From: Prochlorococcus sp. AG-402-A21
GTDB lineage: Bacteria > Cyanobacteriota > Cyanobacteriia > PCC-6307 > Cyanobiaceae
Direction: 5' to 3'
Assembly (NCBI GenBank): GCA_003279655.1
Contig: QCHI01000016.1
Coordinates: 1 to 34,818 of the forward strand
DNA: 34,818 nt
This document shows positions 1 to 34,818 of this stretch, in pieces (position 1 is the stretch's first letter; each line of letters starts with the position of its first letter). The notes under the pieces are model-generated. The model saw nothing but the letters and a program-made list of their open reading frames with translations. It was not told the DNA's origin and searched no databases. The position numbers were made by a program, and so were the translations under genes.

Positions 1-1163
1 GGAAGACTTATAACCTTGAGCCCATAGAATCTATCGTCAATGAAGGTGAGTCAATAACTATTAATGTTGAAACAACCGGTGTTAGTAATGGAACGCAACT
101 TTATTGGCTATCAACAGGAAACGGTATAAACGAATTAGATTTCTCAGAGGACTCTATTTTATCTGGCACTCTAACTGTTCCTTTACATACAAACCTTTCT
201 TTTACTCATACTCTCCTCAATGATGAAACGACTGAAGGTGAAGAAATAATTATATACCAACTTTTTGCAGACATAGCAAAAACAAAAGAAGTTGCAACAA
301 CAACTGTTATGATAAAAGATACTTCTCAAAATCTTTTAAAAGGAACTAATCAAGATGACATCATTACTGGAGGGGATGAATCTGAGAAAATAATTCCTGG
401 AAGTGGTGACGATGTTATTGATGGTGCGGGAGGGGATGACTATATTATTTATGATGGAAATTTTAAGGATTACCTTATCAATAAGGACCTCGAGACAGTT
501 GAAATACAAGATATACGTCTAAATGAAGTAGATGGAACTGATTCTGTTAAAAATATCGAGTATTTCCAATTTGCTGATCAAATTGTTTCTTCTGACAAAA
601 TTAATGTTGTTAAAACTTTTAGCGGTAATTTTAGTGACTATAAATTCTATAACAAAAGTGATGGAACCTATGAAATTAAAAATCCAAACGGAACAATAGA
701 TGAGATCACAGGCATTCCCAAGCTCACCTTTAATGATAAAACGACTGGTGTTAGTGCTATCGCAGATATCAAAGCAGTCTTTGATCAAGTTACAGGGAAA
801 GAAAATCCCACAGGTGAAATGTTCCGTCTCTATAACGCTGCCTTCGCTCGTTTCCCTGATACTGATGGATTGAAGTATTGGATCGATAAATATAGCTCTG
901 GAGAAAATGATTCAAGAGCAGTCGCTTCTTCATTCTTAGCATCTGCAGAATTCACTGAAAAGTATGGAAGCAACGTAAGTGATGAGACATACGTCAACAA
1001 CCTCTACAAAAATGTCCTTGGTAGAGATGCTGATACTGAAGGACTTAACTACTGGGTAGGCAACCTTAGCAGTGGAGTTGAAACCCGCTATGAAGCGCTC
1101 CTAGGTTTTGCAGAGTCAGCAGAAAACAAAGCGCTCTTTACTGATATGACAGGTTTTGGTTAA
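1..1163 (+). CDS. Secreted RTX / Calx-beta / DUF4214 protein, C-terminal part (5' partial)
   Basis: The reading frame is open from the first full codon (base 3), so the ATG at 309 is internal and the gene begins outside the window. Bases 3-320 encode a Calx-beta-like beta-sandwich (NEGESITINVET near its start, a TTEGEE turn later). Next come RTX-type calcium-binding turns (TNQDDIITGG, GSGDDVIDGAGGDDYI), then a C-terminal DUF4214-type region with two related copies: RLYNAAFARFPDTDGLKYW and LYKNVLGRDADTEGLNYW. This architecture is typical of large calcium-binding proteins exported by type I secretion in cyanobacteria, which carry no N-terminal signal peptide. Role in adhesion or surface structure is inference; no enzymatic domain is visible. 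The stop is followed after 3 bases by a small secreted-peptide gene, suggesting one transcript. Confidence 0.85.
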   Translation, partial: KTYNLEPIESIVNEGESITINVETTGVSNGTQLYWLSTGNGINELDFSEDSILSGTLTVPLHTNLSFTHTLLNDETTEGEEIIIYQLFADIAKTKEVATTTVMIKDTSQNLLKGTNQDDIITGGDESEKIIPGSGDDVIDGAGGDDYIIYDGNFKDYLINKDLETVEIQDIRLNEVDGTDSVKNIEYFQFADQIVSSDKINVVKTFSGNFSDYKFYNKSDGTYEIKNPNGTIDEITGIPKLTFNDKTTGVSAIADIKAVFDQVTGKENPTGEMFRLYNAAFARFPDTDGLKYWIDKYSSGENDSRAVASSFLASAEFTEKYGSNVSDETYVNNLYKNVLGRDADTEGLNYWVGNLSSGVETRYEALLGFAESAENKALFTDMTGFG

Positions 1164-1166
1164 CCA

Positions 1167-1334
1167 ATGAAAAACTTTTTACTCGTCCCTCTCATTACTT
1201 CACTCCTCTTCGCTACCCCATCACAATCGGACACCAATCACTTTGGTGCAGGAGGAGTTTTCGAATTAGATCCTTCGCATGAGAATGACAGTCTTATCTC
1301 TAGCCTGATGACCATTTTGAATGGAAATTTCTAA
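1167..1334 (+). CDS. Small secreted or periplasmic peptide, 55 aa
   Basis: A 55-codon ORF begins 3 bases after the RTX-type gene. Residues 1-21 look like a signal peptide: MKN, a hydrophobic core (FLLVPLITSLLFA), then a small-residue TPSQS region where cleavage could occur. The mature part would be about 34 residues, with acidic and serine residues and no recognised domain. The tight spacing behind a type I secreted protein suggests co-transcription. Evidence for coding is the clean signal-peptide pattern and the spacing; I do not recognise the family. Confidence 0.5.
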   Translation: MKNFLLVPLITSLLFATPSQSDTNHFGAGGVFELDPSHENDSLISSLMTILNGNF

Positions 1335-1490
1335 ATGACACTATATTATCTAGTTTGCTACAAACCTTGAAAGATTCAAAGCACCCCAGAGACAACCAGC
1401 ATCTGCCTAATAACCACGCCAACAACACAGAAAAGGATTACTCGACTTAAAACGTAGAGGGGTAGGTTGTTCATCTAACTTCTCAACAGA

Positions 1491-1509
1491 TCAATCAATC
1501 AATCAATCA
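1491..1509. repeat. Short ATCA tandem repeat
   Basis: About five units of the tetranucleotide ATCA lie across the 3' end of the cupin gene and include its stop codon on the minus strand. The tract could be a slippage site, but because it sits at the very end of the coding region any change would alter only the tail. Confidence 0.5.
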
Positions 1510-1778
1510 CCAAAACGATAATGCTTTCGGACTGCTTTATGCACATCCCATCGACAGTCCATTCCTGATGGGAAGACAACTAAGTCACCTGCTCCAAACT
1601 TCACAGGTTCTCCTCCATCAGGAGTAACTGTGACTTCACCTTCAAGCAATAAGCAAGTCTCCTTATCGTCATATGTCCAATCAAAAGAGCTTGCTTCACA
1701 CGTCCAGATTGGCCAGTTTTTAATTCCTAGCTCCTCAACGGTACTCTCAGGACAAGGAGAGGTAACTGATATAGACAA
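1503..1778 (-). CDS. Small cupin-domain protein (DUF861 / cupin_3 type)
   Basis: A 91-residue single-domain cupin. The C-terminal half carries the family pattern: a strand with CLLLEGEVTVTPDGGEPVKF, the turn GAGDLVVFPSG, and then CRWDVHKAVRKHYRF. This resembles the cupin_3 family (ureidoglycine aminohydrolase-like and similar small proteins), whose members often have no proven function. The length matches the short stand-alone versions in marine cyanobacteria. The gene stands alone on the minus strand, with about 450 bases without a gene upstream. I cannot assign a substrate; a metal or small-ligand binding role is family inference. Confidence 0.8.
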   Translation of the reverse strand: MSISVTSPCPESTVEELGIKNWPIWTCEASSFDWTYDDKETCLLLEGEVTVTPDGGEPVKFGAGDLVVFPSGMDCRWDVHKAVRKHYRFGD

Positions 1779-2012
1779 GAGATAAAAACATAGTGGACTT
1801 CTTTTTTAGCTCCTAATAGAAACAATTGTCTAATAGCTAGTCAAATTTTTGACAAAAATGTTTGAAGGCATATTACGTATAGAGCGAGGATCGAGAGTCC
1901 CCCCATACCCCTTAAAATAGAAAGATAATACGTCTTATAATACTGTTACCTTAGTGTTACCCCTGCTCTCTGGTTTCTTCAAATTGACTGCTATAACTAG
2001 ACTCTTAAGCCA

Positions 2013-2048
2013 CGTTGTATAATCAGCATTGATACAAACGTATCTCAA
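2013..2048 (-). pseudogene. Fragment of the argJ 3' end (displaced copy 2)
   Basis: Read on the minus strand, 12 codons give LRYVCINADYTT. The intact ArgJ C-terminus is DQYVRINADYTT, about 1.7 kb away in the same orientation. The fragment has no stop directly after TT, unlike argJ. The peptide match and shared orientation favour a decayed duplication over chance, but it is short. See also the second displaced copy at 3133-3165. Confidence 0.55.
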
Positions 2049-2088
2049 TACTTCAGTGATAGCAGGGGTTTAGAGTGATCAAATTACC

Positions 2089-2106
2089 GTGACCAAAGTG
2101 TGCCCA
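2089..2106. repeat. 18-bp direct repeat, copy 1
   Basis: The exact word GTGACCAAAGTGTGCCCA. Identical copies lie at 2151 and 3670, with a degenerate form near 3070-3091. All exact copies are in the same orientation, and none lies in a gene. Confidence 0.85.
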
Positions 2107-2150
2107 GTCTCTCAAACCTCAGTATTCACCTTATTGTCATACCTCTAACT

Positions 2151-2168
2151 GTGACCAAAGTGTGCCCA
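2151..2168. repeat. 18-bp direct repeat, copy 2
   Basis: An exact copy of GTGACCAAAGTGTGCCCA, 62 bases after copy 1. Like copy 3 it is preceded by AACT, so the shared word extends to the left. Confidence 0.85.
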
Positions 2169-2231
2169 ATAAATAGATTTTTTATAATGACTATTATTTA
2201 ATTTCTACTATCATCTCTTATCTAATAGATG

Positions 2232-2864
2232 CTATGGAATAATAGCAACCCAAGAGAAGGCAAGTCCTATACCTATCCAAATACCAGCCACCAAATTACG
2301 GCTATTAATATCAAACTTTTTGATCACTTTTTGAGATGTTGCTGTTACAACTAAAAGTAATGATCCTTGTGCAAGAAGAAGACCGAAAAAATAACCTATG
2401 AGAGGAGTCGGTTCAGCACCAACAATTGTGCTTCCAAGTAAATAGCCATGTAAAGCAAACATTGGCAATAGCCATTTTGAGCTCAAAAGATTTAGAACAA
2501 TTAACCCCTCTATGGCTAAAGATAAAGACACAACTGCTTCTGCCCAGGCAGACATTACATCAGGCAATGGCTGCAACTGCACTAATGCACTGCCTAACAA
2601 GCCAACCACTAAAAGAGGGAACACCCATTGCTTCGTTTTTTTGATCCCAACAAGGGCGATGCCTAACATAAAAAGCAAATGATCAGGTCCAAGTAATGGA
2701 TGCCCGAAGCCACTAAGCAGAGCTTGCCAAGCTGACAGCCCAGCACTATCTCCCATACCAAAAGGATGATGAGCGAACACTGGACCAACTAAAAAAGTCA
2801 ACAAAAACAAGAGTGGAAGAAAAGCTGCAAGAAATTGCTTACGCCCAAAATAGGGAAACGTCAT
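2232..2864 (-). CDS. hupE: HupE/UreJ-family metal permease, probable cobalt transporter
   Basis: A 210-residue membrane protein. Residues 8-31 form a signal peptide ending in FVGPVFA before HHPFGMG. The family motif GHPLLGPDHLLF is at 54-65, with H55, D61 and H62 as likely metal ligands, and several further hydrophobic helices follow. HupE/UreJ proteins move nickel or cobalt. The cobalamin riboswitch directly upstream points to cobalt for B12-type cofactors. The longer ORF starting at 2984 is rejected because its first 40 codons lie inside the riboswitch. The ATG at 2864 has a Shine-Dalgarno GAGGA about 8 bases upstream and begins a normal signal peptide. No other cobalt-transport gene is adjacent. 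Confidence 0.85.
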   Translation of the reverse strand: MTFPYFGRKQFLAAFLPLLFLLTFLVGPVFAHHPFGMGDSAGLSAWQALLSGFGHPLLGPDHLLFMLGIALVGIKKTKQWVFPLLVVGLLGSALVQLQPLPDVMSAWAEAVVSLSLAIEGLIVLNLLSSKWLLPMFALHGYLLGSTIVGAEPTPLIGYFFGLLLAQGSLLLVVTATSQKVIKKFDINSRNLVAGIWIGIGLAFSWVAIIP

Positions 2865-2892
2865 AGATCGATCCTCGTCGAATTGTGAAATA

Positions 2893-3009
2893 AGGCGGGC
2901 GTTCTGACTGATATCGATGAATATCGATACTTCACAGCTGCGGGACAGTAGCGGATTTTCACCGCATTTCCCCGTTACCTCCAATGGCTGTTTCCCCTTG
3001 GAACCTCAG
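2893..3009 (-). promoter_or_regulatory. Cobalamin riboswitch
   Basis: On the minus strand the element opens with GAGGTTCC (5' P1 region), then GGGAAA and GCGGTGAAAATCCGCTACTG (the conserved core), then CCCGCAGCTGTGA. It closes with the B12 box AGTCAGAACGCCCGCCT at 2893-2909. A perfect short hairpin (ATCGAT repeats) lies before the box. The order and wording match cobalamin riboswitches closely. The ribosome binding site of the downstream HupE gene begins about 16 bases after the B12 box, so translational control is plausible (inference). Confidence 0.93.
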
Positions 3010-3132
3010 TAATAACTGCACTAATTGTTCTTTGAGCAGAGAGTCTAAAAAGATAGATTTAAATCAAAGGTGAATAAAGTATGACCAAAAAATTAATCCC
3101 TACAATCAATTGGCATAACATAGATCAGGATT

Positions 3133-3165
3133 TACGTTGTGTAATCGCATTAATATTAATGATCT
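3133..3165 (-). pseudogene. Fragment of the argJ 3' end (displaced copy 1)
   Basis: On the minus strand this reads as argJ's last codons with a one-base deletion: ATT AAT GC, then GAT TAC ACA ACG TAA, giving (IN) then DYTT and a stop, where intact argJ gives INADYTT and a stop. The flanking sequence at 3048-3132 also aligns with 3652-3730 downstream of intact argJ (aaatcaa, a degenerate 18-bp word, then caatcaattg). It overlaps the 3' end of the cysteine-rich gene. Confidence 0.65.
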
Positions 3166-3302
3166 TTGCAAGGTGAGCAAACGTCGCATTCTGAACATTC
3201 ACAGGGACAAACACAGCCACATCCTGGACATACTTCTTCTTCATTTCCATTGGAAATAATTGCATAGCTTAAAACTCTATACTTAAAGAAATTTTTAATC
3301 AT
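3156..3302 (-). CDS. Cysteine-rich metallothionein-like peptide, 48 aa
   Basis: The minus-strand ORF begins with MIKNFFKYRVLSYAII and ends CSPCKDH. Between residues 25 and 45 it has nine cysteines (25, 28, 30, 32, 34, 36, 39, 42, 45) in CxC and CxxC spacing, with glutamate and aspartate between them. This pattern is typical of metal-thiolate clusters in metallothionein-like proteins, though I cannot match it to a named family. A role in binding zinc, copper or cadmium is inference. Two Fur/Zur-like boxes lie about 95 and 150 bases upstream. The stop codon falls inside a displaced copy of the argJ 3' end, so the gene tail may have been created by an insertion. It lies between the riboswitch-controlled HupE gene and argJ. 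Confidence 0.65.
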   Translation of the reverse strand: MIKNFFKYRVLSYAIISNGNEEEVCPGCGCVCPCECSECDVCSPCKDH

Positions 3303-3394
3303 AGTAACTTTTATTTACATCTCTAACTATAATATAAGAAGAGCTAAAAGTCTATTATATCAAGGGATATAAAATTCTATGCCCATAAATAATA

Positions 3395-3412
3395 AAAATG
3401 ATAATCATTTCT
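3395..3412. promoter_or_regulatory. Fur/Zur-like box, proximal
   Basis: The near-palindrome AAATGATAATCATTT matches the core of Fur-family operators (ATGATAATCAT). It lies about 95 bases upstream of the cysteine-rich gene start on the minus strand. Which Fur-family regulator binds, iron or zinc type, cannot be told from sequence. Confidence 0.55.
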
Positions 3413-3449
3413 AAATTTCATAATTAGAGTACTTAGTTATTAATTATAT

Positions 3450-3467
3450 AAATGATAATCATTTCTA
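3450..3467. promoter_or_regulatory. Fur/Zur-like box, distal
   Basis: A second copy of AAATGATAATCATTTCT, 55 bases from the first and in the same orientation. Two identical operator-like words in a short region with no gene of its own support real regulation of the neighbouring peptide gene. Confidence 0.55.
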
Positions 3468-3669
3468 TTTTCAGTTAATTAAAGATTCTATGCATTATTT
3501 AGAGCTATTAAAATCATTTTAAAAGTTTCTAAACTTCCTTATATCTGAGCTGTCAAATTCGTTTTTTATTGCTCCTTGTTGTTTACTGTCTAAGCAAGTT
3601 CTCTAAGAGTCTTACAATAAATCTTGAGAATACTTAAATCATTTCTGAAAAGATACGTTTAAATCAACT

Positions 3670-3687
3670 GTGACCAAAGTGTGCCCA
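3670..3687. repeat. 18-bp direct repeat, copy 3
   Basis: An exact copy of GTGACCAAAGTGTGCCCA, 48 bases beyond the stop codon of argJ, followed by an A-rich run. Confidence 0.85.
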
Positions 3688-3734
3688 AAAAAATATTTAC
3701 AATTATAATCAATTGATATGACTACGTTTACGAG

Positions 3735-4997
3735 CTAAGTCGTGTAATCGGCATTGATTCGTACGTATTGATCAGACAAATCACACCCCCAAGCAGTAGC
3801 TATACCTTTTCCTATCCCTATCCTTACTCTGATACTTATAAGGTCATCAATCAAATATTTCCCTTTTAATCTTGCTTGCATAAAATTACTAACTATTTGC
3901 CTATCAAAGTCCAGGGGAGTTCCATTAGCAAATATTTCATAAGGTCCTATCCATAATTGAACATCACTAAGATGGAAAAAAGCACCTGAGCGTCCCATGG
4001 CAGCAATAATTCTTCCCCAATTAGGGTCAGAACCATGAACTGCTGTTTTGACTAGAGAGGATGCAGCAATTGTGCGAGCCATTACATTAGCATCTAAGTC
4101 ACTTTGAGCACCCTCAACTTTCACTTCCAGCAAGCAATTAGCTCCTTCTCCGTCCCTTGCAATTGCTTTAGCGAGGTATTGGGCTGTTAGATGTAGTCCC
4201 TCTTCAAGAGTTGATAAATATCTTGGATCTAATTCTGCTCCAGAAGAAAAAGCTAAAAAAGTATCATTTGTGCTCGTATCTCCATCCACAGTAATGGAAT
4301 TAAAAGATAATTCTGCAACTCGCTTTATCATATCCGACCATATAGCATAATCTACTCCTGCGTCACAGGTAATATAGCTCAACATTGTAGCCATTGAAGG
4401 ATGAATCATACCTGAACCTTTAGCCATTCCTCCAATTGATATTCGTCTGTCTCCTAAAACAGCTTGATATGAAATTTGTTTGACATGAAGATCAGTTGTC
4501 AAAATTGCATTTGCTGCATCAAGATATGCCTCCTTATCTAAACTGTTTACAAGGTGATCCAAGTGACTACTAACCCTTTCAACCGGTATTGGCTCACCAA
4601 TAACACCCGTGGAACATATCAAAACTTCTTCATTAGATAATCCCAAGCGTTGAGCAAGCTCATGTGTAATGATTTCACTATCAATTTTACCTCGACTCCC
4701 TGTACAAGCATTTGCCTGTCCAGAGTTGATAACTACAGCACGTATCTTTCCCTCAGATGCCTTGATTCGATCAATACATAGATCCACACAAGAAGCACGA
4801 GTGACTGATTGCGTAAATGTCCCACTGCAACAAGCACCATCAGGTGCATATAGCAAAGCAAGATCTTTCTTCCCAGAAGGCTTCAATCCTGCGGAAATGC
4901 CAGCTACCAAAAAACCATCAGGGGTAGTAATACCACCAGACATTGGAGACCATACAGAAGATGTCAAAAGACTCAAATTCAGAAGAGCATTTTTCAA
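3735..4997 (-). CDS. argJ: Bifunctional ornithine acetyltransferase / N-acetylglutamate synthase
   Basis: ArgJ transfers the acetyl group from N-acetylornithine to glutamate, recycling acetyl in arginine synthesis; the bifunctional form can also acetylate glutamate from acetyl-CoA. The protein is 420 residues, the usual size. The autocleavage site is GSGMIHPSMATML, cutting between A203 and T204, with T204 as nucleophile. NSGQANACTG is at 91-100, SDPNWGR at 323-329, and the C-terminus is YVRINADYTT. The start at 4997 is preferred because the N-terminal W-x-x-x-x-GGITTPDGF region needs the upstream codons. The start lies only 15 bases from the divergent coaE start, so the promoters must overlap the neighbouring gene. 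Displaced copies of its 3' end occur downstream. Confidence 0.97.
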   Translation of the reverse strand: MKNALLNLSLLTSSVWSPMSGGITTPDGFLVAGISAGLKPSGKKDLALLYAPDGACCSGTFTQSVTRASCVDLCIDRIKASEGKIRAVVINSGQANACTGSRGKIDSEIITHELAQRLGLSNEEVLICSTGVIGEPIPVERVSSHLDHLVNSLDKEAYLDAANAILTTDLHVKQISYQAVLGDRRISIGGMAKGSGMIHPSMATMLSYITCDAGVDYAIWSDMIKRVAELSFNSITVDGDTSTNDTFLAFSSGAELDPRYLSTLEEGLHLTAQYLAKAIARDGEGANCLLEVKVEGAQSDLDANVMARTIAASSLVKTAVHGSDPNWGRIIAAMGRSGAFFHLSDVQLWIGPYEIFANGTPLDFDRQIVSNFMQARLKGKYLIDDLISIRVRIGIGKGIATAWGCDLSDQYVRINADYTT

Positions 4998-5012
4998 TTA
5001 CTATCAATATTA

Positions 5013-5657
5013 ATGATTGACCAACAACAAACAAACAAACTTTGTCTTCGATGGAAAGGGAAGCAAAGAAGAATAGGTATCACTGGAGGTATTGCCAGTG
5101 GAAAAACAATCATTGGAGATTTTCTATTTAAAGCCAAGCAATGGCCCATTGTAGACGCTGACTTATATGCTCATGAAGCATTAAGGGATGCAAGTCAAAT
5201 AGCGAAAAAAGTCTTATTGAGATATGGAAGTAAAATAATGCAAAATTCAAGTAAAAATGATCAAATTATTAATCGCAAAGCATTAGCCAAAATAGTTTTT
5301 CAAGATGAAATTGAAAAACAATGGCTTGAGAATTTAATACATCCATTTGTCAATAAAAGAATTGAAGAAGAGTTAGAAAGATTGAAAACAAATTCAGTAT
5401 TAATTTTAATAATTCCACTCCTATTTGAAAAAAATTATACAGATTTATGTAGTGAAATTTGTTACATAGATTGCTCTAGAAACATGCAATTAAAACGACT
5501 TCAGTCAAGAGATCAAATAAGTCTTGAAGAAGCCAATCAAAGAATCAATGCTCAATGGGACAACGCTTTAAAAAAACAATTTGCAGATCACATAATTAAT
5601 AATTCTAATAATGATGAGAAATGGAAAATGCAGTTAAAGAAATTATATAATTTCTAA
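5013..5657 (+). CDS. coaE: Dephospho-CoA kinase
   Basis: This enzyme phosphorylates the 3'-hydroxyl of dephospho-CoA with ATP, the last step of CoA synthesis. The 214 residues match the family length. The P-loop GITGGIASGKT is at 22-32, and the VDAD motif at 47-50 lies in the substrate-binding region. LIHPFVNKRIEEEL and LIIPLLFE are further conserved blocks. The first 20 residues (MIDQQQTNKLCLRWKGKQRR) are a basic N-terminal extension before the P-loop strand. The stop codon overlaps that of the convergent gatB by a few bases, with no room for a terminator between them. Confidence 0.96.
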   Translation: MIDQQQTNKLCLRWKGKQRRIGITGGIASGKTIIGDFLFKAKQWPIVDADLYAHEALRDASQIAKKVLLRYGSKIMQNSSKNDQIINRKALAKIVFQDEIEKQWLENLIHPFVNKRIEEELERLKTNSVLILIIPLLFEKNYTDLCSEICYIDCSRNMQLKRLQSRDQISLEEANQRINAQWDNALKKQFADHIINNSNNDEKWKMQLKKLYNF

Positions 5658-7129
5658 CCTTGTAATTTTTTATTTAATATTTGGTTAGCGAGTTTTGGAT
5701 CCGCTTTCCCTTTTGTTTCCTTCATTAATTGACCCACAAAAAAACCTAGCAATTTCTTCTTCCCAGCTCTAAACGATTCAACCTCATTAGGATGATTAAG
5801 AATCAATTTATCAATAATTTCCTCAATAACTTTTGGATCACCAATCATACCTAAACCACGTTCTTTGACTAATTGCTTTGGAGAACCACCTTTACTTAAT
5901 AGTTCAGGCAAAATTTCTTTAGCAATTTTTCCACTTATTTCTCCTGCATCAATCATTTTCAACATTTCTGCTAATTCATTTGGCTTAAAAGATAATTGAT
6001 CAAATGATAATCTATTAGATTTAATAAAAGCTGCTATATCTCCAGTTATCCAATTTGCTGAAGATTTTGCTGCTCCACCTTCATTAACAACTTTTTCAAA
6101 ATATTTAGCCATTGAAGATTCATCAGTCAAAACTCGTGCATCATAAATAGAGAGACCAAGTTCTGCTGCGTATCTATTTCTTTTTGCAGCTGGCAATTCT
6201 GGTAATTCTGAGCGCCATTTTTCTTTTAAAGCATGACTTACTTCAATCGGACCTAAATCAGGGTCAGGAAAATAACGATAATCGCTACTACCTTCTTTTG
6301 ATCTCATGCTTTTAGTCAGTTGCTTACCTTCATCCCATAACCTCGTTTCTTGTTTTACTTCTTCTCCAGATTCATAAGCTTTAATTTGCCGCTTAATTTC
6401 ATATTCACAAGCTTTCTGAATAGCTGAAAATGAATTCATATTTTTTATTTCTACTTTTGTACCGAATGGATCATTAACAGTTGGTCTAACTGAAATATTC
6501 ACATCACATCGCAAAGACCCCTCCTGCATATTCCCATCAGATACTCCCAAATAACGCATAATTCTTCTAATTTCAGCTGCATACTCCGCAGCCTCTCTAC
6601 CTGTTCTTAAATCAGGTTTACTAACTATTTCAGCTAGCGCTACACCTGCTCTGTTGTAATCAACTAAAGAATGGGTGGAGCCTGACAATTGGTCACTACC
6701 TGCGTGAACAAGTTTTCCAGCATCCTCCTCCATATGTAATCTTTCAATACCTATTTTTTTGACATAAGTTTCTTTACCTTTTTCAGCTACTTCTACCTCT
6801 ATCCAACCATCTTCTGCAATCGGTTCATCAAATTGAGATATTTGATAATTTTTTGGTAAGTCTGGATAAAAATATTGCTTTCTATCAAATTTACTGTGAG
6901 AGGCAATATTTAAATTCAAAGCCATCGCTGCTTTTACTGCATACTCCAGAACCTTTTTATTGAGGACTGGCAAAGTGCCTGGTAAGCCACATACCACTGG
7001 GTCTATATGAGTATTTGGATCATCACCAAAGTTGGTTGATGCACTAGTAAATATTTTGCTCTTAGTCCCCAACTGCACGTGCGTCTCTAATCCGATTACA
7101 ACTTCCCAAGAAACATTTGATTCAGACAT
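5654..7129 (-). CDS. gatB: Aspartyl/glutamyl-tRNA amidotransferase subunit B
   Basis: GatB is the kinase/transamidase subunit of GatCAB, which converts Glu-tRNA(Gln) (and Asp-tRNA(Asn)) to the amide form using glutamine-derived ammonia. It is needed in cyanobacteria, which lack glutaminyl-tRNA synthetase. The protein is 491 residues, normal length. The N-terminal signature VIGLETHVQLGTKSKIF begins at residue 11, and YFYPDLPKNYQISQFDEPIA and DYNRAGVALAEIVSKPD are conserved catalytic-domain blocks. The C-terminal helical YqeY-like tail ends in ADPKLANQILNKKL. gatA and gatC are not adjacent, which is usual in this group. The gene is divergent from thiO with a gap of about 100 bases. Confidence 0.97.
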   Translation of the reverse strand: MSESNVSWEVVIGLETHVQLGTKSKIFTSASTNFGDDPNTHIDPVVCGLPGTLPVLNKKVLEYAVKAAMALNLNIASHSKFDRKQYFYPDLPKNYQISQFDEPIAEDGWIEVEVAEKGKETYVKKIGIERLHMEEDAGKLVHAGSDQLSGSTHSLVDYNRAGVALAEIVSKPDLRTGREAAEYAAEIRRIMRYLGVSDGNMQEGSLRCDVNISVRPTVNDPFGTKVEIKNMNSFSAIQKACEYEIKRQIKAYESGEEVKQETRLWDEGKQLTKSMRSKEGSSDYRYFPDPDLGPIEVSHALKEKWRSELPELPAAKRNRYAAELGLSIYDARVLTDESSMAKYFEKVVNEGGAAKSSANWITGDIAAFIKSNRLSFDQLSFKPNELAEMLKMIDAGEISGKIAKEILPELLSKGGSPKQLVKERGLGMIGDPKVIEEIIDKLILNHPNEVESFRAGKKKLLGFFVGQLMKETKGKADPKLANQILNKKLQG

Positions 7130-7228
7130 TAATTTAACCTAGATATATGAATCTTATGAAAGAAAAGCTCAGTCATGGAAGCTAACGTAATCTAAAACAT
7201 TGAAAATAACATTTTCCAAATCCAAGCA

Positions 7229-8332
7229 ATGGGTATCTTAAATGAAAAACCATTGTTAATCCTCGGAGGAGGATTAATGGGTCTTGCAATAGCCCATGAA
7301 CTTGCTCAAAAAGGTAAACGCGTAGAAATTTTAAGTAGAAGCAGAAGTGAAGCAGCAGGATTTGTTGCTGCTGGAATGCTAGCCCCTCACGCTGAGGGAC
7401 TTAAAGGTGAGCTGTTAAATCTTGGTCAAAGTAGTCTTCAAAGACACCCGAGATGGATCGAAAGCATTGAAAAAAATAGCAAAATGTCATGTGGCCTTAA
7501 AACTTGTGGGATTGTTGTCCCATTTGAAAACCTCAAAGACTGTGAATCCTACCCAACATATAAATTTGGTGAAAAGCTAAACAGGAATGAGCTCCTTCAA
7601 GAAGTTCCAGGACTCGCAGAAAAATGGAAATTAGGTTTACTTTTTAGACAGGACGGTCAAATCGATAATCGAAGACTATTAATGAGAGCACTTGAAAAAG
7701 CTTGTGTTGAATTAGGTGTGCACTTTCAAGAAGGAGTTGAAGTGATTGAAATAATGAAAGATTCAAATAAATTGAAAGGAGTCAAAATTAAAGACATTAA
7801 TGGAAATATCAATCATTTAAAAAGCGAAGAGGCAGTTCTCTGCTGCGGAGCTTGGAGTAAAGAAATATTCAAAACACTCCCTATTTTTCCTGTTAAAGGC
7901 CAGATGTTATCCATTCAGGGACCAAAACAGATTCTAAAAAGAATTATTTTTGGACCTGGCATTTACTTAGTTCCAAGAGAGGACGGTCTAATAATCGTAG
8001 GGGCCACTAGTGAGCATGAGGCAGGCTTCCAAAAAGGACTTACTCCAAAAGGACAACGCGAGCTACAAAAAGGAATACAATCACTCATTCCTGAACTTAA
8101 TCAACTACCGCACATGGAGAGATGGTGGGGTTTTCGTCCATGCACACCGGACGAAGGACCCTTACTTGGAATGTCATCAATTAATGGACTCTGGCTTGCT
8201 ACTGGGCATCATCGCAATGGAGTTCTATTGGCGGCGATAACTGCAGAATTAATTGGAAAATCAATTTGCTCGAGCTCTTTAAGTAATGAGGAAAGTAGTT
8301 TTTTGTCCCAATTCAAATGGGACAGATTTTAA
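7229..8332 (+). CDS. thiO: FAD-dependent glycine oxidase, thiazole synthesis
   Basis: ThiO oxidises glycine to dehydroglycine for the thiazole ring of thiamine. The 367 residues are typical for the family. The N-terminal Rossmann motif LILGGGLMGLAIAHEL (GGGLMG at 13-18) binds FAD. FVAAGMLAPHAEG is at about 45-57. The C-terminal half has GATSEHEAGF, WWGFRPCTPDEGPLLG and LATGHHRNGVLLA, which match the D-amino-acid oxidase/ThiO fold. A general D-amino-acid oxidase role cannot be excluded by sequence alone. It is convergent with ndk, with 37 bases between the stops. Confidence 0.9.
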   Translation: MGILNEKPLLILGGGLMGLAIAHELAQKGKRVEILSRSRSEAAGFVAAGMLAPHAEGLKGELLNLGQSSLQRHPRWIESIEKNSKMSCGLKTCGIVVPFENLKDCESYPTYKFGEKLNRNELLQEVPGLAEKWKLGLLFRQDGQIDNRRLLMRALEKACVELGVHFQEGVEVIEIMKDSNKLKGVKIKDINGNINHLKSEEAVLCCGAWSKEIFKTLPIFPVKGQMLSIQGPKQILKRIIFGPGIYLVPREDGLIIVGATSEHEAGFQKGLTPKGQRELQKGIQSLIPELNQLPHMERWWGFRPCTPDEGPLLGMSSINGLWLATGHHRNGVLLAAITAELIGKSICSSSLSNEESSFLSQFKWDRF

Positions 8333-8369
8333 AAACCACTCAAAAAAGATTGTGAAGTTCAACAATAAT

Positions 8370-8825
8370 TTATTCAACTCTCCATGATTGGTCTGATGGA
8401 GTCCAATCAACAAGTTCATTTTTCTGGAACCATAGATCAATTTCAAATACTGCTGTATCAGAACCATCAGAACCATGAATGACATTACGACCAATGTTCA
8501 CAGCTAAATCACCTCTAATAGTTCCAGGTTCAGCCTCAAGAGGCTTTGTTGCTCCAATCAATTTTCTCGCACTTGCAATAACACCTTCACCCTCCCAAAC
8601 CATTGCTACAACAGGTCCACTTGTTATGAAATCAACTAAACCTGAAAAGAAAGGACGATCTTTGTGAACACCGTAGTGTTTTTCGGCAAGTTCTTTGCTT
8701 GGTGTTAGTTGCTTTAGGCCTACTAATTTGAATCCTTTGGTTTCAAAACGACCAAGAATCTCAGCGATTAAACCTCTCTGCACACCATCTGGCTTAATAG
8801 CAACAAAAGTTCTTTCCAAAGTCAT
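8370..8825 (-). CDS. ndk: Nucleoside diphosphate kinase
   Basis: Ndk moves the terminal phosphate of ATP to other nucleoside diphosphates through a phosphohistidine. The 151-residue form starting at 8825 begins [14 protein letters not shown], which is the usual family start. The ATG four codons upstream adds only MNIS and is less likely. The catalytic histidine is H117 in [15 protein letters not shown] at 11-18 and the loop [20 protein letters not shown] are also present. The length agrees with the short bacterial form. The gene faces thiO convergently and speA divergently. Confidence 0.97.
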
Positions 8826-8967
8826 TGAGATATTCAATAATATGAAGCCATAGTCTTCCTCAAACTACCCTCTTGGCAAGTAAAACATGACACTTAATAA
8901 AACTGTTCTTAGATTTAATTGTATTAATCGTGAATGATCAAAACTTGGCAACTTTGTTATCGCATAA

Positions 8968-10911
8968 ATGGCTGTGAAAAATACTAATCAATCTCTCTCT
9001 TGGACTATCCAAAATAGCTCAGACCTCTATGGGATTGATCGATGGGGAAAGGGTTATTTCACAATCAATGAAAAAGGGAATATTAGTATCTGTCCTAACG
9101 GGTCCAAAAATAAATCTCATGATTTGATGGAACTCTTAGATGAACTCGAAAGTCGAAAACTAAAATTTCCTCTATTAATAAGATTTGACGATATTCTCGA
9201 AGACTGCTTAAAAAACTTACATAAAGCTTTTGAAAAAGCAATTAATTACTATCAATATCAAGGAAAATACCAAGGTGTATTTCCAATTAAATGCAATCAA
9301 CAGCGTCACGTAGTTGAAGAATTAATCAGCTGTGGTTCCAAATGGGATTTTGGCTTAGAAGCTGGAAGCAAACCAGAGTTACTAATTGCTTTATCAATCC
9401 TGGAAAATCCTAAAGCCTTACTCATATGTAATGGTTATAAAGATCAACGTTATATTGAAACAGCAATTTTGGCACGTCAGCTAGGACGTCAACCTATAGT
9501 AGTTATAGAACAAGCAAGTGATATTGATCTCATAATCAAATCTAGCAATTTACTGGGAGCATCTCCACTTATCGGAATACGAGCCAAGCTATCAAGTCAA
9601 AGCAGTGGGAGATGGAGTAGCTCGATTGGTGACAAGTCGAAATTTGGACTTTCAATTCCAGAGATATTGAAAGCAATCAAAAGGTTAAAAGAAGCAAATC
9701 TTCTCAATGAATTAAAGCTTTTACATTTTCATCTAGGAAGTCAAATTAACGATATAGGTGTTTTAAAAGATGCCTTACAAGAAGCAGGACAAATTTATGC
9801 AGAATTAATTAATCTTGGGGCACCTATGGGATACTTAGATGTTGGAGGTGGTTTAGGAATTGATTACGATGGAAGTCAAACTGCCTCAATAGCATCTACA
9901 AACTATTCACTTCAAAATTATGCAAATGATGTAGTAGCAACAATTAAAGAATGTTGTGAATCAAAAAAGATACCACTACCCACTTTAATTACAGAGAGTG
10001 GAAGAGCTATTGCTAGTCACTTTTCAATCTTAATCTTCAATATTTTAGGCAAAAATTCGTTGCCTTCTGACATTCCTAAAGAAGATGAAAAAGAATGTCT
10101 CTCTGTCAGAAATTTACGTGAAACATTAGTCCATCTAAATTCTCTAGAACTTAAGCATGAAGAAGATTTAGCCAAACTACAAGAAGCATGGAATGATTCT
10201 CTTAAATTTAAAGCAGATGCACTAGCAGCTTTTCGACTCGGTTATATAGATTTAGTTGAACGTGCAAAAGCTGAACAATTGACATGGGCCTGTGCAAAAA
10301 CAATAGTTAATCAGTTACCAAAAAATGTACTTCTACCTAAAGAACTAAAGAAATTAAGTGAAAGCTTAGCTGTAACTTATTACGCAAATCTTTCCGTATT
10401 TAGATCGGCTCCAGACACTTGGGCCATTGATCAAGTTTTTCCAATTATGCCAATCCATCGACTGAACAAAGAACCGAACCAACTTGGTCACTTTGCAGAT
10501 TTAACATGCGATTCAGATGGAAAGCTTGACCAATTTATAGATAATGGAAAAATTAAAAATTTGCTACCTCTTCATGAATTTAATCAAGATGAAAAATATC
10601 TAATTGGTCTTTTCTTAGGTGGTGCCTATCAAGAAGTAATGGGAAATCTACATAATTTATTTGGGAGTACTAATGCAGTTCATATAAGATTTACAGAAAA
10701 AGGAAAATACAAAGTTGAGCATGTCATTCGTGGGAATACAAAATCAAATGTTCTTGAATATTTGGAACATGATCCAGAAATATTATTAGAGCGATTACGA
10801 AAATCAAGCGAATCAGCTATTCAAGGCGGACATCTAAAAATCCAGGATGCACAAAAACTAATAGAGCATGTAGAAGCAAGCCTCCGTCAAAGTACTTACC
10901 TACAGAGCTAA
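8968..10911 (+). CDS. speA: Biosynthetic arginine decarboxylase
   Basis: SpeA decarboxylates arginine to agmatine, the first step of polyamine synthesis in plants and cyanobacteria, using pyridoxal phosphate. The 647 residues match the family. The PLP lysine is K108 in VFPIKCNQQ. LLHFHLGSQINDI and DVGGGLGIDYDGS are the barrel phosphate-binding region, and TESGRAIASHFS is another conserved block. The C-terminal domain contains FRSAPDTWAIDQVFPIMPIHRL, and LTCDSDGKLD carries the catalytic-site cysteine. The stop codon is one base from that of the convergent alaS. Confidence 0.96.
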   Translation: MAVKNTNQSLSWTIQNSSDLYGIDRWGKGYFTINEKGNISICPNGSKNKSHDLMELLDELESRKLKFPLLIRFDDILEDCLKNLHKAFEKAINYYQYQGKYQGVFPIKCNQQRHVVEELISCGSKWDFGLEAGSKPELLIALSILENPKALLICNGYKDQRYIETAILARQLGRQPIVVIEQASDIDLIIKSSNLLGASPLIGIRAKLSSQSSGRWSSSIGDKSKFGLSIPEILKAIKRLKEANLLNELKLLHFHLGSQINDIGVLKDALQEAGQIYAELINLGAPMGYLDVGGGLGIDYDGSQTASIASTNYSLQNYANDVVATIKECCESKKIPLPTLITESGRAIASHFSILIFNILGKNSLPSDIPKEDEKECLSVRNLRETLVHLNSLELKHEEDLAKLQEAWNDSLKFKADALAAFRLGYIDLVERAKAEQLTWACAKTIVNQLPKNVLLPKELKKLSESLAVTYYANLSVFRSAPDTWAIDQVFPIMPIHRLNKEPNQLGHFADLTCDSDGKLDQFIDNGKIKNLLPLHEFNQDEKYLIGLFLGGAYQEVMGNLHNLFGSTNAVHIRFTEKGKYKVEHVIRGNTKSNVLEYLEHDPEILLERLRKSSESAIQGGHLKIQDAQKLIEHVEASLRQSTYLQS

Positions 10912-10912
10912 A

Positions 10913-13573
10913 TCAAGACAATTGTTGAGTCAAATCCTCATTAGCTTTTTCTAAAGCTAGATCCAAGGATTGAGGTTGACTACCACCAGCTTGAGCGAGA
11001 TTTGGACGACCACCGCCACCGCCACCGCACATTTTTGCAACCCCACTTATAAATTTGCCTGCATGAAAACCATCTAAGACTAAATCAGGAGAAAATGCAG
11101 CAACAAAAACTAATTTATTATCGATCTCCTGATTTGGAATGCCTCCAAAAACAACAGCAGAATACTTGCCTAAATGATCTATCAAACTTGAAGCCGCAGA
11201 TTGCAATCCAGATCCGTCAACTCCATCTAAACGTCTGATTAATAATTTACTTTTACCAACAGATTTTGCAGAACTCGCCAAACCCAATGCTTTCGCTAAT
11301 GCGAGTTCATTCTTTACTTTGATAAGTTCTTTGGTTTTATCTTTCAATTCCAGTTGAAGAGATGAAACTCTCTCAACAATTTCATATGATTGAACCTTGA
11401 ATGATTTACTTAACTCCTTAACTACCAAATCACGTTCATTAAAATAATCTAAAACTGATGGACCAGCGATGGCCTCTATGCGTCTGATACCTGAAGCAAT
11501 ACCTGTCTCATTAATAATCTTAAACGTACCTAGTTGTGACGTGCGAGTTACATGGGTTCCTCCACATAACTCCATAGAAACACCTGGAACATCCACAACA
11601 CGTACCACATCACCATATTTCTCACCAAACATTGCCAAAGCACCAGCAGCCATAGCCTCCTTAATTGGCATTGTTTTAATTTGAATTGGATGATCTTCGT
11701 TAATCCATTGATTTATTCGTACTTCCATATCTTCAAGTTCTTTTAATGTCAAAGGTTTTGGAGCATTAAAATCAAATCTCAATCGATCATTTGAAACTAA
11801 CGAGCCTCTTTGACTTACACTTGAGTCAATCGATAACTTTAAAGCTGATTGCAATAGATGTGTAGCAGTGTGATTTGATGTAGTTCGTTGACGAAAAGAT
11901 GGAGTCACATTCATCTGAACAGATGAGTTAACTTTTAGAACACCAGTATTAACAATTCCAGAATGAATAAAAATATTCTTCTTTTTTATAACATTTTCTA
12001 TAGACACCTCTAGTTCTTGAGACGTTATTAAGCCTTTATCTCCAATTTGGCCACCCGACTCAGCATAAAAAGGCGTTCTATTAACAACAATCTTCACTAA
12101 ATCACCCTCAATAGCTTGTTTCACTAATTCATTATCTTTAAAAATGCCTATCACAGTTGAAGTGGTTTCTAATTTTTCATAACCCTCAAATCTTGTTTCA
12201 TCAAATAAAGTAATTTCTCTTTCAATTGAACCTGTTTCAGTTAAATCAATACTGACAGAAGCATCTTTTGCACGTTTACGTTGCTTTGCCATCTCGTTCT
12301 CAAAACCATTAATATCAACAGAAATACCTTTTTCATTCGCGATCTCTTCTGTTAATTCCAAAGGGAAACCATAAGTATCATAAAGTTCAAATGCCTGAGC
12401 ACCAGAGATAAGATTACATTCATGAGCTGTTATCTCTGCTAAAAGTTTTTCTCCCCGTTCAAGAGTTTCAAGGAATCGAGATTCTTCTATTTTTAACTCA
12501 TTAAGAATAATTTTCTTTTTCTCCAGTAATTGAGGATAAGCATTTTTCATCAGCTCAATAGCAACTTCAGCTAGCTGAGGTAAAAACGACTGATTAATTC
12601 CTACTAGTCGACCATGTCTAATCATACGCCGTATAAGACGACGAAGAATATAGCCTCGCCCTAGATTACTAGCAGTTACACCATCACAAATTAAATGAGT
12701 GACAGCTCTGCAATGATCTCCAATAATTTTTAATGATGTTTGATTTTTTTTATTTGTAGTTTCATAATTGATTTGAGCGAATAAAGCCGCTGACTCAATG
12801 AGAGGGAAAATAAGGTCCGTTTCGTAGTTATTAGATTTTTTTTGCAAAATTTGAGCCATTCTTTCTAAGCCCATTCCTGTATCAATATGACAATTCGCCA
12901 ATGGTTCAAGAGTGCCCTTTAAGTCTCGGTTGTATTGCATAAAAACCAAATTATAAAATTCTATAAATCGACTATCGTCTTCAAGATCTATACCATCACT
13001 TCCTAATTCGGGTTTAAAATCAAAATACAGTTCCGAACATGGACCACAAGGTCCTGTAGCTCCAGATGACCAAAAATTATCCGAAGCACCCATCCTGATG
13101 ATTCTATTTTCATCAACCCCTTCAATTTCTTTCCATATTTGCTCTGCTTCTAAGTCTTCTTCAAAAACACTAATGACTATATTCTTTGGATTTAGTCGAA
13201 AAACATCAGTAGTTAATTCCCACGCCCATTGAATTGCCTCTTTTTTAAAGTAATCACCAAAAGAAAAATTACCCAGCATCTCAAAAAAAGTATGATGTCT
13301 AGCTGTTCTCCCTACATTTTCAATATCATTTGTTCTAATACATTTTTGACTGGATGTTGCTCTAGGAGTAGGAGATTCTTTCAATCCTAAAAATATAGGC
13401 TTAAAAGGCAACATCCCTGCAATTGTCAATAAAACAGTTGGATCATCTGGAATTAAAGAAGAACTTGCAAGTTTCTTATGATTATGTTTAGTAAAAAAGT
13501 TTATAAATGCTTCTCTTATTTCATCTCCTGAAAGAGATGGCGGATTAATTAAGGTGGAAGAATTTTCTTTCAT
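10913..13573 (-). CDS. alaS: Alanyl-tRNA synthetase
   Basis: AlaS charges tRNA(Ala) and edits mischarged serine and glycine. The protein is 886 residues, the standard length. The class II catalytic core is N-terminal (FFTKHNHKKLASSSLIPDDP, RTARHHTFFEMLGNFSFGDYF, GPCGPCSELYFD). The editing domain holds HTATHLL near residue 567 and CGGTHV near 670, the zinc and editing ligands. The C-Ala domain carries the glycine run CGGGGGGRPNLAQAGG close to the C-terminus. HTATH replaces the more usual HSATH, a mild substitution. Confidence 0.98.
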   Translation of the reverse strand: MKENSSTLINPPSLSGDEIREAFINFFTKHNHKKLASSSLIPDDPTVLLTIAGMLPFKPIFLGLKESPTPRATSSQKCIRTNDIENVGRTARHHTFFEMLGNFSFGDYFKKEAIQWAWELTTDVFRLNPKNIVISVFEEDLEAEQIWKEIEGVDENRIIRMGASDNFWSSGATGPCGPCSELYFDFKPELGSDGIDLEDDSRFIEFYNLVFMQYNRDLKGTLEPLANCHIDTGMGLERMAQILQKKSNNYETDLIFPLIESAALFAQINYETTNKKNQTSLKIIGDHCRAVTHLICDGVTASNLGRGYILRRLIRRMIRHGRLVGINQSFLPQLAEVAIELMKNAYPQLLEKKKIILNELKIEESRFLETLERGEKLLAEITAHECNLISGAQAFELYDTYGFPLELTEEIANEKGISVDINGFENEMAKQRKRAKDASVSIDLTETGSIEREITLFDETRFEGYEKLETTSTVIGIFKDNELVKQAIEGDLVKIVVNRTPFYAESGGQIGDKGLITSQELEVSIENVIKKKNIFIHSGIVNTGVLKVNSSVQMNVTPSFRQRTTSNHTATHLLQSALKLSIDSSVSQRGSLVSNDRLRFDFNAPKPLTLKELEDMEVRINQWINEDHPIQIKTMPIKEAMAAGALAMFGEKYGDVVRVVDVPGVSMELCGGTHVTRTSQLGTFKIINETGIASGIRRIEAIAGPSVLDYFNERDLVVKELSKSFKVQSYEIVERVSSLQLELKDKTKELIKVKNELALAKALGLASSAKSVGKSKLLIRRLDGVDGSGLQSAASSLIDHLGKYSAVVFGGIPNQEIDNKLVFVAAFSPDLVLDGFHAGKFISGVAKMCGGGGGGRPNLAQAGGSQPQSLDLALEKANEDLTQQLS

Positions 13574-13656
13574 ACCTAAAAATTATCTCTAAAAAGGTTT
13601 TTGAAAACAATCACAAAAACTTCAAATTTGCTCAACTCACTCTAAACAATAACAAA

Positions 13657-13812
13657 ATGGAAACCCGTGAGACTTCGAAAGATAAAATATTAAAAAAAAT
13701 CATTGGAGAATCTTGGTTATTGCAAACAAATACTATTTACGGGAAGCAGTATCACACTTACAAACCTCAATATCCTATTATAGTAAAAAATGAACTAGGT
13801 ATTTCCACTTAG
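13657..13812 (+). CDS. Small hypothetical protein, 51 aa, upstream of the flavodiiron genes
   Basis: A 51-codon ORF begins METRETSKDKILKKIIGESW and ends with a TAG, 53 bases before flv3 and on the same strand. It is basic, with no signal peptide or membrane segment; the second half is rich in tyrosine (IYGKQYHTYKPQYP). No Shine-Dalgarno is obvious, which is common here. The ordered amphipathic N-terminus favours coding, but there is no family I recognise. It could share a promoter with the flavodiiron pair. Confidence 0.45.
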   Translation: METRETSKDKILKKIIGESWLLQTNTIYGKQYHTYKPQYPIIVKNELGIST

Positions 13813-13865
13813 CGACCTGAGTTATTGCAACCTTCAGGCTTCTTATAATTAATGGCTTTAGGAAC

Positions 13866-15641
13866 ATGATTTTTACTGAATCAACAGCTTTAGAAAATCA
13901 GAAAAACGATACTCCTAGGCTTTCATTGCAATATGAAAAAATTGCTGAAGATACACACACTTTAAGATCGTTAGATTGGGATCGGAGCAGGTTTGATATT
14001 GAATTTGGCCTTCGAAATGGAACTACGTACAATAGTTTTTTAATACGAGGCAAAAAAACTGCACTTATAGACACAAGTCATTTAAAGTTTAAAGATATTT
14101 GGTTTGAAAAACTAAGACAAGAAATCAATCCAACAGAAATTGATTATTTAATAGTCAGTCACACAGAGCCAGATCATTCAGGCCTCATTAAATACTTAAT
14201 TGAATTAAACCCAAATATCGAAATCGTCGCATCTAAAGTAGCTATAAAATTCCTAGAAGACCAAATACATCAACCTTTTCGGTCAAGAGCAGTCAAAAGT
14301 GGTGAGGATCTAAATTTAGAAATTAATACCATCAGCGGAATCGAGCATAAAATTGAATTTATTAGTGCGCCAAATCTACACTGGCCAGATACCATTTTTT
14401 CTTTTGATCACGGTACACAAGTTTTATATACTTGTGACGCGTTTGGTTTGCATTACTGTTCAGAAAAATTGTACGACGAAAATCCACTTCTATTAAATGA
14501 AGATTTTCGATTTTACTATGACTGCCTCATGGGTCCTAATGCCCGCAGCGTAGTTCAAGCATTAAAAAAAATTGATGCATTGCCAACTATCAAAACTATT
14601 GGTGTTGGACATGGACCAATCCTTAATTTTAATGCGCAGTTATGGCTAAATAATTACAGAGAATGGAGTAAGCAAAGAAGTACAGAAGAAAATTACGCTG
14701 TGGTTTGCTATCTAAGCCAATATGGTTTTTGTGATCGGCTAAGTCAAGCAATTGCTCATGGCATAGGCAAGGCAAATGCTCAAGTCCAATTAGTTGATCT
14801 TATTGCTTCAGACACTCAGGAGTTAAGCGCTCTGATTAGTGACGCAAGTGCAGTCGTTGTTCCAACATGGCCTATCAAATCTGATTCAGAATTACAAAGC
14901 AACATTGGAACCCTACTTGCATCCTTAAAACAAAAGCAGTGGGTAGCTACTTATGACTCCTATGGCGGAAATGAGGAGCCTATTGACTTTATTACTAACC
15001 AATTAAGAAAGCTTGGACAAAAAGAAGCTTTTAAACCACTTCGAGTTCGTGACGAACCAAACAAAAGTGTTTACCAACAATTTGAAGAAGCTGGTACAGA
15101 TTTAGGTCAGATTCTTACTAGAAAGAAAAATTTAGCTGCTACTAAAAGCCTCGATGGCGACTTAAATAAAGCGCTTGGTTGCTTAAGCGGTGGACTCTAC
15201 GTTGTTACAGCAAAAGATAGTGAAGACAAGGACAGTCGAGACGGAGCTATGGTTGCAAGTTGGGTTAGTCAAGCAAGTTTTGAACCCCCTGGAATAACCG
15301 TAGCAGTAGCCAAAGATAGAGCCATTGAATCACTATTACAAGTCAATGATCGTTTTGTTCTGAATATCCTTCAAGAAAATAACTATTTGCACCTCTTCAG
15401 ACACTTTTTAAAACGTTTTCCACCAGGTGCTAATCGATTTGAAGGAGTTGAATTAATGAATGATCTTGCAGCTGGAGGACCAGTGCTATCTGATGCGCTA
15501 GCATTCCTTTCATGTAAAGTTATTCAAAGAATGGAGACAACAGATCATTGGATCATTTATTCATTAGTTGAAAAAGGTAATTTATCTAATACTCAAAGTA
15601 AAACAGCAGTTCATCACAGAAGAGTTGGCAGTAATTATTAA
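13866..15641 (+). CDS. flv3: Flavodiiron protein, Flv3 type (catalytic ligand set intact)
   Basis: This is one half of the cyanobacterial oxygen-reducing flavodiiron pair, which sends electrons from photosystem I to O2, forming water, as a safety valve. The 591 residues hold three domains: a metallo-beta-lactamase-like diiron domain (about 30-260), a flavodoxin domain (about 275-420) and the C-terminal flavin-reductase domain (about 430-591, with MVASWVSQASFEPPGITVAV). The diiron ligands appear complete: H99, E101, D103 and H104 in HTEPDHSG, H172 in LHWPD, D191 and H249 in GHGP. A full set marks the Flv3/Flv4-like partner. It runs into flv1 with 2 bases between stop and start. Confidence 0.93.
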   Translation: MIFTESTALENQKNDTPRLSLQYEKIAEDTHTLRSLDWDRSRFDIEFGLRNGTTYNSFLIRGKKTALIDTSHLKFKDIWFEKLRQEINPTEIDYLIVSHTEPDHSGLIKYLIELNPNIEIVASKVAIKFLEDQIHQPFRSRAVKSGEDLNLEINTISGIEHKIEFISAPNLHWPDTIFSFDHGTQVLYTCDAFGLHYCSEKLYDENPLLLNEDFRFYYDCLMGPNARSVVQALKKIDALPTIKTIGVGHGPILNFNAQLWLNNYREWSKQRSTEENYAVVCYLSQYGFCDRLSQAIAHGIGKANAQVQLVDLIASDTQELSALISDASAVVVPTWPIKSDSELQSNIGTLLASLKQKQWVATYDSYGGNEEPIDFITNQLRKLGQKEAFKPLRVRDEPNKSVYQQFEEAGTDLGQILTRKKNLAATKSLDGDLNKALGCLSGGLYVVTAKDSEDKDSRDGAMVASWVSQASFEPPGITVAVAKDRAIESLLQVNDRFVLNILQENNYLHLFRHFLKRFPPGANRFEGVELMNDLAAGGPVLSDALAFLSCKVIQRMETTDHWIIYSLVEKGNLSNTQSKTAVHHRRVGSNY

Positions 15642-15643
15642 AA

Positions 15644-17494
15644 ATGACAGTAGAAAATATTTCTTCACCAAATTTAAATACTTTCATAAAAAAAACCATT
15701 CAGATTCCCATTGAGGAGAACTTCATTTGCTTAAGAAGCCTTAACCCAAAAAGAACAAGATTTGAAGTTGAATATTCTCTTGAAAAAGGTAGTTGTACTA
15801 ATTCTTTTTTATTTAAGTCTTCTGAAGATGAACATTCTAAATCATATGATTATATTTTAATTCACCCTCCTGGTTTAACATTTGAACAAGAATTTTTAGA
15901 AGAGTTAGAGACATTAATTAGCAAAGATTCAGCTGTAATAAAATTAGTCATGGGTCATATCAATCCCAATAAAGTAGGTTTTGTGAAAAGAATGCAAGTG
16001 AAATATAAAAATTTAACGGTTATTTGTTCTAATCCAGGTGCAAAATTATTCAAGGAGATTTGGAATTTAAGAAAACCCTCCAAAAATTCAAATCCTAAAG
16101 AAGCATTAGAGACAGTGGCAGCTCTTCCAAATATACAAATCATTAAACAATTAGAAACTCTGCCACTCGATAGTAATTTTGAGATTACATTCATTCCCGC
16201 GCCAACAGCTCGTTGGCCTGGTGGACTAATTGTTTTTGAAAAACAAACTGGTTTATTGATGAGTGACAAATTGTTGGGTGCGCATGTTTATGAAGAAAAA
16301 TGGGCTGAATTAAACAGTATTAGCATTGAAGAAGAAAGGAGACATTACTTCGATTGTCTAATGGCACCAATGTCTACTCAAGTCATTAGTATTATCGAGA
16401 AATTTGAAGACTTTGAGATTGATACGATAGTGCCTGGACATGGACCTGCAATCAGCGGTAGTTGGAGAAGTTTATTAAACAACTACCAAAGCTGGGGAGA
16501 AAGCCAAAAATACAGCAACTTAAGAGTTTCTCTATTATTTGCCAGTGCATATGGAAATACTGCAGCTATTGCTGATGCCATTGCTAGAGGTATTAGTAAA
16601 ACAGGGGTCAAAGTTAAAATTATTAATTGTGAATTCACCGCATCAGATAACTTAATCAATGAAATTCGTAAAGCAGATGGGTATTTAATTGGATCACCAA
16701 CATTAGGAGGACATGCACCTACTCCGATTGTTTCAGCACTTGGCACCCTTTTGGCTGAGGGAGATAGAGGCAAGCCGGCTGGAGTATTTGGAAGTTATGG
16801 ATGGAGTGGAGAAGCTCTTGATTTACTTGAAAAAAAATTAAAAGATGGAGGCTTTAAATTTGGATTCGAACCTATAAAAATCAAATTCAGTCCTGATCCT
16901 TTAATGATTAAAAAGCTTGAAGAAACAGGTATCCAGTTTGGTAAGCAATTGATTAATACGAAATTACGTCAACAAAGAAAAGCTAATGTTGGTTTAAATA
17001 CAAGTAAAAGTGATCCAACAATTAATGCACTGGGAAGAGTCGTAGGATCACTATGTATATTGACTGCTCAGAAAGGAAATGAAGATAATCTAATTAGTGG
17101 AGCAATGGTTGCAAGCTGGGTGAGTCAAGCAAGCTTTTCTCCTCCTGGTATTACGATTGCAGTGGCTAAAGAAAGAGCTGTAGAAAACTTACTCCATACA
17201 GGCGATAACTTTGCTTTAAACATTTTAGAGCAAAACAATTACCAACGCTTCCTTAAACAATTTCTTCAATCATTCAAACCGGGAGATAATAGATTTAACA
17301 ATCTTGAGATCAAATCAAGTCCAAATAATCAGCCATTATTAAACGAAGCTTTAGCTTGGCTGGAGGGTACAGTTAGTCAACGAATGGAGTGTGGGGATCA
17401 TTGGCTGATATATGCTGAGATTAAACATGGAAAAGTCATGAAAAAAGATGGAGTCACAGCAGTTCATCATCGAAAAACCGGAGCGAACTACTAG
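15644..17494 (+). CDS. flv1: Flavodiiron protein, Flv1 type (diiron ligands replaced)
   Basis: The partner of the preceding gene has the same three-domain layout over 616 residues. Its diiron site is not canonical: the HxExDH motif reads HINPNK (H105, N107, N109, K110), and the later histidine is R190 in ARWPG. D208 and H266 are kept. This is the known pattern for Flv1-type subunits, which act as a heteromer with Flv3. The flavodoxin-like part (SLLFASAYGNTAAIADAI) and reductase domain (MVASWVSQASFSPPGITIAVAKERAVENLL) appear intact. The gene is translationally close-coupled to flv3. Whether it can bind iron is unknown. Confidence 0.92.
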   Translation: MTVENISSPNLNTFIKKTIQIPIEENFICLRSLNPKRTRFEVEYSLEKGSCTNSFLFKSSEDEHSKSYDYILIHPPGLTFEQEFLEELETLISKDSAVIKLVMGHINPNKVGFVKRMQVKYKNLTVICSNPGAKLFKEIWNLRKPSKNSNPKEALETVAALPNIQIIKQLETLPLDSNFEITFIPAPTARWPGGLIVFEKQTGLLMSDKLLGAHVYEEKWAELNSISIEEERRHYFDCLMAPMSTQVISIIEKFEDFEIDTIVPGHGPAISGSWRSLLNNYQSWGESQKYSNLRVSLLFASAYGNTAAIADAIARGISKTGVKVKIINCEFTASDNLINEIRKADGYLIGSPTLGGHAPTPIVSALGTLLAEGDRGKPAGVFGSYGWSGEALDLLEKKLKDGGFKFGFEPIKIKFSPDPLMIKKLEETGIQFGKQLINTKLRQQRKANVGLNTSKSDPTINALGRVVGSLCILTAQKGNEDNLISGAMVASWVSQASFSPPGITIAVAKERAVENLLHTGDNFALNILEQNNYQRFLKQFLQSFKPGDNRFNNLEIKSSPNNQPLLNEALAWLEGTVSQRMECGDHWLIYAEIKHGKVMKKDGVTAVHHRKTGANY

Positions 17495-17543
17495 ATCCAT
17501 TACAAAAACGACTTGATCCATTTATACTCCCTCTTGATTCACA

Positions 17544-18068
17544 ATGTCTAACAAAAAGCTTCTTGTTATAGCTGCTAGCAATGGTGAAAATCTCAAACTA
17601 GCCAAAAGATTTTTAGTCGCAGGCAAGGAACTAAATTACTCATGCGAATTACTGGATTTGACAGAATCGAAAAATGATTTACCTATATTCAATCCACGTC
17701 ATAATTCAAAAGATAAAGCACCAGAAAATCTTAAGTCGATCAATATTCAAATGAACAACCATTCACACTGGATCATTTGTGCACCTGAATATAACGGGTC
17801 AATTCCTCCAATTCTTACAAATGCAATAGCTTGGCTTTCTGTGCAAGGAGAAGATTTTCGAAGTCTATTTAACGAACGCCCAATTGCCATAGCCAGTTTT
17901 TCAGGAGGAGGATGTATGGAGTTATTACTTTCGATGCGAATTCAGCTAACCCATCTTGGAGCTTTAGTCTTGGGTCGTCAATTAGCTACAAACAAATCAA
18001 AAATTGCTGAGGATAAATCAATCAACGCAATTCTAAATCAACTACTACAACTAAATCATTCTAATTAA
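17544..18068 (+). CDS. NAD(P)H-dependent FMN reductase family protein
   Basis: A 174-residue flavodoxin-fold protein with the signature CAPEYNGSIPPILTNAIAWL (PEYNGSIPP at 81-89), typical of NADPH-dependent FMN, chromate and quinone reductases. The N-terminal strand LLVIAASNGENLKLAKRF binds the FMN phosphate. It lies 49 bases after flv1 on the same strand, so it may supply reduced flavin or act in the same redox setting; this is inference. It ends 2 bases before the stop of the convergent mrdA. Confidence 0.85.
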   Translation: MSNKKLLVIAASNGENLKLAKRFLVAGKELNYSCELLDLTESKNDLPIFNPRHNSKDKAPENLKSINIQMNNHSHWIICAPEYNGSIPPILTNAIAWLSVQGEDFRSLFNERPIAIASFSGGGCMELLLSMRIQLTHLGALVLGRQLATNKSKIAEDKSINAILNQLLQLNHSN

Positions 18069-18070
18069 AT

Positions 18071-19906
18071 CTATAACTCATCTCTACCGCCAATTAATTC
18101 CTTATCAGAATTTAACTGATGCCATGTCTCGAACATTGTTTTTGCCATAGGTAGAGCATGCACTGAACCACCACCAGGAGTATTCTGAGCAAATGCAACA
18201 ACAACTATTTCTCCAGAGTCATAAGGTGCAAAGCCAGCAAACCATGCATGATCAGCACCTCCACTACTATCTTCAGCCGTTCCCGTTTTACCAGCGACTG
18301 GAGGAAGAATAGAGGTATCTATATTTATTCCCATACCAGTACCACTAGTTACTACTTTTCGAAGTCCACGACGGATTGTGTCGAGTGTCGTATCTTGAAC
18401 ATCTACTTTTTTGAAATATTTGTTTGATCTCCAGTTTATGTTGCCATCAACTAAATGAGGGGTAATCAGATAACCACCGTTTGCAAAAACTGCATATGCT
18501 CGTGCTAATTGCAATGGAGTAACCAGAACAACCGACTGTCCAATAGAGGCACTAGCCATATCCTCTACGATCCAGGGAGTTTCTCCAGGATTTCCCCAAT
18601 CTCGACCTTTATCAGCCCATTCTTTATTTCCTACTATGCCCTTATTTTCATCAATTAAAGTTTCTATGCCAGTATAATTATCGAAGCCAAGTTTAATAGC
18701 TGCATCATATAAAGCCTGCGAACCGGAACCAACCCCAACTTGATAAAAGAAAGTATTGCTAGAGACTCTTAATGCATCTTCATATCCAATCAAACCAAAA
18801 CCTCTTTTATTATGTTCTGGAAAACAATGACTCCCATATGTAATACAAGGAACCGTGTTTAATTTTTGACTCACAGGAAATTTACCACTTTCCATACCTG
18901 CAATAGCAGTGACAGGCTTCCACGTACTCCCAGGATCGTATGCATTCAATGCTCTACTCAAAAGAGGACGGCTTGATGACAATAAAAGATTGGCGTATTG
19001 TTTATTTGTAAAAGGCTGAGAAAAAAAATTAAGATCGAAAGTAGGTTGACTAGCAATTGCTCTAATTGCACCTGTCCTTGGATCAATCGCTACTATTGCT
19101 CCACCAACTTTGTCGGACAACACTTGTTCTGCAGTGCGTTGTAGCTCGAGATCAAGAGTTAATTTGATATCCTTACCAGCTTTTGGTAATTTCAACCCCA
19201 GGCTACGTTGAACCGTACCTAGTGAATCAATCTCAAGCATTTCACCTCCCCATTTGCCTCTCAATTCAAATTCAAAAGCAGCTTCAATACCTTTTCGTCC
19301 AATTTGATCAGATAATTTATAACCTCTTTCAGCAAGCTTAGAAAACTCATTTTGAGTTATCAACTGTGTATAGCCCAAAGCATGTGAAGCTAAAGACTTA
19401 TAAGGATAATTTCTTATTAAACCAATATCTATCTGAGCACCATACAAGTTATTCTCTTGTTCTCTAAACCTAATAACTTGCTCTTCCGATAAATCACTTA
19501 ATAATACTTTTTTATAAGGTGTGTCTGCATTACTTCTATTAAATGCAATCTCTAATTGATTAATAGAAATATTTAATAAATCAGATAAAGACTTTCTTAG
19601 ATCAATCCATTCACTATTAGTTAAAAGTCTAGGTTGAATAGATAGAGAATAAAAGAGTTTATTATCGGCAAGCACTATTCCATTTCGATCTAATAATCTT
19701 CCTCGTATTGGTGGATTAGCAATTAACTTAATTCTATTTTCTTCAGAAATTTTTTTATAATAGGAGCCATTAATGATTTGTATCCAAAAAAGACGTGCAC
19801 CTGTTACTGAAAAAATCAAACAAATAAACAACAAGAAAATTAGGGGTTGATTGAAAGCACCTACATGTTTTTTAGAACTTAGATATAATTTTTCTTTTTT
19901 CTTCAT
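18071..19906 (-). CDS. mrdA: Penicillin-binding protein 2, peptidoglycan transpeptidase for elongation
   Basis: A class B penicillin-binding protein of 611 residues. The N-terminal membrane anchor is at about 21-40 (LIFLLFICLIFSV), followed by a dimerisation region (IRGRLLDRNGIVLADNK). The transpeptidase motifs are S327-T-W-K330, S382-S-N384 and K540-T-G-T543. They mark an active serine transpeptidase that cross-links peptidoglycan in the periplasm. The length and short C-terminus fit PBP2 rather than division-specific PBP3. The start is ATG at 19906, 19 bases after the upstream gene on the same strand, suggesting an operon with the two conserved genes before it. Confidence 0.93.
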   Translation of the reverse strand: MKKKEKLYLSSKKHVGAFNQPLIFLLFICLIFSVTGARLFWIQIINGSYYKKISEENRIKLIANPPIRGRLLDRNGIVLADNKLFYSLSIQPRLLTNSEWIDLRKSLSDLLNISINQLEIAFNRSNADTPYKKVLLSDLSEEQVIRFREQENNLYGAQIDIGLIRNYPYKSLASHALGYTQLITQNEFSKLAERGYKLSDQIGRKGIEAAFEFELRGKWGGEMLEIDSLGTVQRSLGLKLPKAGKDIKLTLDLELQRTAEQVLSDKVGGAIVAIDPRTGAIRAIASQPTFDLNFFSQPFTNKQYANLLLSSSRPLLSRALNAYDPGSTWKPVTAIAGMESGKFPVSQKLNTVPCITYGSHCFPEHNKRGFGLIGYEDALRVSSNTFFYQVGVGSGSQALYDAAIKLGFDNYTGIETLIDENKGIVGNKEWADKGRDWGNPGETPWIVEDMASASIGQSVVLVTPLQLARAYAVFANGGYLITPHLVDGNINWRSNKYFKKVDVQDTTLDTIRRGLRKVVTSGTGMGINIDTSILPPVAGKTGTAEDSSGGADHAWFAGFAPYDSGEIVVVAFAQNTPGGGSVHALPMAKTMFETWHQLNSDKELIGGRDEL

Positions 19907-19925
19907 TTCAACAATTCAAGAAAAT

Positions 19926-20312
19926 TTATTCATCATATTCATCATCTATATTTTTAGAGTCATTATTAAGATAATGCCTTAATTGATCTAATTCACTATC
20001 AATTCTATTTAAAGTTGAAACTAAAGAATCTTGATCATTAGCTCCATACTCAGGATAATTTTCTTCAACAGACACATCAACTGACACTACTGGATAGCCT
20101 AAGCCAGGGATTAGTTGATCTATTTTGTCCCTCACTGTTTTTGCAGAGGTTTTGCCATCAACCTGGAATTCTGAAAATGGATCTTTCGATTTGAAAACAT
20201 CAATTATTTTTTTCAATCCCCCAGTCTTCGCATTACTAATTATGCCCATACCAAAAGGCAAAGCAGACTCAATTGCAAATAAATGAAAATCCCTTAATTG
20301 ATCTTTAGCCAT
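19926..20312 (-). CDS. Conserved hypothetical protein, 128 aa
   Basis: A 128-residue protein with no family I recognise. The N-terminal half has a hydrophobic patch (SALPFGMGIISNA) and a basic segment (GGLKKIIDVF). The C-terminal tail is strongly acidic (NNDSKNIDDEYDE). It lies between mrdA and a one-membrane-helix protein with tight spacing (19 and 16 bases), so it is probably co-transcribed with mrdA. Confidence 0.7.
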   Translation of the reverse strand: MAKDQLRDFHLFAIESALPFGMGIISNAKTGGLKKIIDVFKSKDPFSEFQVDGKTSAKTVRDKIDQLIPGLGYPVVSVDVSVEENYPEYGANDQDSLVSTLNRIDSELDQLRHYLNNDSKNIDDEYDE

Positions 20313-20328
20313 AATGGCTGCATAAAAG

Positions 20329-20937
20329 TTACTTAAGAATACCTTGTGAAGCTGGAAAGTAAGGGGTGCAACTATTATTTGAGATACCTATAGACCAACC
20401 AGCAAAGATTGACATCACTATTATTGCTGCGAATGGAAGAAACGCTTGATGGGTAGTTTCAAGAGTTAACCATTCTCGCCAACCTCGTATAAAACGTTCT
20501 CTAGCAAACCTATTACGCTCTTTTGAAGCTTGATTAATTTTCTTTCTAAAAGATTTTTCTACCCAACGCTCAAAAGACTTTTTTTTAGTAACTGCCATTT
20601 TTCGCTCTACCTCTAACAATTGTCCTGCAGTCAGTTGAGGGTGAAAAGTACCTATTAATTCAAGCGTTTTTAAAAACATTTCAACCGCCGCGTCTTTAAT
20701 CATCCGCTCTTCATCTTGAAGAAAAGTCCAATCAACCTCAGGATAAAAACGAGCCCTATTCAAATTAATCTGCTCATCTCCTAACTGACCAGGCTCTCTC
20801 AACCATCTGTCAGTGTTGCTATCAAAGCGTCGCCAATAAAGAAAAGGATTAATATAAATAACCTTTCCTGCAATGGTTATGCTGTCTCGCTGAAGGCGTC
20901 GGTTTAACTGCAAGTCAGTTTGTTGTGCAACTGTCAA
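20329..20937 (-). CDS. Conserved hypothetical protein with one C-terminal membrane helix
   Basis: A 202-residue protein. The N-terminal part is soluble and charged, with PFLYWRRFDSNTDRWLREPGQLGDEQINLNRARFYPEVDW. Residues 130-150 are strongly basic (KSFRKKINQASKERNRFARERF). A single membrane helix is near 168-186 (FLPFAAIIVMSIFAGWSIGI). It is likely anchored in a membrane. It precedes the 128-residue gene and mrdA in the same direction. I do not recognise a function. Confidence 0.7.
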   Translation of the reverse strand: MTVAQQTDLQLNRRLQRDSITIAGKVIYINPFLYWRRFDSNTDRWLREPGQLGDEQINLNRARFYPEVDWTFLQDEERMIKDAAVEMFLKTLELIGTFHPQLTAGQLLEVERKMAVTKKKSFERWVEKSFRKKINQASKERNRFARERFIRGWREWLTLETTHQAFLPFAAIIVMSIFAGWSIGISNNSCTPYFPASQGILK

Positions 20938-21226
20938 AAGTAATCAGCTGTTGAACCAAGTTATCTTTTTTTTTTGCACCAGACCACCCCTCAATAAAAT
21001 TAATCAGGCTATAGAGAACACTATTGATCAAAATTCATGCAATCATTGCTAAAAATAAAGTATTGAATTTATTACTGGATAAAATGACTTACTTGCACTG
21101 AACTACTATCTAAAATATTAAAGCAGATATACAAATTCTTACAGGAATAAGTATCTTTTTGAATAAGGTTTGGCATTACAACGGTAATTCAGTTATGTTC
21201 ATCCTGGACATTTTCAAAAAAATACA

Positions 21227-21544
21227 ATGCTTCGCAAGCAAGAAAAAAATTCTATTGCAAGAGGAGTTATCCTTGCTATTGGTTGGGGCTGGGGTTTAGA
21301 TAGATTTTATGAAGGTGATAAAAAAGGAGGAATTCTCTCAATAATTGGTTGGGGAACTATCTTTACAAGCTTTCTATTTTTAAAATGCTCAGGGATTGAG
21401 TATGTTGATGGTGTTAAAGATTATTCAAATTACAGCCCTAACCCATTAATTATCCTTCCATTACTAGCTGGTTTATATGGAATTTATTTAATTATTCGAA
21501 AAGGATTTAGATTAGCTAAACAGTTTGAAAACGCAGAAGACTAA
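21227..21544 (+). CDS. TM2-like small membrane protein
   Basis: A 105-residue protein with hydrophobic segments near 12-22, 33-53 and 72-90. The WGWGLDRFYEGDKKGGILSIIGWG region resembles the TM2-domain pattern (turn with DRFYxG, then K/G-rich helix). The C-terminus is basic (RKGFRLAKQFE). It stands alone at the border of the accessory region. Function unknown. Confidence 0.75.
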   Translation: MLRKQEKNSIARGVILAIGWGWGLDRFYEGDKKGGILSIIGWGTIFTSFLFLKCSGIEYVDGVKDYSNYSPNPLIILPLLAGLYGIYLIIRKGFRLAKQFENAED

Positions 21545-21629
21545 AAAATTCATCAGTAAAAATAATCAAGTCAGCCTAAACATCTAAATCATTTTGTTGT
21601 TTAGTAGTGACAAATTGTCCCTTAAGGAG

Positions 21630-21716
21630 TAGAAATAAATCAACAGGACAACTCCTCACACAATCGTTCTGTTAACAAAAAAGCACTCAAATTCTCATGA
21701 ATAGGGTGCTTTTTTC
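21630..21716 (+). ncRNA. Candidate small RNA with a Yfr1-like ACTCCTCACAC word
   Basis: The 11-base word ACTCCTCACAC at 21651-21661 is the hallmark of the cyanobacterial small RNA Yfr1. It sits in the loop of a 7-bp stem (21642-21648 with 21667-21673, one G-U pair) and is followed directly by a strong terminator hairpin (21677-21715). An upstream AGGAGT could also pair with the ACTCCT. In known Yfr1 the word is single-stranded between two hairpins, so this structure differs somewhat. The 5' end is not determined; I see no clear promoter. Confidence 0.4.
21677..21715. terminator. Rho-independent terminator, bidirectional
   Basis: A 10-bp perfect stem, AAAAAAGCAC with GTGCTTTTTT, around a loop of about 19 bases. 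A T-run closes it on either strand. It ends the candidate small RNA and could also stop transcripts from the TM2-like gene. Confidence 0.8.
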
Positions 21717-22064
21717 ATGTTTGATTTTAAGACTTACTAAATTTCACAGTTTAGAAACTTATCAATCAAGACTTGAGACCCAAAGTTGCTTCTAATAGAT
21801 ATCGTCAGTGAGGAGTTGAGAACCTTCATAGTGGAAGCAAAGGAACAATTGCGACTGATCTCAAAAACCCACCTTTTTATAGACAAGGCGGGTTTTTCTA
21901 ATAAAAAGATTTTTGATCTAATACTGCCTAGGTTTGAGTTAATAAACATGATCCAATACTTCAAGCTCTTCTCATTAATTGTGTTGAAGTTAGTTTGTTT
22001 AAAGATAAAAGATTTAATTTTGAAATCAACGAAGATCAATTTCTTTCGCCCTTTCAAAATGTCT
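21717..22064. other. Intergenic stretch, possible second small RNA
   Basis: No convincing gene. The + strand between the first terminator and 21897 has a short hairpin (CTTC-atagtg-GAAG near 21828) and pairs TCAGT with ACTGA around it, then a strong terminator. Two overlapping ORFs on opposite strands cross the terminator and are not credible. Confidence 0.3.
21863..21897. terminator. Strong bidirectional terminator
   Basis: The stem AAAAACCCaCCTT with AAGGcGGGTTTTT has 12 pairs and one mismatch around a 9-base loop, with T-runs on both strands. It lies between + strand sequence and the minus-strand channel gene. Confidence 0.85.
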
Positions 22065-22235
22065 CTAGGTTTGACAATACTCATCCAATTCATCTTGCAA
22101 TTCAATAATCGATAAAGAGTTATAGAAACCTTTCCATTTCTTTTCAGAGTTGGCTTCGGTTGCATTAAATGAGACCATTAGATCGATTGCTTCTTCTTTA
22201 GTAATTAATGTTCCTTTATTTGATTTGAATATCAT
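22065..22235 (-). CDS. Small hypothetical protein, 56 aa, overlapping the channel gene
   Basis: The minus-strand ORF starts MIFKSNKGTLITKEEAIDLM and ends DELDEYCQT. Its start lies inside the last codons of the K+ channel gene, giving a 20-base overlap in another frame. It has no membrane segment. The even helix-like charge pattern (ITKEEAIDLMVSF, IIELQDELDEYC) looks like real protein, and the overlap would allow translational coupling. No family recognised. A strong terminator follows about 170 bases downstream. Confidence 0.45.
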   Translation of the reverse strand: MIFKSNKGTLITKEEAIDLMVSFNATEANSEKKWKGFYNSLSIIELQDELDEYCQT

Positions 22236-22998
22236 TGTTAATTAATTCATCTTTATTTTGTACCCCAATGGATTCGCTAAATCCAGATGCAAGTATTCCA
22301 GTAGGTATTGCTATTGCAGCAATACCCATAAGAGAAGTTATGGATGCGATTGCTTTCCCAACTGCTGTAACTGGTATCGAATCTCCATAACCAACAGCAC
22401 TAACAGTTGTAACTGACCACCAGAGACATCTTGGAATTGAACCTAGCAGTTTTGGTTGAATCGAAGATTCAGCAAGGTACATGCAAGTACTACTAATCAA
22501 CAAAAGTAAAACAGTATATACAATCGATATTTGTAATTCTTGACTCTTGGAGCGCAGTGCAAAATTGAAGTGGTAGATACTTTGTTTAAATTTTTCACTC
22601 CTTCCAATTTTCAATATTCTCAACAAACGAATAATCCGGAGAATTTTTAGTTCTGCTCGAACACCTATAAAAGAAGGCACAATCGCAACAACATCAATAA
22701 TTGCCATTGGTGAGAAAACATATCGTAAAACACCTTTCCACCCTTTTCCATATTTTTTCTCGAGAGGTGCAACCCATAAACGACAAAAGTATTCAACGAA
22801 AAACAAACCACCAATAATCCAATCCAAGAGGTCTATCTGATCACCAAATTGATAATCAATTGAATTTTCAGTAACTATAACTGCAAAGAAAATGGAAATA
22901 AAAATAGTGACACCACAAAGTTTGTTGAATAGAGAAGTTCTCCCGCTTGGCGTATTATTCGATATCTGCTCATAGATTCTGAGACGTAATTCATTCAT
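22216..22998 (-). CDS. Voltage-sensor type potassium channel
   Basis: A 260-residue six-helix ion channel. Likely helices: S1 about 27-44, S2 56-77, S3 95-112, S4 about 114-133 with regularly spaced arginine and lysine (RAELKILRIIRLLRILKIGR), S5 about 155-175 and S6 about 213-238. The pore filter TTVSAVGYGD is at 197-206; GYG marks potassium selectivity. It probably works as a tetramer in the plasma membrane. There is no cytoplasmic ligand domain beyond a short acidic tail. Prokaryotic Kv-like channels have this size and layout. The gating signal is unknown. Confidence 0.9.
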   Translation of the reverse strand: MNELRLRIYEQISNNTPSGRTSLFNKLCGVTIFISIFFAVIVTENSIDYQFGDQIDLLDWIIGGLFFVEYFCRLWVAPLEKKYGKGWKGVLRYVFSPMAIIDVVAIVPSFIGVRAELKILRIIRLLRILKIGRSEKFKQSIYHFNFALRSKSQELQISIVYTVLLLLISSTCMYLAESSIQPKLLGSIPRCLWWSVTTVSAVGYGDSIPVTAVGKAIASITSLMGIAAIAIPTGILASGFSESIGVQNKDELINNDIQIK

Positions 22999-23337
22999 CG
23001 CTGCCTAAAGCCTGAAAAGCAATGTATATAAGCTAAGCAAATCTTACTGAATTTTCGTATGATCACTCGATGATGCAAAATTATATTTTGTGTTATCTGA
23101 CTTTTCTCATCGTTCTCTAGTAAAACTCATAGAAAATATTTTACTTTTTTATACACGTAACAGGAATTTATAGCCATTCTTGCCTTGCTCAATTGGGATG
23201 AAAAGAATAGAGAACAATTCCTCACACAAAACTTCTGTAAGAGAAGAATGGGCACATTATCTAACTAATTAGCTTGGGTGTATTTTCTTAATGCAAGAAG
23301 TCAAGGCTAATGAGCAACAACCATCAAAAAATTCTGC
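22999..23337. other. Intergenic region without a clear gene
   Basis: I see only very short ORFs, such as 24 codons at 23198 (MKRIENNSS), which contain a CCTCACAC word similar to the Yfr1 motif. No RNA structure or repeat is convincing. Confidence 0.3.
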
Positions 23338-24120
23338 TTAAGCATCCTTAACGTCAAGAGATGCCCTGGTTGCATCTACAAAATGAATTTCAAGTTCATT
23401 ACTAAAGATGTCCGTGCCGTTGGAAGGAACAACAAGAGGTAAGTCTCGATAAGTAAGCAAACAATTTTTCATATTTAATTCATGCGATGAATAAATTCCA
23501 TCGTGCTGTCCACCCTCTGTCTTAAATTCTCCTGCCTCTGTTTTCGACCAAATAATAAACCAATCCAGTTTTTCCAATTTTTCTAGTTTTGCTTCATTCC
23601 ATTCGTGATAATCATCAGAATCAAAACACTCCATTATCGATGTCTCTACAGCCTCACCATCTACTTCTATTCCACCTTCATCCAAGTGGATTGCATATTC
23701 CTCTGCCCCATCCTCCTCAAGAAGAACTTCATTATTAAAAGTCTTCTGTGCAAGTGCAAACATCTCTTCTTTTCTGTCATCAAGAATCTTGCTGATGACC
23801 ATATCTTCATCCCAATGACGCTCGTCGATAATGTAACGAAGTGAGCCAAATCTTTTAGCAAGTGCCTTATTAGCTGCATCTTTAGCAATCTTCGCTGCCT
23901 TTTCACTATCTTCATCAAGTTCATCTTTCAGACGTTTTAAGTCACTTGCTAGTGCATCCATTTTTTTATAGAACTCGCCATAGTATTTTCCCTCTCTAGT
24001 TTTTTCAGTTGAGTAAAAGACCTTGATGTATTGAATATCCCCATTGTAAGTAACTTCAAATGGCATTGGATTCGAACTATCTCTTATTGCAATGATCACG
24101 CCTTTTCCCAACCCTCGCAA
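23338..24120 (-). CDS. Acidic hypothetical protein, 260 aa
   Basis: I do not recognise this protein. It has no signal peptide or membrane segment and is strongly acidic. Residues about 44-92 (YYGEFYKKMDALASDLKRLKDELDEDSEKAAKIAKDAANKALAKRF shown only in part here as KRLKDELDEDSEKAAKIAK) form a likely coiled coil. A central acidic region includes LLEEDGAEEYAIHLDEGGIEV. The C-terminal part is mixed (WFIIWSKTEAGEFKTEGG). It stands alone on the minus strand between the channel and a membrane peptide. Length and clean reading frame support coding. Confidence 0.65.
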   Translation of the reverse strand: MRGLGKGVIIAIRDSSNPMPFEVTYNGDIQYIKVFYSTEKTREGKYYGEFYKKMDALASDLKRLKDELDEDSEKAAKIAKDAANKALAKRFGSLRYIIDERHWDEDMVISKILDDRKEEMFALAQKTFNNEVLLEEDGAEEYAIHLDEGGIEVDGEAVETSIMECFDSDDYHEWNEAKLEKLEKLDWFIIWSKTEAGEFKTEGGQHDGIYSSHELNMKNCLLTYRDLPLVVPSNGTDIFSNELEIHFVDATRASLDVKDA

Positions 24121-24542
24121 TCATTAAATTGATTGGTTGGATTAAATTCAATCAAGCATCCCAAAAGATGATAATGTTGTAATGGGTAAAGTAAATTTCT
24201 TACTTAAAAAATCAATCAAGAATTTATATTTTGAGTTTTTATCCTATTTGTTTTTTTAAATCCTTTTAGTAGATATATATTAAGAGTCAAAGCATATTGA
24301 AAGTATTCAAAAGAGATAAGTAAATTTCTTCTGGGAAGAATCTCAAACCTCCTCATAGAAATAGAGAAAAACTTTTGGTGCAATTCCTATTCAAGGGAAA
24401 GAGTGATGTGAGCTAGATTAGAATAATGAATCAGATTTTAATAAAGATGTGCTTCATTTTGCCATCAGAACGGTAATCAACACATTCAATGAGGCCTAAA
24501 TCCTAATAATTCAATTAAAATGTTGTATTAAAATTTCTCGAC
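24121..24542. other. Intergenic region without a clear gene
   Basis: AT-rich sequence with one 25-codon ORF (24181, MGKVNFLLKK) that I do not credit. A TATTAAAAT box at 24522-24531 could be the promoter element of the following membrane peptide. Confidence 0.3.
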
Positions 24543-24773
24543 ATGACTGACGAAAACAAAAAAAATTGTAGTAGCAAAGGAAAAGCAATGTTTGCTTACG
24601 GAATTATCCAACTAGGGTCTCAAGTTATTTCTGCAGTTGCACTTTCCGCAATTGCATTAAGTTTTTGCTCGATAAAAAAAGAAGCAACAGTCTTCAACGA
24701 ATGTGTTGAAGATGTGCAAGCCACTGGTACAAGTTCCTCCGGCGCAGTCCGCTTTTGCAATGGCGGAAACTAA
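24543..24773 (+). CDS. Small membrane peptide with a cysteine-containing tail, 76 aa
   Basis: The N-terminus is soluble and lysine-rich (MTDENKKNCSSKGKAM). One membrane helix lies near 18-42 (YGIIQLGSQVISAVALSAIALSF). The tail holds NECVEDVQATGTSSSGAVRFCNGGN, with two cysteines that could form a disulfide if exported. I have the impression of a recurrent small family in marine picocyanobacteria, but cannot name it. It lies about 300 bases before the first TPR gene on the same strand. Confidence 0.65.
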   Translation: MTDENKKNCSSKGKAMFAYGIIQLGSQVISAVALSAIALSFCSIKKEATVFNECVEDVQATGTSSSGAVRFCNGGN

Positions 24774-25075
24774 CAATACAACAAAAAACCTAGAAATCAG
24801 CTGAATTTATACCTACTAAATATAGTCATATCATAAATTTATCCACCATAGTTATTTGGAAACAATATAAGTCTAGTTATCACTATAAAGTAGATTTTTC
24901 TTTAACACTCACTATATAAAGATATTGTCCAACTCTATTTACTCTCTTGTTACAAAAATAATATACAGAGCTACTTTCCATTCTTATTCTTGAAGAACAA
25001 AAAGCGATTGCTAAAAGACGGAAAAAGTATTAGATTTAGTACTAGAATTATCAAGATAAAAGCATAGAAGAAAAC
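24774..25075. repeat. Upstream region of TPR gene 1, weak copy of the array intergenic repeat
   Basis: No gene. Bases 24881-24916 (CACTATAAAGTAGATTTTTC, then ACACTCACTATAT) loosely match box 1 of the intergenic repeat seen in the rest of the array. A stretch near 24930-24960 loosely matches the later CTCTTGTT part. This copy is much more diverged than the other four. Confidence 0.3.
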
Positions 25076-26665
25076 ATGGAGGGATCTCGGAAGGAAGCAA
25101 AAAAAAAATTCATTCAATTAAAAACATTCCCAGTTCCATTTGCGTGTGAAGAAATTAAAAAAAATATTACTCTTACTACTAAGAATACTTCTAAATCATC
25201 CAAAGAACACATACTTAATCAAGCATTAAAGTTTCATTCACAAGGTAATAATTCAGAAGCAGAAAAATACTATCAACAATTAATAAATCAAGGATTTAAA
25301 GATCACAGAATTTTTGCTAACTACGGCATGGTCTTAAAAAATCTTGGAAAGTATAAAGAAGCAGAATTATCTACTCAAAAAGCAATTGAACTAGATCCAA
25401 CTTTCGCTAATGCACATTTCCATCTTGGACTAATCCTAAATGATCTTGGTAAATTAAAAGAAGCAGAAATCTCGACTCGAAAAGCAATTGAACTAAATCC
25501 TAATTTCGCTAATGCACATTCCAATCTGGGAACCATATTACAAAATCTTGGTAAATTAAAAGAAGCAGAAGTCTCGACTCGAAAAGCAATTGAACTAAAT
25601 CCTAACTACGCAATTCCTCATTACAATCTTGGAAGAATATTGAAGGATCTTGGAAAGCTAGAAAAAGCAGAATTATCATACCGCAAAGCAATTGAACTAA
25701 ATCCAAACTACGCAAAAGCACATTCCAATCTTGGAAATATTCTTAAAGATCTTGGAAACAGTCAGGAAGCTATTATTCACTTTAAAAAAGCAGTAGAATT
25801 AAAGCCTGAAGATGAAAAATTGGTTAAAAGATTAGCATATGACCTATATAATGAAGGAAGATATGAATTAGCTTTAAAATATCTAAGTCAAAATCAATCT
25901 ATTTCTTGTCAGAGTTTATATCTAGGTTGTTTATTGTCCCTTGATAAAGAAAAAGAGTTTAATCAAAAATATAAAGAAATATCTGCTAGGAAGATTTTTA
26001 ATGCTGAACTTGGAGGTATCATAGAACATGCCAATATTATATATGGAAAGAAGTATGAATCAACATTCTGTCAGGAAGCAATTGATTATATATCAATAGA
26101 AAAAATCAATGAAAATTCATTATCAGAGTATCACTTAAATGAACTAATTAATTACATCAAAACATATTCAAAGGAAAACAAAACACAAGGTCTTCTCACA
26201 AATGGAATACAAACTTCAGGAAATTTATTTTCATTAGATTATCCATTTATTCAAGCAATGAAAAAAGCTTTAGAAATGAATATTGAAAAATATAGACAAA
26301 AATTCAAACATAGTTCACAAGGTTTTATAAATAATTGGCCAGAAATTTATGAACTTAGGTCATGGATGATTAGTATGCGAAATGGTGGATTTCTCAAAAG
26401 CCATAATCATGAATATGGATGGATTACTGGTAGTTTTTACCTCCAGATTCCAAAATATAATGATGATGATAATAATTCAGGCAATATAGCTTTCAGCTAT
26501 CAAGGTCCTAGATATCCCAATAAAAATAAGAACTTTAATTTAACTATTAAAAACATAGAAACGAGAGATATTTGCATATTCCCCTCTTCTTTATTTCACT
26601 ACACAATTCCTTTTAAAAGCACAGAAGAGCGTATATGCTTTGTTTTTGATTTAATACAGAAATAA
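25076..26665 (+). CDS. TPR protein with C-terminal 2OG-Fe(II) oxygenase domain (array gene 1)
   Basis: The 529-residue protein opens with the shared leader (TFPVPF at 17-22, KNITL, SKE, ILNQALKFHSQGN). About six TPR units follow at 45-250, each near 34 residues, with NLG.IL..LGK..EAE.S.RKAIEL.P. The last part, about 428-529, resembles the putative 2OG-Fe(II) oxygenase family: H443 and H445 in KSHNHEYGW, then GSFYLQIP, then a distal H508 in PSSLFHYTIPF and R519 for 2-oxoglutarate. It may hydroxylate proteins or small molecules, with TPRs binding the target; this is inference. The segment 250-427 has no recognised domain. Confidence 0.82.
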   Translation: MEGSRKEAKKKFIQLKTFPVPFACEEIKKNITLTTKNTSKSSKEHILNQALKFHSQGNNSEAEKYYQQLINQGFKDHRIFANYGMVLKNLGKYKEAELSTQKAIELDPTFANAHFHLGLILNDLGKLKEAEISTRKAIELNPNFANAHSNLGTILQNLGKLKEAEVSTRKAIELNPNYAIPHYNLGRILKDLGKLEKAELSYRKAIELNPNYAKAHSNLGNILKDLGNSQEAIIHFKKAVELKPEDEKLVKRLAYDLYNEGRYELALKYLSQNQSISCQSLYLGCLLSLDKEKEFNQKYKEISARKIFNAELGGIIEHANIIYGKKYESTFCQEAIDYISIEKINENSLSEYHLNELINYIKTYSKENKTQGLLTNGIQTSGNLFSLDYPFIQAMKKALEMNIEKYRQKFKHSSQGFINNWPEIYELRSWMISMRNGGFLKSHNHEYGWITGSFYLQIPKYNDDDNNSGNIAFSYQGPRYPNKNKNFNLTIKNIETRDICIFPSSLFHYTIPFKSTEERICFVFDLIQK

Positions 26666-27612
26666 ATAACATTCAACCTTTTCCTTCTAATAATTAAATT
26701 ACATATTTATTTAAGCAATATTTTTCAAGGAGATAAGAAGAAGATAAACTTATAGAAGTGGGTAAAATTTGGAAAGAAGTATACACATGCTCTCGAATAT
26801 TATATGTATTCAAGTTTAAAAATAAAAGACTTACTCATTAAAGAGAGTATGGGTGAATCTCTCAGAAACGAGAATATACATACCAGTATCAGAAAAACTA
26901 TTTATAAACAAATATATTCCATACAAATACCGAGCGTATAATTACTATAAATAAGTAGACGTATTACTTTTATTCCACCCAATAGAGGCTAAAAGAAATT
27001 CATTATCATAAATAAAGCAGTATAGTATTTGATACTAAACAATTTCTTCGAGAAACTACATTGAAACTAATAAGAAAGAGTTCGAAATAAAACACTTCTC
27101 AAGACAAAGCTAGCATTAAGATATAACGAAAAATATTAAAATATTTTGATTTTAAAGAGACAATTAAAAACATATAGGTAACAAATGAGAACTTAATTCC
27201 TTAAAACCCCTGTCAAAATTACTATTAATAAGGAAGTAAATCCCGCAAAAGCCTCAAAACTTAAATTAGCTGTAAAAAGTAGACATTCCTGCAATTCTCA
27301 CTCAATAGAACTTATCAAGAGAACACTCCTATATCCTAGTTATGCCAACCGGTTGTTTCTTTATACATAGCACGTGAAAACCCCATGAAACCACTCACCC
27401 AAAATCCCTTATAAGTAGGTAAGTAATATTCTAAATGAAACTCAAGAATTCATTCTATGACTCACTTATATTCTAATAATTGATTCTCACTTAAACGTGC
27501 CTGATAAACTTATTAAGTTTTGGACAGGGATTTACTCCATTAATTTACCAGTGGAACTGTTAAAAAGTAATATTTATCATTAGCAAGGTGGTAACCAATT
27601 ATTTAGCTTTAC
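26666..27612. other. 947-base gene-free stretch with a relict intergenic repeat
   Basis: No ORF I can support. The sequence 26931-27110 carries the box 1 and box 2 elements of the array's intergenic repeat, but no TPR gene follows directly. This suggests a gene was lost or the region split. The remainder (27110-27600) is AT-rich with no structure that I can see. Confidence 0.45.
26931..27110 (+). repeat. Array intergenic repeat, copy 1
   Basis: Box 1 (GTAGACGTATTAC, then TTCCACCCAATAG) is at about 26955-26984. Box 2 (TTGAAACTAATAAGAAAGAG) is about 100 bases later at 27061-27080, then AACACTTCTCAAGACAAAG. Order and spacing agree with copies 2, 3 and 4. Confidence 0.5.
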
Positions 27613-27984
27613 CTAACTACGATCGATTTTTACGCCAAAACCCTCAGGTATCTCTTCGTTGATATCTTTTAAATCCATCCATCTACTCTCCTCCTCTATA
27701 GTTATATTTTTGAACTTTCTGACATAAACATCTCCTGCTAGATCGGGATCTTCAACTCCAAAGAAATCACATATTTCTTCTACTCTTGCCCAATGCTCAA
27801 TTTCATTCGTTGCTCTTTTGAATTCAGTAAGTTCAAATTTTGCTTGTTCTTGCTGACTTAATTTATTTAAAACTGAGGATGAAACAGAGACGATTGCATA
27901 ATCCCATTTAGAACTATCTTCTCCTTCCAGCGCAAGATTTCTCTTATTTAGTTCTTGTAACCAGGCTTCATCCATATTCTTCAA
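27613..27984 (-). CDS. Hypothetical protein, 123 aa
   Basis: An acidic soluble protein with no family I recognise. It begins MKNMDEAWLQELNKRN (the ATG at codon 4 is an alternative start) and contains helical segments (SVLNKLSQQEQAKFELTEF, EIEHWARVEEICDFFGVED). It sits on the opposite strand to the TPR genes around it, inside the array. Confidence 0.6.
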   Translation of the reverse strand: MKNMDEAWLQELNKRNLALEGEDSSKWDYAIVSVSSSVLNKLSQQEQAKFELTEFKRATNEIEHWARVEEICDFFGVEDPDLAGDVYVRKFKNITIEEESRWMDLKDINEEIPEGFGVKIDRS

Positions 27985-28206
27985 TTTTTCTTAATTCCAC
28001 CCAAAGAGTTTATTTGATTGAATGAATCTTTTTAGCATTCGTCACATTCACTCTACGCTAAGGAGTTATAAAACATATCCACATCTATAAAGTTCAATAA
28101 AATATTGGTTAAACTCGCTTTTTAAATAGTAAATGATTTCCCAAAGAGTTCATAAGGATTCCAATTAGCAGTAAAATCGAAAGAACCAAAAGATAGAAAA
28201 GTATAG

Positions 28207-30108
28207 ATGGAACAATCTGGTGATAAAGATCAAAGACCCAAGAAATTTTCTGAAATAACTACATTTGCAGTTCCATTTTCTTTAGTTGAAAATCAAAAAA
28301 ATATTACTATTATTACTAATACTCCTAAGAAATCTTCTAAAGAAGAAGAAATAATTAATCAGGCATTGAAATTACATTCACAAGGAAATATTCTAGATGC
28401 AAAAAAATATTATGAATATTTTATTAATCAAGGTTTTAATGATTACAGAGTGTTTTCGAATTATGGAACAATTTTAAAAAACTTAGGACAACTTAAAGAA
28501 GCAGAAATATCAATACGAAAAGCGATAGATCTTAAATCCGATTTCGCTGAAGCGTATTCCAATCTAGGAATCATATTGAAAGATCTTGAAAAATTACAAG
28601 AAGCAGAAATCTCCACTCGAAAAGCTATTAAAATCAACCCAAATTTCACTGATGCTCATTACAATCTTGGAATTATATTGAAAGATCTTAATAAATTACA
28701 AGAAGCAGAAATCTCCTATCGAACAGCTATTAAACTCAACCCAAATTTCGCAAATGCTCATTACAATCTTGGAAACGTATTGAGAGATCTTGGTAAATTA
28801 CAAGAAGCAGAAGTGTCATACCACAAAGCAATTGAACTTAAACCTAATTCCGCTGATACTTATTACAATCTTGGACTCATATTGAGTGATCTTGGTAAAT
28901 TACAAGAAGCGGAGTCCTCATATAGCAAAGTAATTAAACTAAACCCGAATTTTACAAATGCTCATTACAATCTTGGAAACATATTGAAAGGTCTTGGCAA
29001 ATTACAAGAAGCAGAATTCTCATACCGCAAAGCAATTGAACTAAACCCTAATTTCGCTAATGCTCATTCAAATCTTGGAAACATATTGCTAGATTTAGGC
29101 AACTTACAAGAAGCAGAATTATCCAGTCGCAAAGCAATTGAACTCAAGCCTAATTTCGCAGAGGCGCATTTCAACCTTTCATTAGTAGAGCTTATAAAAG
29201 AAAAGTATCAATCTGGTCTAGAAAATTATGAATTTAGATTTAAAACCAAGAAGCCTCATACAACTCATTGTCAACCACAACTCAAACGAGTCAAGAATGA
29301 GAAATTAAAAAAAGAAGAAAAACTTTTAATCGTTACTGAACAAGGGTTAGGAGATACTCTTCAATATATGCGTTATGTTCCTTATCTAAGGAGTCAAGAT
29401 CTAGATGTTTCTTTTTGTGTCCAGGAAAAACTACATTCATTAATCAAAGCATCAGGTATTGATAACAATCCATTGACTCCAATTCAAGCAAATACAGTCT
29501 CAGAGGGGAAATGGATCCCATTATTATCTATACCTAGATATCTAAAAGTAAGTCCAGAAAATCCAATCATTACTAAACCATACATCCATTCATCAGATGA
29601 ATTAAATCAGAAATGGAAAGATATCTTATCTAAAGAAAAAAGACCCATCGTTGGTATTAATTGGCAAGGAAATCCAGAAATGGAAAAGAATTATCAAGGA
29701 CGTTCAATCGCTCTAGAAGAGTTTTCAATAATTTCTTATCGCAATGACATCTCATTACTATCACTACAAAAAGGATTTGGTTCAGAGCAATTAGAAAAAT
29801 GCTCATTTAAAAATAAGTTTGTTCAATGCCAGCAACAAATTGACTCCGCTTGGGATTTTCTTGAGAATGCTGCCATAATTGAGAACTGCGATTTAATTAT
29901 TACTTGTGACACTTCTATTGCTCATTTAGCAGGAGGAATGGGCAAAAAAGTTTGGTTACTGCTAAGAAATATCCCTTATTGGACGTGGGGACTAGACAGG
30001 GAAAGTACATTTTGGTATCCCTCGATGAGGTTGTTTCGACAAAAAGAAAGGCACAACTGGCAAGGAGTTATGGAGAGAGTATCAAGTCAAATAAACATAG
30101 AAATTTAA
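28207..30108 (+). CDS. TPR protein with C-terminal GT9-like glycosyltransferase domain (array gene 2)
   Basis: The 633-residue protein has the shared leader (TTFAVPFSL at 18-26, KNITI, SKEEEIINQALKLHSQGN) and about nine TPR units at 46-345, many nearly identical at DNA level with a 102-base period. Residues about 372-633 match the heptosyltransferase-like GT9 fold often fused to TPRs: LIVTEQGLGDTLQYMRY at 374-390, GINWQGNP, and CDTSIAHLAGGMGKKVWLLL starting at 567, followed by the typical WGLDRESTFWYPSMRLFRQ. A glycosyltransferase acting on a protein or surface glycan is the family inference. The first bases around the start are almost identical to gene 3. Confidence 0.85.
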   Translation: MEQSGDKDQRPKKFSEITTFAVPFSLVENQKNITIITNTPKKSSKEEEIINQALKLHSQGNILDAKKYYEYFINQGFNDYRVFSNYGTILKNLGQLKEAEISIRKAIDLKSDFAEAYSNLGIILKDLEKLQEAEISTRKAIKINPNFTDAHYNLGIILKDLNKLQEAEISYRTAIKLNPNFANAHYNLGNVLRDLGKLQEAEVSYHKAIELKPNSADTYYNLGLILSDLGKLQEAESSYSKVIKLNPNFTNAHYNLGNILKGLGKLQEAEFSYRKAIELNPNFANAHSNLGNILLDLGNLQEAELSSRKAIELKPNFAEAHFNLSLVELIKEKYQSGLENYEFRFKTKKPHTTHCQPQLKRVKNEKLKKEEKLLIVTEQGLGDTLQYMRYVPYLRSQDLDVSFCVQEKLHSLIKASGIDNNPLTPIQANTVSEGKWIPLLSIPRYLKVSPENPIITKPYIHSSDELNQKWKDILSKEKRPIVGINWQGNPEMEKNYQGRSIALEEFSIISYRNDISLLSLQKGFGSEQLEKCSFKNKFVQCQQQIDSAWDFLENAAIIENCDLIITCDTSIAHLAGGMGKKVWLLLRNIPYWTWGLDRESTFWYPSMRLFRQKERHNWQGVMERVSSQINIEI

Positions 30109-30485
30109 GCTCGTGGTCTGTGAATCTGTTATTGGTTTGAAATCAAGAATCTGAGATAAGAAAAGTTGTTATAATGTAAGAAGATTAATTTAATCTATTC
30201 CTATATTTTGTAGTCGATTACTCCCACTTAATAAATCCACTAAAAATTCTAAGTTCAGAATCCTTTCTTAAAATGAAGAAATCATAGCATGTGAGAATAT
30301 TGAAATCGTATGTGAAACTAACAAGAGACGATTAAGAACTAAAAACTTCTCAAAGAGAACATTGCCGTAGAAATATCGGGAGGAATTATTCATAGAAACT
30401 GATAATTTATAACACTGATCATGAAAAAACAATAATTTTAGGATAAGTAGTAATATGAGTGGTATCAAAAAATAGAAAAGTATAG
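30109..30485 (+). repeat. Array intergenic repeat, copy 2 (upstream of gene 3)
   Basis: No gene. GTTGTTATAATGTAAG at 30165-30180 resembles GTTGCTATAATAGAAT of copy 4 and contains a TATAAT. Box 1 (TTTTGTAGTCGATTACTCCCACTTAATAA) is at about 30206-30234, box 2 (TCGTATGTGAAACTAACAAG) at about 30306-30325, followed by AACTTCTCAAAGAGAAC. The TATAAT could be a -10 element (inference). Confidence 0.55.
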
Positions 30486-31079
30486 ATGGAGCAATCTACT
30501 GATAAAAATCAAGAGAAAAAGAAAGTGTATGAAGTAATTACATTCCCAGTTCCATTCCCTTTAAGCGAAAAACAAGAAAACATTAATATTAATTCTCCTG
30601 CTAAAACTTCTAAAGAAAAAATCATTAATCAAGCAATTAAGTATCATTCAAAAGGAAACATTTCACAAGCAGCAAAACATTATAAATATTTCATTAATGA
30701 AGGTTTCACTGATCACAGAGTCTTTTCAAATTATGGAATAATTTTAAAAGATTTAGGAAAAACAAAAGAAGCAGAATTTTCATTCCGTAAAGCAATTGAA
30801 CTTAAACCTGATTACGCAGATGCGCATTACAATCTGGGAAATTTATTGAAAGATATTGGCAAATTAGAAGAAGCAGAATTTTCATTCCGTAAAGCAATTG
30901 AAATTAAACCTGATTACACAAAATCATATTATAATCTAGGAAATATATTGAGAGATATTGGTAAATTACAAGAAGCAAGATTATGTTCAGAAAAAATTAT
31001 GTCTTTAAGATCATGGTCAATTTTAGGGTCATACAGTTTTAATTATGAGATGCAATTAGATTTATCTCATAAAGCATAA
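30486..31079 (+). CDS. Short TPR protein with the shared leader, no catalytic domain (array gene 3)
   Basis: A 197-residue protein: leader (ITFPVPF at 18-24, ENINI, SKEKIINQAIKYHSKGN), about three TPR units at 45-165, then a unique tail ARLCSEKIMSLRSWSILGSY. The reading frame is intact, so this is either a natural short form or a shortened copy that lost its catalytic end. Its start region is nearly identical to gene 2: AAAAGTATAGATGGA, then similar codons. The last 41 bases overlap the convergent SET-like gene. Its role could be an adaptor or an inhibitor of the longer members; this is speculation. Confidence 0.75.
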   Translation: MEQSTDKNQEKKKVYEVITFPVPFPLSEKQENININSPAKTSKEKIINQAIKYHSKGNISQAAKHYKYFINEGFTDHRVFSNYGIILKDLGKTKEAEFSFRKAIELKPDYADAHYNLGNLLKDIGKLEEAEFSFRKAIEIKPDYTKSYYNLGNILRDIGKLQEARLCSEKIMSLRSWSILGSYSFNYEMQLDLSHKA

Positions 31080-32052
31080 GTTTAGTAAAGATCTTGAAGA
31101 CTTTATTATCTCTAAAATGAGACTCCTCTATAATTTTTTTTCTAATTAAAATATTTATTTGGAATATTTTGAATAAAAGATCTTGTGGAATATTAATATG
31201 ATCGATTCTCCTAAGAATCTCATCAAAATAATCATAAGGTAATCTCGGATGATTTACATCAGCGATAGGCAAACCCTCTAAAATAATTTTATTACCAGAT
31301 CTTTCTATTTTCATAGAATCATTATTAAGACTCATTCCTTTACAACAAATATGAATCCCAAGATTTTCAATATTAATTGAAAAAGGTATTGAAAATACTA
31401 TAGTTTCTTCAGAAAAAAAGCCATAAGAAAAAAAACGATTTAATGGACTAGAATTATTATATGAATGTCTTATCTCACTATTTAGAGCAGGATAATTTGG
31501 AGTGCTTATTCCTTCCTCATTCGTAATAAAAGGCAAAGATCTTACTTGATGATTTACAAGCTCCCAGATAGGAGCAATAACTGAACTATTTCTAAAATTA
31601 ACTGCTCTAGCATTCAAGAATTGGTTTTTAATAACTTCCTCCCAATTTCCTGCATGCCTTTCATCTAAATCAACTAAAGCATTCTTTTTAATTAATTTCT
31701 TTAAATTTGGACTAAATAAACTTAATCCTTTCTCAAATAATTCTGTTGTTTCTTTCCCGCCGGAACCCCATGAAAAGTTATCTTGGTAAAAATTAAAAAA
31801 ATTCCTAATTTCCTGGTTATATTCTCTATCTTTTTTAATTCTTAATTTATTACCTTCTAAATCAATATCATCTTTTTTAATCAATAATTTTGATGGAGTA
31901 AAAATTCTCGCACTCAGACAGGGGTTAACAGAAAAAATACCTCTACCATATTCCCCTTCCTTTTGGCATACATTATCTGCTATACCACCAAGTCTACGAA
32001 ATTCAGTAAGTAAAAAATCCCAATTATCGTCCATAAGAGATATTATCTTCAT
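31039..32052 (-). CDS. SET-domain protein, lysine-methyltransferase-like
   Basis: The 337-residue protein shows the order of motifs found in Rubisco-LSMT-like SET proteins: GGIADNVCQ then GEYGRGIF at 33-40, a long inserted helical region, WELVNHQV at 163-170 (the NH motif), and FFSYGFFSEETIVFSIPF starting at 207 with the YGF element. C-terminal helices follow. SET enzymes methylate protein lysines with S-adenosylmethionine. The gene is on the minus strand and overlaps the end of the short TPR gene. Motif spacing is plausible but I could not align it, so the assignment is tentative. A catalytic tyrosine is probably Y210. Confidence 0.55.
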   Translation of the reverse strand: MKIISLMDDNWDFLLTEFRRLGGIADNVCQKEGEYGRGIFSVNPCLSARIFTPSKLLIKKDDIDLEGNKLRIKKDREYNQEIRNFFNFYQDNFSWGSGGKETTELFEKGLSLFSPNLKKLIKKNALVDLDERHAGNWEEVIKNQFLNARAVNFRNSSVIAPIWELVNHQVRSLPFITNEEGISTPNYPALNSEIRHSYNNSSPLNRFFSYGFFSEETIVFSIPFSINIENLGIHICCKGMSLNNDSMKIERSGNKIILEGLPIADVNHPRLPYDYFDEILRRIDHINIPQDLLFKIFQINILIRKKIIEESHFRDNKVFKIFTKLMLYEINLIASHN

Positions 32053-32699
32053 GCAATATAATTAGTTAATCAAAAAATTACAAAACTGGGAAAAATTTGA
32101 AGAGTAAAATCCCACGACCTTAGCAGAAGTATCAGTTCTAGGTTTGATAAAGCGAAAATCTTTCTACTTCATAAGCATAAAAATAAATTGAATTTATAGA
32201 GAAACGCATATTTCTATGATTTCTCCATAGAGACGTTGAGAAAATCACAAAACAAACCGGTGACAAAAAAAGAAGGTTTAAATGCCTCTTATTCCATAAC
32301 CTCACGCCCAAAACATACCTATGAGAAAATCTACTTATTAGAGTATAAATACTATTTTGTAGACTTTAATTCCCACTCAATTGTTCTTACCCCAAATATC
32401 CCTTGTCATCCCAGTCCCACAATCAACCAATTTTCCCTCAATTTTCGTATGAAACACATAAGAAACATATTTGCCCTTTTATTGGTCCGTTTTAGACATT
32501 GATATAGACAATTGGTAAAGCATATTCCATCCTGTTTTCGTTTGGTGATTTTGTCCCCTTGTCCAATATCTCGACGTAGAAAAATAGTAAAAAACCTTAC
32601 TTTTTATTCTCATATAAAAAGTTCAGAAATAACTTCTGACAAAAGAAAAGAAGATTCGAACTAGTAGTAAAATACTTGTAATCAAAGGGTAAAAAAATT
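32053..32699. other. Intergenic region between the SET gene and TPR gene 4
   Basis: No gene that I credit. Bases 32335-32600 hold array intergenic repeat copy 3. An 88-codon ORF at 32236 overlaps the repeat and is judged spurious. The divergent SET gene starts at 32052, so both genes could draw on this region. Confidence 0.5.
32335..32600 (+). repeat. Array intergenic repeat, copy 3 (upstream of gene 4)
   Basis: Box 1 (TTTTGTAGACTTTAATTCCC, then ACTCAATTGTT) is at about 32354-32384 and is followed by ACCCCAAATATC. Box 2 (TCGTATGAAACACATAAGAA) is at about 32446-32465. A third block, CCATCCTGTTTTCGTTTGG, follows at about 32527 with GACGTAGAAAAATAGTAAAA near 32573. All three blocks recur in copy 4 in the same order. 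Confidence 0.7.
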
Positions 32700-34181
32700 A
32701 TGAGCCCTGAGCCACAAGAATCAGGTAGGAGAGAAGACTCTGAAGTAACTACATTTCCAGTTCTATTTGGTTTAGAAGAAATACAAGAGAATATTTCTAT
32801 TTCCACTAACACTTCTTCTAAACCTTCTAAAGAAAAATTAATTAATAAGGCTAGAAACTTACATAAACAAGGAAATATTCCAGAAGCAACAAAATATTAT
32901 CAACAGTTAATCAATGAAGGATGTAATGATCACAGAATCTTTTCTAATTATGCAGCAATATTAAGTAATCTAGGCAAATTACAAGAAGCAGAATTCTCTA
33001 CTCGCAAAGCAATTGAACTCAAACCTGATTTCGCAGAGGCGCATTCCAATCTGGGAACCATATTAAAAGATCTTGGCAACTTACAAGAAGCAGAATTATC
33101 TACTCGCAAAGCAATTGAATTCAAACCAGATTACGCAGATGCTCATTCCAATCTGGGCGCCATACTCCTTCAAAAAGGCGACTACAACTTATCCCTAAAA
33201 TATTTTGCAGAAAGTGCTGAATTGCTTAGAGGGGAAAAAACTCAAAGAGACAATCAGATCAGATCAGAAATAATTAGTAAAGCTAAAATAGAACATGATA
33301 TTGAACAATTTGAATATTTAGCATCACAAGGTTACGAGCCTAAAAAATTTACAGCTCTAGCCATTCTGTTTAAAAAAGTTTCCGCTGAAATTAATTGGCC
33401 ATCTGAAACTAAATTAATTTCTCTAAATAATCATCATCAAAGTCTTTTACAAGGTAGTTATAATCGTCTCATACATACAATAGAGACACCTAAGTTAAGA
33501 CAGGAAGCAGTTAATAATTCATTAAATGTTGAGAAAATTACAAATAATTATTTTGATCATGAGTTCGGATTAACTTACATTGATGATTTTTTGAGTCCTA
33601 CAGCTCTGGAATCACTTCGTAAATTTTTACTGGGAAGTACAATTTGGTTTGAAGTCAAAAATAATGGATATCTTGGAGCATATTTTAAAGAAGGCTTAGC
33701 TAATCCTTTAATAATTCAAATAGCAAATGAATTAAGAACGAAGTTCCCAAAAATTTTCAAAAATCATCCAATTAATCAAATATGGGCGTACAAGTACGAT
33801 AGTCGTGCTAAAAATAAAAATTCATCTCTCAAAGGCATCAATGTTCACGCAGATTTCGCAGCCGTAAATGTAAATTTTTGGATTACTCCTAACGAAGCAA
33901 ACTTAAATTCTGAGTCTGGTGGATTAATCGTGTACGACATAGAAGCTCCAAAAGAGTGGGGTTTTAAAACTTTTAATAATGATGAGAAAAGAATCAGAAA
34001 AGAGCTAAACAAAAGTAAAGGAGGCACGAAAATTATTCCTTATAATGAAAATCGCGCTGTCGTTTTTAATTCAAATTTATTTCATGAAACTGATCACTAT
34101 GAATTCAAAGAAGGGTATGAAAATCGTCGAATCAACATCACGATGTTATTTGGAATGAGAAGTAATAATCAGACTGATTAA
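32700..34181 (+). CDS. TPR protein with prolyl-hydroxylase-like 2OG-Fe(II) oxygenase domain (array gene 4)
   Basis: The 493-residue protein has the leader (TTFPVLF at 17-23, ENISI, SKEKLINKARNLHKQGN) and about four TPR units at 45-180. A linker follows, then a domain from about 285 to 485 with an iron-binding set: H383 and D385 in NVHADFAAVNVNFW, GGLIVYDIEAP, and H462 in FNSNLFHETD. The R476-R477 pair in YENRRINITMLFG supplies the 2-oxoglutarate arginine. This fits the prolyl-4-hydroxylase-like branch common in marine cyanobacterial TPR proteins. The domain is different from the oxygenase of gene 1, so the two genes do not simply share a duplicated tail. Confidence 0.85.
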   Translation: MSPEPQESGRREDSEVTTFPVLFGLEEIQENISISTNTSSKPSKEKLINKARNLHKQGNIPEATKYYQQLINEGCNDHRIFSNYAAILSNLGKLQEAEFSTRKAIELKPDFAEAHSNLGTILKDLGNLQEAELSTRKAIEFKPDYADAHSNLGAILLQKGDYNLSLKYFAESAELLRGEKTQRDNQIRSEIISKAKIEHDIEQFEYLASQGYEPKKFTALAILFKKVSAEINWPSETKLISLNNHHQSLLQGSYNRLIHTIETPKLRQEAVNNSLNVEKITNNYFDHEFGLTYIDDFLSPTALESLRKFLLGSTIWFEVKNNGYLGAYFKEGLANPLIIQIANELRTKFPKIFKNHPINQIWAYKYDSRAKNKNSSLKGINVHADFAAVNVNFWITPNEANLNSESGGLIVYDIEAPKEWGFKTFNNDEKRIRKELNKSKGGTKIIPYNENRAVVFNSNLFHETDHYEFKEGYENRRINITMLFGMRSNNQTD

Positions 34182-34601
34182 CTCTATAAATCCGCAAAGT
34201 TGCTATAATAGAATATAAACTAATCAAATTTAATTACAATCACTAGATTCTATAGACGTATCAATCCCATTCAATAGTTACTACCCCAAATATTTCTTAT
34301 AATCCCTATCCCTACTTAACAAATTTTTTCTCAATTTTCGTGGAAAACGTATAAGGAGATAACTAAACCGATATCTAATGATTTTAAATTTTGATTTAGA
34401 AATTCCTTAATCAAATTACATCCTGTTTCGGTTAGATGATTTTCTCCTCTTGTTCTACTCCTCTACGTAGTGAAATTGTAAAAAGCTAAGATTCATAGCA
34501 ACTTAACTGAAGACACATCGTTCATATATTTTAGAATTCATTAGTTTATAGACAAAAGCTAGTCTAAATTAAAATGAGATTGCTAGTTCAACAAAGAATC
34601 T
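34182..34601 (+). repeat. Array intergenic repeat, copy 4 (upstream of gene 5)
   Basis: GTTGCTATAATAGAATATAA starts at about 34200. Box 1 (CTATAGACGTATCAATCCCA, then TTCAATAGTTACTACCCC) starts at about 34250. Box 2 (TTTTCGTGGAAAACGTATAA) starts at about 34335, and ACATCCTGTTTCGGTTAG at about 34418 with CTCTACGTAGTGAAATTGTA near 34461. It is the best-preserved partner of copy 3. No gene is visible. Confidence 0.7.
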
Positions 34602-34818
34602 GTGAGAGAAGAAGAAACAGAAAAAAAGAAAGTCAGCAAATTCACAACATTCCCAGTTCCATGGGAGTTAGGAGAAATTAAAAAAAATATTTCTCTTTTT
34701 ACTAATAAAATAAATAAACTCCCAAAAGAGCAAGTAATTAATCAAGCATTTAAGTTTCATTCACAAGGCAATATTTTAGAAGCATCAAAATATTATCAAT
34801 ATTGTATCGATAAAGGTT
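34602..34818 (+). CDS. TPR protein with the shared leader, 3' partial (array gene 5)
   Basis: Translation from a GTG at 34602 gives VREEETEKKKVSKF, then TTFPVPWELGEIKKNISLF, then PKEQVINQAFKFHSQGNILEASKYYQY; the window ends inside the first TPR. An in-frame TAG stands at 34584, and no ATG lies between it and the leader, so GTG is the only likely start. The distance from start to TFPVP (14 residues) is close to that in its relatives (16-18). An upstream ATG lost by mutation (a pseudogene) cannot be excluded. The C-terminal domain is outside the window. Confidence 0.7.
   Translation, partial: MREEETEKKKVSKFTTFPVPWELGEIKKNISLFTNKINKLPKEQVINQAFKFHSQGNILEASKYYQYCIDKG

Follow-up and report, generated by a model that had tools for sequence, protein, structure and literature searches.

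A putative combinatorial enzyme family of Prochlorococcus with a common leader, a TPR scaffold and apparently recombining ends

Why should neighbouring genes begin with one and the same N-terminal leader and end in different enzymes? The question is raised by five consecutive + strand genes (Table 1) in a stretch of 34,818 nucleotides from Prochlorococcus sp. AG-402-A21 (GCA_003279655.1; contig QCHI01000016.1, positions 1-34,818, forward strand; hereafter the window). A sequence-only reading of the window had taken the leader for a docking or addressing module placed before exchangeable catalytic ends. The leader is indeed present in all five genes, with single motif changes (KTFPVPF, TTFAVPF, ITFPVPF, TTFPVLF and TTFPVPW), and the five are a small part of a whole leader-TPR family. 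We give an even chance to the view that this is a combinatorial Prochlorococcus enzyme family, concentrated in the genus, in which a common leader and a TPR superhelix precede recombining ends.

Table 1. Features of the window discussed in the text
Feature	Positions	Strand	Description
Array-site flank gene	23338..24120	-	homologues adjoin the arrays of genomes G002 and G010
Gene 1	25076..26665	+	leader, TPRs (5 scored), 2OG-FeII_Oxy_5 at residues 428-525
Small gene at array site	27613..27984	-	homologue within the G002 array (1396445) and beside the G010 array (1401261)
Gene 2	28207..30108	+	leader, TPR superhelix, GT9-like end
Leader of gene 2, residues 1-43	28207..28335	+	predicted disordered; conserved core about residues 17-38
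Gene 3	30486..31079	+	leader, TPRs, enzyme-free, conserved tail A (..LCSEKIMSLRSWSI.GSYSFNYEM..)
SET-like gene (motifs only)	31039..32052	-	faces the tail-A TPR gene in convergent orientation
Gene 4	32700..34181	+	leader, TPRs, second oxygenase-like end
Gene 5	34602..34818	+	GTG-start open frame: leader and first part of TPR1; truncated where the contig ends

The leader and its scaffold

The leader is shorter than the roughly 60 residues first assigned to it: the leader proper spans about 43 (residues 1-43). This part lies outside the TPRs, as had been proposed, but the SKE..INQA..HSQGN stretch counted with it is helix A of TPR1, and the first helix begins at residue 44 in the structure models of both genes 2 and 4. 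Residues ~1-43 are predicted to be disordered; the N-terminus is rich in lysine, and a hydrophobic motif comes after it. The conserved linear motif reads about F.VPF.L.EIKENITI.TN. The leader matches no Pfam family above cut-off, and its profile finds no match among solved structures.

Conservation is uneven along the leader: most copies retain F20, V22, P23, E28, N32 and I35, whereas residues 1-10 drift; dN/dS is about 0.49 in the core (residues 17-38), 1.45 in the first ten residues and 0.35 in TPR1, and the conserved codons show some synonymous variation. Compared with the extreme N-terminus, the leader core shows purifying selection in these codon comparisons. With a mean identity of 0.49-0.50 vs 0.66 for TPR1, the leader diverges faster than the first repeat, a result that counts against docking and goes some way to the refutation that the earlier reading had set for itself.

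The scaffold itself is clear: TPR_1 scores 159.7, 203.4, 83.5 and 71.4 bits in genes 1-4 (Pfam cut-off 27.8), and between 2 and 16 similar repeats are scored per family protein. In the model of gene 2, the helices from residue 44 to 347 form a TPR superhelix, for which the best PDB match is the TPR domain of OGT (1w3b_B; Z 31.2, rmsd 2.6, 302 aligned).

Catalytic ends and enzyme-free members

The leader is shared across differing catalytic ends, as had been read from the window, and on a larger scale: Pfam supports nine or more types of enzyme behind it, and the enzyme-size C-terminal regions of three genomes fall into 11 clusters. Among the common ends are glycosyl-, sulfo- and methyltransferases, the GT9-like class being the commonest (20 genes in three genomes). 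FkbM, PRMT-like and radical SAM/SPASM ends follow the leader in single-cell genomes, as do two weak sulfotransferase/NKWYS-type ends; Sulfotransfer_3 is found in 0/10 in genus g24. A GT41 end (PF13844, 257 bits) occurs in family members outside the window, and a Pfam search places it in none of the complete window genes.

Within the window, the assignments differ in strength. Gene 1 ends in a 2OG-Fe(II) oxygenase, as expected (2OG-FeII_Oxy_5, PF13759; 88.1 bits, cut-off 27). The end of gene 2 resembles GT9, but its PF01075 score of 16.1 bits, like the 15.3 bits of a relative, is under the cut-off of 22. The end of gene 4, previously called prolyl-hydroxylase-like, has no Pfam domain after the TPRs, and that of a relative likewise lacks a Pfam oxygenase match; H383-x-D385 and H462 are invariant in 6/6 aligned sequences (gene 4 and five relatives), so that the end fits a 2OG oxygenase by motif only. 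The gene 4 model is poor (mean pLDDT 52), with the oxygenase-like end mostly under pLDDT 50.

Gene 3 has no Pfam domain past its TPRs, in agreement with the claim that it lacks an enzyme. It is not a fragment, because the tail-A TPR gene is convergent with, and overlaps, a SET-like gene in 7/7 distinct loci: gene 3 stands for a class that recurs without an enzyme and keeps a conserved tail. The neighbour said to be a SET-like methyltransferase does lie in the array and carries GRGIF, NH and YGF motifs, but no SET profile match accompanies them. None of its 7 aligned homologues matches any Pfam family at E<=5, a PDB profile search returns no SET protein, and the assignment is unsupported by Pfam, PDB sequence, PDB profile and more distant homologues alike; PF00856 matches occur in 4/40 relatives, none within the genus.

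Distribution of the leader and apparent exchange of ends

Leader+TPR1 matches number 26 in the source genome (25 with E no higher than 2e-16, and a weak one at 7.5e-4) and 44 and 46 in two single-contig relatives, counts far beyond chance; the leader profile scores 24 matches in the source genome (best E 7.7e-25). The 37 catalogued family genes of G010 occupy 68.5 kb of 1.92 Mb: a small marine phototroph genome devotes at least 3.6% to what appears to be one recombining enzyme family. Across the taxonomic family, the leader profile matches 25/300 genomes and 4/59 genera, including 21 of the 24 same-genus genomes listed, with no match in the other three (G095, G006 and G302). By profile search, then, the leader appears nearly genus-restricted; it is not a general first part of such cyanobacterial TPR proteins, whereas the GT9-like end is wider, reaching 40/59 genera. 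Within the genus, the leader is carried regardless of enzyme type.

This indifference can be measured. Leader identity is 0.496 between proteins of the same enzyme class (279 pairs) vs 0.493 between classes (1999 pairs). In shuffle tests on 60 leader proteins with a classed enzyme, the link with enzyme class gives p 0.35 for the leader, p 0.56 for TPR1 and p 0.011 for the last TPR before the enzyme. The decoupling of leader and enzyme may not be total, since the nearest leader neighbour shares the enzyme class in 15/60 cases vs 9.4 expected (p 0.055).

Closely similar gene pairs (at least 400 nt at 88% or more, in three genomes, every pair within one genome) tell more about how the ends are re-paired. 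In all 13, the similarity is confined to one end and breaks off within the TPRs or at their edge. Seven share the TPR-to-end part, with an enzyme identity of 0.87-0.98 and a leader identity of 0.27-0.61 (six scorable); six share the 5' part and have enzyme ends of different classes, at an identity of 0.20-0.28. In G002, e.g., genes 1377360 and 1379997 are 98.4% identical over 1063 nt and then continue into a sulfotransferase and an unassigned end, respectively. Because 13/13 pairs are one-ended and the leader has no clear link to enzyme type, the ends appear to have been exchanged by recombination across the TPR repeats. The pairs show chimeric genes, one leader being re-paired with many ends apparently through TPR recombination, and the family offers an instance in nature of repeat proteins that swap their enzyme domains.

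Possible roles and known systems

The proteins run from a predicted disordered leader with a linear motif through a TPR superhelix to an interchangeable catalytic end, or to none, in some cases with a separately encoded enzyme-like gene alongside. If TPR repeats underwent unequal homologous recombination, the number of repeats would change and the enzymes would be swapped as well. The superhelix would pick the substrate, probably proteins as in OGT, and the enzyme end would decide whether a glycosyl, sulfo, methyl or hydroxyl group is transferred. In the least certain step, the leader may act as a short linear motif that brings members to one common partner or place. That all this amounts to combinatorial post-translational modification, with a docking leader, TPR readers and at least nine chemistries or enzyme families at one cellular hub, is a tentative proposal to which we give less than an even chance; if true, new substrate-chemistry pairs would arise via TPR-repeat recombination in an otherwise small genome. 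Several ends (GT9-like, TylF, FkbM) belong to families that occur also in sugar or natural-product pathways, which speaks against taking protein substrates for granted.

Of the earlier docking proposal, the modularity stands, with re-pairing of ends and with a leader that can move to another TPR scaffold or give way to another N-terminus, but docking is weakened by a leader less conserved than the TPRs and retained by enzyme-free copies as well as by others (median 67.4 bits, n=22, vs 66.9 bits with an enzyme or long end, n=140; p 0.79). Both observations would suit a leader that has no docking role and descends from the 5' end of a single ancestral gene, having been duplicated and recombined along with its upstream DNA; common descent and a loose constraint on expression or folding would then account for its conservation. 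This somewhat doubtful account would also accommodate shared DNA that begins 13 to 255 nt upstream of the start codon in most of ten pairs examined, and an alternative N-terminus, MKGFG, that replaces the leader before the same TPR1 and with enzyme ends. It is at odds with the retention of the core residues while the first ten drift, with the synonymous variation at conserved codons and with the persistence of the leader on a different TPR scaffold (2/213 instances). The drift of the first ten residues, with constraint falling on residues 17-38, speaks against a translation-level or stability signal (N-terminal codons, an N-degron or a chaperone-binding tail), which the predicted disorder, the lysine-rich N-terminus and the hydrophobic motif after it might otherwise suggest; we consider it highly improbable.

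An unlikely reading of another kind would see a surface-variation system: a recombining enzyme store that helps cells to evade phages or grazers by modifying surface glycans or proteins, the TPRs serving mainly as recombination substrate and generic binder. Arrays lie between homologous flank genes and differ in gene content among G000, G002 and G010, leader/TPR1 matches vary from 3 to 48 across seven genomes, and the common transferase ends would fit; PRMT-like and GT41 ends, however, would suit intracellular proteins, and the family shows no link with ADP-heptose genes or DUF4214/RTX proteins. The latter two were the candidates tried for a common substrate, which the earlier reading had sought in a protein or surface polymer, and neither tracked the family. 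The G010 array contains SIS-domain (gmhA-like), hldE-like and HAD-phosphatase (gmhB-like) genes, but ADP-heptose fails as a general donor for the GT9-like ends: full-length hldE occurs in 5/41 genus genomes (any match in 7) vs GT9-like ends in 26/41, and G313 has hldE without GT9-like ends. Some DUF4214/RTX genes adjoin TPR genes, but the counts of DUF4214 and leader/TPR1 matches stand at 2 (weak) and 48 in G209, and at 13 and 3 in G095. A phage or viral origin was also rejected, on a non-exhaustive search: 85 pattern-matching stretches in viral contigs include 0 relatives, and the single match in a phage collection is confined to TPR residues 86-150 (41%).

According to a published study, TPR Pfams are enriched in low-light Prochlorococcus and their expansion is hypothesised to concern photosystem assembly (PMC11357015); beyond this enrichment, the sources found in a literature search, available in part, hold no description of a leader-TPR-enzyme family. 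The combinatorial family outlined here supplies concrete protein-modification candidates in low-light Prochlorococcus.

Several known systems offer partial parallels. Polymorphic toxins (Rhs, CDI) have a conserved front and exchangeable ends, with recombination at the shared region; unlike in these, no toxin, immunity gene or secretion signal is recognised in the parts examined. The prochlorosins of Prochlorococcus likewise have C-terminal parts that diversify behind a conserved leader in a single genome, but they are peptides cut from their leader, whereas here the variable part is an enzyme and there is no sign of cleavage. In OGT (GT41) and bacterial TPR-GT41 proteins, as in this family, which includes GT41 members, a TPR superhelix precedes the catalytic end; here, by contrast, GT41 is one of many ends on one scaffold that also carries a genus-level N-terminal leader. 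TPR fusions with sulfotransferases, 2OG-Fe(II) oxygenases, FkbM/TylF methyltransferases and PRMTs are known, and the same kinds of catalytic domain follow TPRs here; what sets the present proteins apart is that they appear to form a single recombining family, with ends exchanged behind one leader.

Anatomy and exchange of leader, TPRs and enzyme ends

Modular anatomy and recombination of the leader-TPR proteins are well supported. The sequence-only reading listed five consecutive genes with a common N-terminus (genes 1-5), which ORF, Pfam and leader checks confirm as real. The same genome (1.67 Mb, 41 contigs; the window is contig C16) holds 26 matches to a query of the leader plus the first TPR repeat (TPR1), one weak and several at contig ends. 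Of 89 proteins catalogued in three genomes, some of them fragments or leaderless relatives, 73 carry the TFPVPF leader by our own criterion, with mostly conserved positions F20, V22, P23, F24, L26, E28, N32, I33, I35 and N38 (gene 2 numbering). SKE..INQA..HSQGN, which the same reading had placed in the leader, belongs instead to TPR1, because in both AlphaFold models the first helix begins at residue 44 and pLDDT is <50 across nearly all of residues 1-41. The leader is less conserved than TPR1 (mean identity 0.49-0.50 vs 0.66). dN/dS is about 0.49 in the leader core, 0.35 in TPR1 and 1.45 in the first ten residues; judged from its codons, the core is under moderate purifying selection.

For the question whether the leader occurs without a TPR, the sample is biased towards TPR1, as most loci were fetched with leader+TPR1 queries. 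Among 213 leader instances (214 unique profile hits less one spurious), two stop at contig ends ahead of TPR1, two sit on unrelated TPR scaffolds (L082, and L159 with a radical SAM/SPASM end) and one, an 88-residue ORF, departs from the TPR1 pattern; the remainder continue into TPR1 as far as readable.

Ends from the three genomes, with one or two representatives per cluster scanned with Pfam, form GT9-like (20 genes), sulfotransferase (10), GT41 (10), 2OG-FeII_Oxy_5 (7), TylF-like (7), gene-4-type (6), class I methyltransferase (5) and 2OG-FeII_Oxy_3 (3) clusters, two clusters without a family (3 and 2) and a singleton with no enzyme family above cut-off. In named loci, 85 of 87 complete ORFs carry the leader, and 22 of the 85 fall outside these classes, among them FkbM, PRMT-like (PRMT5_C above cut-off), radical SAM/SPASM and enzyme-free forms, and Sulfotransfer_2-like and NKWYS-like ends, both below cut-off. 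Nine end families lie above the Pfam cut-off: 2OG_5, Sulfotransfer_3, GT41, TylF, Methyltransf_25/11, 2OG_3, FkbM, PRMT5_C and radical SAM/SPASM.

Leader identity is 0.496 within enzyme classes vs 0.493 between them, the between-class pairs including some leader fragments. Shuffle tests on the 60 leader proteins whose enzyme has a class link the last TPR beside the enzyme to that class (p 0.011); leader (p 0.35) and TPR1 (p 0.56) gave higher values. The nearest leader neighbour is of the same class in 15/60 vs 9.4 expected (p 0.055), an excess that counts slightly against full decoupling of leader and enzyme. All 13 close catalogued pairs, defined by 400 nt or more at 88% identity and scored on the longest segment that the two members share, lie inside one genome and share one end only. 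Seven share TPR-to-end, with enzyme identity 0.87-0.98; six of these have leader identities of 0.27, 0.39, 0.42, 0.42, 0.45 and 0.61, and in the seventh the ORF truncates the leader. Six share the 5' part, with leader identity 0.64-1.00 in five and an MKGFG-type start in the sixth; their enzyme ends differ in class (identity 0.20-0.28). Twelve pairs have their break points within the TPRs. The MKGFG-type pair breaks within the TPRs in one member and at the last scored TPR in the other.

Distribution and alternative N-termini

The leader-only profile (at most 24 candidates scored per genome) matches 25 of 300 family genomes: 21 of 24 listed genomes from the same genus, and four from three genera outside it with 1-2 matches each. 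The leader+TPR1 query matches 25/25 genomes within the genus and 0/15 from other families of the class; G006, G013 and G016 have a single weak match each. In a scan of named genomes (188 loci confirmed, 80 kept), every record among the best 77 loci is titled Prochlorococcus.

The GT9-like end is far wider than the leader (103/201 genomes, 40/59 genera). In genomes with this end, [KR]GF lies within the first 90 residues of 5/19 TPR proteins with a visible upstream stop, and there are further N-termini of this kind. The motif resembles MKGFG, an alternative leader inside the genus, and is possibly the older leader; its presence both elsewhere and in the genus suggests that TFPVPF may have replaced an older N-terminus at the level of the genus.

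Adjoining genes and the array site

Gene 3, an enzyme-free copy with tail A, exemplifies a form convergent with a SET-like gene in 7/7 distinct loci in the data examined (G000, G002, G172, AG-402-P16, AG-402-M23, AG-402-M18, AG-402-I20), overlapping it by 16-37 nt, SET-like stop codon excluded. The SET-like gene, called by motifs, matched no Pfam family. Among more distant homologues, those in G058 and L178 face a convergent TPR gene that they do not overlap (leaderless in G058, 5' end outside view in L178), and that in L199 faces only a short non-TPR ORF; L197, L198 and L200 have no convergent gene nearby, and the L115 locus is cut. A 199-residue ORF directly abuts the downstream end of three tail-B copies (G000 C28, L183, G010 1379036; distance zero) and is absent after five others; that of G010, the only one of the three scanned, matches 2OG-FeII_Oxy_3 (46.7 bits). 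Given both pairings, the catalytic partner of a leader-TPR protein may be either fused or encoded adjacently.

Locations of paired genes and of other motifs and genes noted
Feature	Location
Tail-A TPR and SET-like gene, convergent, mostly overlapping	window 30486-32052; L084, L106, L030, L131, L054/L128, L129, L196
Tail-B leader-TPR gene, small oxygenase-like ORF directly after	L007 1495-2771; L183 2953-4673; G010:C1:1378436-1380343
[KR]GF near N-terminus of TPR-enzyme proteins, other genera of the family	L227, L232, L236, L239, L240, L246, L250
gmhA-, hldE- and gmhB-like genes within a TPR array	G010:C1:1394475-1397437 (L074)
DUF4214/RTX-type proteins, some near TPR genes	window 3-1163; L056 15469-17310

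The arrays in G002 (~1377-1421 kb) and G010 (~1366-1399 kb) are bordered by homologues of the same flank genes as in the window, and the enzyme genes between these differ. An ion-channel gene lies at different array ends or inside; the site has therefore been rearranged. By eye, AGTAGTAAAAT or a TATAAT-like box recurs ~25-50 nt before the start, upstream of the window genes at 28207 and 30486 and of other copies, which suggests a putative promoter for each gene.

Substrates and possible functions

Two candidate substrate links, ADP-heptose use and DUF4214/RTX proteins, were dropped after testing, as neither tracked the leader-TPR family. DUF4214/RTX-type proteins are numerous in most of the seven genus genomes searched. 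Published work describes low-light strains as enriched in TPR (PMC11357015) and counts TPR proteins among the commoner annotations in small accessory clusters (PMC7779031). No description of the leader-TPR family was found in open-licence literature; one may exist elsewhere. By analogy with OGT-type proteins and from the constraint on these sequences, the leader would serve in docking and the TPRs would choose the substrate; alternatively, the leader could be inherited baggage.
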